Source of the DNA: Methanococcus voltae | GTDB taxonomy: Archaea > AGJL01 > Methanococci > Methanococcales > Methanococcaceae | Direction of reading: 5' to 3' | DNA: 64,000 nt | Assembly (NCBI RefSeq): GCF_017875395.1 | Contig: NZ_JAGGMO010000001.1 | Location: 62,001-126,000, forward strand | Shown here: positions 1 through 64,000 of the stretch, piece by piece | How the letters are laid out: each line of letters begins with the position of its first letter | Numbering within the stretch: position 1 is the first letter of the stretch | Position numbers and translations under genes: made by a program | Notes under the pieces: model-generated | The model's database searches: none | What the model saw: only the letters and a program-made list of their open reading frames with translations | Told to the model about the DNA's origin: nothing

Positions 1-8
1 TGTTAAAT

Positions 9-1379
9 ATGTTAATAAATTCTGTTGTGGTAGCAATTTTGTTCTTCATAGTTAGCTATATTACAAATCCTGCAACCTTTGGAAGTAACATATTATATTT
101 AGGCACAGGATTAGTTTTAGCATTAGCTATCGGGTTTATTATGGGTAAAGTATCCTTAAAAAGCTCAGCTGATGAAGAAGAACTATTAGCCGTGATATCT
201 GAAAGCTTTGGAAAAGAATTGAGTTTTAAAACGCCTGAAGAAAAAGAAAAATTGACTAAATTATTACAAAAAACAAGTAAAGATTTAAAGATATATGATG
301 ACTTTAGAAAGGGTATTAAAAGCTTATTTGATAATATTGGTCAAGTTACTGAAGCTTTAGGAAGAGGGGATTTTTCTATTAGGGCTGACGAAAGTGGAAA
401 AAATAACAAATTCCAAAAGAATTTAAATATGGCAATTTGTAAAGTTTCAGAATTAATTAGCAAATTAAAAGAAAATATTGAAACTTTAGAAGATAATGCT
501 CGTTCAATCGCAGAAGACATCGGAAAGGCAAAATTATCCTCAGAACAGATTACAGATGCTGCTTCACAAGTTGCAATGGCTGCTGCAGATCAATCAACCA
601 AATTACAAGAAGTTACAGAATTAGTTGAAAGAGCTAATGATGTGGCAAAAGGTGTATACCATACTGCAGAAGACGGTCACCAATCAGCTATGGAAGTTGA
701 AGAAAATTCAGAAGTTGGTGTAGATAAAATAGAAAACGCCGTTGAAACAATGCAACAAATCACAAATGTGATTGATGAGCTAGGTAAATCTATTGAAGAA
801 CTTGGTGAAGAAAGCAAAAAAATCAACGAAGTTACCGTTTTAATCAAAGATATTGCAGAACAAACCGGTCTTTTAGCATTAAACGCAAGTATTGAAGCAG
901 CTCGTGCGGGAGAAGCAGGAAAAGGTTTCGCAGTTGTAGCAAGTGAAATTAAAGGCTTAGCTGAGGAAATCAAAAAATCTGTTGAAGATATTAACAATAC
1001 AATTGTAGGCATCAACAAAAAAGTTCAATCAACCATTGAATTAAGCTCTGCAGGTAAAGCACAAGTTGATAATGGAGTTATTGCTATTGACGATGTTAAC
1101 GGTGCTTTTATGAAAATTAAAGAAAGTATCGATAAAACGGTTACTCAAATAAACGATATAAAAGGCGGTGCTAAAATTGCTGTTGATAATACCGCTGAAG
1201 CACTTAAAAACGTTCAAGACATCGCATCAATATCTGAAGAATTTGCAGCTACTGCTGAAGAGGTTACTGCCTCTGCAGAACAGTTGGACGCATTTGTTCA
1301 GAATTTAGATGAATCAAGCGAAGAAATAACCGAATTTATCGAAGGAGTTCATGAAGATATAACTGTTTTCAAAGTTTAA
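9..1379 (+). CDS. Methyl-accepting chemotaxis protein (MCP)
   Basis: Chemoreceptor that signals to the CheA/CheW kinase complex. The 456 residues begin with two hydrophobic segments (about 2-20 and 27-46), so it is membrane-anchored with almost no extracellular sensor. A HAMP-like or linker region follows (about 95-150), then a long coiled-coil signalling domain. The conserved hairpin tip is clear near residues 283-320 (core [20 protein letters not shown]). The first ATG lies 8 bases into the window with no in-frame stop before it and no room for a ribosome binding site, so the true start may be upstream. It lies beside cheF, cheY, cheC and cheR, which supports a role in archaellum-based taxis. 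The ligand is unknown; a cytoplasmic or redox signal is possible given the missing ectodomain. Confidence 0.93.
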
Positions 1380-1470
1380 ATTTAAAGCTTAATTTAAAGC
1401 TTAAATTTAAGAATTAGTAGGGGATTAAAAAATTCCAATATTAATTCTTTATTTTAATAAATAATATTAA

Positions 1471-2004
1471 TTAACAATTATATTCTTCTTTTAATATTTT
1501 CAAAATTTTTTTAATAGTTTTTTTAATAGCATTTTTTTGACGTTCTGATACATTTTGCTTATTTAATAAATTTGCCTCAATGTCAGATGTGAATTTATGA
1601 ATTTTATGGTCTGTAACAATACAGATTGCTCCTTTTCCAATACCTGCAGTCGTACCTATTGCAATATTACATTTTGTAATCTTTTTTAAGCCTTTTGCCA
1701 TTAATTCAGCTACTAATTCATCATTAGATTGAGTATACGCCTTAGAATAATTATATTCGTAATCAGATTTTGGAAGAGATATATTTAAAAAAGTTTCAGC
1801 ACATTCCTTTGAAGGAATAAACATTGCCGTTAAAACTTTTGAATTGTGTAATGTATTGTATTCTGGATTTTCTTGTAAAAAACAGTCCATTTCAGGGTAG
1901 TTACTTGCTATCTTATGGATATTTACCCCTATTCTACCCAATGTAAAACATTCAGCTGTCGCTATTGTAATCAATTTTTCAGATGATTCTTCATTATTGG
2001 ACAC
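1471..2004 (-). CDS. UPF0254 family protein
   Basis: Conserved methanogen protein of unknown function, 177 residues. The family hallmarks are visible: an ITIATAECFT segment near the N-terminus, a PSKECAETFL segment in the middle, and the glycine-rich IGTTAGIGKGAICIVTD segment near residue 115. The start is a GTG preceded by TGTGAT at a 4-base gap; it adds about 11 residues before the usual family start. The gene converges with the MCP gene and diverges from cheF. The C-terminus is lysine-rich and probably helical. No catalytic motif is recognised. Confidence 0.85.
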   Translation of the reverse strand: MSNNEESSEKLITIATAECFTLGRIGVNIHKIASNYPEMDCFLQENPEYNTLHNSKVLTAMFIPSKECAETFLNISLPKSDYEYNYSKAYTQSNDELVAELMAKGLKKITKCNIAIGTTAGIGKGAICIVTDHKIHKFTSDIEANLLNKQNVSERQKNAIKKTIKKILKILKEEYNC

Positions 2005-2060
2005 TTAAATCACACACTGCAATATTTTTATTTTATAATTTTATTTTATAATTTTATTTT

Positions 2061-2115
2061 GTATTTATTTTGTATTTATTTTGTATTTATTTTGTATTTA
2101 TTTTGTATTTATTTT
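2061..2115. repeat. Tandem repeat, 5 x 11 bp (GTATTTATTTT)
   Basis: Five exact copies of an 11-bp T-rich unit lie in the 319-bp divergent gap (2005-2323) between the UPF0254 gene and cheF. The rest of the gap is A+T-rich and must hold the promoters of both genes. A TATATTTTATATTTAG stretch near 2241 is a possible cheF TATA region. The repeat is probably a replication-slippage product. Confidence 0.9.
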
Positions 2116-2323
2116 ACTTAATTAGTCACTACATTTAATTCATAATTGTTACTGCTTTCAAACAAGAATATAAAGAATTATATATAAAGAATTCCAAATA
2201 TATTATGACTATATATATTCGACTTAACATAATTATATTATATATTTTATATTTAGATTTTTTAAGTTTTTAGATAATATATGTATATGATTAAATTATG
2301 TATTAAATTATAGGTGTGTGATT

Positions 2324-3370
2324 ATGAGCAAATCCAAAGTTATAGCAACTTTTGAAGGTAAGGGTATTTTAATAAATACATACACGGTAAGAGACCCTTT
2401 CACAAAATGGAAAAAAATAAAAATATACCTTTACGACGATGGTCTTAGATTTGACATTGAAGGAAATATTGTAGAAGTAGAATACGAACAAATCGAAGAT
2501 ATAGGAATAAAGTTGCCTAGAAAAATTATAGAGATAGCTAAAAATTCATTAGATGATATTGCAGACTACGGTTCAATTACATTTAAATTGCCTGATGAAG
2601 AAGCACAGAGTATCGGATTTGCACCAGAAACGTCAATATATGGTAAAACCACAATTAATAAATTTTTAAAAAGCCTCTTCCAAGAATTATTGTACAAGAA
2701 GAATATAAAAATACAATATGCGCGTATTGTTGGCGGTTCAGTAAATCCTGAAGTACAGTGGGATGATGGAAATTTAGTTTTTGCTAAAAAACCAATCAGA
2801 AAAGGGGTAACAGTTATTGAAGATTTGGTTTTGGCAATAGCTGTGCAAACAATGGGTAAACCAAAAGTTTATGATTTGTTCGCCAATATAGAATCCGTTT
2901 CAACCGAGAAGAAGATGGTAAATGAAGAAGAAAAAGACGTTATTGAAATTAAGCAATTAAAAGGAAAAGAAACGGTTAATTCCTACCTTTATTTAGAAGA
3001 TACTAAAATATTGTATATATTAAGATACATATCATTATTAACAAAATACCACAAAACAGTTGAGAAATTACTCCCTAAATCATCTGAAGAACTTGTATCA
3101 CAGTCTTCTGCTGAAAACTGGAGTGGTGAAAAGTTAAAAGGTGAAGTTGAGAAATTATCACCAGAAGAGCAAGAAATATTAACTGCGATATATACAGGTA
3201 TTGATTCCTTGGAATTACCATCCATGATGGGTTTAGAAGTTGATGAAGTAGAAAAAGTTCTTGAAAGCTTGATTGATAAAGGATTTTTAGATTTGACAAG
3301 AATTAGAAAAGAAACTGACTTGACTGAAACCGGTAGGGCAGTTACAAACTATATTATTACTAACTTCTAG
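2324..3370 (+). CDS. cheF: Archaeal taxis adaptor CheF (DUF439)
   Basis: CheF is the archaea-specific adaptor reported to link CheY and other Che proteins to the archaellum motor switch. The ORF opens with a GTG at 2318, but the ATG at 2324 is better placed behind an AGGTGTGTGAT ribosome binding site, giving 348 residues. The N-terminal 260 residues form the beta-rich CheF domain (DVPFTKW-like start, conserved LPRKI). The last 75 residues (LSPEEQEILTAIYTGI... LIDKGFLDLTR) look like a small winged helix. It is followed by a 6 x 16 bp T-rich repeat and then cheY. The call rests on resemblance and neighbourhood. Confidence 0.85.
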   Translation: MSKSKVIATFEGKGILINTYTVRDPFTKWKKIKIYLYDDGLRFDIEGNIVEVEYEQIEDIGIKLPRKIIEIAKNSLDDIADYGSITFKLPDEEAQSIGFAPETSIYGKTTINKFLKSLFQELLYKKNIKIQYARIVGGSVNPEVQWDDGNLVFAKKPIRKGVTVIEDLVLAIAVQTMGKPKVYDLFANIESVSTEKKMVNEEEKDVIEIKQLKGKETVNSYLYLEDTKILYILRYISLLTKYHKTVEKLLPKSSEELVSQSSAENWSGEKLKGEVEKLSPEEQEILTAIYTGIDSLELPSMMGLEVDEVEKVLESLIDKGFLDLTRIRKETDLTETGRAVTNYIITNF

Positions 3371-3376
3371 TTCATT

Positions 3377-3472
3377 ATTTCTTTTTTATTTTATTTCTTT
3401 TTTATTTTATTTCTTTTTTATTTTATTTCTTTTTTATTTTATTTCTTTTTTATTTTATTTCTTTTTTATTTT
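3377..3472. repeat. Tandem repeat, 6 x 16 bp (ATTTCTTTTTTATTTT)
   Basis: Six exact 16-bp copies start seven bases after the cheF stop codon. Each copy brings a run of six T on the cheF strand. Oligo-T tracts terminate archaeal transcription, so the array could act as a multi-step terminator separating cheF from cheY. The remaining gap (3473-3811) is A+T-rich with no ORF and should carry the cheY promoter; I could not fix its TATA box. Confidence 0.9.
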
Positions 3473-3811
3473 AGTTTATCCCCGATTGCCCCTATTAAAT
3501 TATAGGAACGCCATTATGACGAAAATTACAATCAATATATTAATATAAAATAAACACATAGTATGGTAATATATTTATTAATGGTCATATGTACCACTAA
3601 AAAATTAAATAATAGAAATATTTGAATAAATGGTATAAAAGAAAATAAAGTAATAAAATAAAAGATAAATATCGAAAATTACCATTTTACGAAAGTTATA
3701 AGTATTAACAACACAATCATAAATTCATAAATTACCTACATAAAAAATTAAAATACTATGAAGTAAACATATCTAATATATGATTATGTTTTGTCGGATT
3801 GAGGTGAAAAC

Positions 3812-4183
3812 ATGTCAACTATTGTAAAAACATTAGTTGTTGATGATTCAGCATTTATGAGAAATATATTAAAAAGAATATTATCTACCACAAACAAATA
3901 TGTTGTTGTAGGAGAAGCTGAAAACGGCAATGACGCAGTTAAAAAAGCTGAAGAATTATCTCCAGATTTAATAAGCATGGATATTGTTATGCCTGAAAAA
4001 GATGGTATCCAAGCTACAAAAGAAATAAAAGAAAAGTTCCCTGGAATAAAAGTGGTAATGTGTACCTCCGTAGACCAGGAACAAAAAATGATTGAAGCGG
4101 TTAATGCAGGCGCTGATGGTTACATTGTTAAACCATTCCAAGCTCCAAAAATTCTAGAACAATTTAATAAATTATTCCCCTAA
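3812..4183 (+). CDS. cheY: Chemotaxis response regulator CheY
   Basis: Single-domain receiver of 123 residues that carries the phosphoryl signal from CheA to the motor, in archaea through CheF. All key residues are present: the acidic pair D11/D12, phospho-acceptor D57 (SMDIVMPEKDG), T85 in the CTS segment, and K107 in the VKPF segment. There is no output domain. A GAGGTGA ribosome binding site lies just before the ATG. Gaps of 441 bp before and 370 bp after suggest its own promoter rather than tight operon coupling. Confidence 0.95.
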   Translation: MSTIVKTLVVDDSAFMRNILKRILSTTNKYVVVGEAENGNDAVKKAEELSPDLISMDIVMPEKDGIQATKEIKEKFPGIKVVMCTSVDQEQKMIEAVNAGADGYIVKPFQAPKILEQFNKLFP

Positions 4184-4553
4184 TAATTTATTTAATTAAA
4201 CCCATTTCGGTTAATTATACTTATAACTCAAATATAGCTTTTTAACCTCTATTATAGACTAATTTTTAATTTAATTATTTAATTATGTTTTATGACAATC
4301 GCATAGTTATCATTAAAAAATTTATATGTAATAATATTTAGGTTAAATAATCATTATTTAAATTTATACTATGGTATGTTTCAAATTAATAATTTTGAAT
4401 ATAATAATTTTAAATTTTTGAATAAATGTGTATTAAAATATATAGAATAGAGAGTATTGAGTAAAGATATCATATTACATATTTTCTATTAAAATACTAA
4501 AATATGGATAAATTAGCCACTTGGTTGATTTTACATACTTGGGTGTTTATATT
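4184..4553. other. Intergenic gap cheY-cheC, no gene seen
   Basis: A 370-bp gap of very high A+T content. I see no ORF with a ribosome binding site and no structured RNA. A promoter for the downstream cheC is expected here. A TTG at 4521 extends the cheC frame but is less well placed than the ATG at 4554. Confidence 0.6.
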
Positions 4554-5249
4554 ATGTTCTCAAAAGAACAATGGTTAGAAATTTTAAAGGCCATAATTGA
4601 AGAGGAACTTGGTGGAGAAATAATTATTGATTTAGAAAATCCCAAAAAAGGTGGTCCTATCAAAGATTTTTCATCACTAGAAACTATCGGAAAAGCAGCT
4701 GCTACAAGAGCTGCAAGTTTTGTAATGGACATGAGCGGTGAAGATGTAGATGTCAATGTTTTCAAAATAAAATTAACATCATTGAACAAACTGCTATCAG
4801 AAGCCTCTGAAGATAAAAAAGTATTTACAAAAATTGATTTTAACGGTATGCTATCAGGAATGGGTGTTTTAATATTCACCGAGAAAGACGCTATTAAAAT
4901 GGGCGATTCCATGTTAAAAGGCATGTTCATGGAAGACCCTGAAGTAGACGTATTGAGTGAATTAAAAATATCTGCGATAAATGAAACTTGTAATTTATTA
5001 GTTTCTGCGTTTGTGGATACATTTGCAAATTACATGGAAACTTCACTATCCATGACTCCCCCAGAATACTGCATAAATGATACAGCTAATTTTTTAAATG
5101 AAGCTTTAAAAGATTATAATATTAATAATGATGATTTAATCTTTACATTTGAAAGTGAATTAGTTTCCAAAGGTATCGACTCAAGTTTTGAAGTATTTAT
5201 GGCCATGAATCCCGAATCAACAGCCAAATTGTCTGAAAAACTAGAATAA
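4554..5249 (+). CDS. cheC: CheC-family chemotaxis phosphatase
   Basis: CheC proteins dephosphorylate CheY-P and can partner with CheD. The chosen ATG follows GGGTGTTTAT; a TTG 11 codons upstream is an alternative. The 231 residues show the CheC pattern, with an SALNETC-like helix (ISAINETCNLLVSAFVDTFANYM, about residues 145-167) preceded by the acidic LSELK segment. The N-terminal 60 residues carry the first pseudo-repeat (ETIGKAAATRAASFV). It is followed after 179 bp by a second CheC-like gene. Confidence 0.8.
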   Translation: MFSKEQWLEILKAIIEEELGGEIIIDLENPKKGGPIKDFSSLETIGKAAATRAASFVMDMSGEDVDVNVFKIKLTSLNKLLSEASEDKKVFTKIDFNGMLSGMGVLIFTEKDAIKMGDSMLKGMFMEDPEVDVLSELKISAINETCNLLVSAFVDTFANYMETSLSMTPPEYCINDTANFLNEALKDYNINNDDLIFTFESELVSKGIDSSFEVFMAMNPESTAKLSEKLE

Positions 5250-5428
5250 AATAGAGTATTAAAGAATATTAGTAATATTGGTAAATTAATAATATTATCA
5301 ATATTACGAGTCTTACAAATTTTTTAAATAACTAATAGCCCAAATTAAAAAAATAAATTATTAATTAAATAAATTAGTAATTATTATTCATATGGATTTA
5401 TATTATACAAACTTAACGTGGTGATAAT

Positions 5429-6046
5429 ATGGGTGTTATTGAAGCCATTAAAAAAATCACGGACATAGGTCAAGAAGCCGCAGAAAATGTTGGTGACTCC
5501 TTTACGGGATTAACCGGACAAAATACAGACGTAAGTTTTTTAGGTACTCGTTTTGTGCCTTTGGAACGATTGCCTGAACAATTTAGTGAAGATTACTGCA
5601 AAATAACTAAAATAGACTTTGATGGAATATTATCAGGTAACTCCATGTTGATACTTCCCGAAGTAGATGCTGTAAAACTTGAAAAATTGTTGTTATTGGA
5701 TATGATATGGGATAGCCTAACAAATAAAACAGAAATGCCAGAATATAAAGAAATGGAAAGTTCTGTTATAAATGAAGTTGCTAACATTGTTTTAGCGGCA
5801 TTTTTAAATGTTTTTGCAAATGAATTAAATGGCGAAATAAATATAACTACTCCAAAGTTCATTAAAGACGCTGGTTTCAACATTGTAGAGTCATTAGTTA
5901 TTGAATTAATGGAGAAAAATGTGGAATACGCTTTAGTTTTTGATACGAAAATAGAAGTTGTAGGTAGATTCCCGTTAAACTGCAACATTTTAATTATGAT
6001 AAATCCTGAAACAATAGATAACTTAGATAAATTATATTCCAACTAA
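5429..6046 (+). CDS. Second CheC-like phosphatase paralogue
   Basis: 205 residues, related to the preceding CheC. It shares the DFDGILSG-type segment (DFNGMLSG in the first copy) and the catalytic-type helix INEVANIVLAAFLNVFANEL near residues 112-131. The N-terminal third differs and lacks a clear first active-site repeat, so it may keep only one catalytic centre or act as a scaffold. A GTGGTGATAAT ribosome binding site precedes the ATG. CheX or a FliY-like role is an alternative. Having two paralogues side by side suggests division of labour in adaptation. Confidence 0.75.
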   Translation: MGVIEAIKKITDIGQEAAENVGDSFTGLTGQNTDVSFLGTRFVPLERLPEQFSEDYCKITKIDFDGILSGNSMLILPEVDAVKLEKLLLLDMIWDSLTNKTEMPEYKEMESSVINEVANIVLAAFLNVFANELNGEINITTPKFIKDAGFNIVESLVIELMEKNVEYALVFDTKIEVVGRFPLNCNILIMINPETIDNLDKLYSN

Positions 6047-6096
6047 TTTACTTATATTAATTTATAAAATACCCCCAATACTTCAATTTTAATAAT

Positions 6097-6138
6097 TATT
6101 ATCTATTATCTATTATCTATTATCTATTATCTATTATC
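6097..6138. repeat. Tandem repeat, 6 x 7 bp (TATTATC)
   Basis: Six copies of a 7-bp unit, plus a partial one, lie in the 405-bp gap (6047-6451) after the second CheC-like gene and before cheR. The rest of the gap is A+T-rich with no ORF. GGTAATATATATTATTAC near 6259 is a dyad-like A+T stretch that could contain the cheR TATA box. Confidence 0.88.
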
Positions 6139-6451
6139 TATTATACTGTAATAAAATATTATAGTATAATATTACAATCTACTTTTGAATAAAATTATTT
6201 TATGCAATTATTTACTTTATGTAACTTATTTAATTTATTTAATTATTCTCAATATAAGGTAATATATATTATTACACACATATATTATTGATACAATATT
6301 GATTTTAAAGATAGGGAATATAAAAATAAAACTACGTTATCAGATATTAAAAATTTTTCTACTTTTAAATTTAATCTTAAGTTGTAAATTATCTTAAAAT
6401 TAATTTATCCTAAAATAATAAGTTTAGGCAGTTTTATCTGCTGGTGATTTT

Positions 6452-8080
6452 ATGAGTGATATGTATTTCGATAAAATTAAAGACCTAATAAAATCCGAAT
6501 TAAAAATTCATATCGATCAATATAAAGATTCCTACATTGCTCGAAGGGTTTCGGTTCGTATGAGGCTTACGAAGTGTAAAGATTACAGGGAGTACTTAGA
6601 ACTTTTAAAAAAGACACCTGAAGAATATGAAAAACTGGAAAATACATTAACAGTGAATGTTACGGAATTTTGGAGAGATATCACAGTATACCGAGAAATA
6701 AAAAAGATATTTGAGGAAAAAGTAAAAGATTCTCGAGTAAAGTCCATAAAAATATGGAGTGCAGGCTGTTCTTCTGGAGAAGAACCTTACGGGTTAGCTA
6801 TAATATTAAAAGAACTTTGTGAACAGTATTCTAGGAAATTTTTAAGAATAACAATTAATGCTACCGATTTAGACAAAGAAATTATCAAAAGAGCTCAACA
6901 AGGTATCTATATTGATAAACAATTTAAAAATATGGATGAAGACACCATTAATAAATATTTTACTAAGATAGACCGAAATCACTACCAAATATCTAGTGAT
7001 ATTAAAAGAATGGTTACATTTAAAAATCACGACTTAATTAAAGAACCTCCAATTTATGAAATGGATTTTATCCTATGTAGGAATGTTATAATCTACTTTG
7101 GAAAAGAAATTCAAGAAATTTTATTCCATAAATATTATGAAGGTCTTTCAGATGGGGGTTACTTAATATTGGGCAGAACTGAGATGTTACACGGCGAACC
7201 TAGAGAAATGTTTATACCCCATAATCATAGGGAAAGAATATATCAAAAGATATTGGGTAAAAACAAACGAATGAGTCAAGATAATGCACAAAATTCCTCA
7301 GCATCAGTGCGAAACACTCGAGATACTGTTAAAAGTATAAGTACAAATACCCCGTCAAGACTTCGAAGTTCTGAATTAAAGTCCAGCTTAAAATCTACAG
7401 CAAATACTAGAAACACCATGTCAAGTTTGAGAAGTAGTAATAGTGGCAGTAATAAGAGTAGTAGTATTGGTACCAGTATTAGTAAAAACAATGGTGAACG
7501 TACAAGTAAGTTAAATTCGTCGGTTAAATCCACAAATAGATTAGCAAGTAAATCTATAAGTAAATCTATAAGTAAATCAACTGAGAAACCAGCGTCTAGA
7601 TTATCTAAAAACGAAGTAAAATCAGATAGGGAAGAAAGAACTAGAAGAACGTTAACATCTTCAACGACTTCAAGTTCCAGGTTAGTTAAAAAGGATACCC
7701 GAGATAGCAGGGATATCAAGAATAACAAAGATAGATTAACATCAAGAACGGAAGTAAAAAGAACAGGTCTTTCATCTAGAACATCTGAGTCCACCTCATC
7801 TAGAACATTACGTGAAAAGACACGCTTAACTACAAGAGAAAGTACGGATAAAGATAAAGAAAAAAGAGAATCTAGCAGACTTAGATATTCCAAGGATAAA
7901 ACCGAGGATAAATCAAATAGTAAATCCATAAATAAGCCTAAAACCGTTAGACCATCTTCATCTTCACTATCATCTTCATCTTCATCTACGAAAAGAGGAC
8001 AGGATAGTTCAAAAGGTTCTTCAAAAGATTTAAAAGATATTAGAAAATCATTACAATCATTGCGAAATTCTAAAAAATAA
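6452..8080 (+). CDS. cheR: CheR chemoreceptor methyltransferase with long Ser/Arg-rich tail
   Basis: CheR methylates glutamates on MCP signalling helices using S-adenosylmethionine. Residues 1-270 are a complete enzyme: the N-terminal helical domain with RVSVRMR, the TVNVTEFWRD segment, the SAM motif SAGCSSGEEPYGLA near residue 105, DLDKEII, and the CRNVIIYF motif. The final 270 residues (from about 272) are a low-complexity Ser/Thr/Arg/Lys/Asp tail with runs such as KSISKSISKS and many SSR/TSR pieces and no predicted fold. The usual family length is about 265-290, so the tail doubles the protein. The frame stays open and base use matches the genome, so it appears real rather than a frameshift. 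A GCTGGTGATTTT ribosome binding site precedes the ATG. Confidence 0.92.
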   Translation: MSDMYFDKIKDLIKSELKIHIDQYKDSYIARRVSVRMRLTKCKDYREYLELLKKTPEEYEKLENTLTVNVTEFWRDITVYREIKKIFEEKVKDSRVKSIKIWSAGCSSGEEPYGLAIILKELCEQYSRKFLRITINATDLDKEIIKRAQQGIYIDKQFKNMDEDTINKYFTKIDRNHYQISSDIKRMVTFKNHDLIKEPPIYEMDFILCRNVIIYFGKEIQEILFHKYYEGLSDGGYLILGRTEMLHGEPREMFIPHNHRERIYQKILGKNKRMSQDNAQNSSASVRNTRDTVKSISTNTPSRLRSSELKSSLKSTANTRNTMSSLRSSNSGSNKSSSIGTSISKNNGERTSKLNSSVKSTNRLASKSISKSISKSTEKPASRLSKNEVKSDREERTRRTLTSSTTSSSRLVKKDTRDSRDIKNNKDRLTSRTEVKRTGLSSRTSESTSSRTLREKTRLTTRESTDKDKEKRESSRLRYSKDKTEDKSNSKSINKPKTVRPSSSSLSSSSSSTKRGQDSSKGSSKDLKDIRKSLQSLRNSKK

Positions 8081-8175
8081 AGTTATAAAAATATTAAAAA
8101 ATTAATTTTATTTTATTATTTTAATATACTATTATTCCAATATATTATTTTATTTTTATTAAGTTTATTTTTTAT

Positions 8176-9417
8176 TTAGTTTTCGTTTTTCCTACTATTT
8201 TTCGAATTATAGAATAATACTGCAGACAATATAATTAATATCGCTATATATACTACGATATAAACTATTATCTCGTTGAACGAGCCAGAACCTAATAAGT
8301 ACGTTGAGAATACAATTAACAGTTGTCTGACCATCAATACCGTTATTATTTGGAAGAATAAAGCCTTTAAGAGGTTTAATATATTCTTTTTTGTATGGAC
8401 TAAATCATCTATGAAGTGTACACATACCAATATTGCAACGGATAACGTCAATGGGTTTGCGATATTCAATAAAAATTTACCCACAAATAAAACCCATTCG
8501 GGGTCTTCGGAAACTCTATATGCGTAAATACCACCCACTATGATGATTAAAAGGGATATTATACCCCCTGCAGGTGATATTTTACCAACTTGCAGACCTT
8601 CCTTACTCTCCATAATTTTAGACTTGATATTTTCAGTCAAACCAGCCCCTTCCGATAAAACATAGATACCCAAAAGCCCAGATATAATCCTCCAACCTAA
8701 ATCTTGGAATACTGCATAAAGTATCAATACAAACCCTATTGAAACAAATATTAAAGGTATATACCTTGACATTGTTTTATTGATAAATTCCTGTATCAAA
8801 TAATAGGTAGATTCTAAGGATTCATTTTGTTTTATGACCACTCTCTTTTTCCAAACAAAAATATCTTTTAATTCCAAATACTTTAATATTGTTTCGTCTT
8901 CTTTTCCATCAGATACAATATATATGAAATCTGGCTCATAAAGGTAAATTAAAAAATCCAATTGTTCTTTAATTCTTATTGCACACTCCTCAGAGTTTAC
9001 ATCCTTTGCACCAGTAATTGTTGCTAATTCCACGTCCCTATTTTCCCTTTTTAATGAGTCGTAATGCTTTACACCGCCGAGTATGGAGTTAACGTCACTA
9101 TCGCCAGGGTCTGCTAAACCCAATTTTACAGCTGCTGAGATATTTTCATTTCTACCCAATATAGGACTTGAAATATTAGCTTTACGCCCTACATCGTCAT
9201 CCATATCCACTACGAGTATTAAATATTTTTTATCTTCGGTATTGTAGCTTAAATCGATACTCTTACCATTAATGCTGTTCTTACCAGTATTATTTCCGTT
9301 ATTATTGTTATTATTGTTATTTTGAGTAACACTATCATTGCTATAATTAACACTAATACTATTGATATTTGTAATATCATTACTAATTTTTTTAGAATTT
9401 AAAGGTTCAAAACTCAT
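8176..9417 (-). CDS. DUF373 family membrane protein
   Basis: Archaeal protein of unknown function, 413 residues. After an Asn/Ser-rich N-terminal extension of about 60 residues (including eight Asn in a row) comes the DUF373 core: ILVVDMDDDVGRKA, a DPGDSDVNSILGG segment and a DFIYIVSDGKED segment. About six hydrophobic helices fill the second half (from residue 218), so the Asp-rich domain probably faces the cytoplasm. The start is supported by GGGGTAAT before the ATG, and no better Met lies between it and the core, so the extension is likely translated. Confidence 0.82.
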   Translation of the reverse strand: MSFEPLNSKKISNDITNINSISVNYSNDSVTQNNNNNNNNGNNTGKNSINGKSIDLSYNTEDKKYLILVVDMDDDVGRKANISSPILGRNENISAAVKLGLADPGDSDVNSILGGVKHYDSLKRENRDVELATITGAKDVNSEECAIRIKEQLDFLIYLYEPDFIYIVSDGKEDETILKYLELKDIFVWKKRVVIKQNESLESTYYLIQEFINKTMSRYIPLIFVSIGFVLILYAVFQDLGWRIISGLLGIYVLSEGAGLTENIKSKIMESKEGLQVGKISPAGGIISLLIIIVGGIYAYRVSEDPEWVLFVGKFLLNIANPLTLSVAILVCVHFIDDLVHTKKNILNLLKALFFQIITVLMVRQLLIVFSTYLLGSGSFNEIIVYIVVYIAILIILSAVLFYNSKNSRKNEN

Positions 9418-9970
9418 ATTACCCCTTTGAATGTACCATACAACGTGGTAATTTTATATTCAAACATCTAAGTTAATTCTAAATTAGTTATAAGTTAATT
9501 CTAAGTTAAAATTATACTTGTGCGAATACGTATTAAATTTTAAATATTGTTGTAAATTTAGAAACTATTTTTTAAATTTTACTAAAACATTATAAAGATT
9601 ATCAAATTAAAGACTATCAAATTATAGTTATTGAGTATAAAATATATTATGTAGTTTTTATAGTTAATTTTTATAATCATATGATAATTTATAAATATAA
9701 ATTAAATTATGTTCGATTCATTTAAAAAGATTTATTAATCATATTATGATATATTCAATTATTTCTATTTGTATTTTAGCAATATTACGAAATATTATAG
9801 ATATTGCAAATATATATTTTAATTTATGAAATATTATGAAATATTATGTAAATTATGTATGTTAAGTAAATTATGCAATATTATACTATGTAACATCATC
9901 ATATTTATAACAATAAACCTTCATAGGTAGGAGTATTTAAATAATTACCGTATGTAAATCGAGTGGTACC
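9418..9970. other. 553-bp divergent gap, promoters only
   Basis: A+T-rich spacer between the DUF373 gene (leftward) and apt (rightward). It has many short A+T repeats such as GAAATATTAT copies near 9790-9846. A CATATTTATAAC stretch near 9900 is a candidate TATA region for apt. I see no ORF with a ribosome binding site, no stable hairpin and no RNA gene. Confidence 0.55.
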
Positions 9971-10498
9971 ATGAGTAAAATGGATTTAAAGAAAGAAATA
10001 AGAGTTATTGAAGATTTTCCAAAAAAAGGAGTTAGCTTCAAGGACGTTACCACGATATTGAAAAGCCCAAAAGCTTTGAAATATACGATAGATGAAATGT
10101 CCGACTATATTGAAGATAAAAAAGTTGATGTAATTGTAGGACCCGAAGCTAGAGGGTTTTTATTTGGGGTTCCCATTGCTAGTAAACTAAATTTAGGATT
10201 TGTTCCAGTCAGAAAATCGGGAAAATTGCCTTTTGAGACTCATAACATAGATTATGATTTAGAATATGGTACTGATAAACTAGAGGTCCATGTTGATGGA
10301 ATTCAAAAAGGTCAAAAGGTTGCTGTAGTTGACGATCTCTTAGCCACAGGGGGCACTGCACTTGCCACAAGTAGATTAATGGAAAAAGTCGGTGGAGAAA
10401 TTGCTTGTTTGAACTTCATTATAGAATTAACGGAACTTGAAGGTAGGAAAAAACTAAATAAATACGATATTCAAAGTTTAGTGACTTATGAAATATAA
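9971..10498 (+). CDS. apt: Adenine phosphoribosyltransferase
   Basis: Purine salvage enzyme making AMP from adenine and PRPP. The 175 residues carry the FPKKGVSFKDVTTIL N-terminus typical of Apt, the DVIVGPEARGFLFG segment, and the PRPP-binding motif VAVVDDLLATGGTALA (about 117-132). Length is normal. A GAGTGGTACC stretch lies before the ATG. A related archaeal enzyme prefers hypoxanthine/guanine, so substrate choice is not certain from sequence alone. Confidence 0.9.
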   Translation: MSKMDLKKEIRVIEDFPKKGVSFKDVTTILKSPKALKYTIDEMSDYIEDKKVDVIVGPEARGFLFGVPIASKLNLGFVPVRKSGKLPFETHNIDYDLEYGTDKLEVHVDGIQKGQKVAVVDDLLATGGTALATSRLMEKVGGEIACLNFIIELTELEGRKKLNKYDIQSLVTYEI

Positions 10499-10651
10499 TT
10501 ATTCTCAAATATCGATAAATTAATAACGTATAAAGGACAATTTAATAATTAACACTTAAATAAATAAGAAATGAGAAATAAGAATACGAAATACGAAATA
10601 AGAAATAAGAAATAATAAATAACTTAACATAAAAATTTTAATTGTGATAAA

Positions 10652-11305
10652 ATGTTTAAAATTAGGGAAATTTTAACGATTTCTGATTACGTAACTTTGA
10701 TAAATATTGTTTTAGGACTTATGGCAATATTATTAAACGACTTTGCATTCGTATACGTTGCAGTTGTTTTTGATGCGTTAGATGGAATGGTTGCAAGAAA
10801 AACAAACACGGTTTCAGACTTTGGAGCGGAATTAGATAGTATTTGTGACGTAGTAAGTTTTGGAGTAGCTCCGGCTTACCTATTATATGCAAATATCAAC
10901 GCATTGTCGCCAGAGTTAAATATATGGGGCGCAATTTTAGCATCAATATTCGTATGTTGTGGTGCTTTGAGATTGGCAAGATTTGGAGTTTTAGACGTAA
11001 AAGGGTTTATTGGATTACCAATACCTGCAGGAGCTTTATTTACTTGCTCAATATTGCATGCGTCATTACTTTATAACAACGTGTTAAGTGGAACTTTAGG
11101 TTATATTGTTTTATTTGTTTATTTAATAGCAGGTTTGCTGATGATTTGTGATATAAGATATCCAAAGTACCCTCGTAAAGTGTACCTGGCAATGTTTTCA
11201 TTAGCACTATTGATTGGAGTGCTTGGTCAGCCAATTCCGTTAGTATTATGCCTTATATTCTATACGATATACGGCTTTTACGGTACTTTAACACATGAAT
11301 TATAA
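10652..11305 (+). CDS. CDP-alcohol phosphatidyltransferase (archaetidylserine synthase-like)
   Basis: Membrane enzyme of polar-lipid synthesis; in archaea this subfamily moves serine onto CDP-archaeol. The 217 residues hold the full CDP-alcohol motif, DALDGMVARKTNTVSDFGAELDSICD, with its spaced Gly and Asp residues (about 45-70). About six to eight hydrophobic helices follow. The region resembles the PssA branch (VSFGVAPAYLLY right after the motif). A TGTGATAAA ribosome binding site precedes the ATG. A related transferase using inositol or glycerol phosphate is less likely given the PssA-like SFGVAPA segment. Confidence 0.83.
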   Translation: MFKIREILTISDYVTLINIVLGLMAILLNDFAFVYVAVVFDALDGMVARKTNTVSDFGAELDSICDVVSFGVAPAYLLYANINALSPELNIWGAILASIFVCCGALRLARFGVLDVKGFIGLPIPAGALFTCSILHASLLYNNVLSGTLGYIVLFVYLIAGLLMICDIRYPKYPRKVYLAMFSLALLIGVLGQPIPLVLCLIFYTIYGFYGTLTHEL

Positions 11306-11513
11306 TCTTACAAATTTTTATTTATTTTTGATTTTTTGATTTTTTTTTGAATTATTTTTTTTAACTTATTCATTAATTATTTTTTAATTTAGTTATACAA
11401 ATATTCTAAAAATCAAAAAATAATATATAGGTAAAAAAATTAATAGATATCTTTATAACATATTTATTCGTATATACTTAAAAATAAGACAATCATATTA
11501 TAAGGTTGATAAA

Positions 11514-12956
11514 ATGGAACTACAAAAAATTAACGAAAATGTATGGGAATTACCGGAAACTTACAAAAAAGGAATGAAAGTAAAAGGAAACATTTATTTA
11601 AATGATGAATTATACGAAGGACTTCAAAAAGACGTATTTGAGCAAATAGCTAATGTTGCTTGCCTTCCAGGTATTCAGAAATACTCTTTGGCAATGCCCG
11701 ATTGCCATTATGGTTATGGCTTTTGTATTGGTGGCGTTGCTGCATTTGATGAACGATATGGAATTATTAGCCCTGGTGGCGTTGGTTTTGACATTAACTG
11801 TGGTGTAAGATTAATAAAAACCAACTTATTCAAAAAAGATGTAGAAGATAAAACAAAGTTAAAGGAACTTTTAAACGAGATATTCGTGAATGTACCATCT
11901 GGATTAGGTAGTAAAGGTAAAATTAGGCTCGATAATAACCAAATTGACACTGTTTTGGAAGAAGGTGTCGAATGGGCAATTAATGAAGGTTACGGCTTAA
12001 AAGGAGACCTTGAAAGAATAGAAGAAAACGGTAGGATGAAAGAAGCAGACGCTAGTTTTGTTTCAGAAAGTGCTAAAAAAAGAGGAAAACCACAACTTGG
12101 TTCATTAGGTAGTGGAAACCACTTCTTGGAAATTCAATACGTGGATGAAATATTTAACGACGAAACTGCAAAAGTTTACGGCGTTGAAAAGGACCAACTT
12201 ATGGTTATGATTCACACTGGTTCAAGAGGTCTTGGTCACCAAATATGTGCAGATTACCTAAGAAAAATGGAGAATGCTACAAAAAAATACAACATAAACA
12301 TTCCAGATAGACAGTTGGCTTGTGCTCCGATTAATTCAGACGAAGGACAATCCTACTTTAAAGCTATGTCCTGTGGTGCTAACTATGCTTGGGCAAACAG
12401 ACAATTAATTACCCACTGGGTAAGAGAAGCCTTTGAAAAAGTATTCAAAACTTCCTACGAAGATATGAGTATGGAAATAGTTTACGATGTTGCCCACAAC
12501 ATTGCTAAAAAGGAAAAGCACATTGTAGATGGAAAAGAAAAATCAGTTATTGTGCACAGAAAAGGAGCTACTAGAGCTTTCGGACCTAATCATGCTGAAA
12601 TACCTGATATATATAGAGCTGTGGGTCAACCAGTTATTATTCCGGGAGATATGGGTACTGCATCATACTTATTAAGTGGTACTGATTTAGCAATGGAAAA
12701 AACATTCGGTTCAACTGCTCACGGTGCAGGTAGGACTTTGAGTAGAGTTAAAGCTCTTAAAATGTATAACAGCGAAGATATACAGCAAAAATTAGAAAAA
12801 GAAGGTATTTTAGTAATGGCTGATTCAAAAGGAGTTATTGCTGAAGAATGCCCTGAAGCATACAAGGATATCGAAGCGGTTGCAGATGTATGTGATAATT
12901 CAGGTATTGCGCTCAAAGTAAGTAGATTAAAGCCTTTAGGGGTTGTAAAAGGATAA
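11514..12956 (+). CDS. rtcB: RNA-splicing ligase RtcB
   Basis: GTP- and Mn-dependent ligase that joins 2',3'-cyclic phosphate and 5'-OH RNA ends, essential for tRNA splicing in archaea. The 480 residues include [23 protein letters not shown] (metal Cys), [19 protein letters not shown] and the guanylylated-histidine region [12 protein letters not shown]. It ends with the family motif [11 protein letters not shown]. No intein is present, unlike the M. jannaschii homologue. GGTTGATAAA precedes the ATG. It stands alone, with no tRNA gene beside it. Confidence 0.96.
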
Positions 12957-13027
12957 ATACACTGCCAAATAATAAAATAATAAAATAATAAAATAAAAAA
13001 CATTTAATTTTCTTTTTTTGTGATTTT

Positions 13028-13735
13028 ATGAAAGATAATTCAAACAAATTAAACTTTAGAAATTGTATTTTTTATATAATTATAACGGTTATTTTATCAT
13101 TTATTTTATCATTTTCAGGATGTACATCTTTTTCATTTTCTTTTGAAAAAAACCCTAATGAAATGAATAATACTGAATTTTTTAATTCACACGAAAAAAT
13201 ACTTGCAAAAGTTGATAAAATAGTTGATGGAGATACCATTTATGTGGATGTAATTTTAAATGAGTCTAATAGTTATTTAATAGATCAATGGGATTTTGAT
13301 TCAAAAAGTAAGGAAAAATATAACAAATCAGTCATAAAATTAAGACTTTTAGGCGTAGATACACCAGAAACTTACGGATTAAACAATGCCAATGAATATA
13401 AAAATTATGATAATAGTTTTATTTCAAATTTAACATATTTAAAACTCTGGGGTAACCATGCAAAGAATTATACAATTGATAAATTAGATAATAAAACAAT
13501 ATATTTATTATTTGACAAAAAAAGTGATAGAAAAGGAAAATACGGACGTTATTTAGTTTATATATTCTTAAAAGATAATAAAACTAATAATTTTAATGAA
13601 GAATACATTAATTTTAATGAAAAACTATTATCTGAAGGTTATGCTCGAGTATATGTTTCAGATTTTGAATTAAAGGATAAATTTTTAAAAATTGAAGAGA
13701 ATTCGAAGAAAAATAAAATAGGCATGTGGAATTAA
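13028..13735 (+). CDS. Secreted thermonuclease-like (SNase) lipoprotein
   Basis: Putative extracellular nuclease, 235 residues. The N-terminus has a basic start, a hydrophobic stretch (about residues 15-32) and a lipobox-like LSFSGC, suggesting a membrane-anchored lipoprotein. The SNase fold follows: AKVDKIVDGDTIYVDV, KLRLLGVDTPET, and the later KYGRYLVYIFL and LLSEGYARV segments. The catalytic Arg/Glu pattern (RLLGVDTPE and DRKGKYGR) is present. It reads toward the oppositely oriented smc gene, with 43 bp between the stops. Confidence 0.85.
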   Translation: MKDNSNKLNFRNCIFYIIITVILSFILSFSGCTSFSFSFEKNPNEMNNTEFFNSHEKILAKVDKIVDGDTIYVDVILNESNSYLIDQWDFDSKSKEKYNKSVIKLRLLGVDTPETYGLNNANEYKNYDNSFISNLTYLKLWGNHAKNYTIDKLDNKTIYLLFDKKSDRKGKYGRYLVYIFLKDNKTNNFNEEYINFNEKLLSEGYARVYVSDFELKDKFLKIEENSKKNKIGMWN

Positions 13736-13778
13736 TAATAGTAATAATGGCAATAATGATAATAATATGGTTTAAATG

Positions 13779-16700
13779 TTATAATTTAACTGAAACTATC
13801 TTACTAAGCCCATTTTCCATACATACCCCATACATAACGTTCGATTTACTTATCATTTGTTCTCTGTGGGATATAACAATAAATTGCGATTCTTTGGACG
13901 CATTATTTATCATATCTCCGATTAAACTTGCATTTTTGGTGTCTAATGCAGCATCTACCTCATCTAAAACGTAGAATGGAGATGGATTTAATCTTTGAAT
14001 AGCAAATAAGAACGCTAGAGCAGTTAATGATTTTTCCCCACCGCTCATAACATCCAAATTCTGTAATTGCTTATTCATAGGTGAAGCATCTATCAAAAGA
14101 CCACCTGCAAATGGGTCTTCCTCATTTTCAAGGGATAATTTACCATTACCCCCTATTTCGCCATATATTTGCTCATAATTTTCAGCAACTTGGTCGTAAG
14201 TTTTCATAAACGTTTCTTTCTTTCTTTTTTGAACTTCGGAAATTAATTGCATATATTTATCTTCTTCCTGCTCATATTCTTTTCTTTTTCCATATAACTC
14301 TTCGTAACGTTCGTTAATGAAGTCATAATCTTCAATAGCACGCATATTTACAGGTTCAAGTTTTTTTATACTACTTTCCAAAAGTGCTTGATTTCTCTCT
14401 AAATCATCTATCTCTAATGAATAGGTTTCTTCTATCATTTCATCGGATATGTCTTCGATATTTTCAAGAGTGTCACATAAATAAAGCTTTCTTTCCTCTT
14501 CCTCTAGTCTTGTCTCATATTTTGCTCTATCAACATTTATAACATTTACTTGGTTATCAGTGTCAGTGGCTTTTTCTCGTAATTCTTCTTTATTATTTTG
14601 AAGGTTTTCAATTTCTAATTCGTAACATTCTTTTTTATCAGTTAAATCCTTTAAACCTTTTGTTAATTCTTCATATTTTCCTCTTTTTTCAGTTAATATG
14701 CTTGAATTTGATTCTATGTTTGATTTATAAATTTCTACGCTATTTTTAAACATATTTTTCTTATCTGCAAGAGATTTAATATTGGAATTTAATTCTGAAA
14801 TCTTTGGAATTAAAACTTCTTTTACCAAAACGGCTCCTTTTTTAATCTCATTTTCTAGATTATTCTTGTTACTTTCATTTTCTCTAATTTTATGGTCAAT
14901 TTCTTTAATTCTTTTCGATAATTCGGAATTTTCATAAGATTTTATCTCATTTACAATTCTTTCACGTTGCCCCATTACTTCAGCAAGTTTATTATCTAGA
15001 TTTTGAACTTTTTGAGACAATATTTCTTTTTCATCAGTTAATTCTGAAATTTCATCTTCCATTTTGGAATTTAACATTTTTAATTCTTTTATTTTTAAAT
15101 TATTTAATTTTGTAATCTCTTCTTTTTTATACTCCTGATCCCGAGCAATTTTTAATCGATTATCCAATTCTAATTTCCTTGTACTGTATGTATTAATTTT
15201 ATTGTTTAAACGCTCTATTTCATCTTTAACGTTTGATAAAGTTTCTTCCAACTCTGTTATATCCTCTGAAATGTTAGTTAATTTTGTCATATCAATATCT
15301 ACTTTAATAGCGGAGTTTCTGCGTATATTACCCCCAACCATTGCACCAGATGGCTCTATAACTTCACCTTCTAATGTAACAAATCTTGCCTTGTATTTTA
15401 ACGACAATTTTTTGGCATTTTCAAGATTATCAACTATTTGAGTATTTCCAAAGATAAATTTGAATACATTTGTATATTTTATGTCAAATTCCACCAAATC
15501 AATGGCTTTTCCTATAATGCCTGCGTCTGAAATATCCTTTGCATCCATACCTTTTATTCTACCCATTGGTAAGAATGTAGCTCTACCAAGTTTCTTCTGT
15601 TTTAAATAGTTGATAGCTCGCGAACCGTCATCCATTTTCTTAACCACTATGTGATTTAACCTAGCACCGCCCGCTACTTCGATGGCTGTTTTATATTCCC
15701 CTTTAGTTTTAGCCAAATTACCTGCAATATCTACCACACCAGGTAGTTTTGCGTCAAGTACACCTTTAACTGCCCTATCTAAACTAAAGTTTTCCATATC
15801 TTTTAAAGTTTTAATTCTTGCATTTTCCTTAACGTATTCCGAGTGAAGATTGTCTAATTTTGATTGGCCGTCATTTCGCTCATTGACTTTTTCTTGTAAT
15901 TTTTTCTTTGAAAATTCTAATTCAACTGCAATATCTTCTAATTCTTTGTATAGTTTTTTAGTATCTTCTAAATCACTAAATTCGGCTATCTGGTTTGTTA
16001 AAGTTTCAATTGTTTCATTATTTTTCTGATACTCGAAATTTCTATTATTTAATGTATTTTCTAATTGATTTAACTCATTTTTTAAGCCATATAATTCTTT
16101 TTGGGTATCATTTATACGTTCTGAAAGCTTACTTTCCTGATTTTTTAAAGCTTTAACTTGGGATTCACTTTGCTCTACTTTTTTCTCCAAATTTTGTCTT
16201 TCTTCATTTAATTTCTCAATTTCTTTAATCAAAAGTTTTGCGTCAGCTTCTTTTTTTAAGGTATCAATTCTTATATCATTTATTTTACCTTTAGTTTCAT
16301 TTAAATCGTTATTTTTGGATTCTTCCATTTTTAACGTGTGTTTTAAATCATCTATTGCATTTTCGAGTGCGTTTTTATCATTATTAAGATTTACTTCTAA
16401 TTCTTTGATAGATTTATGAAGTTCCATTACTTCTTCACTACCCTTTTCATTTAACTCGTTAACTAATTCGTTGATTTTTATCTTTAATTCGATTATTTCG
16501 CTATCTATATTACTTATATCCTTAATATAACAATTTTTAGTCTCTTTTAAAGCTTCTATTTCATCTTTTGTCTCATCAAGAACCATTTTTAAGAATTCTA
16601 CTTTTTTAGAGGTTAAAATATACTTTGTAACCTTTAATTTTTTGTTATATACGGTATATTTTTCAGCATCTTCTTTTTCTTTCTTTAACTTCTCAAGGTT

Positions 16701-17384
16701 AGCACGAACTTCGTTTATCCTGATATCTATTTTTTCAATATATTCCCTTGCTTGAGATAATTCTTTTTTTGCTTTTTCTGCCTTTTCATCGAATTCTGCA
16801 ACCCCACTGACCTCATCTAGAATTTTCCTTCGTTCATTTGGTGATGTGTCAATTATTCTAAGCAAATCCCCCTGTAAAATAATGTTTGGACCATCTGCAA
16901 TTAAAGATATCTTACTTAAAAGATCTAAGACCTCATTTTTCTTCATTCTACGTCTTTTTTCTATTTTTGAAGCTTTTTGGCTCTTTTTTTCATTGTTTTG
17001 TTTTGCTTGGTTATTTTGTTTATTTTGCTTCTCATCTTCGTACCAGACGACATAATAATTATTATCGCCATTTAACTTTACTTTCCTGCAAATACCAACT
17101 TTATCAGAATCTATTGGTATTTCACGATTTATATTGTCGAAAAATAAAGTTACCTCTGCATAATCTGCCCTTTTTCCATTGTGGTAAGTTATAAGTTGAT
17201 TAAATTTTCCCGCTCTTAATGACTTGGCTGAGGTTTTTCCAAGAACAAAGCATATACCATCGATAGTATTTGATTTTCCTGAGCCATTTGGACCCAGTAT
17301 CGCAGTAAAGCCGTCAGGGATTTTTAATTTCGTATTTTTGAATGATTTGAAATTTTTTAAATGAATTTCGGATATTGAAATCAT
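13779..17384 (-). CDS. smc: Chromosome segregation ATPase SMC
   Basis: Structural-maintenance-of-chromosomes ATPase for chromosome compaction and segregation. The 1201 residues have the full plan: Walker A GPNGSGKS at 31-38, a first coiled coil (about 170-510), a hinge (about 530-680, with GAMVGG near its end), a second coiled coil, the signature LSGGEKS-like MSGGEKSLTALAFLFA and Walker B FYVLDEVDAALD near the C-terminus. A Lys/Gln/Asn-rich insertion at about 115-148 widens the N-terminal lobe. CGGTGTCC precedes the ATG. Its usual partners scpA and scpB are not adjacent. Confidence 0.96.
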   Translation of the reverse strand: MISISEIHLKNFKSFKNTKLKIPDGFTAILGPNGSGKSNTIDGICFVLGKTSAKSLRAGKFNQLITYHNGKRADYAEVTLFFDNINREIPIDSDKVGICRKVKLNGDNNYYVVWYEDEKQNKQNNQAKQNNEKKSQKASKIEKRRRMKKNEVLDLLSKISLIADGPNIILQGDLLRIIDTSPNERRKILDEVSGVAEFDEKAEKAKKELSQAREYIEKIDIRINEVRANLEKLKKEKEDAEKYTVYNKKLKVTKYILTSKKVEFLKMVLDETKDEIEALKETKNCYIKDISNIDSEIIELKIKINELVNELNEKGSEEVMELHKSIKELEVNLNNDKNALENAIDDLKHTLKMEESKNNDLNETKGKINDIRIDTLKKEADAKLLIKEIEKLNEERQNLEKKVEQSESQVKALKNQESKLSERINDTQKELYGLKNELNQLENTLNNRNFEYQKNNETIETLTNQIAEFSDLEDTKKLYKELEDIAVELEFSKKKLQEKVNERNDGQSKLDNLHSEYVKENARIKTLKDMENFSLDRAVKGVLDAKLPGVVDIAGNLAKTKGEYKTAIEVAGGARLNHIVVKKMDDGSRAINYLKQKKLGRATFLPMGRIKGMDAKDISDAGIIGKAIDLVEFDIKYTNVFKFIFGNTQIVDNLENAKKLSLKYKARFVTLEGEVIEPSGAMVGGNIRRNSAIKVDIDMTKLTNISEDITELEETLSNVKDEIERLNNKINTYSTRKLELDNRLKIARDQEYKKEEITKLNNLKIKELKMLNSKMEDEISELTDEKEILSQKVQNLDNKLAEVMGQRERIVNEIKSYENSELSKRIKEIDHKIRENESNKNNLENEIKKGAVLVKEVLIPKISELNSNIKSLADKKNMFKNSVEIYKSNIESNSSILTEKRGKYEELTKGLKDLTDKKECYELEIENLQNNKEELREKATDTDNQVNVINVDRAKYETRLEEEERKLYLCDTLENIEDISDEMIEETYSLEIDDLERNQALLESSIKKLEPVNMRAIEDYDFINERYEELYGKRKEYEQEEDKYMQLISEVQKRKKETFMKTYDQVAENYEQIYGEIGGNGKLSLENEEDPFAGGLLIDASPMNKQLQNLDVMSGGEKSLTALAFLFAIQRLNPSPFYVLDEVDAALDTKNASLIGDMINNASKESQFIVISHREQMISKSNVMYGVCMENGLSKIVSVKL

Positions 17385-17766
17385 AAGGACACCGTTACTT
17401 AATAATTAAATAAATTTAGATTTTTTAGTCTTTTATTTTTATTATTCTTAAATATCTTTTTAATATTGTATTATCTCTATTATCACTATAAACATTAGTT
17501 AAATAAACTATTTTAATCATATTATTTATTTTATGGCATTTTAGTATTAAATCTTTTATCATTTGTTTCGTTATTTGTTTCTTGAGATTTAATAAATTAT
17601 TATTTTAAGTATGGTGATTTATGAATTTTTAGGAGGGATTGATGTAATATCGAATTTATCGATACATTTTTTAAAATATTTGAAACCTAATTAATCTTCA
17701 ATATTAAAATAACTTAGTTAAAACCTTTTAATTTAAAAAATAATTGTTAAAATTCGTTAAATTTAG

Positions 17767-17786
17767 TATAATAGAGCTCTATTATA
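17767..17786. promoter_or_regulatory. Perfect 20-bp palindrome, distal operator candidate
   Basis: TATAATAGAGCTCTATTATA is its own reverse complement. The 17-bp core recurs with one change at 17897-17913. A homodimeric regulator would read such a site. It lies about 175 bp upstream of the TATA-like site at 17940. Confidence 0.6.
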
Positions 17787-17896
17787 AATAATAGTGCTTG
17801 ATATTCTTATAATAATTCATAATTTTCTTAAAAAATATACAAAACTATATATATTAAAAATACAATTAATATATTTTTGAAAAGTTATTATTTTGT

Positions 17897-17913
17897 AATA
17901 GAACTCTATTATG
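17897..17913. promoter_or_regulatory. Second copy of the palindrome, proximal operator candidate
   Basis: TAATAGAACTCTATTAT matches the distal site at 16 of 17 positions; the change is at the dyad centre. It sits about 27 bp upstream of the TATA-like sequence at 17940-17951, where an archaeal activator would be expected. Confidence 0.6.
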
Positions 17914-17969
17914 GGATTGATAGCTTTTGAGTTAAATACTTTTAAATATATTGGTAGTAGACATAATTA

Positions 17970-18026
17970 ATGATAAATTTCTGTGGTTCAATTACCTCCA
18001 AGTAATCACCACAAAATAGCACAGAA
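17970..18026 (+). other. Possible structured leader with 11-codon ORF
   Basis: An ATG at 17970 opens an 11-codon frame (MINFCGSITSK, stop at 18003-18005) about 20-25 bases after the TATA-like site, so it could be leaderless. Overlapping it, TGTGGT (17982-17987) can pair with ACCACA (18008-18013) around an inner ATTAC/GTAAT stem. Alternatively TTCTGTG (17979-17985) can pair with CACAGAA (18020-18026). The two folds exclude each other. It may be a regulatory leader of the aminotransferase gene or a small RNA; no known riboswitch class is recognised. Confidence 0.3.
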
Positions 18027-18229
18027 TATGAATTTGACAGAAAAATGATTTAGGACAATAAATAACCTCTAAATATTAAAATAAATCTAAATATTGAATA
18101 AATTAACTAAAATAATATTAAATATTTATTTTTTAAACATGATTATAAAAATTTAAAAATAACAAGTATAAAAAATTAAAGCTACTGCAATTCGAATTAA
18201 AAAATCGGGTTGTATACTCAGGTGAAATT

Positions 18230-19552
18230 ATGAGAAACAATATTGTAAACAAGGGAACTGAAGAACTATCTTATGAAATTAGGGGAATTGTTGCAGTAGC
18301 GGAAAAAGCCCAGAAATTAGGTAAAAAAATAATCTGGGAAAACATTGGTGACCCTATTGCAAAAGGGGAGCAAATGCCTGAATGGATTAAAGAAATAGTT
18401 TCAGAAAGTACTTTAGAAAATAAAACTTATGGTTACTGCCCTACACAAGGTCTATTAGAAACACGTGAATTTTTGGCAGATTTGAACAATAGTAAAAATG
18501 GAGCTCAGATTACATCCAATGATATGATATTTTTTAATGGCTTAGGGGATGCTATAACTAATATTTATGGATTAATGAGGAAGGAATGTAGGGTAATCGG
18601 CCCTACCCCTGCATACTCCACGCATTCATCTGCAGAAGGTTTATACTCAAACAGTTCGCCTGTGATGTATAATTTAGATAAGGATAATTTATGGTACCCT
18701 GATTTAGATGACTTAGAAAATAAGGTAAAATATAATCCTTCAGTTAGTGGTATACTATTAATAAATCCAGGCAATCCTACGGGTGCAGTATATTCTAAGA
18801 AAATATTAAGTGATATTGTAGATATAGCTAACGAATATGACGTATTTATCTTATGCGACGAAATTTACCAAAATTTAGTTTACAATGGTAAAAAGCACAT
18901 TAGTCTTTCAGAAGTAATAGATGACGTTTGCGGAATTTCAATGAAAGGTATTTCTAAAGATTTACCATGGCCAGGTTCCCGTTGCGGCTGGACAGAATTT
19001 TATAATAAAGAAAAAGACCCCGTATTCAAAAAATACGTTGAAAATATCGGTAAATTCAAAATGATAGAAGTATGTTCAACGACATTACCTCAAACGATTA
19101 TACCTAAGGTAATGGGCGATAAAAGGTTTGAAAAATCATTGGATGAACGTAAAAAATACTATGAAAAAGCTTCGAATTACGCATATAAAACTATTAATAA
19201 GATTGAAGGGGTTTCAGTAAACCTTACAAATGGGGCATTTTATGGATCTTTAACCTTTGATGACGGTGTTTTAAACGATAAACAACATTTGAAAATGGAT
19301 AAAGAACTAGAAACTTATATAAACGGAGTTTTAGACCAGTGTGGACAACATTCTTTAGTTGAAAAAGACAAGAGATTTGTTTACAACTTGTTGGGTGCTT
19401 CAGGCATTTGTATGGTACCATTAACATCATTCTGTTCAAAACATGAAGGATTGAGATTTACACTACTTGAAAAAGATGAAAATTTAATGAAATGGACATT
19501 TAAAACTTTAAGTGAAAAAATAGACGAGTACCTCAATAGTACACCTAATTAA
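18230..19552 (+). CDS. Class I/II PLP-dependent aminotransferase
   Basis: Fold-type I aminotransferase, 440 residues. Visible features are the substrate-binding NIGDPIAKGE, the LINPGNPTGAVYS loop (about 180), the FILCDEIYQNLVY Asp, and a PLP-lysine region GISKDLPWPGSRCGW near residue 245. The closest known type is the alanine/aspartate aminotransferase group (AlaT/AspC-like), but the GISKDLPWPGSRCGW motif marks a subgroup of its own, so the amino donor is left open. CAGGTGAAATT precedes the ATG. The very long upstream region with operator-like palindromes suggests specific regulation. Confidence 0.85.
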   Translation: MRNNIVNKGTEELSYEIRGIVAVAEKAQKLGKKIIWENIGDPIAKGEQMPEWIKEIVSESTLENKTYGYCPTQGLLETREFLADLNNSKNGAQITSNDMIFFNGLGDAITNIYGLMRKECRVIGPTPAYSTHSSAEGLYSNSSPVMYNLDKDNLWYPDLDDLENKVKYNPSVSGILLINPGNPTGAVYSKKILSDIVDIANEYDVFILCDEIYQNLVYNGKKHISLSEVIDDVCGISMKGISKDLPWPGSRCGWTEFYNKEKDPVFKKYVENIGKFKMIEVCSTTLPQTIIPKVMGDKRFEKSLDERKKYYEKASNYAYKTINKIEGVSVNLTNGAFYGSLTFDDGVLNDKQHLKMDKELETYINGVLDQCGQHSLVEKDKRFVYNLLGASGICMVPLTSFCSKHEGLRFTLLEKDENLMKWTFKTLSEKIDEYLNSTPN

Positions 19553-19587
19553 TCCATTTCTTTTGATTTTTAAATTTTTTTATATTA

Positions 19588-19622
<35 letters not shown>

Positions 19623-19823
19623 TTATTAGTTTAATTTGTATTATTTTATTATTATTATTATTATTATTTCTTTTTAAATATGTCTTTATATTGACATTAA
19701 TATTATAAAATTTAGATGTATAATTATATAAATTTTTAATTAGATAATTATTATTGTAAGTACATACATGAAATACCTAAAAATTAATTGGTCATATCTT
19801 TAAAACAAATGGTGGGTGATTCT

Positions 19824-20381
19824 ATGAAAAAAATACTTGTAATAAATGGAAGTCCTTTAAAGCAGGGCAATACTGCCAAAATACTAGCTAATATGATGAA
19901 AGGGATATCTGAAAGCTCTAAAGCATGTTTTCACGAACATAATTTAGAAGAAATTAATTTTGAGGGCTGTAACGAGTGTATGGATTGTAGAGACACTTTT
20001 GCCTGCAGTTTGGATGATGATATGTCAGAAATATTGGATGAATTAATAGAAGCTGATTACTTAATCTTTGGCACTCCAATATTTATGTGGCAAATAACTG
20101 GGCAAGCCAAATGTTTTATAGATAGATTGTACCCTGTAATATCTAATGATTTTGAAACTAGATTAGCCAATATAGCTACAATAACAGTATATACACAAGC
20201 AAATCCTGATAAAAACGCATTTATAAATTATATAAAACATAACAATGATTTATTAGATTTTTTAGGGCTAAATGTGATTGACACTTTGATAGTGGGGGGT
20301 CTATCCGAACAAAACCCTGCGGAAAACCACATGTACGCTCTCGAAAAGGCATATCACATGGGTAAAAATCTAATTAAATAA
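19824..20381 (+). CDS. Flavodoxin-fold iron-sulfur flavoprotein (NADPH-dependent FMN reductase family)
   Basis: Electron-transfer flavoprotein, 185 residues from the ATG behind GGTGGGTGATTCT (a TTG at 19788 extends the frame less convincingly). The N-terminal KKILVINGSPLKQGNTAKIL binds the FMN phosphate. A compact cysteine motif CNECMDCRDTFAC near residues 49-61 resembles the 4Fe-4S site of methanogen Isf proteins. GTPIFMWQITGQAKCFIDR is the second flavin loop. A partner is not evident; methanogen Isf proteins take electrons from ferredoxin and may reduce O2 or peroxide. Confidence 0.82.
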   Translation: MKKILVINGSPLKQGNTAKILANMMKGISESSKACFHEHNLEEINFEGCNECMDCRDTFACSLDDDMSEILDELIEADYLIFGTPIFMWQITGQAKCFIDRLYPVISNDFETRLANIATITVYTQANPDKNAFINYIKHNNDLLDFLGLNVIDTLIVGGLSEQNPAENHMYALEKAYHMGKNLIK

Positions 20382-20587
20382 TTAATCAAAAATACTAATA
20401 AAAATACTAATAAAAATAAACAAAGCTACTGATTGAGATTATTTCATTACACTATTTTTTATTTGTTTTTTATTTATGTTATTTGTTATATTTTTTGTCG
20501 ATAAATCAATAATTGTATATATTAAAAATAACATATTGATATACAATGTAATTATGAATATGATATATCTTGTTGGCAAGTGAAACT

Positions 20588-20875
20588 ATGAAAATAATAA
20601 GATTTGAAGACACGACTAAAGGAAATATTGTAAGATATCTAAATTTAGAGTATTTTTCAGAGGTTGAAGTAGATGTTGATATTTGTAGGTTAGCTTTAAG
20701 GGAACCTTCTGGAACTTTTGTTTGGCTAAGAACTACGATTACAAATCTCGAAAAAGTAATGGCATTCATGGAAGATGAAAAAACATTATTAGACTTAGGT
20801 ACCATTGAAGAATGCGGAAAAGAGTATTTTTACTTTACAGTTCGTAAAAGCGAAGAACATTCTCGCTCAATGTAA
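20588..20875 (+). CDS. Conserved hypothetical protein, 95 aa
   Basis: Not recognised. Starting at the ATG behind AAGTGAAACT (a TTG at 20570 gives six more residues), it is a small soluble protein with alternating strands and helices (MKIIRFEDTTKG... WLRTTITNLEKVMAFMEDEKTLLDLG). It has no signal peptide, membrane segment or cysteine pair beyond two isolated Cys. It lies 82 bp upstream of the YigZ-like gene in the same direction, so the two may be cotranscribed. Codon use matches its neighbours, so it is probably a real gene. Confidence 0.6.
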   Translation: MKIIRFEDTTKGNIVRYLNLEYFSEVEVDVDICRLALREPSGTFVWLRTTITNLEKVMAFMEDEKTLLDLGTIEECGKEYFYFTVRKSEEHSRSM

Positions 20876-20956
20876 GCTCGATTAATTATTAAGATTATTT
20901 TTTGAATATTTTAAATATATTGAATATTTTTTTAATTTGGGACTTTTTGTGATTAT

Positions 20957-21673
20957 ATGAATAAAGATAATTTAGGGTTAATATATAAAACAGTTGAAAA
21001 ATTTGCAAAAATTGAAAAGGTTTATAAAAATTCCTTATTTATTGGATATGTTAAACCAGTTGATACGGAAATTGAAGCCAAAGAATTTGTAAATTATATT
21101 AAAGAACTACATAAGGACGCCACACATAATGTATCTGCATATTATGTAAAAGAACATGAAAATAACAATTATTTAGCTATGAAATACGATGATGACGGCG
21201 AACCTTCCGGAAGTTCAGGGAAACCTATTTTTAAAGTTTTGGAACTTAAAAATGTGCAAAATTTGGTCGTAGTTGTTACGAGATACTTTGGAGGTATTAA
21301 GTTAGGTTACGGCGGACTTGTCAAGGCTTACAGTGAAACTGCGAACGATGCAATCGAAAGCGCTGGAATTATTGGGATATACGATACCTCAAAGTTCAAA
21401 TTAGAGTTCGATTACGCAGAAATAAATAATGTTAAAAAAGCTATTGAAGATACGAATAATAACTTTGATAAAAAAGACGACTCATTGGGATTGAGTAATT
21501 TAACTATCGTAAAAATTTATTCTGAGGAATATTCCAACGATATTACGTATAATATAGATATTATAAAAGGTTACGAAGATATATTTATTAAAAACGTCAT
21601 AAATTATACTAAAAACAATTTAAAGATACATAAATTAAATAAAAGAGCCTGTTTTAACAAATTAATTAATTGA
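20957..21673 (+). CDS. YigZ/IMPACT family protein (UPF0029)
   Basis: Small conserved protein related to eukaryotic IMPACT and bacterial YigZ, linked to translation control though its activity is not settled. The 238 residues contain the family signature DDGEPSGSSGKPIFKVLE followed by NLVVVVTRYFGGIKLGYGGLVKAYS (about 75-120). The C-terminal half matches the DUF1949-like ferredoxin-fold domain. TTGTGATTAT precedes the ATG. It converges with the beta-CASP nuclease gene. Confidence 0.88.
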   Translation: MNKDNLGLIYKTVEKFAKIEKVYKNSLFIGYVKPVDTEIEAKEFVNYIKELHKDATHNVSAYYVKEHENNNYLAMKYDDDGEPSGSSGKPIFKVLELKNVQNLVVVVTRYFGGIKLGYGGLVKAYSETANDAIESAGIIGIYDTSKFKLEFDYAEINNVKKAIEDTNNNFDKKDDSLGLSNLTIVKIYSEEYSNDITYNIDIIKGYEDIFIKNVINYTKNNLKIHKLNKRACFNKLIN

Positions 21674-21759
21674 TTAATTAATAAAGATAAAAAAATAGAT
21701 AAAACTATTAGTAAAAATAAAAAATAAAAATAAAATTTCTTTTTATTTTACGTCATTCC

Positions 21760-23028
21760 TTAGAACAATGGTATTGTACTACCAATTGTAGGAGCTATTG
21801 AAGGGATTTTAAACATTTTCCATATTGTCATTGCGAGAGAAAGAGCTTGGTATCTTTCACCGTGCATAACTATGGCTTTTTTAGGCTCCGGTATCTTTTT
21901 AAGGTACCTTACAAGTGAATTGTAATCCCCGTGAGCTGAAAATTCTATTTTACTTATTTTACCCTTAATTTGAATAGGCTTTTTGAATGGAGTGATTTCA
22001 GTTGCTCCTTCTTCTAAGCTACGTCCGATAGTACCTTCTCCTTGGTAACCGGTTAATATTAATTTATTCCTTGGGTTTTTCAATAATGATAAATATTGTA
22101 ACACAGGACCACCTTGAACCATTCCGGACGTTGAAATGATTATGCACGGTTCATTATTGTTAAATATGTTATCATCAGCTTTTAAAAGGTTACCAAATGG
22201 ATTTGTACCGTTATTCATTAAATTATTTATTTTAGGGTTTAACCATTGCGAATAGCTCATGTACATACCTGTTGTATGTGTTAAGGAACCGCAAATGTAT
22301 ATTGGAACCTTTTTAATCAAACCACTTCTTATGTAGTTGTTTATAATAACAATTATCTCTTGAGCCCTACCCACTGCAAAAACAGGGATTATAACTTTCC
22401 CATTTTCTTCGATGGTTTCTGAAATCTCGTCAATTAATTGTTTTTCCAATACTTTTCTTGATGGTTTAACATCCAATGGTGAACCGTATGTTGATTCGAT
22501 AATTATAGTATCTATCTCATCAATATCTGTATCTGCAGGATTTAAAGTTCTGGTCTCAATTTCGTTAATATCGCCAGTATATAATAACTTTTTACCATCT
22601 ATATCCAAATATACGGAGGAACTACCTAATATGTGTCCTGCATCGTATAATTTCATAGATATGTCTGAAGTTATCTTTCTAGGTTCGTTATAATCTACAA
22701 TGTTAATATTTTTCATAGATCTTTGAATGTCTTCTTCTTTGTATGATTTTGACAATGCTACGGTATCCTTCCATACATTGTACATTAAATCAGCCGTAGG
22801 TGCATTACAGTAAATATTTTTAAAGTCAAAATGAGGTACTGCACCGCAGTGGTCAAGGTGTGCATGCGATATTACTACTGCATCCATACTGCTGTCGTTT
22901 ATATCAGGTATGGCGTTATTTGATGGGTCCATACCACAATCTACTAATATTCTGGACTTTTTTGTCTCTATTTCTACACAAGATTTTCCTATTTGATGAC
23001 AACCGCCGTGAAATTTACCGACTATCAT
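21760..23028 (-). CDS. Beta-CASP metallo-beta-lactamase ribonuclease (aCPSF2-like)
   Basis: RNA-processing nuclease of the archaeal CPSF group. The 422 residues carry HAHLDHCGA (zinc ligands, near 55), GHILGSSSVYLD, TGDINEIETR, the beta-CASP ESTYG and GRAQEI segments, GMVQGGPVLQYL, SAHGDYNSL and VMHGERY. The N-terminal KH domains of aCPSF1 are absent, and motif 2 is HAHLDH as in CPSF proteins rather than the RNase J form, so aCPSF2 fits best. GAGGTGAAAAC precedes the ATG. It probably acts in RNA 3'-end formation or decay. Confidence 0.9.
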   Translation of the reverse strand: MIVGKFHGGCHQIGKSCVEIETKKSRILVDCGMDPSNNAIPDINDSSMDAVVISHAHLDHCGAVPHFDFKNIYCNAPTADLMYNVWKDTVALSKSYKEEDIQRSMKNINIVDYNEPRKITSDISMKLYDAGHILGSSSVYLDIDGKKLLYTGDINEIETRTLNPADTDIDEIDTIIIESTYGSPLDVKPSRKVLEKQLIDEISETIEENGKVIIPVFAVGRAQEIIVIINNYIRSGLIKKVPIYICGSLTHTTGMYMSYSQWLNPKINNLMNNGTNPFGNLLKADDNIFNNNEPCIIISTSGMVQGGPVLQYLSLLKNPRNKLILTGYQGEGTIGRSLEEGATEITPFKKPIQIKGKISKIEFSAHGDYNSLVRYLKKIPEPKKAIVMHGERYQALSLAMTIWKMFKIPSIAPTIGSTIPLF

Positions 23029-23156
23029 GTTTTCACCTCATTGCGATTGTCCAAGAGATGAATTAATTCATTTATAATGCAATTAAAAAGTAAATATTGT
23101 TATATAGCTAATTAATTTTAAAAGTTAAATAAATTGTTTTAAACTAACATATTAAA

Positions 23157-24479
<1,323 letters not shown>

Positions 24480-24728
24480 AATTTCACCAAAAATACAATT
24501 ATATGCTATTTATAATATATAGTAACCCTGTTATATTTGGATTGTGATTTATATGTCATATTATATTATTTAATTGAATAAACACTGAAAAATAAATTTA
24601 ATAATATTTAAAATAAAATGATTTATATAGAATTGAATTTAAATATTAAATAATTAAAAAATTAAGCTTAATTTCTGTTTAACTTCAGTTTAAATTTAAG
24701 TTTAAATTTAAGTTTAAAAGGTGTTACA

Positions 24729-25370
24729 TTGTTAATTTTAAAAAAGAAATCTGTTAAAAACGCTTTTGAAGAATTAATACCTAAAATATTGAGTGAAGGT
24801 ATTGATATGACTACAGAAGATGGTCAGAAGTGTAAAGAAATTATGAATACAATTATTGAAATCACCGACCCTGAAAATATGGAAGTGTCTTCAAAATATC
24901 CTTTAGGGGAAAATGCGATTAAATCATACACTAATCAGCTTATAAATGGCTGTAGTACGGAATTTGTTTATGATTACCATGAACGTATTTTTGAATATCC
25001 AAATCAGGATAAAACCGAGAAATTTGACCAAATTGACTATATTGTAAGTAAGCTTTCAGAAAATCACAGTTCAAGAAGAGCCATAGCTATTACGTGGAAT
25101 CCTTACATCGATACGCACGTTAAAGACGTTCCTTGCTTACAGTTTATCGAATTTTTGATAAGAAACGATGAATTATACATGACTGTTTTATTTAGAAGCA
25201 ACGACGCATATTTGGCATTCCACGCTAATGCACTTGGTTTAATTGCACTTGGTCAAACCGTTGCAGATAAATTAAATATTCCATTAAAAAAGTACACACA
25301 TCACAGTGTTTCAATGCACGTCTATGTTAAAAGAGATATTGATAATTTAAGAAAAGATTTTAAAATTTAA
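24729..25370 (+). CDS. thyA: Archaeal-type thymidylate synthase
   Basis: Makes dTMP from dUMP; the short archaeal form probably uses a methanopterin-type C1 carrier. The 213 residues start at a TTG behind AAAAGGTGTTACA and carry SSRRAIAITWNPYIDTHVKDVPCLQFIEF, with the catalytic Cys in DVPCLQF (about 138). FRSNDAYLAFHANALGLIALGQ and the YTHHSVSMHVY dUMP-binding segments follow. It is shorter than bacterial ThyA (about 264), as is typical for the methanogen family. A tandem TTTAAATTTAAG stretch lies just upstream of the ribosome binding site. Confidence 0.88.
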   Translation: MLILKKKSVKNAFEELIPKILSEGIDMTTEDGQKCKEIMNTIIEITDPENMEVSSKYPLGENAIKSYTNQLINGCSTEFVYDYHERIFEYPNQDKTEKFDQIDYIVSKLSENHSSRRAIAITWNPYIDTHVKDVPCLQFIEFLIRNDELYMTVLFRSNDAYLAFHANALGLIALGQTVADKLNIPLKKYTHHSVSMHVYVKRDIDNLRKDFKI

Positions 25371-25512
25371 TTTTAAATCTAAATTCTAACTTATTTTACG
25401 ATATACTATCTTATTTTACAGTGAATTAACCATATTGCATTATTTTATCATTACATTATTACCATTATTTTTTCAGCTATTTTCTCAACACCGTAACCCA
25501 TAAAAACAAAAA

Positions 25513-25520
25513 TTTATATA
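25513..25520 (+). promoter_or_regulatory. TATA box (TTTATATA) for the 68-aa gene
   Basis: A perfect match to the methanococcal box A lies 34 bp before the start at 25554. It predicts a very short leader that still includes the strong GGGGAGGGGAG ribosome binding site. Confidence 0.6.
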
Positions 25521-25553
25521 ATTATATACGTGGATAAATGGGGAGGGGAGACT

Positions 25554-25760
25554 ATGACAAATATCCAACCATGTATTGACGAAATTAAAGAATTGATTAC
25601 ACGAAGTTCAGAAGATGATGATCTTAATTCGCTAAAAGAACATTTAAAAATGATTGAAACGCTGTTAAAGCATGAAACTGGCGAAGATTTAGAAAAATTA
25701 AAAGAATTACATAAATTTACAGAAGAAGAAATTTTAAGATTGATAAATTCAAAGATTTAA
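25554..25760 (+). CDS. Small helical hypothetical protein, 68 aa
   Basis: Not recognised. The ATG follows an unusually purine-rich GGGGAGGGGAG, and a consensus TATA box lies 34 bp upstream, so expression is likely. The product is acidic and helical (CIDEIKELITRSSEDDDLNSL... EEEILRLINS), without cysteine pairs or membrane segments. A 5 x 12 bp T-rich repeat follows it. It lies about 340 bp before the NERD helicase, in the same direction but with a separate TATA box between them. Confidence 0.65.
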   Translation: MTNIQPCIDEIKELITRSSEDDDLNSLKEHLKMIETLLKHETGEDLEKLKELHKFTEEEILRLINSKI

Positions 25761-25856
25761 AATATAAGTTAATCTAAGTTACTCTAAAGTAATATAGGGT
25801 AATCTACGTTGATTTATGCCCACTTAATCTTAGATATGTTCTTAAATATTTATTTA

Positions 25857-25916
25857 TTCTTATTTTTATTCTTATTTTTATTCTTATTTTTATTCTTATT
25901 TTTATTCTTATTTTTT
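25857..25916. repeat. Tandem repeat, 5 x 12 bp (TTCTTATTTTTA)
   Basis: Five exact copies lie about 100 bp after the 68-aa gene within the 341-bp gap before the helicase. T-runs on the coding strand could terminate the upstream transcript. The gap also holds a TTTATATA box at 25996-26003, about 106 bp before the helicase ATG, and no other gene. Confidence 0.9.
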
Positions 25917-25995
25917 CTTTTTTAAATATTTTCTTTTTTTTAAAATTTATACGTGGTATTGCATTCTGTTAGATACGTTATTAGTATAACAACAG

Positions 25996-26003
25996 TTTAT
26001 ATA
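25996..26003 (+). promoter_or_regulatory. TATA box (TTTATATA) for the NERD helicase gene
   Basis: Exact box A sequence. Its position predicts a start of transcription near 26021-26026 and a leader of about 75-80 bases. Confidence 0.5.
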
Positions 26004-26101
26004 CTAATTAAACAATATTTTTAAATAATTTAATAAAATAGAGCAATATATTATTTAAATTTAAAATTTAAATTATAGAAAATTGAGAATTGGGTTTTAA
26101 A

Positions 26102-28174
26102 ATGGGAATTGATATAATACCGGATGATTTATACGGGCTTAAAAAGGGCGAACTAAAACTATTAAACAGGATAAAAGAAATATATTCCAAAATTGACAAT
26201 TATGAAGGCAATAGGAATTGTGTATTGTACTTACAACAGTCTGTGTGTGGCTTAAAACCTGATTTTATATTAATCGATAGTTTTAAAGGCGTTTGTATTT
26301 TAGAAGTCAAAGATTGGAAAATAGGATATTTAAAAAACATAAATTCACACCAAGTGGAAACTATAGATAATAAGACTTTTAAAAATCCAATAGTTACTTC
26401 AAACATCTATTTTAATACATTAAAAGACTTAATTTACAGTGACGAAGCATTTAAGGGGAAAAACGAGAAAAGTAAAAAAAATAAAATGAATAATATAACT
26501 AAAAAAAATGCTAAAAACAGTGAAAATTTAAATAAATTTGAAATGCCCCCTAAGATATACTCGTATGCCGTTTTTAGCAAAATTAAATCAGAAGATATTA
26601 AAAAACTCCAAATTAATAAAGTTTTAAATCAGCCTCCATCTAAGTACATAACTTCAGATAAAATTTCAGAATTAACTATTGACGACTTATTTGATAAAAA
26701 TAAAGATGTAAAGATGTCAAATATTGAATTTAATAGAATTAGGTCTTTATTATGTCCTGAAATATGTATTTGTAATTCAAAACAGAAAATTAAAGATAAA
26801 AATCATAATAAAGATAAATCTGCCAAAAAAACCCAAAGTAAAAAAGAAGATTCAAAATTAAAAAAATTAGGTAGTTTGATAAAATTATTTAAAATAATAA
26901 ATAAAATAAGTAGTAAAGATAGTATCGAAGATATTATAGACTATGAAAAAGATTCTAAGGAATTAATAAAAGTTTTAGATTTAGAACAGGAAAAACTAAG
27001 CAAAAAAATACCATCTGGTCATTTTATGGTTACTGGCGTACCGGGCAGTGGTAAAACTGTAATATTACTATCTAGGGCGGTTTTTTTAGCATTGAACAAT
27101 CCTACTTGGAAAATTAGGATTTTAACATACAATAAAACACTTTCAGAAGAATGTAAGACTAATTTAAAAAATATGTGCGAAAAAATTGGAAATAACGACA
27201 TATTAAATAATATAGAAGTTTCTACATTCCATAAATTTGCAAAAGAACTTTACTATGAATACAATCAATGTTGTGAATCTGATGAATTTAATAACTTTAA
27301 AATAAAGTTTAAAACCGAATCAAAACAGTTTTGGAATTACGAATTACCAAATAAAGTTTTAAATCTTTTGGAAGATAGAATTAATATCAATATGTCATTA
27401 AAACAGTACGATGCTGTTTTAATTGACGAATACCAAGATTTTATGAATGAATGGATTAAAATATGCGTAAAATCTTGTAAAAAGTATCCTTATGTCGACT
27501 ATGCGGGAAAAAATACAGAAGGAATTAACTTATTTTTGGCAGGAGATAGATTGCAGAGCATATATCGTTTAAACGGTCAGAATTGGAAAAGTTTAGGTAT
27601 AGATATGAGGGGAAGGAGTAAACTGTTAAAATCCACATATCGTACAGGTAAAGAGCATTTAAACTTAGGAATAAACTTTTTAATGAATAATAACGAACTC
27701 AAAAACCAGGTTTATAAATTTTACAATGGTACGAATACATTTAGTGTATTAGACGGTAATATTGAATTTTTGAAGGGTAAAAACGAAGTTTTGAACGATA
27801 AAATAAAAGAATTGTTGACAAAATTCAAACCTGAAGAAATAATGATACTTTGTAATGACAATAAAAGTTGTGAAAAATTGTATAATAGCCTTGATTCTGA
27901 TTTAAAAAAGAAATGTAGCTTTTCAAAAAATTTAGAATTTGGATACGTTCGTATTTTAACATTGCACTCTTCAAAAGGTTTAGAATCTCCAGTATGCCTG
28001 ATTACAAACTTATCAGAAATTAGTAAACCCGCCAATAACGTTCAGGACATATTAAATAGGAAATTAATCTATGTTGGGATTACCCGAGCTTTTGAACATT
28101 TAATTTTGCATTCAGAGGACTTTGATAAATCCTATGCAAAAGAATTGCACGATATAGTTTTAAAAAATGAATAA
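26102..28174 (+). CDS. NERD nuclease-like domain fused to UvrD/Rep-type superfamily 1 helicase
   Basis: DNA-processing protein of 690 residues (from the ATG; a TTG four codons upstream is possible). The N-terminal NERD domain (about 35-120) has PDFILIDSFKGVCILEVKDWKIG, whose Asp and ELK-like Glu-Val-Lys resemble a nuclease core. A Lys/Asn-rich linker follows. The helicase has Walker A GVPGSGKT (about 312), DEYQDF (about 442), GDRLQSIY and a late LTLHSSKGLESPV and YVGITRA segment. Such fusions are found in repair and phage-defence contexts, but no partner genes are visible here. Confidence 0.88.
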   Translation: MGIDIIPDDLYGLKKGELKLLNRIKEIYSKIDNYEGNRNCVLYLQQSVCGLKPDFILIDSFKGVCILEVKDWKIGYLKNINSHQVETIDNKTFKNPIVTSNIYFNTLKDLIYSDEAFKGKNEKSKKNKMNNITKKNAKNSENLNKFEMPPKIYSYAVFSKIKSEDIKKLQINKVLNQPPSKYITSDKISELTIDDLFDKNKDVKMSNIEFNRIRSLLCPEICICNSKQKIKDKNHNKDKSAKKTQSKKEDSKLKKLGSLIKLFKIINKISSKDSIEDIIDYEKDSKELIKVLDLEQEKLSKKIPSGHFMVTGVPGSGKTVILLSRAVFLALNNPTWKIRILTYNKTLSEECKTNLKNMCEKIGNNDILNNIEVSTFHKFAKELYYEYNQCCESDEFNNFKIKFKTESKQFWNYELPNKVLNLLEDRININMSLKQYDAVLIDEYQDFMNEWIKICVKSCKKYPYVDYAGKNTEGINLFLAGDRLQSIYRLNGQNWKSLGIDMRGRSKLLKSTYRTGKEHLNLGINFLMNNNELKNQVYKFYNGTNTFSVLDGNIEFLKGKNEVLNDKIKELLTKFKPEEIMILCNDNKSCEKLYNSLDSDLKKKCSFSKNLEFGYVRILTLHSSKGLESPVCLITNLSEISKPANNVQDILNRKLIYVGITRAFEHLILHSEDFDKSYAKELHDIVLKNE

Positions 28175-28224
28175 AATAGTAAAAAAGTATTAATTACTTA
28201 ATTAAGTAATTAAGTAATTAGATA

Positions 28225-28608
28225 TTATCCATAAATTGATTTAATACGTATAAATAAATTTTTAGGGTTTACGAGTGGATAATCCTCATTTTCCGCTACA
28301 TCCAAACAAACTGCATAACCTAAAAACTCAAACTGTGCGTTTACGACCACAGTTTCATTTTCGTCAGCTTTTTCATCGGTTACGATATTAGTACATAAAT
28401 CCATGCTAACTAATTTGGCAATTACGCCCTCCGTCCCCACCGTTAAATCACTTTTACGAATACTGGTTAAAAATAATACATCCCCAACTTCAGAATTTGT
28501 TAAAACTGAATAATTAGCTATATTTTTTAATACAAACGTTCTAACTTGGTTCTTCAGCAATTCCGAAATCGAATTCCTTGAAATACCTGTTACAGCAAGT
28601 GTTTTCAT
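28225..28608 (-). CDS. DUF473 family protein
   Basis: Methanogen-restricted protein of unknown function, 127 residues. The ALTGIS-type start (LAVTGISRNSISELLKNQVRTFVLKN), EVGDVLFLTS and the DLTVGTEGVIAKL segment match my recollection of DUF473, which has an OB/beta-barrel-like pattern. GGGGGTTATTT precedes the ATG. It converges with the helicase gene across a short gap that carries a TTACTTAATTAAGTAA palindrome. No catalytic residues stand out. Confidence 0.65.
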   Translation of the reverse strand: MKTLAVTGISRNSISELLKNQVRTFVLKNIANYSVLTNSEVGDVLFLTSIRKSDLTVGTEGVIAKLVSMDLCTNIVTDEKADENETVVVNAQFEFLGYAVCLDVAENEDYPLVNPKNLFIRIKSIYG

Positions 28609-28735
28609 AAATAACCCCCAATATGCAAATATTATAAATTATGGCTTAAAATTTAGTAATTTTTTAAATGTTTATTTTATTATTTTAATTTAATTTTTAT
28701 TTTATTATTTTTTATTTTATTGTACTATTCATTAA

Positions 28736-29662
28736 TTACATATACATTGGATTTTCAGATTTAGTCATCAATTTTGCGTGTTCCTTAGCAAGATTATTCA
28801 GTTTACTTTGTATTTTCTCAGCTTCTTCGATTAATTCATCTATATTAGCGTTTATATCATATTCTTTATTTAATACGCCAATTATTATCGAAGCAGCTTT
28901 AGGGTCGGGTCTTAAACCTACGGTTTCCACCAATAAACAGGCTGCAGAGATATTTTGATAGTTGCATTTTAGCATCATGTGTGCAGAAATGCCTCCCACC
29001 ATTCCTAACTTCAACTTATTCATACCAGTCTCTATTTTGGCATTTACCTCTTCTTGTAAGCTACCATAATTAGTATTTTGATTTGTATCCAAAGTCATAA
29101 GTTCTAATTCTTCCAAACTCGTTTCTTCAGGTAAATTATCAAAATTAATGTTGGTTATGGTATTTATATTGTTTTCTACATCTGATTTAGTTTCTTCTTT
29201 AGGATCTTTAGCTTTATTTGAGTCTTCCTTATTTTTTAAAGTGTGATTTTGGAATTTCATTAATTTATTTACGATGTTTTCAGAGGTAGATACCCAGTAA
29301 ACATTTTCCGGGCGCATAGATGCAAACCCTTCCAAGGTTACAACCATTTTAGGTTTTATATCTTTTAATCGTTCCACAGTTACATCTACAAATGGATATA
29401 TCAATTCACTAGGAATTAAAACGTCGGAAAAGAATACTATCAAATCTTTTCGCCCATAAACCCTAACAGGCGGGTAAGCTACGCTATCTTCTACAATCAT
29501 TGCTAATGGAAAAAGTGGGTCTTCAAAATATCCTATGTATTCCAAATCCAAATTTTTTATAATGTGGTATGATGAAATGCTTCCTACGAGCCCTACACTC
29601 GGAAATCCTACAATTACCAGCGGGTCTTCATAATCCACGGTTTTTAAGCTAATATATTGCAT
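28736..29662 (-). CDS. PAC2 family (proteasome assembly chaperone-like) protein
   Basis: Resembles archaeal PbaB/PAC2-like ATP-grasp-neighbour proteins that assist proteasome assembly. The ATG behind GAGGGGAAAT gives 308 residues; the upstream frame adds 14. The core shows DPLVIVGFPSVGLVGSISSYHII near the N-terminus and KLGMVGGISAHMMLKC with LLVETVGLRPDPKAAS in the C-terminal half. An acidic, Asn-rich linker of about 65 residues (roughly 135-205) is inserted between the two halves, longer than I would expect for the family. The job in this organism is inferred only from the fold. Confidence 0.78.
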   Translation of the reverse strand: MQYISLKTVDYEDPLVIVGFPSVGLVGSISSYHIIKNLDLEYIGYFEDPLFPLAMIVEDSVAYPPVRVYGRKDLIVFFSDVLIPSELIYPFVDVTVERLKDIKPKMVVTLEGFASMRPENVYWVSTSENIVNKLMKFQNHTLKNKEDSNKAKDPKEETKSDVENNINTITNINFDNLPEETSLEELELMTLDTNQNTNYGSLQEEVNAKIETGMNKLKLGMVGGISAHMMLKCNYQNISAACLLVETVGLRPDPKAASIIIGVLNKEYDINANIDELIEEAEKIQSKLNNLAKEHAKLMTKSENPMYM

Positions 29663-29845
29663 ATTTCCCCTCTTTCTATTTAATTTTGTATATATTATTT
29701 GCATTACTTACTAAATTAAATTATAAATTTTAAACTATAAATAGCAATATATGTGAAATTAATTAGTAAAAAAGTAAAAATAATATGCAAAATAAAAAAT
29801 AAAAGAAAGTAAAAATAAAATAAAAGAAAGTAAAAAATAATTTGA

Positions 29846-30793
29846 TTATTTATTTAAGGATAACATTTTATCAATTGCAATTTTTGCTTTTTTGATAATT
29901 TCTTCATCCAAATTTACTTCGTATTTCTCTTCAATTAAGCAAGTTTCTATTTTTTCAAGAGTTATGTTTTTCATAGATTTACAAATTGCGTCAGCTCTTA
30001 ATGGTACAAGATTTTTAGATTTTCCGACTTTTTCAAGTTCAATGTTTAATCTAGAAATCATATCGCATTCTGTTCCAATTATGAAGGTTTCTACGGGAGA
30101 ATTTAATACGTGTTTTACCATTCCACCAGTACTCATAACGTAATCTGCAATATCTTGCAATTCAGGGTTGCTTTCAGGGTGAATTAATAATTCTGCGTCT
30201 GGATATTCAGCTTTTACCCTATTGGCATCCTCTAAAGTATACATTTTATGTACATAGCAATGTCCACCTTTTGGAACGGGAATTATTTTTTTATTGGTTC
30301 TTTTTTCCACGAAATAAGCTAAATTATTGTCCGGTCCGAATAATATTTTATCTTCTTCGAATAAATTTACCACTTTATCGGCATTTGCAGAGGTACAGGT
30401 AGCGTCTGCCATTGCCTTTGCTGAAGCTAATGTATTAACGTAAATTACAACTTTAGCATCAGGGTGTTCTTTTTTAGCTTGTTCAATTACTTCAGGAGGC
30501 AATTGGTGAGCCATAGGGCATTCAGCGTCAACAATTTCCGGTAAAAGTACTTTTTTAGTAGGATTTAAGATTTTTGCAGTTTCTGCCATAAAATCTACAC
30601 CGCAAAATACTATTATATCGGCTTCTGTTTTCTCTGCGATTACACAAAGCTCTAAAGAATCACCGATAAAGTCAGCTATTTCTTGAATTTCACGAGGTTG
30701 GTAATTATGAGCCAAAATTATTGCATTTTTTTGGTTTTTCAATTCATTTATATGGTTTATTAATTTTTCCTTTTTACTGAAACATTCTTTCAT
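29846..30793 (-). CDS. nadA: Quinolinate synthase A
   Basis: 4Fe-4S enzyme condensing iminoaspartate with dihydroxyacetone phosphate in NAD synthesis. The 315 residues carry the AHNYQPREIQEIADFIGDSLEL segment and the three cluster cysteines: FCGVDFMAET, DATCTSANA and GTECDMISRL. HPESNPELQDIAD and GGHCYVHKMYT are also typical. GGTGTTATC precedes the ATG. It is divergent from asd, so the two Asp-derived pathways share a 369-bp promoter region. Confidence 0.95.
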   Translation of the reverse strand: MKECFSKKEKLINHINELKNQKNAIILAHNYQPREIQEIADFIGDSLELCVIAEKTEADIIVFCGVDFMAETAKILNPTKKVLLPEIVDAECPMAHQLPPEVIEQAKKEHPDAKVVIYVNTLASAKAMADATCTSANADKVVNLFEEDKILFGPDNNLAYFVEKRTNKKIIPVPKGGHCYVHKMYTLEDANRVKAEYPDAELLIHPESNPELQDIADYVMSTGGMVKHVLNSPVETFIIGTECDMISRLNIELEKVGKSKNLVPLRADAICKSMKNITLEKIETCLIEEKYEVNLDEEIIKKAKIAIDKMLSLNK

Positions 30794-31162
30794 GATAACA
30801 CCGTGTAAGTTTTAAGGTTTAATTTTAGGATTTATGTTTAACTAGTAAATTCGTAAAATTGATATATGACTTATTCATTCAATATTTATAACTACTAATC
30901 TAAATAAAAATATTATCATTTTATTTAATTCCATTGTATAAAAAAGTAATCTAAAGTATGAAATCATAGAATACTACGAAATATCCTAGAAAATATGATG
31001 AAATTTAAATATTAGAATTCATAATTACATTTAAAAGATTAATTACATTGTTAAGATTATTGTTCTAAAAAATAAAAAAAATAAAAAAATAAAAAAATAA
31101 AAATTAAATTAAAGTAAATTAAAATAAAATAAATAATAAAAAACTATCAACTGGTGAACTAA
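30794..31162. other. Divergent promoter gap nadA/asd
   Basis: A 369-bp A+T-rich stretch, ending in a long run of A with spaced T just before asd (about 31072-31140). No ORF with a ribosome binding site and no hairpin is seen. It must contain both promoters; an AATATTTATAAC stretch near 30880 is a candidate TATA element. Confidence 0.5.
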
Positions 31163-32209
31163 ATGAAAATAAACGTAGGAATATTAGGTGCAACTGGAAA
31201 CGTAGGGCAGAGATTTATTCAAATGTTAGAAAACCACCCTATGTTTGAATTAACTGCTTTGGGTGCATCCCACAGAAGTGCGGGAAAAACTTATGAAGAT
31301 GCTTGCTATTGGTATCAAACAGAAGCAATACCTGAAGATATTGCTAAAAAAACAGTTGTACCTACAGAAGCTAGCCATCCTGAATTTGAAAATGTAGATA
31401 TTGTATTCTCCGCATTACCTGCAAATCTTGCACAAACCATTGAACCAGAATTTGCAAAAGCTGGTAAATTGGTATTTTCAAACGCTTCAGCAATGAGAAT
31501 GGAAGCAGATGTACCTTTAATCATAACTGAAGTTAACCATGAACACTTCAAAATATTAGAAACTCAAAGAGATAACAGAGGATATGATGGCGGTATTGTA
31601 ACAAACCCTAATTGTTCAACCATTTGCTCATCAATAACTTTAAAACCAATCATGGACAAATTTGGATTGGATTTAGTGAATATTACAACAATGCAAGCCA
31701 TAAGTGGTGCAGGTTACGACGGAGTACCTTCCATGGCAATATTAGACAATATGATTCCTTACATAGGTGGGGAAGAAGAAAAGATGCAGACCGAAAACTT
31801 AAAAATATTAGGTAGTGTTGAAAATGGTCAATTTAAAGACGGTAATTTCAAAATAGGCGTATCTTGCAATAGAGTACCAGTTATTGATGGACACACTGAA
31901 AGTATTTTTGTTAAAACTACCGAAGAAGTAGAAATTGAAGAAATCAAAAAAGCTATGGATGAATTTGACCCGTTAAAAGACTTTAACTTGCCAAGCTACG
32001 CAAAACCTATTGTACTTAGAAGCGAAAACGACAGACCCCAACCAAGATTGGATAGAAATACCGGTAATGGAATGTCTATAGTAGTAGGAAGAGTTAGAGA
32101 AGACCCTATCTTCACAACTAAATACACTGCTTTGGAACATAACACAATTAGGGGTGCTGCAGGTGCTAGCGTTCTTAATGCGGAATTATATGTTAAAAAA
32201 TATTTATAA
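31163..32209 (+). CDS. asd: Aspartate-semialdehyde dehydrogenase
   Basis: NADP-dependent enzyme at the branch to lysine, threonine and methionine. The 348 residues have [17 protein letters not shown] at the N-terminus, [10 protein letters not shown], the active-site Cys in [12 protein letters not shown] (about residue 150), [12 protein letters not shown] and the [16 protein letters not shown] segment. Length is normal for the archaeal type. ACTGGTGAACTAA precedes the ATG. Confidence 0.96.
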
Positions 32210-32543
32210 TTAGCAATATTATTAACAAATAAATGCTAATTTTTTTCTTTTTATTTTTCTTTTTATTTTAATTATTATACTAGTTCTTATTTTTTTATTT
32301 TATTTTTTGAGTAGTAACCTTTATATATTAGGTTGTGTATATTAATCATTGTTAAAATATTTAAGTTAACTTAAATATATTAAGCATTATTAATTAAGTG
32401 AAGTTATTAAATTTAATAATAGTAAAATTATACTTTAATTTAAAACTTAATCTAAAAACTTAATTTTGTGCCATTATGAGTTAACGTCCATATAGAATAG
32501 AAATAAGAAATAAAAACAAAGAGGTATTTTAAAGGGGTAAAAT
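32210..32543. promoter_or_regulatory. feoA upstream region
   Basis: 334-bp gap between asd and feoA. It contains a TTTATATA box at 32320-32327, flanked by AACCT and AGGTT arms, and a 22-bp perfect palindrome 30 bp downstream (listed next). The predicted feoA leader is about 195 bases with no obvious upstream ORF. Confidence 0.55.
32357..32378. promoter_or_regulatory. 22-bp perfect palindrome, DtxR-like operator candidate
   Basis: The centre TTTAAGTTAACTTAAA reads the same on both strands and the dyad extends to 11 bp per arm. It resembles iron-box operators of the DtxR/IdeR family in its TTAAG-type half-sites and lies just after the predicted start of transcription, where bound repressor would block the polymerase. 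The match to that family is an inference. Confidence 0.5.
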
Positions 32544-32813
32544 ATGATATATTTTGGAAGTCCCATAAAAAGTAATGAAACTAACGAACTTGAAAAACTT
32601 GCAGATAAAAGCGTGGGGAAATACACAATCTTAAAAGTAGATAATAACGCTGAAATAAGTTCATCATGCAGGAAGTTAAGGGAAATGGGGATCATTACCG
32701 GGAAAAGGGTAAAAGTTGTAATTAACGATAAAAAAGGTCCGTTAACAATAGTAGTTGGCAATACAAAAGTTGCCATTAGCAGGAAGTTAGCAAATAACAT
32801 TTATGTAAATTAA
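32544..32813 (+). CDS. feoA: FeoA-domain protein
   Basis: Small SH3-like protein that works with the ferrous-iron pump FeoB. The 89 residues have the FeoA pattern in the second half: CRKLREMGIITGKRVKVVINDKKGPLTIVVGNTKVAISRKLANNIYV. The first 30 residues form a short extension. A GGGGTAAAAT ribosome binding site precedes the ATG. feoB lies about 1.1 kb downstream on the same strand, with a Cys-rich peptide gene between them. Confidence 0.88.
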   Translation: MIYFGSPIKSNETNELEKLADKSVGKYTILKVDNNAEISSSCRKLREMGIITGKRVKVVINDKKGPLTIVVGNTKVAISRKLANNIYVN

Positions 32814-33359
32814 TCAAACAATAAAACTAAACTAAACTAAACTAAAAAAAAGAATTCATTAGTATAATGGTGTATACAATGTATATTGGAAAAAGATATC
32901 GTATAATAAGGTTTACTAAATAAACAACTTATATTTCAGTCACAAATTAAAATTAAATTCAATTACAATAGTGTTTTAGTAAATTATATCCTATATTCTA
33001 AAAAAATAAGTGAATAAATAATAAATATGATAGACATTTGAAATAAATAATGAAATAAATACAATAGGTTAGTTATATTAGTATATCATATAAAATATAG
33101 TCGAAAAAATATTCTGAATAATAGTCGAAATAATTCAAGGTTAGTTGTTAATTAAAAAATAGGAAGAACTATAGAAATAAAATTGAAATAAAATTGAAAT
33201 AGATGTCACAATTAAAATTAGTTAAACATTTCAATAGTAATATTAATAATATGTATGTAAATATCGTAAGTATGGTAAACATAGTCACAACAGGGACATT
33301 TAATGCAAATAATAAACCTTAGGGATAATGTGCAAAAAAATACGAAAAAGGAAAAAAAT
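32814..33359. other. Gap after feoA, no clear gene
   Basis: About 545 bp of very A+T-rich DNA with no ORF supported by a ribosome binding site. An ATG at 33303 extends the next gene by 19 Lys/Asn-rich residues and is a possible alternative start. A TACAATGTATATTGGA stretch near 32875 is a short dyad-like sequence. I see no RNA gene. Confidence 0.5.
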
Positions 33360-33512
33360 ATGAATGAAAAACGGAACGATAAAGAATCCTTATTTGAAAA
33401 GCTAATGGTAAAACTTTCCAAATCAGTTATAAGCGCAAGCTGTGGGAGTTGCGGAAACTGTAAGTTGAAAGAACATTGCCCTTCAAAAAATTCAAAAGAG
33501 GATTCTGAGTAA
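33360..33512 (+). CDS. Cys-rich small protein between feoA and feoB
   Basis: About 50 residues from the ATG at 33360 (69 if the ATG at 33303 is used; ribosome binding sites are weak for both). The C-terminal half has SCGSCGNCKLKEHCPS, four cysteines in a CxxCxxC...C arrangement able to bind iron or a cluster. A short amphipathic helix (LFEKLMVKLSKSVIS) precedes it. Its place in the feo cluster suggests a role in iron delivery or sensing, comparable to FeoC-like accessories. It has no similarity that I recognise. Confidence 0.65.
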   Translation: MNEKRNDKESLFEKLMVKLSKSVISASCGSCGNCKLKEHCPSKNSKEDSE

Positions 33513-33938
33513 TATTGGTAATATAAATTTTGATATTGGTATTTAACATTCTAAATAATACAATACTTTATTGGTAATATTGGTAAACAGTAATCTACAT
33601 TCACATTTAAACAAACGGATAAAATAATAAAATAATAAAAATACAACAATAGAAAATAAAATAAATAAAACGATTTAACTTAATTCACTACTTTATTAAT
33701 TATTATTACTTATTAATTATTAAGCATTAATTATTACTTAATAAATAGTCAACAACAAATTCAATTTATAAACTACACCATTATTTCATTTTATGAAATA
33801 GGGGTTATTAAAAATAATTACAATTTACACGTTAAAATATCCAAGTACTTATTTTGGATTATAATATGAAAAATTAATTAAAAAAAATTAGAAAGATATA
33901 ATAAATAGTTTTTAGTGTTTTATATATATGGTGATTAT
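33513..33938. other. Gap before feoB with short repeats
   Basis: A 426-bp stretch holding four copies of TATTGGTA within about 75 bp (starting near 33513, 33534, 33569 and 33579) and A+T-rich sequence up to feoB. No ORF is seen. A TATATATATGGTGATTAT stretch overlaps the feoB ribosome binding site and is too near the start to be its promoter. Confidence 0.5.
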
Positions 33939-35864
33939 ATGGCAAAAATAGCATTTATAGGACAACCTAATGTTGGTAAAACAACCCTATTTAATAGTTT
34001 AACCGGTATGAGACAAAAAGTAGGTAACTGGACCGGGGTTACCGTTGAAAAAGTTGAAGGTCATTATACTTACAACAACAAAGAATTTTCATTGGTGGAC
34101 CTTCCAGGTATTTACTCCTTAATGTCTAATTCCATAGACCAAAAAATTGCAAGGGAGTTTATTGTTGAAAACAAAGATGCAACATTTGTAAACATTATAG
34201 ATACTCCAAATTTAAACAGGAATTTATACCTTACTTTACAATTAATTGAATTAGGTGTTGTACCCATAATTTGTTTAAATTTAATAGATGAAGCGGAAAA
34301 ATATGGTATTACCATCGATGATAATAAGTTATCCAAAAAATTAGGTGGAGCCCCAATTATTAGAACATCCGGTAGGTTAAATATAGGCCATAATGATTTA
34401 AAAAAAGCTATTGCGGATTACAAAACTAAACCGCCTATCATAATAGAATATTCCGAAATTTTGGAAAATGCAGTCTTAGAAGTAAATAAATTATTAGATA
34501 GATTTAATATTGCTGAATTAAACCAGTATCCTAGAAGATGGGTATCATTATCCATATTAGAGGGAGATGCAGAAATAATTTCAAAATTAAATCCTGAATT
34601 TATCCACGAATTTGAAAAAATTAAAAATAAAATCGAGTTTGAAATTAAGCACGACGTAGAAAGCTATGTAACAGAACAAAGATACAGCAAATGTGACGAA
34701 ATATTATCTGATGTATATAATGACAGTGAAGTTCACGATGATATCGATGTAATTCTTGTACACCCGGTCTATGGTCTTGTAATTTTTGCAGCAGTTATGT
34801 ATTTACTTTACACATTTGTGTTCACAGTGAATGAAATAACCGCAGAATGGGCAGGAATTATAATAGAATACATTAGTGGTTGGATTGCAGCCATAACACC
34901 TGCAGCATACCAGGGAATTATAGTAGATGGTATCGTAGGAGGGGTTGGTGCAGTTTTAGAGTTCTTCCCATTGGTATTTGTAATGATATTCTCCTTAGCT
35001 ACGTTAGAAAATACCGGTTACTTATCCAGAGTAGCTGCATTATTACATAACATAATGTCCAAATTTGGATTAAGCGGTAAATCATTCATACCTTTAGTAA
35101 CAGGATTTGGTTGTACATTACCTGCGGTTGTAGGCACTCGTTATATCTCAGGATACAAAGAAAGGCTGACAACATTGTTGGTTTCTCCATTTGTGCCATG
35201 TTCTGCAAGATTTGTGATTATAGCATTTTTAGCTGCGGCATTCTTCCCTGCTAATCAGACGTTATTCTCCATGTTCATCCTTGCAGTTTCATTCCTTGTG
35301 CTTATAGCATCTTCTTGGATATTAAGTAAGTACATTATTAAAGGAGATACTGAAGACTTTGTATTTGAATTACCACCGTACAGGATACCAGATTGGAAGA
35401 GTGTATTTAGTAGTACCTGGTCCAAATCAAAAGGATTCTTGAAAAAAGCAGGAACTTTAATTGCTGCAGGTTCTGTGTTATTCTACGCTTTAACCACATA
35501 CCCTACAGTAGATGCGAGCTATGCTTATATGTTAGGTAACATGCTATCCCCACTCACTTCATTAATGGGTTTAGATGGTACAGCAGGTATCTCATTGATA
35601 TTTGGTATAATTGCAAAAGAATTGGTTGTTTCAACACTTCAGATATTATATTCTCAAGGTATAGAAAATGCCTTAACTCCATTGACTGGTTTAGTCCTTA
35701 CCTTAGTATCTGTACTCTACATTCCATGTTTTGCTACAATTGCTACAATATACCTCGAAACTAGAAGTATAAAATGGACTGCATTTTCTGTGTTCTATAA
35801 CTTAGGTATTGCTTCACTTGTTGGAATAATTGTATACCAAGTCGGTAGATTAATGGGTTTCTAA
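33939..35864 (+). CDS. feoB: Ferrous iron transporter FeoB
   Basis: GTPase-coupled Fe(II) importer in the cytoplasmic membrane. The ATG behind GGTGATTAT gives 641 residues. The N-terminal G domain has G1 GQPNVGKT (8-15), G3 DLPGIYS and G4 NLIDEAEK. The membrane part has the paired gate motifs, LVTGFGCTLPAVVGTR and SPFVPCSARF, with conserved cysteines, and about eight helices. There is no fused FeoA or FeoC domain, consistent with the separate small genes upstream. Confidence 0.97.
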   Translation: MAKIAFIGQPNVGKTTLFNSLTGMRQKVGNWTGVTVEKVEGHYTYNNKEFSLVDLPGIYSLMSNSIDQKIAREFIVENKDATFVNIIDTPNLNRNLYLTLQLIELGVVPIICLNLIDEAEKYGITIDDNKLSKKLGGAPIIRTSGRLNIGHNDLKKAIADYKTKPPIIIEYSEILENAVLEVNKLLDRFNIAELNQYPRRWVSLSILEGDAEIISKLNPEFIHEFEKIKNKIEFEIKHDVESYVTEQRYSKCDEILSDVYNDSEVHDDIDVILVHPVYGLVIFAAVMYLLYTFVFTVNEITAEWAGIIIEYISGWIAAITPAAYQGIIVDGIVGGVGAVLEFFPLVFVMIFSLATLENTGYLSRVAALLHNIMSKFGLSGKSFIPLVTGFGCTLPAVVGTRYISGYKERLTTLLVSPFVPCSARFVIIAFLAAAFFPANQTLFSMFILAVSFLVLIASSWILSKYIIKGDTEDFVFELPPYRIPDWKSVFSSTWSKSKGFLKKAGTLIAAGSVLFYALTTYPTVDASYAYMLGNMLSPLTSLMGLDGTAGISLIFGIIAKELVVSTLQILYSQGIENALTPLTGLVLTLVSVLYIPCFATIATIYLETRSIKWTAFSVFYNLGIASLVGIIVYQVGRLMGF

Positions 35865-36106
35865 ATTAATCCATTATAGTTTCTTATTTTTATTATTTAT
35901 TTTAATTTTAATTTTAGTTTTTTAACTTTTTAGTTATTCTTTATTTTTTTGTTCTTTATTTTATTTTATTTTATTTTGATTTAGTAATCTATATATAAAA
36001 TTGTTACAAATTATATTACAATTAAAAATATAACTTAAATATAACTTAAATATAAAATTGAAAAATAGTTTTTATATGATTTTATTATTCATGATATGGC
36101 GATAAA

Positions 36107-36718
36107 ATGGACTCCTTAATAATGGCAGGCGGAAAAGGTACAAGACTTAATTTAAACATTGAAAAACCACTTTTGGAAATTGAGGGAATTAAAATAATTG
36201 ATGATATGATAAAAAATTTATTAAATTCAGAAATCGAGAACATATACATTGCAGTTTCCCCAAATACACCTAAAACAAAAAAACACATTTTAGAAAATTA
36301 TTCAAAATACTTGGAAGACTCTAAAAATACTTCTGATGTGAAAATTTGCATAATTGAAACTTCTGGAAAGGACTATGTGCATGATTTGGGTGAATGTATC
36401 CCTTATTTTAAATCTTCGTTTTTAACATTGTCCGGAGACTTAGTAAATGTTAAATCGAAAACTATTAATACAATCATTAGGTATTATTCTAATATATGCA
36501 AAAAAAATAACGATATAGAAGCTTTATGTGTAGTAACTCGTATTGAAGATTACCCTGCAACACCAACAATTAATTTTGAAGGGTATGTCCCATTAGGCAT
36601 TAATATTGTAAGCCCTAATGAAAACTATCAAAAAGAAGAGTTATTTGTTCTAAAAGAACCTATATTAAACGTCAATACTATAGAAGATCTTGAAATAGTT
36701 ATGGGGTATAATTTATAG
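36107..36718 (+). CDS. cobY: Adenosylcobinamide-phosphate guanylyltransferase
   Basis: Transfers GMP to adenosylcobinamide phosphate in coenzyme B12 synthesis; CobY is the archaeal replacement for the CobU transferase. The 203 residues start with LIMAGGKGTRL, the nucleotidyltransferase loop, followed by KPLLEIEGIKIIDDMI and the IAVSPNTPKTKKHI segment that I associate with the M. jannaschii enzyme. ATGGCGATAAA precedes the ATG. No other B12 gene lies in the window. A general NTP-transferase is the fallback. Confidence 0.85.
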   Translation: MDSLIMAGGKGTRLNLNIEKPLLEIEGIKIIDDMIKNLLNSEIENIYIAVSPNTPKTKKHILENYSKYLEDSKNTSDVKICIIETSGKDYVHDLGECIPYFKSSFLTLSGDLVNVKSKTINTIIRYYSNICKKNNDIEALCVVTRIEDYPATPTINFEGYVPLGINIVSPNENYQKEELFVLKEPILNVNTIEDLEIVMGYNL

Positions 36719-36982
36719 AATTTCGTTTAATTAGGTATGTAAATGCTTGATATATAGTGTAATATCCATAACATTTTTAAAATATTTGGGCATTTTTTGA
36801 GGATATTTACTAAAATATAACTAAAGTATATATAGTATTTAAAGAATAAATATTATTATCTTAAATTTGCCACACATAACAATAATATTAATTACAAAAA
36901 ATATCGTATATAATAATAATTAAAAAATATAATTTATAGCATAACAGATTATCGTCAAAAATATAGGGCATTAGGTGATTAA

Positions 36983-37228
36983 ATGAAATTATCCTTCAAA
37001 TCATTATGTGGTAGGTCAATTGTAGGCGACCATGGTAGTATTGTAGGTACTGTTAATGACTTGGTAATAGATGAAAAAACTGGTAGATTAGTTTCATTAA
37101 ACGTAGAAGTATCAGAACAAAGTGCTATCTACAAAAAAGAACCAAGCGTATTTATACCATACAGAACCGTTTCAGCTGTTAGAGACGTTGTTGTGGTTGA
37201 TGAATCCAAAATGGCAATAAACAATTAA
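36983..37228 (+). CDS. PRC-barrel domain protein
   Basis: 81 residues, a single PRC-barrel: KSLCGRSIVGDHGSIVGTVNDLVIDEKTGRLVSLNVEV, then SVFIPYRTVSAVRDVVVVDE. Such free-standing barrels are common in methanogens and are thought to be adaptors, related to the RNA-processing RimM domain, but the partner is unknown. TAGGTGATTAA precedes the ATG. It stands alone with about 260-300 bp of gene-free DNA on each side. Confidence 0.85.
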   Translation: MKLSFKSLCGRSIVGDHGSIVGTVNDLVIDEKTGRLVSLNVEVSEQSAIYKKEPSVFIPYRTVSAVRDVVVVDESKMAINN

Positions 37229-37533
37229 TATTTCTAATTATTGTAATTTCATTTAAATTATTTATCTATTTTAATTCTTTTATTTCAATATTCTTCGATT
37301 ATTATACTATCATTACTTATTTAATTTTGATGATTAGCTTAGGGTATTTTTATTTTATGATATTATTTTTTATTATTTTATTTTTAATATATTATTATAT
37401 CCATACATTTAAATATTTTAAAAATATATTTAAATTCATTGATATATCTACACATTTAAATATTATGAATTACAGTATTATAGATATCTAAGTAAAAAAA
37501 TTACATTAGAGTAGATTAGATTAGTGTGATATT
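37229..37533. other. Gap before the zinc-ribbon peptide gene
   Basis: 305 bp of A+T-rich DNA with T-runs after the PRC-barrel gene (probable termination) and no ORF. The TTTAAATATTTTAAAAATAT stretch near 37409 may contain a TATA element for the following small gene. Confidence 0.5.
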
Positions 37534-37698
37534 ATGATAGTTTGGAATTTGATATGTCCAAAATGCAAAAAAAGACTAAGATATGAGGTAGATGTTTGCC
37601 CCTGTATGGCTTCAGAGGTAGAACTACCAAAATGTGAAGTTTGTGGCGAAGAATATACCTTTGAACTCTCAAATACTCGTTTTAAGATTAAAAAATAG
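37534..37698 (+). CDS. Small zinc-ribbon protein, 54 aa
   Basis: Short gene starting MIVWNLICPKCKKRLRYEVD. It has three cysteine pairs: CPKC (8-11), CPC (22-24) and CEVC (34-37), enough for one zinc ribbon with an extra thiol. GTGTGATATT before the ATG is a good ribosome binding site. It ends 83 bp before the permease gene, in the same direction, so cotranscription with the permease and thioredoxin-like genes is plausible. Zinc-ribbon peptides of this size often bind nucleic acids or deliver metal; nothing more specific can be said. Confidence 0.7.
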   Translation: MIVWNLICPKCKKRLRYEVDVCPCMASEVELPKCEVCGEEYTFELSNTRFKIKK

Positions 37699-37781
37699 GT
37701 ATTAGGTGTATTAAGTAATGAGTATTTGATAACGAGTATTAGACCTTAAGCATTAAATGATAAACTAAAAAAGTGAAAGAT

Positions 37782-38747
37782 ATGTTAGAATTTATAGATG
37801 AATTTGCAAATTATGTGGTTATAAATTTATTAAATATGGATTTATTATCCCCCGTAGGCAGTTCTGTTCAGTTTTTCATAGCAGACGTTATAAAAATACT
37901 TTTTCTATTAATATTGATGGTATTTGTAATATCTTTTGTTAGAAGTTATTTCCCCCCTGAAAGAACTAAAAAAATACTTGAAAAATATATGGGCGTTAAA
38001 GGAAACATATTTGCTTCTTTATTGGGTATTGTAACCCCATTTTGTTCCTGTTCCTCAATCCCCATATTTATAGGATTTATTGAAGCAGGGATTCCCCTTG
38101 GAGTTACATTCTCATTCTTAATTACATCTCCTATCGTAAATGAGGCAGCTTTTGCGATACTCTTGGCAACCTTTGGTTGGGAAGTTGCTTTATTATATAC
38201 AGTCTCCGGAGTTGTAATTGGTGTACTAGGTGGTTTGTTAATTGGCAAATTGAAAATGGAACACCTTGTAGAAGAGTATGTTTATGAAATAAGACGCAGA
38301 AGACCTGCAAAAATAAAAGAACTTACATTTAAAGATAGAATAGAATTTTCTAAACAGAACACTATTGACATAATTAAAAGAGTATGGCTTTACTTGATAA
38401 TAGGTATTGGAATTGGTGCAATTATTCACGGTTATTTGCCACCTGAAAGCTATTTAATCCAACTTATAGGTCCGGAAAATCCTTTCGCTTTGATAATTGC
38501 CACGATTATTGCAGTACCGATTTATTCTAATGCACTTGGTACAATACCAATTGCAGAAGCTTTGATTGGTAAGGGCGTACCTATTGGGACGGCTCTAGCA
38601 TTTATGATGGCTACAACTGCACTTTCGTTGCCTGAAGCCATATTATTAAAAAAGGTTATTAAACCAAAATTAATTGCAGTATTCTTCGGAATAACGAGTG
38701 TTGCAATAATTTTAACTGGATATATGTTTAATATATTATTTACATAA
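37782..38747 (+). CDS. Permease of the DUF318/ArsP-like family
   Basis: Membrane protein of 321 residues with about eight hydrophobic helices. The conserved TPFCSCSSIPIFIGFIEAGIPLGVTFSFLITSPIVNEAAF segment, with its Cys-Ser-Cys, marks the ArsP/DUF318 permeases, some of which export organoarsenicals or metals. The second half repeats the pattern with VPIYSNALGTIPIAEALIGKGVP. The ATG follows AAGTGAAAGAT; a GTG three codons earlier is possible. The following thioredoxin-like gene is a common partner. Confidence 0.85.
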   Translation: MLEFIDEFANYVVINLLNMDLLSPVGSSVQFFIADVIKILFLLILMVFVISFVRSYFPPERTKKILEKYMGVKGNIFASLLGIVTPFCSCSSIPIFIGFIEAGIPLGVTFSFLITSPIVNEAAFAILLATFGWEVALLYTVSGVVIGVLGGLLIGKLKMEHLVEEYVYEIRRRRPAKIKELTFKDRIEFSKQNTIDIIKRVWLYLIIGIGIGAIIHGYLPPESYLIQLIGPENPFALIIATIIAVPIYSNALGTIPIAEALIGKGVPIGTALAFMMATTALSLPEAILLKKVIKPKLIAVFFGITSVAIILTGYMFNILFT

Positions 38748-38837
38748 ACGTAATAAATTAAAAAAATAATGTAATAAAAATAAAATTATAATATAGTAAA
38801 AAAATAATAAAAAAATAATAATTTAAAGGGTGAGATT

Positions 38838-39116
38838 TTGTCTTCAAAATTAGTTTTCAAAGTATATGGATTAGGATGTGCTTCATGCAATAAATTATTT
38901 AAAGATTTAAACGACGCAATTGCAGATTTAAAAGAAAATGAATTAAAAGAGTATGAAACAGAAATTTTAAAAGTTGAAGATCCAAAAGAAATATTTAAAG
39001 ACGTTTTAAACGTACCTGCTCTTTCAATAAACGACGAAATTATGTTTGAACAGGAAAAACCAAATAAAAATCAATTGATTGAATTACTTAAAGAATATTT
39101 GGCTACAGAAAATTAA
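38838..39116 (+). CDS. Thioredoxin-fold small redox protein (MTH895-like)
   Basis: 92 residues starting at a TTG behind GGGTGAGATT. The LVFKVYGLGCASCNKLFKDLNDAIADL segment gives a CxxC redox or metal site at about residues 14-17, and VPALSINDEIMFEQEKP includes the cis-Pro loop. This short family is usually found beside ArsP/DUF318 permeases, as here (90 bp downstream). It may reduce or hand over the substrate of the permease. Confidence 0.8.
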   Translation: MSSKLVFKVYGLGCASCNKLFKDLNDAIADLKENELKEYETEILKVEDPKEIFKDVLNVPALSINDEIMFEQEKPNKNQLIELLKEYLATEN

Positions 39117-39229
39117 AATAAATTAAAATAAATTAAAATAGCATAATATTTTACTTAAATTTTTAATTTTTTATTCTCTTTTATGTTTTTTTATCTTTTT
39201 TAGCATTACTGTTGAGTATTATATCAGAT

Positions 39230-40090
39230 TTATTCAATTAATAAAGCACCATAACCAACTACGGAAGTATAGTCTTTGGATATGTCTCCGGAAGTCATGT
39301 AATTTAATAAATCAGCGTTTTTAGCACCTGACAATTTTAAAATGTGTAACATAGTAATTACTTGTCCAAAACCGCACATACTTATGTTATTATCCATTAC
39401 TGTGTCATAAAGCGCTTTTTCATCTAGTTCTAAGATATTTTTGATTACTTTTGCATCTTTTTTTATGGTTGTTTCTTGTGGCTCGTAGTGTGAAAAATCA
39501 GTAGATGCAATCACGACAATATTTTTATTTAGTTTTTTTGCAACATTATGTATATAGTCGCCCATCTCAATATACTCTTCATATTCCATACCTTGGCAAC
39601 ATATTGGGACTATTTTAAACTGCGAAATACCCAACAATTCCAAATGTTTTAGGAAAGGTAATTGAACCTCTGTCGAATGCTCTTGTAGGTGTGCAATATC
39701 ATCAAGTTCAAATAAACCGTGTGTTATTAGCTCACTTATGAAGTCCAAATCTGGCGTTATATTGCCCAATGGGGTTTCCCATATTTCATTGGAAATTGCT
39801 ACCCTTGCACCCATACCCGTATGGTTAGGAGATAATATGACAATAGTTGTTTCGCCACTCAATCTCTTTGAAAGTTCATAATACGAATAGCTTGCAGTAA
39901 TTCCCGAATATTCATAACCTGCGTGTGGACATATTAAACCGATTGAATTCTTTAAATTCTTTTCTGAATTAATTTTTAAAGGCAATTCACCTATCCCTAG
40001 GGGATTTGTATAAAAATACTCTATTATATTAATTAATTCATTGACATCTCCAGGATAAAAAATATCTTTTACGATCGGGGTTCTTGACAT
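39230..40090 (-). CDS. Memo-like protein (AmmeMemoRadiSam system protein B)
   Basis: Member of the MEMO1 family, related to class III extradiol dioxygenases. The 286 residues include FYPGDVNELINIIE, the CPHAGYEYSGITASYSYYEL His site, ILSPNHTG, HSTEVQLPFLKHL, VPICCQGME and STDFSHYEP, with the expected metal-binding His residues. GGTGTTGGT precedes the ATG. The usual partners, an AMMECR1 domain protein and a radical SAM enzyme, are not adjacent. Function in archaea is unsettled. Confidence 0.9.
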   Translation of the reverse strand: MSRTPIVKDIFYPGDVNELINIIEYFYTNPLGIGELPLKINSEKNLKNSIGLICPHAGYEYSGITASYSYYELSKRLSGETTIVILSPNHTGMGARVAISNEIWETPLGNITPDLDFISELITHGLFELDDIAHLQEHSTEVQLPFLKHLELLGISQFKIVPICCQGMEYEEYIEMGDYIHNVAKKLNKNIVVIASTDFSHYEPQETTIKKDAKVIKNILELDEKALYDTVMDNNISMCGFGQVITMLHILKLSGAKNADLLNYMTSGDISKDYTSVVGYGALLIE

Positions 40091-40234
40091 ACCAACACCT
40101 TGTTTATAATTTTAAAAAATAAAATTAATGATTTTAATTTTAATTTGTGATTTTTAATTAGTAATTAGTATGTCTAAACAAATTAATAAAGATTTATATG
40201 AATGTTCCATTAAAAAAATAAAATTGTCTAGAAA

Positions 40235-40480
40235 TTAGGATTCAAAAAATTTTAAATCACATATAAAGTATAAAATTTCTCCGTGTGCGCCATTTACTTT
40301 TGAAACCATTTTCTTTTTGTGTAATTGTCGTAATCTATTCGATAAGGAACTTGAACCATTGTAACTAGGGGAAAATTTATTTTTTATAGTTTTATATGGT
40401 ACTGCTCCATTATTATCGGATATAAAAGCCAAAATTTCTTCTTGAGAAGCCATATTATCACATGCGGGGTCATTCATCAT
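40235..40480 (-). CDS. Small winged-helix DNA-binding protein
   Basis: 81 residues (72 if the Met in MASQEEIL, behind ATGTGATAAT, is the start, which fits better). The chain reads as a compact winged helix: EEILAFISDN, a turn, PYKTIKNKFSPS, the recognition helix SSSLSNRLRQLHKKKMV and a wing KVNGAHGEILYFICD. It could be a transcription regulator or a nucleoprotein. A 53-residue ORF lies 84 bp upstream on the same strand. The targets are unknown. Confidence 0.65.
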   Translation of the reverse strand: MMNDPACDNMASQEEILAFISDNNGAVPYKTIKNKFSPSYNGSSSLSNRLRQLHKKKMVSKVNGAHGEILYFICDLKFFES

Positions 40481-40563
40481 TTTAATTCTTGTTTTGTCTT
40501 TTTATTATTTTTTATTATTGTTTTATTATTGTTTTATTATTATTTTTTTATTTTATCTTAGTA

Positions 40564-40725
40564 TTATTTTTTGTTTGAAGTACTAAGTGCATCTGCTTTG
40601 CTAACAATTTCATCGTTTGCACGGATTAATAAAAAACTACCGTAATCTTCGATTGAAATATATTCCTTAAAATATGCAGATACAGATTTTACAATTTTTA
40701 ATGATTTTTTTGCCATTTGATTCAT
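40564..40725 (-). CDS. Putative small protein, 53 aa
   Basis: The frame starts MNQMAKKSLKIVKSVSAYFK and ends in SKADALSTSNKK. A GGCGATAAAG stretch lies before the ATG, and a second Met at codon 4 is equally placed. The composition is like that of real genes, basic at the N-terminus and mixed helix/strand. I do not recognise it. The downstream neighbour in the same direction is the winged-helix gene, so the two may form a pair. Confidence 0.45.
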   Translation of the reverse strand: MNQMAKKSLKIVKSVSAYFKEYISIEDYGSFLLIRANDEIVSKADALSTSNKK

Positions 40726-41003
40726 ACTTTATCGCCAAATTAATTATTTTAATTAATTATTTTAGTTTAATTTTAAATTTTTTTATTATTTGATATATCA
40801 CCTCAATAAATAAAATTAATAAATAATCATAATATAATAAACTATTTCATAATATAAATATTTTTTCAAAATTTTGAAATAAACTATATTGTAAGATAAT
40901 AATAAAATGATAAAGTGGTGAAATAAAAAATAATGATAAAAAATAAGCATAGTAATGAAAAGTAATAATAAAATTAAAAAAATAAAAGTAAGGAGCTATA
41001 GAA

Positions 41004-41852
41004 TTAGTAAGGCAATGGTAATCCTATTTCTTTTCTATGTGCTCTTTCCTTACCGTTGTTTTCCTTTTTAGAATTAGCTAATTTTTCAACTAATCCTAAT
41101 CCTGGTTTCACATCGTCAATATTCTTTATTTCTATAACGCCAGCTTCTTCCATAGCTTTATAGAATGCTTCACCTTTTGCGGTTCTAATGAATATAGTGC
41201 TCCAACCGTCTGGGCTACCAACTGAACCTGTTGAGATATCTGCAAGTTCTGCAGTATAGTCCATACATACGTGGCATGCGTGTTGCTCGTATGGGTGTGT
41301 GTCTTTTAACTTAATAGTTTTTACATCGCCCCATTTTGAATATACCCAGAATTTACCTTTTCCGATATCGGTTTTTGCGACATCTTCCATTTTGATTCCA
41401 CAGTGTTCTTCAATTATGGTTTTTAAACCATTGTATGGGAAGTTTTCCATACAGAAGATACCCATTACTAAAGCAATTTTATCAGGTACGTGTCTGTAAC
41501 CTATAGGGTACTTTAGCATTTTTCTGATTGATTGCACTTGGCAAGGAGTACCTACGAATCCTACCTTATCGCAACCGTATTCTCTTACAGCACTTTTTAA
41601 GACTGATAAGTTTGGTGAAGTTGTATATTTTGTACCTGCTGCACTTAAAACTTCGTCAACAGTTGTAGCCACCTTAGGTATTGCACAGAAATCTTCACCT
41701 TTATCTGCGACAATTACCCCATCAAGTAATCCACTTTCTAAACCGTGTATGTAAGCTGCTGATACAATACCACCGTCTTGTGATTTTTTACGGATTTGAT
41801 TATCAGTAGCTCTTGCGGATATAGCAAACTTGTATGAGCCGAATGGGTCCAT
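41004..41852 (-). CDS. fruB: F420-reducing hydrogenase, beta subunit
   Basis: FAD- and F420-binding subunit that passes electrons from the NiFe centre to coenzyme F420. The 282 residues are FrhB-like: [25 protein letters not shown] near the start, the [15 protein letters not shown] segment, [11 protein letters not shown] and [26 protein letters not shown], with cysteines for one 4Fe-4S cluster. AGAGGTGATTGG precedes the ATG. It is the last gene of the leftward A-D-G-B cluster. Confidence 0.94.
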
Positions 41853-41965
41853 CCAATCACCTCTGTTTTATAGTATTTCAACTTATTTTATTTTTTAATT
41901 TTGTATCCTATCTACATAATTGAAATAATTATTAATTAGGAAAAATTTAGTAATTATTTTGCTAA

Positions 41966-42652
41966 TTACTCTATTTTTTCAATTAATTCAGGGAATCTTA
42001 TTCTTGGACACTGTACGCTACAAGCACCGCATTTTATACAAATTTCTTTGTCAATTGCAGGTCTTCCGCACTCCATTGATACAGCTCTTGTTGGACAAGC
42101 TGCTGCACAGGCTCCACATCCCATACATAATGATTTGTTAATTACTTTAACGATTAAATCGCATCCGCAAGCTTCACTACCATATTTAGCGAGTTCCGCA
42201 TATGGTTCTAAGTAATCCATATCTCCTTCGAGTGCAGCGGTTATAACAGCCACTATTGACTCAGGTGATGGTGGACATCCTGGTATTGCGAGGTCACATT
42301 TTACAACTTCAGTTAACGGAGCAAATGCGTCATGTACTGGTTTTGACATTTGTCCGCCTCTTGAAAATCTTGTAATGTTTCCACTTGCAGCACATGCGCC
42401 TAATGCCACAAGTATTTTAGCTTTTTCTCTACAAGCGAGTGCAGTTTCTAATGCGTGGTGGTCGCTTAAGCATACGCTACCTTCCAATAAGATAATATCT
42501 ACATCATCAGGTACTTCCTTAACATCTGCTAAAGTTTGTGAATATACTAAGTCAATAGCACCTAATACATCCAATAACTTCTCATATGTGTCGGCAAGGG
42601 ATACTAAGCATCCACAGCAACTGCTTAATTGTACGTGGGCAACTTTAACCAT
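41966..42652 (-). CDS. fruG: F420-reducing hydrogenase, gamma (small) subunit
   Basis: Electron-relay subunit with three 4Fe-4S clusters. From the ATG behind GGGAGGAAATACA (the open frame begins 16 codons earlier) it has 228 residues. The proximal cluster site is [15 protein letters not shown] with GACAASGN and [10 protein letters not shown]. The C-terminal ferredoxin part has [15 protein letters not shown] and [13 protein letters not shown]. fruB starts 113 bp downstream and fruD lies 330 bp upstream, so it may have its own promoter or processing site. Confidence 0.94.
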
Positions 42653-42982
42653 TGTATTTCCTCCCTCATCATTTTGATAAGTTATTAAGACAAATAACAA
42701 TTTGGCCTTAATTTTTAATAAACGGTGAATTTAGCAAATTCATAATTGCTAAATTTAATAGTAATACAACATATTGTTAGAATAAATATGATAATTAATG
42801 TCAATATCATTTAATATCGATATCATCTTATTCTTAAATTTTAAATCAATTAGTCACGTTAATGATTAAAAATCCATAAATATTTTTATTAATCTCAATC
42901 AATAGTAATCAATTATTGATTAATCATAATAATTCAATTCCCATTATTTTTTTACTTAACTTTAATTATAGTATGGATGTAT
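42653..42982. other. 330-bp spacer between fruD and fruG
   Basis: Unusually long gap inside the hydrogenase cluster with no ORF. It holds an inverted repeat at 42728-42755 and several ATATCATTTAATATCGATATCAT-like short dyads near 42800-42822. It may carry a terminator, an internal promoter or an RNA-processing site that adjusts the level of fruG and fruB. Confidence 0.55.
42728..42755. promoter_or_regulatory. Inverted repeat upstream of fruG
   Basis: AATTTAGCAA and TTGCTAAATT form perfect 10-bp arms around an 8-base loop. The site is about 76 bp upstream of the fruG start. It could act as an operator, or as a hairpin in the fru transcript. Confidence 0.5.
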
Positions 42983-43504
42983 CTAATTCCCCCTTATGTC
43001 AGATAATATGATGTTTACAGCATCATCAACAGCATTTTCCACTTCTTCACACAATTCCAATACAACGTCAGGTTCTGAAACGTATTTTGCTTGACAACCG
43101 ATAACTTTGTATTTTATGTTGTTTTCTGTGCAAATTCTGTTTAATGTGGTGGATAATGGCCAATCATGACTATCTACTTTAGTGTGTTCGGGATTAGGAA
43201 GGTTTTCCTTTGTAAGTATCTCAATAGTGCCAGGTTCAAGCCCATAATCAATAACATCTACAACAGTTATATTCTTAACTTTAGAACTTTCGTCAATTAA
43301 AGTAAGTACCTGTTGAGGTGCCCCCGCCCCAGCATCTACAAGTGCTATGTGTTCCTTTTCCTCATCAGTTAACAAATCTTGTAATTTTTCGATAACGTGA
43401 ACACTAAATCCATCGTCAGCAAAAAGGATATTTCCACAAGCTAATATCAGAGTTTCTTTTAACAAATATGATGGGGTTAAGTCAAATTCTTGTTCATTGC
43501 TCAT
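42983..43504 (-). CDS. fruD: Hydrogenase maturation endopeptidase of the fru cluster
   Basis: Ni-dependent protease that trims the C-terminus of the large subunit after NiFe insertion. The 173 residues (ATG behind AGGATGTATATT; the frame opens three codons earlier) have [20 protein letters not shown] at the N-terminus, [12 protein letters not shown], the [15 protein letters not shown] segment and the [10 protein letters not shown] His. Asp/Glu/His for nickel recognition are in place. It sits between fruA and fruG, the expected place, and its substrate is the 17-residue tail of FruA. Confidence 0.92.
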
Positions 43505-43640
43505 AATATACATCCTATATTAATTAATATTAGTAATATTTGTAATATTAATTATGTTGAATTAATTATGTTATTTATTAAATTTAAATAGCCTATTATG
43601 AATAAATCACATAGTACAGTTTATCTAATTAATTTTATTA

Positions 43641-43670
43641 TATTATAAGTCCTTTCGGTTCCTTATAATA
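43641..43670 (-). promoter_or_regulatory. SECIS element of fruA
   Basis: On the minus strand a 9-bp stem (TATTATAAG with CTTATAATA) closes an internal loop with GAA on one side and A on the other, then a CC/GG clamp and a GAAA apical loop. The GAA/A internal bulge is the mark of archaeal selenocysteine insertion elements, which lie in the 3' untranslated region. It begins one base after the fruA TAA stop at 43672-43674. Confidence 0.88.
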
Positions 43671-43671
43671 C

Positions 43672-44907
43672 TTAAAATCTTCTTAAATCTACTACTTTTC
43701 TTGTCTGTTCATCTTTCACGATGATGTGCGTTGCACATGAAGCTCATATATCGTATGCTCTCATGATTACTTCCGCATATTTGTGGTGGTACCCTTCAAT
43801 AGCCTTTTCAACTACTGGCATGTTCCATGTTGAAGCTGCGATGATTCTGTAGTTTTTAATTCTACCATCTGCGCCCACTTCTGCCATGTGTGTGTTTGTA
43901 GCTCTTGGAGCTTCGTGTACACCTACACCGAATCCATCTTTGTATTCTGGTGTAATTTTAGTAGCACCTTCAATGTTTAAGTCATCGAGTAATTGTAATG
44001 ACCTTTCAACAGCACCTAAGTTTTCTAATGCTCTTGCAAGGTTAAGATCCATTACGCCACCGTCTGTTCTGAATGAACCAAATTTAACCATTCTTGCTCT
44101 TGGTCCGCCCTCTGCAGGACTTCCCAAGTATAATGGAATTTGATTTGTTGCGGTTTGAGCGATTTCTGGATAATTAGCATAATAATTTTGAGCGGTTAAT
44201 TCAGAAATATCATCTAAATCTAATTTAGTTCTGTCACCGAATGTTGTATCGGTTGCAATGTATGGTAAATCGTGCTTTCCTAAATCAGGGATTCCGATTT
44301 CATCCAAATATCTTTCTGTCAACATTTCGATAATGTCGTACATTTGTCTTGCATCTTTTTGGTATTCTTTGCAAGCGTAGTATAATTTTGCCTTAGCTCT
44401 TTCGGAGATATTATTTCTCATACCACCAATTACTAAGTTAGGTGGGTGGATACCTTCTCCCCCAACGGTATCTACGATTAATTGACCCTCTTTTCTCATT
44501 TTTTGAATCAATTTAATACCGTCTATTCTTAAGGTATCTGCCTCTTCAGGTTTTAACAAATCATCCACAATTAACAAATGATGTAATGGGTGTGAATGCA
44601 TTCTGTTGCCTAAACCTAAGAGTTCTCTTAATATTGTACCATCTTGCGGAATTTCCGCGCCGATAGCGTTTTCGATAGCTTCACATGATGCTATACCGTG
44701 TGTAGCCTGACATATTCCACATATTCTCATAACTGCAATAGGTCCAAATGCTGCAGGCTTTCCTTGAAGCATTGTTTCAAATCCTCTCACAGGAGTGGTA
44801 TTTGGATAAAATGCTTTGGTTACAATTCCGTCATCGTCCACATTTAAAACGAGTTTGGCGTGCCCCTCATGTCTTGTTGTAGGAGCAATTGTTATAGGTT
44901 CTGCCAC
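43672..44907 (-). CDS. fruA: F420-reducing selenohydrogenase, alpha (large) subunit, with selenocysteine
   Basis: NiFe(Se) large subunit that oxidises H2. The N-terminal metal motif RICGICQATHG is present. The apparent stop, TGA at 43744-43746, falls where the first Cys of the C-terminal DPCxxCxxH motif should be; read as selenocysteine (residue 388) the chain continues I-U-A-S-C-A-T-H, then a 17-residue tail ending in TAA. The total is 411 residues. A SECIS hairpin follows. The start used here is the GTG at 44905-44907, five bases after a strong GGAGGTGA; the GTG at 44914 overlaps that site and is unlikely. FruD would remove the tail after the His. Expression should depend on selenium supply. 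Confidence 0.93.
43744..43746 (-). other. UGA selenocysteine codon in fruA
   Basis: In-frame TGA on the minus strand. It is flanked by codons for Asp-Ile before and Ala-Ser-Cys-Ala-Thr-His after, which is the NiFe ligand motif with Sec in place of the first Cys. Confidence 0.9.
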
Positions 44908-44958
44908 AATGGTCACCTCCGAGGTAATCTACATATAACGAATTATGTTTCTATTAGG

Positions 44959-44969
44959 TATTATATAAA
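44959..44969 (-). promoter_or_regulatory. Likely TATA box of the fru operon
   Basis: TTTATATAATA on the minus strand, a good box A, about 50-60 bases before the fruA start. The proximal 21-bp direct repeat overlaps its upstream edge. Confidence 0.55.
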
Positions 44970-44985
44970 CTGATATCTCTTTAAA
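44965..44985. promoter_or_regulatory. Proximal 21-bp direct repeat of the fru promoter
   Basis: The shared core is GATATCTCTTTAAA-like (ATAAACT[G/A]ATATCTCTTTAAA). This copy differs from the distal one by a single base and touches the TATA element, as expected for a regulator or BRE-neighbouring activator site. Confidence 0.6.
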
Positions 44986-44997
44986 AATATAAATGGG

Positions 44998-45019
44998 GGT
45001 ATTTAATTAATTAAATACC
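44998..45019. promoter_or_regulatory. 22-bp perfect palindrome between the fru repeats
   Basis: Arms GGTATTTAATT and AATTAAATACC are exact reverse complements. The site lies between the two direct repeats. Confidence 0.6.
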
Positions 45020-45033
45020 TAAGATTGTTAAAA

Positions 45034-45054
45034 ATAAACTAATATCTCTTTAAA
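45034..45054. promoter_or_regulatory. Distal 21-bp direct repeat of the fru promoter
   Basis: Matches the proximal repeat at 20 of 21 positions in the same orientation, 69 bp further upstream of fruA. The rest of the 427-bp gap up to 45343 is A+T-rich with no ORF. Confidence 0.6.
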
Positions 45055-45343
45055 TCATTTTATTAGTTAATAGATATTAAAAGAATTAAAAATATGGTAA
45101 ATTATGGTCAAATAAATAATTGATATGTCGTATTTTAAAAATAAGTATCTATATCGTAATATATTTTTTACAAAATTTAAAAGTAATGTATCAAAAAAAT
45201 GATTTGCAATTAATATTAATGAGTATAGTATTAATAATTTTAAATATGTAATACTTAAATAATACTTATTAAAAAAAGGTAATAAAAAGAGTAATTATAA
45301 GATAATTACAAGTAGATATATTGTTAATTATCTTGTTAATTAC

Positions 45344-47452
45344 TTATAATTTCCAAGATATACCAAGTAATTCACTATATTTATCTAAAACTCTTGATAT
45401 ATATTCGTCTAAAGCTTTATCGCCATCTTCTTCAAATTTTTTAGCCCATTTTTCATTTTCAAAGTCTTTTGCGCCACAAGCTATTAATTCTTTTACCCTG
45501 TGACTTTCTATAACATGAGGATAGCCCACTTTTAAATCATAATTATAGATTTTTTCAAGTAATTTTAAACTAACTTCGTGCAAATTATTTGACAAATAGT
45601 AGTTAACTCCATTAAATTCATTTAATTCATTTAATTCGTCTGATTTTTCCATATCTATTTTTTCTTCATCTTTGAACACTTCTGCTAGTAATTCATCTAA
45701 AACTGGCAATATCCATTTTCTATGGAATCGGCAAATGCCTAAGTTTTCAAGAGTTATCTCTTCAGTTGCACCTTTAACACTTAAAGTAGCTAACTCTTCA
45801 GGCTCTAAAAATACCCCATTTTGATAATACGTAAGATATTTCCCCTGGATTAAATAAGGGATATAGTTACCTATTGCCCAATACATAGTTGGAGATATTT
45901 GCCCATTGTGTCCAAATGCCACATATACTGCAAAATCATTGAAATTTAAAGGTTCTTGACTTTCTATACAGTTTGATTTATATTTTCTGAACTTTTCAAC
46001 TTTTGCGTTGCAATCTGAAGTATTTAATTCATGCAATCTTTCCTTATAAATTTCATTTAATTCTTTTCCGGCATATCTTGTATCTTTTCTCAATAATGGG
46101 ATTAATTGCTCAATTTTCTCATAGTCTAGATTTTCTAAATTTATTTGCTTTGATTGAATTAATTCTTTGGTATTTTCATTTAAACCATAAACAATTAAAT
46201 TTGCAAGAATTATTGCCTGCTCTGCATTGTGGTTTGAACATTTTAAGATATTTTCGTCAGTATCGTAATCTTCGACATCAAAATAAGGCATTTTGATACC
46301 CACTTCTTCAGGCTTTAAAAGTTCCACGTTTAAAAGTTCAAAAACCCATGCGCACAAGTTTCCGAACTCGATTGCATCCATTCCTAAACTATCTACGGCG
46401 TGAACCACTTTATCAACTGCGTATATGTCAAAAATACCTAAACAAGGACCATTAGCTTCATAAGGTTCATAATCTACGTGCATTCCTTTTCTATATTTTT
46501 TACAGGCTACAGGACAAGGTTCTCCACAATTTGTCCAATTTTTAGGTATTATAGATTCTTCGTCAAATTGAGCTACAAAATACTTCAAAATTTTGTCATG
46601 GAAATACAAACGGTCATCTTTTTCTATAAATGGAGTTCTCCAATTAAATATTGGCGTTAAATCCATTGCAGTTTTGTAATTATTTCCAAAAGTCCCACCT
46701 GTTTCAGTTTTTTTGCTGTACCGGTATTTTTCAGTATTTGAAAGTACTGCCTCGATATAAGGCTTATTGTGGCACGTTTCTACTATTTTTTTAAGTTTTA
46801 ACTCTTTTTCAATATCTTTTTTATAGTTATCTCCGAAAAATACGACCCCTATGACATTGTGGCATTGGTATAATGCTGAACCGCAACCACCCCTTGCTGC
46901 CCAGTCTTCAGAACCTTCTACGATTATACCATTTTTTATAGTTTGAGAATATATCCCCGCCATATCTGTGGTTATTGCACTTGGCCCCACCATAAAAGCT
47001 CTAAAATTCTCATCAATCTGTTTATATTGATCTATTAAATAATCGTTTAATTCATAAACACTTTTAAACCTTCCCTGTTCAAATTCCTCAAGTTCTTTAA
47101 ACTCTAAGCTAAAATTACCGTTTCCATTTAAAATTATTAGACTTGGTTTTTCACATCTTCCTTTAATTGCGATGTTGTCCAATCCAGTATTTTGGAGAGT
47201 ATAGCCTGCTCCCCCCATTGCTGAAAAATGGAAACCTTTCCATAACGGTGATCTAAAGGAAAATATTAACCTATGACCCCCAATAATCGGCAATACACCT
47301 TTTCCAACACAAAATATATTTTTATCACTATATACGTCTTCTTTGTAAGTTTCATAATCATCATGGAGTTTCATACCCCAATCTAATGGTAAATATGTGC
47401 CTACTACTGTTTCGTAGGTTTTTGATGACGCATCGATTATTATATTTCTCAT
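45344..47452 (-). CDS. Aldehyde:ferredoxin oxidoreductase (tungsten-type)
   Basis: Oxidises aldehydes to acids with ferredoxin as acceptor, using a tungstopterin and a 4Fe-4S cluster. The 702 residues include GAGYTLQNTGLDNIAIKGR, the pterin-binding AARGGCGSALY region, and the cluster motif NCGEPCPVACKKYR (about 305-318). DSLGMDAIEFGNLCAW near 355 is the family's second pterin segment, and GICRFHRKWI near 570 lies near the expected last Cys. GGGGATACA precedes the ATG. It is divergent from a winged-helix regulator. Confidence 0.9.
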   Translation of the reverse strand: MRNIIIDASSKTYETVVGTYLPLDWGMKLHDDYETYKEDVYSDKNIFCVGKGVLPIIGGHRLIFSFRSPLWKGFHFSAMGGAGYTLQNTGLDNIAIKGRCEKPSLIILNGNGNFSLEFKELEEFEQGRFKSVYELNDYLIDQYKQIDENFRAFMVGPSAITTDMAGIYSQTIKNGIIVEGSEDWAARGGCGSALYQCHNVIGVVFFGDNYKKDIEKELKLKKIVETCHNKPYIEAVLSNTEKYRYSKKTETGGTFGNNYKTAMDLTPIFNWRTPFIEKDDRLYFHDKILKYFVAQFDEESIIPKNWTNCGEPCPVACKKYRKGMHVDYEPYEANGPCLGIFDIYAVDKVVHAVDSLGMDAIEFGNLCAWVFELLNVELLKPEEVGIKMPYFDVEDYDTDENILKCSNHNAEQAIILANLIVYGLNENTKELIQSKQINLENLDYEKIEQLIPLLRKDTRYAGKELNEIYKERLHELNTSDCNAKVEKFRKYKSNCIESQEPLNFNDFAVYVAFGHNGQISPTMYWAIGNYIPYLIQGKYLTYYQNGVFLEPEELATLSVKGATEEITLENLGICRFHRKWILPVLDELLAEVFKDEEKIDMEKSDELNELNEFNGVNYYLSNNLHEVSLKLLEKIYNYDLKVGYPHVIESHRVKELIACGAKDFENEKWAKKFEEDGDKALDEYISRVLDKYSELLGISWKL

Positions 47453-47576
47453 TGTATCCCCATTTATTTGTTTTCTGTGATTTCAGCATATGACATATAA
47501 TATATATGATATAATATAGAATACGTAGTATAATTATATATCTTAATCATAGATTGAATTTAACCGAACAATTCTA

Positions 47577-47610
47577 AAAGTATTTTAAATAGTAACAGAC
47601 AAAATACTTT
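47577..47610. promoter_or_regulatory. Inverted repeat between AOR and the winged-helix gene
   Basis: AAAGTATTTT (47577-47586) and AAAATACTTT (47601-47610) are perfect 10-bp arms with a 14-base spacer. The spacing puts the half-sites about two helical turns apart, as for a dimeric winged-helix regulator. It lies about 85 bp before the regulator gene and 125 bp before the AOR gene. Confidence 0.55.
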
Positions 47611-47694
47611 AAATTACAAGATTATAGTATATTGATATTATTGGAAATCATATTTTAAAATATAAAAAAATTAAAATTGAATATAAGGGATATT

Positions 47695-48273
47695 ATGCAA
47701 ATTGAAATCGATAAAAAAGTTATAAAAGCCCTTTCTGCCCGTTCAAGAGTTAAAATATTGAAAAAATTAAATCAAAAAAGATATACGGTTACAGAATTGT
47801 CCAAAGCTCTTAATTTATCTAAATCAACTGTTCACGAACATTTATCGATTATGCTTGACGGAGGACTTGTTGAAAAGCATGACGATGGACATAAGTGGAT
47901 ATACTACGGAATGACTAGTAAAGGTAAACTCATATTGAATAGCCAGTTTGAAAAAACTATCGTATTATTCCCATTATCTGTCGTTGCCTTTGTAAGTGGG
48001 TTTTACAGCTTATTCATATATGGAAAAGGAACTATTGTTTCACCAATGATGGCAAGAACTACGGCAATTTCTTACGGGGAAGCGACCAAGGATTCCGCTA
48101 ACCTTTTAATGGCTGAAAAAGCCACATCTGTTGCAGAAACTATGGTACATCATGACCCTGCAAATTTGATAATTGGGCTAATACTTTTGGGAATTGCATT
48201 TTTTATGATGAATCACATATACCAAACTTATAAAAATGCAAAAATTAATGAAAATCGCTATAGGATAGATTAA
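47695..48273 (+). CDS. ArsR-type winged-helix regulator with two membrane helices
   Basis: 192 residues from the ATG behind AAGGGATATT (a TTG six codons upstream is possible). Residues 8-80 are an ArsR-like winged helix: ALSARSRVKILKKLNQKRYTVTELSKALNLSKSTVHEHLSIMLDGGLVEKHD, then a wing with KWIYYGMT. Two hydrophobic segments follow (FPLSVVAFVSGFYSLFIYG and LIIGLILLGIAFFMM), making it a membrane-anchored DNA-binding protein. The loop between them contains Met and His residues. It is divergent from AOR and may regulate it. Confidence 0.82.
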   Translation: MQIEIDKKVIKALSARSRVKILKKLNQKRYTVTELSKALNLSKSTVHEHLSIMLDGGLVEKHDDGHKWIYYGMTSKGKLILNSQFEKTIVLFPLSVVAFVSGFYSLFIYGKGTIVSPMMARTTAISYGEATKDSANLLMAEKATSVAETMVHHDPANLIIGLILLGIAFFMMNHIYQTYKNAKINENRYRID

Positions 48274-48557
48274 TCAGCATATGTATAGCGTATGGTCAAT
48301 AAATTACCTATTTTCTATTATTTATTTTATTATAGATTATATTAATTTTTATAGATTATATTAATTTAGTATACTTTATTATTTTACATTATTTTTCTAT
48401 TTTTTATTATTTATTATAGATTATATTATTTTTTTGAATACTAAATTATATAAATAGTACTTTATCATATATTTTTTAAATGTAATTATATCTACGTAAT
48501 TATGAATAAACCTGCAGTTAAAATAACTATTTAATATGTATCAAATTTGGTGAACAG

Positions 48558-49154
48558 ATGGAAAAAATTGATAATATAGAATTAGATGAATTGGATAATA
48601 AAATGGATCACATATTAGCAGAATTTGTGGATATTTGTAGAAAACTATACGAAAGAAAATATGTAGTAGGCTCTGGGGGTAATGTAAGTATTAAAGTTGG
48701 AAATTTGGTATTTATAACACCTACAGGTCATATTTTAGGTTTTATGGAAAAAGAAAAGATATGTATTGTTGATATGGATGGCGACATTTTGAAAGGAAAA
48801 CCTACCTCCGAATTAAATATGCACCTTGGAATTTACAAAAATCGAAAGGATGTAAACGCTATTGTCCATACTCATTGTATGTACTGTACTGCATTCTCAA
48901 ATATGGATAAAAAAATAGACCTTATAACACCCGAAGGACAACTTTTTATTAGGAAAATTGATTATGTTGATTATTACCCTTGTGGAAGTATGGAATTAGC
49001 CAACGCTGTTTCTAAAAGCGAAGAAAGTGCAATTGTTTTAAAAAATCACGGATTGGTAACATTAGGCGATAATATTCTTGAAGCCTATTTAAAAACTGAA
49101 GTTGTAGAAGAACTTGCACAAATGAATTATATTATTCACAATATGAAAAAATAA
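48558..49154 (+). CDS. fucA: Class II aldolase, L-fuculose-1-phosphate aldolase type
   Basis: Zinc-dependent aldolase. The 198 residues carry [11 protein letters not shown], the [10 protein letters not shown] segment, [15 protein letters not shown] with two of the zinc His, and KNHGLVTLG with a third. The M. jannaschii homologue is proposed to make lactaldehyde for coenzyme F420 synthesis, which would link it to the F420-dependent hydrogenase genes nearby, although that is an inference. TTTGGTGAACAG precedes the ATG. Confidence 0.88.
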
Positions 49155-49265
49155 ACTTAAAAATGCGTTAAAATAAAAACAATTTACTTAAAAATAAAAT
49201 AAAAAAATAAAAAAATAATAAAAATAAAAAATATCTATTTTAAATTTTGATTATTTTAATATATA

Positions 49266-50333
49266 TTATTCCTCGTCTTCGTCAGTATCTAATTGAGATA
49301 TGGTGGATAATTCACAATTTGGTCTTAGATTTATGAGTGAAACCTCCCCATCTTTCAAACCATATAATGAATCAAATGCACCGACGATTATAGGACCTAA
49401 AGCGAACCCTGCAATACCCAATGTTAAAGGTGCTATTAAGAAAGCCGCTAAAGTCATTACGGGGTGTACATTACCGCCAGATTTTACAACTTTTGGACGT
49501 ATGTAAAAATCTAAGATAAAGGACAGGAATATTGTACCAAATAAATAAATTGCGAGTGCATACAATATATTACCTTGTATTAAATAATAGATTGCTAAAG
49601 GCATATAAACACCCCAACCACCTATTACAGGTAATAAAACACATATTCCGGTTAAAACCCCTAAAGCCAAAGCACTTGGAACACCCATTAGCTGATAACC
49701 AATAATTGCAATTACCATTGCAATTAAAGAGGTCAAAGCTGTGCCCGTAAACATATTTTTATAGAAATCATTTAATTTCTGGGCAAATATTCGAACGTGT
49801 GCTTGATAACACTCTGGAACGTGAACTAATGAAGCTCTGAGTAATTTGTGACCGTCTTTTAAGAAATAATAGGTCATAAATAAGATTATTAGCACTTTTA
49901 TCATTACTAAAGGTATCATTGATAATTGACTTAATAATCCATTTAAAATTCCCTCTAAAAACTTAAATAAATCTGCAGAAATTGGCGCCCAATATTGAGT
50001 TAAATTTATGTCATATATTGATATTTTAGTAATCAAACTTGATATTGAAGCACTTAATTGTGTTACGTCTAAATTTAATAAATAATAAATTAACTGCTCT
50101 AATATGATTAGTATTGTTGCAATAACTGGAATGGTTAGCACTAAGATACTTAATATTGCAGATGTCGATTTTGAAAATCTTTTTTTGAATAAATCATATG
50201 CTGGCTTTGTTATATATGCGAAAGCTATTCCAAATGAGATTGCGTCTATAAATGGTAATAAAATATAAACCATGAGTATAAAACTAAATAAGCTTCCCAA
50301 TTTTAGAATAAGATTAAAATCACTGTCTCTCAT
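49266..50333 (-). CDS. AI-2E family (PerM-type) transporter
   Basis: Membrane protein of 355 residues with about eight hydrophobic helices: paired helices at the N-terminus, a long central loop with YFLKDGHKLLRASLVHVP, and a C-terminal bundle with FYIRPKVVKSGGNVHPVMTLAAFLIAPLTLGIAGFALGPII typical of the family. Substrate unknown; members export varied compounds or exchange Na+/H+. The gene ends in an acidic tail. GTGGGAAATT precedes the ATG. Confidence 0.88.
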   Translation of the reverse strand: MRDSDFNLILKLGSLFSFILMVYILLPFIDAISFGIAFAYITKPAYDLFKKRFSKSTSAILSILVLTIPVIATILIILEQLIYYLLNLDVTQLSASISSLITKISIYDINLTQYWAPISADLFKFLEGILNGLLSQLSMIPLVMIKVLIILFMTYYFLKDGHKLLRASLVHVPECYQAHVRIFAQKLNDFYKNMFTGTALTSLIAMVIAIIGYQLMGVPSALALGVLTGICVLLPVIGGWGVYMPLAIYYLIQGNILYALAIYLFGTIFLSFILDFYIRPKVVKSGGNVHPVMTLAAFLIAPLTLGIAGFALGPIIVGAFDSLYGLKDGEVSLINLRPNCELSTISQLDTDEDEE

Positions 50334-50789
50334 AATTTCCCACGCAAAATGTGTATTGTATATTTATGTATTGTCTATTGTGTTTTTTATTGTAAATTTT
50401 AGTTTTAAGTATAAATTATAGTTGTAGTTATAAAATATTCATTTTTATCATAAATTTAGATATATCATATCTATCTAAGAAATAGTATAAAAATAATTTG
50501 AAAAGTACAATGTCAATTTATATAATATTTGTATTTTATAATATAAATTAGAGTATAAAATTATAGTATAAAATTATATTTTAAATTATATTTTAAATTA
50601 TAATATAGATTATAGAATATTATATAATAAGCATAAATATGAGTAAACCATATATAAAATAACTACATATAGTTATAAATAAATTTTATAAGACGTATAA
50701 ACCATATCTAAATTTTAATTGGATTATATCCGTAAATAGATTTAAATACATAAATTTATCTAATTTAAACACGGTTGAGGTGACTATTT
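50334..50789. other. 456-bp divergent gap, promoters only
   Basis: Very A+T-rich. It contains short direct repeats (AGTATAAAATTAT twice near 50551-50577, then ATTTTAAATTAT twice). A TTTAAATACATAAATTTA stretch near 50741-50757 is the likely TATA region of the UPF0147 gene. No ORF or RNA gene is seen. Confidence 0.5.
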
Positions 50790-51068
50790 ATGTTCACAGC
50801 TAAAGAAGTAAGCACAGAAGATAAAATTAAAAATATCACATACATGTTAAAAGAAATTATCGAAGATACCACCGTACCAAGAAATATAAGAGCTGCTGCA
50901 GATAATGCTAAAGAAGCTTTAAACAATGAAGAAAACGAGTTTATCGTAAGAAGTGCTACAGCAATACAATATTTAGACGATATTAGCGAAGACCCTAACA
51001 TGCCAACACATACAAGAACCCAAATATGGGGAATCGTAAGTGAATTGGAAACAATTAAAAATGATTAA
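50790..51068 (+). CDS. UPF0147 family protein
   Basis: Archaeal protein of unknown function, 92 residues, all helical. The family pattern is clear: IKNITYMLKEIIEDTTVPRNIRAAADNAKEAL, then IRSATAIQYLDDISEDPNMPTHTRTQIWGIVSELE-like. GAGGTGACTATTT is a strong ribosome binding site. It is probably a small structural or RNA/protein-binding factor, as it is conserved across Euryarchaeota and short. Confidence 0.92.
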   Translation: MFTAKEVSTEDKIKNITYMLKEIIEDTTVPRNIRAAADNAKEALNNEENEFIVRSATAIQYLDDISEDPNMPTHTRTQIWGIVSELETIKND

Positions 51069-51232
51069 TTTAAATTATAATTTCAATTTTAAATTATCAA
51101 ACTAAAAAAATAAGTGATTTTGTCCTAATTTAGTTTAAACAATGAATAATTATCTTTTTTTAGTATTTTAAATTTTTAAAAAATAGTAAGAATTAATACA
51201 TTTAATAATGTATTTTTATCTTTATTCGTATT

Positions 51233-51763
51233 TTATTTTTTATCCAATCTCTTTTTAGCTTTTTCAAACAACTCTTCAGGAGTTACTTTTTCTTCACCCA
51301 TGTATGTGTATACAGTTATTGCGTGTTTAAAGTATTCTTCTTCAGGAGGTAAATCGCCTAAAAACATTCCTTTACAATTTTCAAGGAACCATGGGTCGTA
51401 GGTCAATTTTAATTCAGCAGAATTTTTGTTCTTTTTTCCGCCTTTGTTTTTTCCGATGAGTTGAATAGAATAAGGTCTTAATCTACAAATTATAGGTCTT
51501 ACCTTATAAATTGTACATTTTCTATCTTCACCTAAAAATACACATTTTGTCTTTGAGGTTTTTAAGACTCCATTTTTTCCATTCCAACTTTTTAAATACT
51601 TTGAAACTACTTCTTCAAATGTTATTTTTAAAAAACCTGCAATATTTGCAATATCCTTCTTAGTTACAGAGGGGCTGTCACAACATCCTCCACAAAATCT
51701 GCAGGACCAGGATATGCCTTCTGTTTTATAGTTTGAGTTAGAATTAGGGTTTGAATTAGTCAT
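51233..51763 (-). CDS. YkgJ-type Cys-cluster protein
   Basis: Zinc or iron-chelating CxxCxxCC protein, 176 residues from the ATG behind GGAAGTGTAAAC. WSCRFCGGCCDSPSVTKKDIANIA is the N-terminal signature (about 18-41); CVFLGEDRKCTIYKVRPIICRLRPY is the second cysteine set. Some family members bind Fe-S clusters; the role in archaea is unknown. The N-terminus is Asn/Ser-rich. Confidence 0.86.
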   Translation of the reverse strand: MTNSNPNSNSNYKTEGISWSCRFCGGCCDSPSVTKKDIANIAGFLKITFEEVVSKYLKSWNGKNGVLKTSKTKCVFLGEDRKCTIYKVRPIICRLRPYSIQLIGKNKGGKKNKNSAELKLTYDPWFLENCKGMFLGDLPPEEEYFKHAITVYTYMGEEKVTPEELFEKAKKRLDKK

Positions 51764-51980
51764 GTTTACACTTCCATTTATGATAACTATCAAAATTAAT
51801 ATGCCATTTTAATATTTATATTTTTTAATAACTATTATTTTTAATAGCCATTATATTCAATAACTATTATTTTCAGTTTGAGTTTTTAAATTAAAAAATA
51901 AAATTGTAGTTTTAAATTAAAATAGAAAATAATTCAAAAAAGAAGAGAATTAATTTTTTATTTTATTGTATTTTTAGTTA

Positions 51981-52036
51981 TTTTATTATTTTATTATTTT
52001 ATTATTTTATTATTTTATTATTTTATTATTTTATTA
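51981..52036. repeat. Tandem repeat, 7 x 8 bp (TTTTATTA)
   Basis: Seven exact copies directly downstream of the lon stop codon (52047-52049 on the minus strand). On the lon transcript strand the repeat reads as A-rich, so it is not an oligo-T terminator for lon. Confidence 0.9.
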
Positions 52037-52046
52037 TTATTTTATA

Positions 52047-54164
52047 TTATTGAATGTCAAAAACTAAAGGTATTAATTCATCCAATGTTTTAACAGGGAT
52101 TACTTCGATACCCTCAATGTTAATGACGTCTTTGTAATTTGAGTAAGGTACAATTACTCTTTTAAACTGGTATTCTTTTGCAGCATTTATTTTTTCGTTT
52201 ACTCCACCAATAGCTAACATATCGCCGTTTAAATCTAAACTTCCTGTTATACAGAAGTCTTGCTTTATAGGGATATTCAATAATGATGAAATAATGCTTA
52301 AACATACGGCAGCTGTTGCAGAGTCACCATCTATTTTTGAGTAAGACTGGCTAAATTGGATGTAGATTTCTTTTTCAGATAAATCTGTTCCGCCGTCTTT
52401 TCCTTTCAATGGTAAGGTACCATCTGAAACTAATTTCTTGGACAAAGCTGATGCTAATGTTATGCTGTGCTTTGCAATATCTCCCGTTATATTAAGAAGA
52501 CTTGTTTTAGGGTTTTTGGCATTTAATACCTTTGTTATAATTCTTGTAACATCCCCTAATCCTTCACCGCCGAGAACTGCTAAACCGTGAATTACACCAA
52601 CTGTAGGTTCACCATTAGGGTGTATATTCTTATATTCTTTGAAGTTTTCGAGGTAATCCATTGCAACTTGCTTTTGCATACTGTATATACCCGTGTCAAG
52701 AACTCTTTTAACATCCGATAACTCGATAGGTTTTTTATCTTTTAATTTACCTTCTGCTGCATTCAAATCAGATATTCTTGCTTTTAATTCAATTCTTAAT
52801 TCATCTACACTTTTATTAGATTTTTTAGTAGATTTAGATGCTTTGCCCGTTATTTTATTAACTACATTCTTAAGTTTTCCAGCTTCCTTATCGCCCTGGC
52901 TTAATTGTTCAATTATTAAATCAGATTCGCCTACATTATCATCTAAATCAAGAGCCCCATTTTTAGTAAACTCTTTTAAACTTTCACTTAATTCCTTACC
53001 TGTAGCAATATCATTTGCCATTTTTATGATATTTGATAACCTTCTAAGTCTTAATGTAAGCTTATTTTTGGAACCAGACAACAATTGCGCTAATTTAACC
53101 AATTCACAGCAAGCTTCATAAGTCATAGGGTTTAAATTATTATTTTTAATTTCCTGAACTATAAATTGTAATAATTTATCCCTATTTTCTGTAGTGTTAT
53201 CCATTTTATTCTTTAAAACTACTTTATAATCAATTCTATCCATTAAAGGAGCTCTTAAGTTTGAAACGTCATCCATGTTACCTGACATTATTAAGGTAAA
53301 GTCACATGGGATAGGGTTTGTTTCTACAGATGCACCACTTGAATTAGGATTTCTACCACTTATCGCGAGTTTTTTATCCTGAATTGCTGTCAATATGTAA
53401 TCCTGAACATCCAAAGGCATTGTTTTAATTTCATCTACGTAAAGTATACCTTTGTGTGCTTCGTGAATAGCACCTAAAATTACCCTTTTATGTGGCGGGG
53501 TTCCAATTGGAGGTTTACCCCCTAAAGGACAGTGTTTTATATCCCCGAGTAATTTTGTAGTGTTGTAAGCACTTGCTCTAACTAATGGTCTTTTTGGGCA
53601 TTCGTATAAAACCATAGGTTTTAAATCTGCAGGGCTTATTGAATTAGGCATTGATGCTTTTGTAGCTCCGAATATTGCAAGGAATAATATAATAAATGCA
53701 ATTAAGGTGCCTACAATGGTTGTAGTTGCCACTATACCCAACATTTGAGTTTCAGGAACTCCTTTTAATAAAAATTGAGTCACCAAAATAAAACCGAGCA
53801 TAATTAATACGAGTGTTAACATGCTAGGTGGCTGTCTCATAACTTTTGGTTTTTCTTCAGGCATGATTCTTTCGATAACGTTGCCTTCTAAAAGTTCAAC
53901 CATTGGTTTTTCAGTGTTCTTTAAATTTGGTTTTGAAATTATGGTGTATGGAGTAAAATGTCCGGAATTTTCCAATAACTCACCAAATGCTTTAACCATC
54001 ATAGATTTACCGACACCGGGGTCTCCTAAAAGTAACGCATGTCTTTTATTTTTAACTGCGTTCAATACGATTTCTACCGCTTCATCCTGTCCGATAACTT
54101 GATTTATTAAATTAGGTGATGGTTCAGGTAAATCATCTGTAGTAGTAAATTTGGTTGAAAACAT
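52047..54164 (-). CDS. lonB: Archaeal membrane-bound Lon protease (LonB)
   Basis: ATP-dependent protease of the cytoplasmic membrane, 705 residues. Walker A GDPGVGKS at 47-54; two membrane helices (about 115-170) inserted in the AAA+ domain, the mark of archaeal LonB; then the MDRIDYKVVL sensor region. The C-terminal protease has the catalytic Ser in GDSATAAV (about 614) and Lys in GGVNEKINAAKE (about 656). AAAGGTGAATTA precedes the ATG. Length is normal for the family, with a Lys-rich linker near 430-450. Confidence 0.96.
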   Translation of the reverse strand: MFSTKFTTTDDLPEPSPNLINQVIGQDEAVEIVLNAVKNKRHALLLGDPGVGKSMMVKAFGELLENSGHFTPYTIISKPNLKNTEKPMVELLEGNVIERIMPEEKPKVMRQPPSMLTLVLIMLGFILVTQFLLKGVPETQMLGIVATTTIVGTLIAFIILFLAIFGATKASMPNSISPADLKPMVLYECPKRPLVRASAYNTTKLLGDIKHCPLGGKPPIGTPPHKRVILGAIHEAHKGILYVDEIKTMPLDVQDYILTAIQDKKLAISGRNPNSSGASVETNPIPCDFTLIMSGNMDDVSNLRAPLMDRIDYKVVLKNKMDNTTENRDKLLQFIVQEIKNNNLNPMTYEACCELVKLAQLLSGSKNKLTLRLRRLSNIIKMANDIATGKELSESLKEFTKNGALDLDDNVGESDLIIEQLSQGDKEAGKLKNVVNKITGKASKSTKKSNKSVDELRIELKARISDLNAAEGKLKDKKPIELSDVKRVLDTGIYSMQKQVAMDYLENFKEYKNIHPNGEPTVGVIHGLAVLGGEGLGDVTRIITKVLNAKNPKTSLLNITGDIAKHSITLASALSKKLVSDGTLPLKGKDGGTDLSEKEIYIQFSQSYSKIDGDSATAAVCLSIISSLLNIPIKQDFCITGSLDLNGDMLAIGGVNEKINAAKEYQFKRVIVPYSNYKDVINIEGIEVIPVKTLDELIPLVFDIQ

Positions 54165-54446
54165 TAATTCACCTTTATATTAAATTATTTTATAATTGTT
54201 ATAAGTCTTAGTATGGATTATAAATTTAGTACGTATATTATAAATTATCATTTAATCTATATTTATATCATAATAATCATAATTAGATACATTATAAATA
54301 TTTTTGTATTATATTCTGTCATGTATTTACGTTTTAAATTACTTTAATTCCATTTTCAAATATGTTATGAAATAATCTATATTACTTTATTATACTATAT
54401 TAACTTTTATGAATATTTATTGTTTATTTCAACGTTAAAAGCAAAT

Positions 54447-55148
54447 TCATAATTTTAAGAATTCATCGATTTTTAAAGCAAATTGTTTTGAAAATTCTTG
54501 CAATATACATTCTGATTCTTTCGATAAGGTAGTACCAAATTCTAATGAATAAGGTTCAAATCCAACTATTGAAATATCTGTATCAATATTTGATTTTATA
54601 TACTTAATGAGTACGGATAATGGCAATGCGTGGGTAGAAAAACCTACTGTCGCTAGTTGATTTTCGTCGATTAAGTCAATTGTTCCGAACTCTTTGTGCA
54701 TTAATGCAGCGTCCACGATTACTATTTTAGAAGGTTTTTCAGTTTTAATCAAATCTGTGAAGTTTTCAGGCACCACCCCAGAATCTAAAAGTACTAAATT
54801 GTCTTTGATTTTAAAAACTTCGATATAATCGGTTTCATTTTCAGCTTCATTTTCAGTTACATATTCGTTGTTATTATTAATAATTTCATCTTGTAAGTGC
54901 AATTTTCTAACATAGTATCTTCTTAAAAATCTTACTAACTCTACACCAAAACCATCATCGCCTTTTAAATCATTTCCTACGCCCATAATCATTAATTTAT
55001 CGTTTTTAGCATCTTCAAATACTTTTGATATCAAGGATTGATATCTATTATACGTATCGTCACTTGGTGTAGCACATACAATATTATTGCCCAAATTTTT
55101 GTTGTTATTTTCATTAACTTCGATATTATTTTCTAAATTAAAATCCAT
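54447..55148 (-). CDS. Hydrogenase maturation protease, HycI-like
   Basis: Probable processing protease for a membrane or energy-converting hydrogenase. 233 residues with MIMGVGNDLKGDDGFGVELVRFL, NLVLLDSGVVPENF, IVIVDAALMH and a late STHALPLSVLIKYIK, the usual Asp/Asp/His set. The N-terminal 40 residues are Asn-rich, and an insert of about 25 residues (ENEAENETDYIEVF) separates two core segments, making it longer than the standard 150-170. GGTGTAATT precedes the ATG. It is not near its substrate; the fru cluster has its own fruD. Confidence 0.82.
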   Translation of the reverse strand: MDFNLENNIEVNENNNKNLGNNIVCATPSDDTYNRYQSLISKVFEDAKNDKLMIMGVGNDLKGDDGFGVELVRFLRRYYVRKLHLQDEIINNNNEYVTENEAENETDYIEVFKIKDNLVLLDSGVVPENFTDLIKTEKPSKIVIVDAALMHKEFGTIDLIDENQLATVGFSTHALPLSVLIKYIKSNIDTDISIVGFEPYSLEFGTTLSKESECILQEFSKQFALKIDEFLKL

Positions 55149-55329
55149 AATTACACCAAAAAATACCCTATTCGCGGTTAACTATTTAATTAAGTATTTA
55201 GTAATATATACTATTATATAATATATATTATGAATTGATACAAAAACAATATTTAAAAATTAAATTTTCAAATTATATTTAACATATGATATTTAATATT
55301 TAATATTTTAAAAATTAAAATGGGGTACT

Positions 55330-55875
55330 ATGGTAAAAGACGATATAATTATCAGAAATGCAAGTATTGAAGATATAGAACAAATTATGAATTTAGAAAT
55401 TAATAGTTTCGACACCGGGATTAGGGAAGTAAAAAAAACCTACGCAGATAGGTTAAAAATCTTTGAAGATGGCTGTTTAGTAATTGAAGGAGAAAATAAA
55501 AACATAATAGGTTTTGTAACTTCTGAATTATGGGATAGTGTTAAAGAAAACAAGGATTATTATAAAAAATTTGATTTGAATCACGACGTAAGTAAAGTTC
55601 ATACGGACGAAGGAAAAGAGCTTTATATCTCTTCAATAGCAATTTCTAAGGATTACCAACATAAAGGTTATGGAAATTTAATATTTAACGAATTGATCGA
55701 TAAAATGATTTTAGAATACGGTATTGAAGCCGTTAGTTTAATAGTTTCGGAAAATTGGGCTAGTGCAAGAAAACTATATGCCCGTAATGGATTTAATGAA
55801 ATTTACAGAATTGAAGAGTTTTTTAATTGCGACGATGGGAAATTTAGCGGAATAATTATGAAAAAAGAATTATAA
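55330..55875 (+). CDS. GNAT-family N-acetyltransferase
   Basis: Acetyl-CoA-dependent transferase, 181 residues. After an N-terminal IIIRNASIEDIEQIMNLE it has the core LYISSIAISKDYQHKGYGNLIFNELID, where the QHKGYG loop binds the CoA pyrophosphate, and a SENWASARKLYARNGFNE tail typical of RimI/ArdA-like proteins. A protein N-terminal acetyltransferase is the best guess. GGGGTACT precedes the ATG; it converges with the RqcH gene. Confidence 0.85.
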   Translation: MVKDDIIIRNASIEDIEQIMNLEINSFDTGIREVKKTYADRLKIFEDGCLVIEGENKNIIGFVTSELWDSVKENKDYYKKFDLNHDVSKVHTDEGKELYISSIAISKDYQHKGYGNLIFNELIDKMILEYGIEAVSLIVSENWASARKLYARNGFNEIYRIEEFFNCDDGKFSGIIMKKEL

Positions 55876-55896
55876 AATAAAAATTTTATTTTTTTT

Positions 55897-55952
55897 ATTA
55901 ATTTATTTTTATTAATTTATTTTTATTAATTTATTTTTATTAATTTATTTTT
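55897..55952. repeat. Tandem repeat, 4 x 14 bp (ATTAATTTATTTTT)
   Basis: Four exact copies plus a partial one start about 20 bp after the GNAT stop, in the convergent gap with the RqcH gene. The T-runs lie on the GNAT strand and may end its transcript. Confidence 0.9.
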
Positions 55953-56015
55953 ATTAAGTTAGTATTTTATTTAGTAGTTTATTTCTTTCTATTTTGATAT
56001 TTATTTTTTATTTTT

Positions 56016-58247
56016 TTATTTTCTACGCGGTAATCGCCTATCTTTACTATTCACGTATTCACTTTCCCCTGGTGGCAATATGCTAAATATATCTTCATCG
56101 ATTAAGTCATAATCTTTGAAATCATTTAGTAATTGTTTTACTAAATTACTCTTCTTAAGTTTACCGGGTTTGATTAATTCGTATTTTTCAAATGAACTTT
56201 CAATTGTTTTTGAGGGAGCCGTTGTTACTCTTTTCTCACTATCATATTCGATTATTCCTACACCCAAATCTAAAGGAGCACTTCTAACAAAGTTTCTTTT
56301 ACCCCTTATTACGAAAGCTCCTTTTTTAAGGAATTCTCCACTTTCTGCAGTCTTAGAAATTTGGTCAGGAGTTACCCAGTACACATCTGCACTACCCAAT
56401 CCCAATTTCCAAGCTTTTGAATGAGAAACTGCGAATTTAGCTACTTCCAATAAAGTTTCTTCACTAGGTGTTTCTTCAGATGTATTTTTAATAACCGTAA
56501 ATGGAGCTCCCTCCATTAACGTGTGGAATACTATATCGTTCTTTTCCAAGTATTTCTTAACAATTATTTCATTCGTTGTTGCATCCTTACCTGCAATAAC
56601 TAAATAATTATCAATTATCGTCCATTTTAACTTTTCATACCATTTTAATACTCTTCTTTCTTTTTTCTTAATGTTTTGTTGTTTTTGCTTTAAAAGTTCA
56701 GCGTCAAGTTCGGTTTGTTGTTTTATCTTAGCCAATTTCTTTTGAGATATTTCCAAAGCTGTAATTACACCGGCTACTTTATTTTTAAACTTCTTAGCCT
56801 TTGTATAATAGTCGTCTGCATTTTCAAAAGCAGATTTTCTTATGTCTATTGCCACATTTCCTTTTAAAGTACCCAAATCTCCACCATATTCAGCTATTAA
56901 CTTTAAATTTAATTCAGCGTTCTTTTCGTTGATACTTTCAACTTTACCGAGTATTGGATTATCTTTATTTTCAGAAATGATTTTCTTAATTTGCTTCCAT
57001 TCCATTTTTTCACGGGCTGAACGGATTGTATTTATTATTTCATCAATTTCTGAGAAATTTGCATATATTAAATCACCTTTTTCGTGATTTTTAGCAGATT
57101 GCTTTTCGTATTTAGCTTTTGTTTCAATTTGGCTATTTACAATTCTTTCTTGCTTTTTTATAAGCTTGTCAAGTTTTGTTTCTTCTTTTTTAATATCTTT
57201 TTGAAGTATAAATTGGGAAAAATACTCATCTAATGCAGTTAAATAACTAGTATAGTATTTTTTATGGACTTTTATGTTATTTTCTACTTTTAATTTGACT
57301 AAATTAGGTAAATTACTTTCTTCATACCTAATTAATTCTATTGGGCTAACATCGATTATTTTTTTAGAAATTGCTTTTTCTTCTTCTTTTTCGTTATTTT
57401 CTTCTTTATTTTCTTCTTCCTTTTTCCCGTTTTCTTTTTCAATTTTTTCTTCGGCAATTATCGTATAAGGTTTAGAATCAATTAGTAAATTAAAAAATTC
57501 TTTTATTCCTCCATAAAGTTGCTCTGATTGCTCTTCGTTTGGATTTTTCAAATTTTTATCCATATTTGCTATTTTACAAATTTCTTCGGCATAAACTCCT
57601 GCTAATCCAAAAAGCCTTGAAATAATTCTCACAATTTCCAAATCTACAAATTCTTCTTTCTTTAATTCTTCTTTAAAGATTTTCTTAGTAACTTCATACT
57701 CTAAATTAGCAGGTTCTAAATCCCTTTGAGTTGGGAACTTGTATTCTTCCTTAGGTATTAATTTACGGTCACTAAAACGTTCTGTACGTAACGGCATTAC
57801 GATTTTATTGTCGCTATCTAATAAAATTACATTTCCGTCTTTAAATAGCTCTATAATCAACATATACTTTAATTCATTCCATTCAAAAGTTATTTTTACA
57901 ATTCTGTCAAAATTATGTTGTTCGATTTTGGTAATTTTTATATTTCTTAAATTTTTTCTCAACAGCATGACAAAAGAATGGGGATTCTTTGGTTTTTGAC
58001 GGTCATATTCGGTTTTAGTGATATATTTGTATTTTCCGATACCGATTATTATTTCTTGGGTGCCCATCTCGGTATTATGGACTTTTAAAATTAATTCTCT
58101 ACCATCTTGGTTATTTACCAAAAAAGCTTTGTCAAATTTGGCATTGATTAAGCTTTGAAGCTCTTTAACGGCTACACTTATATCAATATTTGTCATTTCT
58201 TTTTTTTCGGTCTTTAAATGATTTAATAAATCTGAATTATTTTGCAT
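56016..58247 (-). CDS. rqcH: RqcH/NFACT-family ribosome quality control protein
   Basis: Binds stalled 50S subunits with peptidyl-tRNA and adds C-terminal tails in ribosome rescue. The 743 residues have the NFACT-N region (about 10-230: SVAVKELQSLINAKFDKAFL), a highly acidic Glu/Asn/Lys insert (about 275-295), long coiled coils (about 350-530) and the NFACT-R domain with DIVFHTLMEGAPFTVIK, SAVSHSKAWKLGLGSADVYWV and GAFVIRGKRNFVRS. TAGGTGTTACA precedes the ATG. The family is universal in archaea. Confidence 0.92.
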   Translation of the reverse strand: MQNNSDLLNHLKTEKKEMTNIDISVAVKELQSLINAKFDKAFLVNNQDGRELILKVHNTEMGTQEIIIGIGKYKYITKTEYDRQKPKNPHSFVMLLRKNLRNIKITKIEQHNFDRIVKITFEWNELKYMLIIELFKDGNVILLDSDNKIVMPLRTERFSDRKLIPKEEYKFPTQRDLEPANLEYEVTKKIFKEELKKEEFVDLEIVRIISRLFGLAGVYAEEICKIANMDKNLKNPNEEQSEQLYGGIKEFFNLLIDSKPYTIIAEEKIEKENGKKEEENKEENNEKEEEKAISKKIIDVSPIELIRYEESNLPNLVKLKVENNIKVHKKYYTSYLTALDEYFSQFILQKDIKKEETKLDKLIKKQERIVNSQIETKAKYEKQSAKNHEKGDLIYANFSEIDEIINTIRSAREKMEWKQIKKIISENKDNPILGKVESINEKNAELNLKLIAEYGGDLGTLKGNVAIDIRKSAFENADDYYTKAKKFKNKVAGVITALEISQKKLAKIKQQTELDAELLKQKQQNIKKKERRVLKWYEKLKWTIIDNYLVIAGKDATTNEIIVKKYLEKNDIVFHTLMEGAPFTVIKNTSEETPSEETLLEVAKFAVSHSKAWKLGLGSADVYWVTPDQISKTAESGEFLKKGAFVIRGKRNFVRSAPLDLGVGIIEYDSEKRVTTAPSKTIESSFEKYELIKPGKLKKSNLVKQLLNDFKDYDLIDEDIFSILPPGESEYVNSKDRRLPRRK

Positions 58248-58435
58248 TGTAACACCTACGATATTCGATAATTTGATTTTTATAGGATGAAAATCTATAA
58301 TATCGATAATAATTATATATTATAAATATATAAACATATAAACTTGTACTCAAAAATTCACGATAAACTAATTTTAATTCATTACAATTTATTAAAATTG
58401 ATTCTAATAAAAATAATTACTCATTGAGGGAAATT

Positions 58436-60199
58436 ATGTCAAACGAGATTGAAAACAAACTTATAGAAATTTTAAACGAAAAAGTAAAAAATTTAACTGG
58501 CGAAGAAATCGAAATAAGATTAGATGAGCCACCTTCCATAAATATGGGCGATTATTCCACAAATATTTGTTTTAGATTGGCTAAACCACTTAGAAAAGCT
58601 CCTAAAATGATTGCAGAAGATATCGTAACCCAATTAATTAATGAAAATGACTTAAAAGCTTTAAAAATAGAAAAAATAGAAGCTTTAAACGGATACATAA
58701 ATTTCTTTGTAGACTACAACGAGTTTTCAAAAGATATATTATCCACCATTGAAGATAAAAAAGAGTCTTTTGGTAAATTAGATAACAAAAATGAAAAAGT
58801 TATCCTTGAACACACCTCTGCAAACCCTAACGGTCCTTTCCACATTGGTCACGGTCGAAACATGGTTATAGGAGACAGTTTAAAGAGAATCTTAATAAAC
58901 GCAGGTTATGAAGTTGAAACTCAGTATTATGTAAATGATATGGGTAGACAAGAAGCTATTGTAGTTTATGGACTTGATAAATTTCAATTAGACGAAAAAA
59001 AGAAGCAAGACCACGGAATAGGTGAGGTTTACGTTGAAACTAACAAGTTGTTAAACGAAAATGAAGATTTAAATCAAGAAATCCTTGATTTAATGAGAAA
59101 CTACGAAAGTGATTGCGAAATCTTCGAAAAAGAAGGTAAAGAATCCGAAATAATGGGCAAATTTGAAAAAGCTGTAAATTATACCCTTGACGGATTTAAA
59201 GAAACTTTAGGAAATTTGAACATTTACCACGATAAATTCGTATGGGAAAGTAGTTTTGTTAAAAATGGCGACGTAAAAAGCTTAATAGCTCGTTTAAAAG
59301 AAACTGGAAAAGTAGTTAAAGACGAAGTTTACAGATTGGATTTATCAGACTATGGAATCGAGAAAAAAATGGTTCTTGCAAGATTAAACGGTACAAGTTT
59401 GTATTCTACAAGAGATATAGCGTATCACATCGCTAAAATGGAAAATTGCGATAAAGCGGTTAACTTACTCGGTGCAGACCACAAATTAACTGCTATTATG
59501 GTAAATAAAACATTACACTTATTAGGCTACAATGAAGCAGATATTGTGTTTTATGAGTTTATTTCATTACCGGAAGGTTCTATGAGCACCCGAAGAGGTA
59601 CATTCATCAGTATGGATGAATTACTCGAAGAAGCAAAAGTTAGAGCTAAAGATGAAATTATTAAAAGAAATGTGGCTACTGATGAAGCTGAAATCGAAGA
59701 AATAGCTAATAAAATAGCAGTAGGTGCAGTGCGATACAACATTGTTAGAATTTCACCTGAAAAACCTATGATATTCAGATGGGACGAAGCTCTTGACTTT
59801 GAAAAAGTAGGTTGCCCAGTAATACAGTACGCTCATGCTAGATGCTGTAGAATACTTGAAAATGTTTCAGAATTGGGTAATTTAAGTAATTTAAGTAATT
59901 TAAATGAGTTAGACGCTGAATTTGACTATGAAATGAATGACAGCGAGAAAGTTCTCGTAAGAATGATATCAAAACTTCCTGAAATCATTGAAAAATCCGC
60001 AGAAGTTAGAAAACCTCAAATATTGGCTAATTACGTTCTTGAAGTTGCGCAATCATTTAACAAATTCTACGGAAATTGTCCAATCTTAAAAGAATCAGAC
60101 AATATTAAAATTCCAAGAATTAAAATTGCTAATGCGACTAAAACAGTGCTTGAAAATTCATTAGACCTCTTAGGTATTGAAGTTCCAGGTAAAATGTAA
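58436..60199 (+). CDS. argS: Arginyl-tRNA synthetase
   Basis: Charges tRNA-Arg. From the ATG behind TGAGGGAAATT (a TTG sits four codons earlier) it has 587 residues. Class I signatures are [17 protein letters not shown] (HIGH) and the KMSKS equivalent [10 protein letters not shown] near 384, which shows the KMSKS loop changed to MSTRRG as usual for ArgRS. The N-terminal Add-1 domain and the C-terminal DALR region ([23 protein letters not shown]) are complete. Confidence 0.96.
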
Positions 60200-60374
60200 T
60201 TTAAAAGGATATTATTGAATTAAAATTGCATACATTCGGCATTTGAAAAAAAGTAATAAAAAAAATAAGTTATTATTTATAATTTATTTACTCTTTTTAA
60301 TTCCTTAACATTTTACTTTTTTAACTTTTTAATTTATTTTATTTATATTATTTATTTTATATTATTTTAATTTA

Positions 60375-61853
60375 TTATTTTATTTGGATAAAATTCCAAG
60401 GCATCTCTTCAGTATCATATTCACAAAGATAAATGTCTTTATCTACGGCTTTTATTAGTTCATTTGGATTTTTTACAGATTTTAAGACTTCCGAAATCTC
60501 AAAATCGCCCCTACATAAAATTGTCTGAGCAATCATAGAATTAAAATTCTCATAGTCGACACTGACTTTATACTTTTTAAGCTCTTTTTCAATTGTCTTT
60601 ATTTTCTTTTTACTATTCAAGTCAAAAGCATGACTTTCAAATGGAGTATGAGGCTTAGGTATCATTGGGTTAATACTTACATCTACTTTACGGACTTTTT
60701 CCTTAATTTCCTTTGTTAATGAAATTATTTCGTTAATATCTTCCTGCGTCTCACCTTTAAAACCAACCATATAGTATAATTTTACAGTGTTTATGCCGAA
60801 CTCTTTTGAAATATCTACTGCATTTAATATATTTTCTTTTGAAACATCTTTGTAAATATTATCCCGCATACGCTGACTTCCAGCTTCAGGGGCAATTGTA
60901 AGGGTTTTTAATTCCAATATCCCAAGTAATTCCTCAGTAAGAGTATCTGCCCTAAGAGAAGATGGCGAAATTTTAACATCTTTTTCTTTTATATACTGGC
61001 ATAATTCCAAAACGTGTTTGTAATCACTCACTGATGGTGCTATAAGTGCTACTTTGTCGGCATCAGTGTGTTTTAAGCCTTCATCTACAATATATTTTAA
61101 ATCTTCAAGTTTCCTATACCTTGGAGGATAATATATACACTTAGCCATGCAAAATTTACATCTTCTTGGGCAACCCCTCCCTATTTCAAGTAGAAAAGCT
61201 TTTCCGTACGCTCCTTCTTCATGTGTAATCTGTTCTATCGGATAATCTTCCAAACCCAATTTTTTAGGATAAATTCTTTTTATACTATTTTCTTTCTTAA
61301 TTTTCTCGATTACTTTTAATAATTCACTGTAATAAATTTCTTCCCGTGTTTCTTCGTCGTAATTTGAAAGTTCTATGTTTGAAAGTCCCGATGTTTCAAA
61401 AATATCTAAGATATCTGATGAAATTAATATGCCCGACTTTTGTTCTTTTGAATAATATTTATCCCTTAAATCATCATCATGTGCCGTTATAATATCATAC
61501 ATTACATCGCTACCTTCAATTTCCCCTATTACAAAATAGTCGAAGAAATTTATGAGCGGTAATGGATTAGCAATTGCACAAGGACCTCCTGCTATAAATT
61601 TAGCATTTGGATTGGTTTTTTTTAATTCACTAACCATTTTGATGACATTGAAGTAGTCATTTTCGTATTGAAGTGTTATGATAATTGCGTCGGAATTTTT
61701 TATATTACTGTAATTTTCTATGAAATACACTCCAGCGTGGATATTTTTGTATTTACTTAGATTTTCGTTCAAAACGTGTGTGGCAAGGCAAGCTATACCG
61801 CCTTTAAATTTATTGGGGTATATTATTCCGACATTATAGTTAAAATTTTGCAT
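60375..61853 (-). CDS. B12-binding-type radical SAM protein
   Basis: 492 residues from the ATG behind AAAAGGGATAAT (the open frame begins 15 codons earlier). The first 200 residues form a cobalamin-binding-like Rossmann region, with FIAGGPCAIANPLPLINFFDYFVIGEIE as in YgiQ/TIGR-type enzymes. The radical SAM motif is CPRRCKFCMAKC (near residue 240). KISPSSLRADTLTEELL, APEAGSQRMRDNI and VGFKGETQEDINEI follow as in the Elp3-like fold. Substrate unknown; a methyltransferase or modifying enzyme is possible. Confidence 0.85.
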   Translation of the reverse strand: MQNFNYNVGIIYPNKFKGGIACLATHVLNENLSKYKNIHAGVYFIENYSNIKNSDAIIITLQYENDYFNVIKMVSELKKTNPNAKFIAGGPCAIANPLPLINFFDYFVIGEIEGSDVMYDIITAHDDDLRDKYYSKEQKSGILISSDILDIFETSGLSNIELSNYDEETREEIYYSELLKVIEKIKKENSIKRIYPKKLGLEDYPIEQITHEEGAYGKAFLLEIGRGCPRRCKFCMAKCIYYPPRYRKLEDLKYIVDEGLKHTDADKVALIAPSVSDYKHVLELCQYIKEKDVKISPSSLRADTLTEELLGILELKTLTIAPEAGSQRMRDNIYKDVSKENILNAVDISKEFGINTVKLYYMVGFKGETQEDINEIISLTKEIKEKVRKVDVSINPMIPKPHTPFESHAFDLNSKKKIKTIEKELKKYKVSVDYENFNSMIAQTILCRGDFEISEVLKSVKNPNELIKAVDKDIYLCEYDTEEMPWNFIQIK

Positions 61854-61898
61854 ATTATCCCTTTTAAGTGAAGTCCAATGTAGTGTTATTTTACCCAT

Positions 61899-62187
61899 TA
61901 TTTTTTAGGTAATTTTTTATTTTATTTTTTTATTCTTTTATTTTTTTATTCTTTTATTTTTTTATATTTTATTATTCTATTTTATTATTCTATTTTATTA
62001 TTCTATTTTATTTTCGTTATCGGTTTGTTGCATCTAATTGTATTAATTAGTTTAATTATTTATATAATAATTGCATAGTAAAAATACTGAAAATATATTG
62101 AAATATATTAAAGATATTAAAGATATTAAAAAATTATTGAAAAGTATAATACGAATATGATTAACAAGGAATAATAAAATAACTTAA
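61899..62187. other. Divergent gap with T-rich repeats
   Basis: 289-bp gap between the radical SAM gene and the PP-loop gene. It begins with two T-rich direct repeats, a 16-bp unit near 61935-61951 and a 13-bp ATTATTCTATTTT array near 61968-62007. No ORF is seen. Confidence 0.6.
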
Positions 62188-63189
62188 ATGATTTATATGG
62201 ATAACGAAACACAATATAAAAAGGATAAACTAGATGAAATAGGCCGAATAGATAAACTATCTACGGAATTAAAATTTGCCAAAAAAACAAAAGAATTAGA
62301 AGAATTTGGGGCAATTCCATATAATAAATATGCAGAATGCGAGCTATGTATTCACAGCAGTGAAACAAGACCTATGTATGAGTATAAAGGTAAAAAATTC
62401 TGCATAGAATGTATAAACGCATTAAGATTTCCTCGAAACTTTGAAAAAATGAGTGAGGAATTATTTAATCATTTGAAAGTCCAAAAACAAAAGAATAATA
62501 AATATGACTGTATTTTAGGGTTTTCTGGGGGTAAAGATAGCGTAGTAGCACTATATTTATTGGTAAATGATTTAAAATTAAAACCTTTATGTGTAACTGT
62601 TGATAATGGATATATGGCCGATGAAGCTATGGAAAATTGCAAAAACATTGCAAAACACTTTAAAGTTGATTGGCTTGTACTAAATAGGGATTATACAACA
62701 TTTTTTAATAAAATGATAGAAAGGGGAGAATCTCCGTGTAGAATATGCTCCGATATGAATATGCACGAGTTATGGCACTTTGCAAGACAAACTAACATTA
62801 CTACGATAGTAACAGGTCACGAATTGCCTTTTGGCACTACTGCATTAAGAAATATGAAAAAAGACATAACTTTAGTAAGACTCTTAGTTGGTTATAAGTT
62901 ATCTGAAAAAGAGAGATACGAGATATTAAACAAATTACCATGGACTAAACCTAATTTGGCGGGATATACTACAAATTGTTTGGTATTGGGATACGCATTA
63001 CAAGAATTCCATAAAAGACGCCATATTAGTTTTGAATACGATAGGGTTTCTGCAATGATACGCTATGGTTTAATGACAAAAGAAGAAGCACTTTCTTCAT
63101 TAGAATGTCCAGAAGTCCCAATAGCAGTGCTTAAGGAACTTAAAAATAGAGGATTAAACGTAAAAATGGAAAAAATGGAAAAAGAGTAG
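62188..63189 (+). CDS. PP-loop ATP pyrophosphatase (ExsB/tRNA-thiolation-like)
   Basis: Enzyme of the N-type ATP pyrophosphatase superfamily, 333 residues. Two zinc-type Cys pairs precede the core (CELCIHSS and CIEC, about residues 45-78), followed by the PP-loop GFSGGKDSVVALYLL (about 112) and SPCRICSDMNMHELW, where two Cys may bind a cluster as in NcsA/TtuA-type thiolases. VTGHELPFGTTALRNM is also conserved. The start is uncertain; a Met at 62197 is equally likely. The gene pairs with Pcc1, another tRNA-modification factor, 23 bp downstream. Confidence 0.78.
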   Translation: MIYMDNETQYKKDKLDEIGRIDKLSTELKFAKKTKELEEFGAIPYNKYAECELCIHSSETRPMYEYKGKKFCIECINALRFPRNFEKMSEELFNHLKVQKQKNNKYDCILGFSGGKDSVVALYLLVNDLKLKPLCVTVDNGYMADEAMENCKNIAKHFKVDWLVLNRDYTTFFNKMIERGESPCRICSDMNMHELWHFARQTNITTIVTGHELPFGTTALRNMKKDITLVRLLVGYKLSEKERYEILNKLPWTKPNLAGYTTNCLVLGYALQEFHKRRHISFEYDRVSAMIRYGLMTKEEALSSLECPEVPIAVLKELKNRGLNVKMEKMEKE

Positions 63190-63212
63190 TAAAATATAAC
63201 TAGGATGATTTT

Positions 63213-63500
63213 ATGATAAAGAGTGTAACTTACAAAATGGGCTTTGATTCTTCAAAAATCATAGTAGATAGCTTAAAAGTTGATGATGTTAACGCAGGAT
63301 TGGTAATAAAAACTAATTTTGAGGAATTTGAAACTAATAAAAATAATAAAAATAATAAAAATACTGGTAAATTGGTATTTTCTGTTGAAACTAACTCCAT
63401 GGGTTCTTTAAAAAATATAATTGACGATTTTTTTGTAAACTTTGAAATGGCAGAAAAAATTCAGGAAATTCAAGAGAACAATGATAAAATTAAAAAATAG
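63213..63500 (+). CDS. pcc1: KEOPS complex subunit Pcc1
   Basis: Small dimerising subunit of the KEOPS complex that makes t6A37 on tRNA. The 95 residues match the CTAG/Pcc1 pattern, with a strand-rich start, a VETNSMGSLKNIIDDFFVNFEMAEKI helix and hydrophobic face. An Asn/Lys repeat (about residues 41-51) is inserted in a loop. AGGATGATTTT precedes the ATG. It follows the PP-loop gene closely, suggesting a tRNA-modification pair. Confidence 0.8.
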   Translation: MIKSVTYKMGFDSSKIIVDSLKVDDVNAGLVIKTNFEEFETNKNNKNNKNTGKLVFSVETNSMGSLKNIIDDFFVNFEMAEKIQEIQENNDKIKK

Positions 63501-63607
63501 GGATAAGAATAATTATATTAAAATAAGTCTAACTTCTAATTATTAATTATCACTTATTATTAATATGAAATTAAAAAAACTAACAAGTATAATTGAGCGG
63601 ATTTAAT

Positions 63608-64000
63608 ATGAAATTTAATTTTGAATCAATCAAAATATTTTTAAAAACATTTATTGAGGAATTTGATAAAAGATATGTCGTAAGGGGACTTATAGACGGC
63701 TCCTTATCCACGTTGGGTGTAGTAATCGGTGCAAGCACAGGTTCTGCTTCAATTATAATAGCTGCAGGTATTGGTGGAGGTATTGCAAACGGTATTTCAA
63801 ATATATTGGGTGCATTAACTGCAGAAAGGGCAATGATAGAAGAAGAAAGAAGTTATAAAGAAAAAAATTTACTAATGGAAGAAGGTTACTTAAAAAAGAC
63901 TAGCGAATATAAAGTTAAATTAGAAAAAAGTGCTTATTGCGGTATTTATGATGGTATAAGTACGATAATAGGCTCCGTAATTCCTGTAGTTCCATTCTTT
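63608..64000 (+). CDS. VIT1/CCC1-type transporter, partial (5' end)
   Basis: The window ends inside this gene; 131 codons are visible. MKFNFESIKIFLKTFIEEFDK is followed by KRYVVRGLIDGSLSTLGVVIGAS, the family's DG...LG helix, then ISNILGALTAERAMIEEERSYKE, a helix with the EERxxxE-type metal segment, and GIYDGISTIIGSVIP. This fits a vacuolar-iron-transporter-like (DUF125) Fe/Mn transporter. GAGCGGATTTAAT precedes the ATG. Confidence 0.75.
   Translation, partial: MKFNFESIKIFLKTFIEEFDKRYVVRGLIDGSLSTLGVVIGASTGSASIIIAAGIGGGIANGISNILGALTAERAMIEEERSYKEKNLLMEEGYLKKTSEYKVKLEKSAYCGIYDGISTIIGSVIPVVPFF

Follow-up and report, generated by a model that had tools for sequence, protein, structure and literature searches.

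Does the TGA that falls within a hydrogenase gene in the stretch of the Methanococcus voltae genome analysed here (64,000 nucleotides, hereafter the window) bring that gene to its end, or is it read as selenocysteine (Sec) under the direction of the hairpin that follows the gene, as an earlier note made from the letters alone had proposed? It appears almost certain that UGA388 of fruA is recoded in a SECIS-directed manner, the product being the large subunit of an F420-reducing [NiFeSe] hydrogenase. That this gene carries Sec and a SECIS holds good but is no new result: PMC2933860 cites Halboth and Klein (1992) for the Sec of M. voltae FruA and Wilting et al. (1997) for the SECIS of archaea, and the way the fruA SECIS works has been probed by in vivo mutagenesis in M. 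maripaludis (PMC9622424, PMC11881835). As far as its description goes, the M. voltae FruA of Halboth and Klein is the same gene, with the same Sec codon and the same frc/vhc paralogue set, and the remark that this form of SECIS is established for Methanococcales agrees with the literature (Wilting et al. 1997, via PMC2933860; PMC11881835).

Reading frame and active-site motifs

Direct reading and translation of the minus strand give a frame that opens with a GTG at 44907, closes with a TAA at 43674-43672 and contains only one in-frame TGA, codon 388 (Table 1), past which it continues for 23 codons (ASCATHIIVKDEQTRKVVDLRRF) up to the TAA. The position of the TGA (43744-43746) and the 23 further codons had thus been given correctly. 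The first Ni-binding motif, RICGIC, fits RxCGxC, and the second reads DI-U-ASCATH, of which UASCATH fits (U/C)xxCxxH with the Sec codon coming first; the TGA does sit at the first Cys position of the NiFe motif, as claimed, but the motif itself is DI-U-xxCxxH and not the DPC form that had been named. Translation table 11 closes the frame at the TGA, with the loss of Sec388, Cys391 and His394, so the warning that an annotator halting there would forfeit the active-site residue was justified.

Table 1. Features of the fru locus in window coordinates.
Feature	Position	Strand	Basis
fruB, F420-binding subunit	41004..41852	-	TIGR03289 frhB, 447 bits, above cut-off
fruG, small iron-sulfur subunit	41966..42655	-	TIGR03294 FrhG, 358 bits, above cut-off
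fruD, hydrogenase maturation protease	42983..43513	-	TIGR00130 frhD, 185 bits, above cut-off; PF01750 HycI
Archaeal SECIS hairpin: 10-pair AU-rich basal stem, GAA/A internal loop, two C-G pairs, GAAA loop	43640..43671	-	Folding, descriptor scan, conservation
fruA CDS with its Sec codon (411 residues, from GTG to TAA)	43672..44907	-	Translation and TIGR03295 match
17-residue C-terminal tail, predicted to be removed by the maturation protease after His394	43675..43725	-	By analogy with the maturation of NiFe hydrogenases; neighbouring protease gene
Cys391 and His394 of the C-terminal motif, lost if translation stops at the TGA	43726..43737	-	Translation, orthologues
TGA read as Sec388, first residue of the C-terminal Ni-binding motif U-ASC-ATH	43744..43746	-	Translation, orthologues, alignments
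N-terminal Ni-binding motif, Cys63 and Cys66 of RICGICxxxH	44710..44721	-	Translation; role inferred from NiFe hydrogenases
Shine-Dalgarno-like GGAGGTGA, 5 nt upstream of the fruA GTG	44913..44920	-	Sequence reading

Identity of the protein, its operon and its Cys paralogue

Read through the TGA, the product matches TIGR03295 (frhA) at 595 bits over profile positions 2-408 of 412 (559 bits if cut at the TGA; the curated cut-off is 392.5 bits), as well as PF00374, and it is, to judge from these matches, fruA, the large subunit of an F420-reducing [NiFeSe] hydrogenase; the identity proposed earlier is borne out by the 595-bit match together with the alignment of homologues. The fruA-D-G-B operon is intact, and its genes stand in the order published for fruADGB of M. 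maripaludis (PMC11097638). Also near this operon lie a gene of the MEMO1/AmmeMemoRadiSam system protein B family (39230-40090, minus strand) and, upstream of fruA, a gene for a 702-aa protein of the aldehyde ferredoxin oxidoreductase family (45344-47452, minus strand), whose closest NCBIfam model, archaeal GAPOR, is matched at 590 bits, far below its 1300-bit cut-off.

The same genome encodes, on contig 8, FrcA (RAYDPCVSCATH), the Cys isoform of the F420-reducing hydrogenase, which has its fold and subunit role in common with FruA but carries DPCxSCATH, i.e., Cys rather than Sec in FruA's Sec column, and no TGA; DPC is thus the form of the Cys paralogue, whereas Ile before Sec is that of FruA. 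The closest solved structure (9r51, the F420-reducing hydrogenase of Methanothermococcus thermolithotrophicus; 398 residues aligned) likewise has a Cys where fruA has the TGA, and the Sec of FruA aligns with the Ni-ligand Cys of FrcA/FrhA, the solved F420 hydrogenases among them.

The hairpin behind fruA

The hairpin at 43671-43640 reads GUAUUAUAAG GAA CC GAAA GG A CUUAUAAUAU; it had been placed one base behind the TAA with a GAA/A internal loop, and the loop is indeed present and the element folds, but it starts at the very next base. The folding check that had been proposed for it gave a hairpin of the form described, with a minimum free energy of -12.3 kcal/mol over 51 nt against -3.2 +/- 1.8 for shuffled sequences (z = -5.0), a stability matched by none of the 200 shuffles of that 51-nt fold, and the hairpin is retained in a 261-nt fold. 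Like a methanogen SECIS, it is a stem-loop with GAA opposite A in the untranslated region of a Sec gene; G-C clamps flanking the GAA/A loop are usual in such elements, though not absolute, and NAA is also accepted in place of GAA. Here the apical clamp consists of two C-G pairs and the basal one of a single G-C followed by A-U pairs.

Generic models were of limited help in recognising this element. Rfam 15 held no SECIS family that matched it, in searches with either the gathering threshold or E-values, and a covariance model built from 15 fruA SECIS elements of species other than M. voltae ranked it best in the window at 15.6 bits, hardly above a chance hairpin lacking GAA/A (15.5 bits), and, when run genome-wide (E <= 10), listed the fwuB element and missed the fruA one; because of this poor separation and the genome-wide miss, a structural descriptor was used instead. 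The pattern GTCCN{3,7}GGTTYC was also tried as a SECIS finder, and, as the reversed control gave more matches than the real orientation in most genomes, its matches were taken only as leads. The descriptor yielded one candidate in 1 of 20 shuffled windows and, in the 64-kb window itself, one further equally stable candidate (53502-53515, within a long coding frame), so the hairpin by itself would not settle the SECIS call; its position and conservation do, since it lies directly behind the TGA-containing frame and is conserved across the orthologues, which lifts it above chance.

In M. maripaludis, too, a GAA/A kink-turn-like loop with two apical C-G pairs stands directly behind fruA. Mutagenesis of that SECIS showed that no more than two C-G pairs are needed on the apical side, that weak (U-A) basal pairs leave about 60% of reporter activity (about 40% being lost) and that the only indispensable positions of the GAA in vivo are both of its A residues (PMC11881835); the form seen here is within the limits that this work found to be tolerated.

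Conservation of the TGA and hairpin across Methanococcales

The comparison covered 36 Methanococcales genomes of five genera, a phylum-level search having given only the same 36. Full-length FruA orthologues were found in 35 of them (the remaining genome is 54% complete), and every one of the 35 has the in-frame TGA; the fragmentary genome G009 has a TAA as well in its matched fruA stretch. Sec or Cys therefore does occur in homologues at the motif position (TGA in 35/35 FruA, Cys in FrcA), and the selenoprotein reading proposed earlier is not refuted by them. Thirty loci were read in detail for motif, tail and hairpin: all have the TGA at the same site, preceded by Ile (once by Met), the motif DI/DM-U-ASCA(T/V/A)H with a conserved tail of 23-24 residues and, behind the stop, a GAA/A hairpin (AAA/A once) at 85-108 nt from the UGA. 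Substitutions in the tail relative to the fruA of the window number 134/62/240 at codon positions 1/2/3, the third-position excess being as expected for translated sequence, and the letters of the SECIS stem vary between A-U and G-C from locus to locus with the pairing kept. The basal stem sets the M. voltae subgroup (G000, G019, G020) apart: in it the fruA element has an uninterrupted 10-pair AU-rich helix with a single G-C at the loop, whereas the fruA SECIS of other species has a 3-pair G-C-rich clamp, then a mismatched stretch, then a lower stem, and the M. maripaludis-type loci (L020, L021) show an interrupted basal helix with two G-C pairs.

Might the hairpin nevertheless be a terminator or an mRNA-stability element, the true SECIS lying elsewhere? 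An AU-rich stem located between fruA and fruD, and a descriptor that found one more match by chance in the window, would suit such a reading; it is hard to reconcile with a GAA/A loop and C-G clamp that 30 loci keep at a distance of 85-108 nt from the UGA, or with an operon that goes on downstream with fruDGB, and we consider it very improbable.

Sec-decoding machinery and the proposed mechanism

The genome has a tRNA-Sec with the anticodon TCA, PSTK, SepSecS, an intact aSelB and SelD, the gene of the last itself carrying a TGA; an inner TAA that had seemed to interrupt aSelB turned out to be the gene's own end, and that candidate interruption was rejected. Further Sec genes on contig 1 are hdrA, vhuD (two TGAs), vhuU and fwuB. 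In vhuD (L090:8972-9373) the in-frame TGAs stand at CYQU and AGUKP, with one SECIS, of the AAA/A type, 37 nt behind the stop (L090:9410); the two Sec residues of VhuD are already known. In genome G015, neither vhuA nor tRNA-Sec was found above the cut-off, though a fruA with the TGA is present; these gaps were taken as missing sequence rather than biology, as published work shows both functions in the strain.

That the UGA is read through as some other amino acid (Cys or Trp), with no selenium involved, is about as improbable as a mere terminator: Cys does work at the same site in FrcA and low-level misreading is compatible with the sequence, yet a full Sec pathway is present in the genome, the SECIS lies exactly behind fruA, and reporter work in a congener found UGA reading to depend on both selenium and the SECIS (PMC9622424, PMC11881835). 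The remaining alternative, i.e., a genuine stop in a decayed or truncated fruA whose work is done by FrcA, has the presence of frcA in the same genome in its favour and is the least credible of all, given that the same TGA and a conserved tail are found in 35/35 orthologues and that fruA is otherwise intact, as are its start signal and the operon.

Recoding of UGA388 as Sec thus remains the preferred reading, and the earlier note's selenoprotein proposal is supported by homology, by the alignment of Sec with the Ni-ligand Cys, by the order-wide TGA, by the fold of the hairpin and by the full machinery; the single G-C, followed by A-U pairs, of the basal clamp and the low 15.6-bit model score count against it. 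The reading frame, the motif, the orthology, the conservation of UGA and hairpin and the presence of the machinery were observed here directly. By analogy with relatives (PMC2933860, PMC9622424, PMC11881835) and with what is generally known of NiFe maturation, UGA388 would be decoded by a Sec-tRNA delivered by aSelB and guided by the GAA/A kink-turn-like SECIS in the 3' untranslated spacer ahead of fruD; Sec388, Cys63, Cys66 and Cys391 would ligate the active-site Ni; and FruD would cut off the 17-residue tail behind His394 after Ni insertion. The H2:F420 activity of the enzyme is likewise predicted from published work on relatives.

Sec genes for which no SECIS was recognised

The SECIS scan recognises a single descriptor, so that absence below means "not recognised". 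The in-frame TGA of hdrA (DDCAM-U-ILAPKMVS; L090:7360) is kept in the genome of the window and its two nearest relatives (L095, L096), in all three of which the descriptor scan found no SECIS in the hdrA-vhuD spacer (L090:8751-8972 in the genome of the window); that spacer does hold one in 6/6 other genomes checked. The nearest downstream element to the hdrA TGA in the three genomes is the vhuD SECIS in the next cistron, at 2,051, 2,051 and 2,021 nt, the observed distances being put at 70-1,500 nt in a review (PMC9499178).

TGAs at Sec sites are also found in two fdhA genes and the second fwdB (L117, L118 and L119, at CARLUHSA, CARIUHAP and STIUHGPS), and no convincing GAA/A element was found for these three in the stretches scanned in the genome of the window. 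An in-frame hairpin 78 nt behind one fdhA UGA was tried as a SECIS and set aside, being weak and not the best fold in this genome. The fdhA on contig 5 is without the 5'-UTR SECIS that its relatives have, as reported for M. voltae (PMC11881835). No element was recognised for one fdhA of the M. maripaludis-type genome G016 either, so fdhA genes without a recognised SECIS are not wholly peculiar to the M. voltae group. For selD, a UAA/A SECIS-like hairpin stands 28 nt behind the stop, at +1072 from the TGA (L120; L127 likewise), and is clearly homologous to the GAA/A element that follows selD in other Methanococcus.

It is conceivable, though we put it at somewhat less than an even chance, that some Sec genes of the M. 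voltae group have their UGA decoded although they carry no SECIS themselves: having lost its element, hdrA may use that of vhuD, which would then serve two genes, and the two fdhA genes and the second fwdB lack a recognisable one.

Implications for annotation and for archaeal SECIS function

Standard annotation would truncate fruA and drop three residues of the C-terminal active-site motif, the read-through gene model being the correct one, and the compact AU-rich natural form of its SECIS, largely missed by Rfam 15 and by the model built from other species, is useful for annotation. More surprising than fruA are the Sec genes without a recognisable SECIS, which would bear on the reach and the mode of action of an archaeal SECIS: a vhuD element serving hdrA would, if true, act beyond the reported range of 70-1,500 nt.

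Follow-up and report, generated by a model that had tools for sequence, protein, structure and literature searches.

Two nearly identical 21-bp direct repeats flank a perfect 22-bp palindrome upstream of fruA in Methanococcus voltae, and this arrangement raises the question of whether these repeats and the palindrome form a regulatory switch or whether some other part of the promoter region is the functional one. The locus lies in a window of 64,000 nucleotides (the whole stretch of DNA that was analyzed), and a first-pass annotation had read the layout as modular and switch-like. We located all of its parts as described: the repeats (ATAAACTGATATCTCTTTAAA and ATAAACTAATATCTCTTTAAA) are identical at 20 of 21 positions and lie 69 bp apart from start to start, the palindrome (GGTATTTAATTAATTAAATACC) is flanked by both of them, and the TATA box shares 5 bp with the proximal repeat (Table 1). 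Along the coding strand, the distal repeat is followed by TTAGGTATTTAATTAATTAAATACCCCC, ATTTATATTTT, the proximal repeat, ATAATACC, the leader, the ribosome binding site and the start codon.

Table 1. Features of the fruA promoter region in the window, and exact copies of a second box upstream of mtd in other genomes
Feature	Position	Strand	Remarks
fruA, large subunit of the F420-reducing [NiFeSe] hydrogenase	43672..44907	-	GTG start at 44907; stop TAA at 43672-43674; in-frame TGA for selenocysteine at 43744-43746
fruA ribosome binding site GGAGGTGA	44913..44920	-	From sequence; kept in relatives
TATA box (sense TTTATATA)	44962..44969	-	From sequence; aligns with the TATA boxes of all relatives
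Presumed BRE (TFB recognition)	44970..44976	-	Between AAAGAGA and TATA; by position only, presumed from archaeal promoter architecture
Order-wide fru promoter element (R1 match)	44961..45022	-	E=1.6e-13, 51.5 bits; sole strong match in the genome
Proximal 21-bp repeat	44965..44985	-	Sense TTTAAAGAGATATCAGTTTAT; forms the core of the conserved element; covers the presumed BRE and runs 5 bp into the TATA box
Perfect 22-bp palindrome	44998..45019	.	Symmetric in G005; 2 of 11 pairs broken in G006; no significant order-wide dyad
Distal 21-bp repeat	45034..45054	-	GAGA core only in the window genome; outside the conserved element
TATTAG-N5-CTAATA boxes upstream of mtd	G006:C2:171652, G027:C1:291364, G028:C1:967323, G029:C1:1605036, G033:C35:1963		

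Comparison with relatives placed the fruA start at the GTG codon, as opposed to position 44916 chosen by the ORF caller, which falls inside the ribosome binding site. The TATA box stands at a suitable distance before the ribosome binding site and this start, as in archaeal promoters, and we infer that transcription begins near 44937. Farther away in the window, an open frame at 47677-48273 (+) that diverges from the large gene lying upstream of fruA encodes a helix-turn-helix-like protein with apparent membrane segments, possibly a local regulator.

To obtain a chance expectation for the repeat and the palindrome, we used first-order Markov simulations of the 427-bp fruA intergenic region, which is 83% A+T. 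Perfect palindromes of at least 22 bp arose in 11 of 1500 simulated spacers (0.7% per comparable region), and a 21-mer direct repeat with at least 20 matches in one of 600 (0.2% per comparable region), the best such repeat usually reaching 17 of 21 (median). The window itself holds three palindromes of this length or longer. Each structure is mildly unusual locally and unremarkable across the intergenic regions of a 64-kb A+T-rich window. When up to three mismatches were allowed, the repeat and palindrome patterns gave a single weak repeat match in the rest of the window, at 8260, and a genome search found no other copies of the repeat with fewer than two mismatches.

The closest relatives, G005 and G006, whose FruA proteins are 95% and 93% identical to that of the window, show 88-100% identity between about -165 and the start. 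Across the 21-bp distal copy, however, the only bases that vary among the three voltae-group genomes are the very ones that make the repeat: the GAGA core is replaced by CTGT in G005 and CCGT in G006, and their copies (TTTAAACTGTTATTAGTTTAT and TTTAAACCGTTATTAGTTTAT) match the proximal one at 17 of 21 positions. This equals the simulated median for A+T-rich spacers. FruA identity suggests that G000 and G005 are sisters, and if so, the repeat-like state of the distal copy would be derived. G005 has a perfect palindrome, and in G006 two substitutions break two of its 11 pairs without compensation. A significant order-wide dyad was not found among 22 genomes tested by column shuffles (0.566 complementary at the centre, against a median null maximum of 0.62). 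We consider the distal repeat, like the perfect symmetry, to be probably a recent, neutral coincidence of an A+T-rich lineage. The fruA promoter region is partly under strong and old constraint, but the two-repeat and palindrome layout that the first-pass annotation took for a modular switch lacks conservation even among the nearest relatives. A further stretch of about 40 bp (~45236-45281) is 97-100% identical in the three voltae-group genomes. It lies in the interval that separates the T-rich end of the oxidoreductase gene upstream from the middle part of the spacer, where conservation is lower, and matches to it elsewhere are mainly A+T-rich and of low complexity.

The constraint resides in an element of about 62 bp with the consensus TTAAATNCCC-TATTTRSATTTTTAAAGAGATAT-NNN-TTTATATAAT, which takes in the palindrome sequence, a CCC-TATTT stretch, TTTTTAAAGAGATAT and the TATA box. 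We aligned 22 fruA upstream sequences (alignment A1; consensus TTAnATATTTAAAAAATTAAATnCCCnTATTTAnATTTTTAAAGAGATATTnnTTTATATAAn), and searched 36 whole genomes with a sequence-only profile, R1; the distribution is thus that within the Methanococcales, the phylum-level set consisting of the same 36 genomes. In 29 of the 36, R1 had a single strong match (E 1e-14 to 7e-7), which always lay upstream of fruA and at the same position relative to it. Because R1 was built from 22 of the matched sequences, the scores of these are in part built in, which is not true of the restriction to one site per genome or of the matches in genomes outside the building set. Six genomes that possess FruA (G014, G015, G018, G025, G031 and G034) have degenerate versions only, so that the element is not indispensable, and the remaining genome without a match is half-complete and has no detected fruA. 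In a comparison of 30 fruA upstream regions, the block ending in the TATA box was kept from Methanococcus to Methanocaldococcus and stood at one and the same place in every genus examined, being more degenerate in a few sequences. The spacing between the upstream sequence and BRE/TATA is constant in most genera and shifted by 2-3 nt in five genomes of one genus (alignment A1).

Secondary R1 matches had E values of 0.001 or worse, and we rejected them as additional targets since open frames of 70 codons or more overlap 11 of the 12 that we inspected. The core pattern TTTAAAGAGATATNNSYTTATATAA, with up to three mismatches, was likewise essentially fru-specific in the Methanococcales, apart from isolated three-mismatch matches. 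Over 45 columns, conservation was 0.72-0.74 at fru and 0.72-0.77 at hdrA-vhu, compared with 0.51-0.52 at mtd, 0.52-0.62 at mcr and 0.34 expected from composition, and conserved bases at fru reach 20-40 bp upstream of the TATA box, past the needs of TATA and BRE. A known structured RNA element was rejected, as no Rfam family matched positions 43400-45500 at E values up to 1. Nor is the order-wide conservation due to a switch between selenocysteine and cysteine forms, because the selenocysteine TGA is present in each of the 35 FruA genes inspected and no FrcA-like second match was found in Methanocaldococcus. For the same uniformity of FruA, a contrast of Sec with Cys versions is impossible here as a test of the role of selenium.

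The first-pass annotation had pointed to vhc, frc and vhu as places to search for the motif, and had set its absence elsewhere against the idea. In 11 genomes, the frc-vhc regions contained no R1 match, and at the frc-vhc, vhu and hrsM loci it gave no promoter match except a weak one (E 0.15) at vhu of G031; the whole-genome search returned fru only. Thus, the proposal of a shared regulon fails because the motif is absent elsewhere. In the opposite direction, a vhu profile did not recognize the fru promoters, and with profile searches both ways we ruled out an operator common to fru and vhc/frc/vhu. The hdrA-vhu promoters (L044 and relatives) have an independent order-wide block, YTAATANCNNYATTARGNANTTTAAGAATATATNTTTTTATAAT, directly upstream of and including the TATA box. 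This block resembles that of fru to the eye, and the profile-profile comparison gave p values of 0.03-0.09, so that we did not accept the two as the same. In the maripaludis/vannielii group, the frc-vhc intergenic regions (L059, L056 and L062) carry conserved dyads, TTAGGTATTTGATAATATATTACCTA near frcA and TAGGTATTAATTTACCAAATATCTAA near vhc, both adjoining likely transcription starts. A TTTTCTATTTG-type stretch, common to the mcrB and vhc promoters, follows the TATA box directly, where the DNA melts first.

A different box emerged at the gene of the LysR-type regulator. A single strong LysR gene, which we identify as HrsM by its sequence and uniqueness, occurs in 34 of the 36 genomes, Methanocaldococcus included; those without it are the half-complete G021 and G004, which is complete (1.71 Mb, one contig). 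Just after the TATA box of hrsM, most genomes examined have the dyad TATTAG-N5-CTAATA (near 731-755 in L175 and 730-755 in L178), with exact copies in 13 genomes and similar boxes at vhc and vhu. In most genomes the frc-vhc region has a significant match to the box on its vhc side, hdrA-vhu has one upstream in 11 of 19, and exact copies lie about 125-180 bp upstream of mtd in five. A position weight matrix of this T-N11-A dyad, built from 11 hrsM boxes, gave no significant match at fru in the three voltae-group genomes (best p 0.06-0.085, overlapping the TATA box), and in other genomes there was no common position at fru, only a few low p values at differing positions. These observations suggest that TATTAG-N5-CTAATA is a candidate HrsM operator, with autoregulation, which fits the reported binding of HrsM to the frc-vhc region (PMC11097638). 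Four loci (hrsM, vhc, vhu and mtd) have this candidate box and fru does not, which would set apart two regulatory inputs that one might otherwise have treated as a single one.

Expression data from Methanococcus maripaludis place fru under strong control. On selenium depletion, fru is the operon most reduced in mRNA, with a change of -7.3 log2 (about 160-fold) for fruA, while the vhu operon falls by 3.4-4.3 log2 and mtd by 3.8 log2 (PMC11097638). FruA, FruG and FruB increase under H2 limitation, as did fru mRNA in an earlier study (PMC2723118). The fru operon of this species is thus regulated, and the conserved element may or may not take part in that regulation.

We propose, with a probability of roughly 0.6, that the conserved block comprises a fru-dedicated, promoter-proximal activator site together with the core promoter. 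The functional unit would be the block of about 60 bp running from the palindrome sequence through TTTTTAAAGAGATAT to the TATA box, and not the repeat pair with its palindrome. A sequence-specific activator would most likely bind between about -70 and -33 of the presumed start, touching the DNA beside the BRE and aiding the loading of TFB and TBP, and the TATA box and BRE would act as the core promoter. The element is specific to fru, a single copy being present in the genomes of nearly all Methanococcales. Protein binding, and activation rather than repression, are here predictions; the strong regulation of fru in M. maripaludis agrees with this reading.

Could the element instead be a site for HrsM? 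Classical LysR activators have a dyad recognition site and an activation site next to the promoter, and the fru region could be viewed in that way, with a dyad near -70, about 30 bp from the TATA-proximal element, and AAAGAGATAT as the activation site. The distribution of the LysR gene, which extends to Methanocaldococcus where frcA was not found, would agree with this, as would the strong decrease of fru on selenium depletion in M. maripaludis and a marginal resemblance of the fru dyad to the frc-vhc dyads of the maripaludis/vannielii group (matrix cross-scan, p 0.05-0.15). Disruption of hrsM also reportedly affects the expression of both Sec and Cys genes (cited in PMC5322559). However, the box at hrsM itself is not found at fru, and the six genomes with degenerate elements possess HrsM. 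A LysR site should be accompanied by its regulator wherever it is conserved, but G004, which lacks the LysR gene, keeps the fru element (E=2.9e-12) along with frc, vhc, a selenocysteine fruA and the frc-vhc dyads. G004 is possibly a natural hrsM-minus strain, but with the frc-vhc dyads still in place it may have lost HrsM only recently. Taken together, we regard an HrsM site at fru as unlikely.

The conservation could also come from a demanding core promoter alone, that is, an extended BRE and bending by A-tracts without any regulator, with fru regulated elsewhere. Strong archaeal promoters typically have A+T-rich tracts, the most conserved columns touch BRE and TATA, and we know of no regulator for the fru element. 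Nevertheless, the very specific TTTTTAAAGAGATAT is common to no other promoter within each genome, and neither mtd nor the strong mcr promoter has comparable conservation, so that we consider this explanation improbable. A loop or cooperative switch with two equal operator copies around the palindrome, confined to the voltae lineage, appears far less credible still. The repeat and palindrome are each individually uncommon in simulated spacers, the distal region is conserved in the three voltae-group genomes except for the repeat-making bases, and the distal copy of the window, now closer to the proximal one, could be the gain of a second site; yet this state is present in only one of the three close genomes, with variation exactly at the bases that make the repeat, and the palindromic symmetry is not maintained in relatives.

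Beyond the proposed activator site, we tentatively suggest that the element could be the target of an undescribed activator of a single operon, Methanococcales-wide and distinct from HrsM, that couples synthesis of the F420-reducing hydrogenase to the state of selenium or of H2/F420; we view this further step as rather doubtful. The papers cited here describe mainly a repressor of the opposite, Cys-containing gene set. An order-wide element upstream of fruA provides a precise target of 20-40 bp for protein fishing and reporter mutagenesis (TTTTTAAAGAGA). It also carries a caution, in that symmetry in spacers of 83% A+T is readily misread as a switch.

The nearest counterparts of the element include other hydrogenase promoters. 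The hdrA-vhu block is likewise order-wide, of the same size and just upstream of the TATA box, and its operon is selenium-responsive in M. maripaludis; because of this second block, the dedication of a site to one operon may be general to hydrogenase promoters. It differs in sequence (YTAATANCNNYATTARGNANTTTAAGAATATAT) and often carries a TATTAG-N5-CTAATA-like box. The frc-vhc intergenic control region of M. voltae, which together with HrsM repression was reportedly treated by Sun and Klein in 2004, Noll in 1999 and Mueller and Klein in 2001 (cited in part in PMC11097638, PMC5322559 and PMC11267900), likewise serves hydrogenase genes of this genus and contains control elements, but it carries the box proposed for HrsM and no match to the fru profile, whereas fru is without that box. 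Among archaeal activators, EarA, which acts at the M. maripaludis fla promoter (PMC5512572), and TFB-RF1 of Pyrococcus, which acts by recruiting TFB (PMC5937170), have sites beside BRE/TATA in the same immediate-upstream position as the fru element. The latter differs from these sites in its own sequence, its single target and its order-wide conservation.
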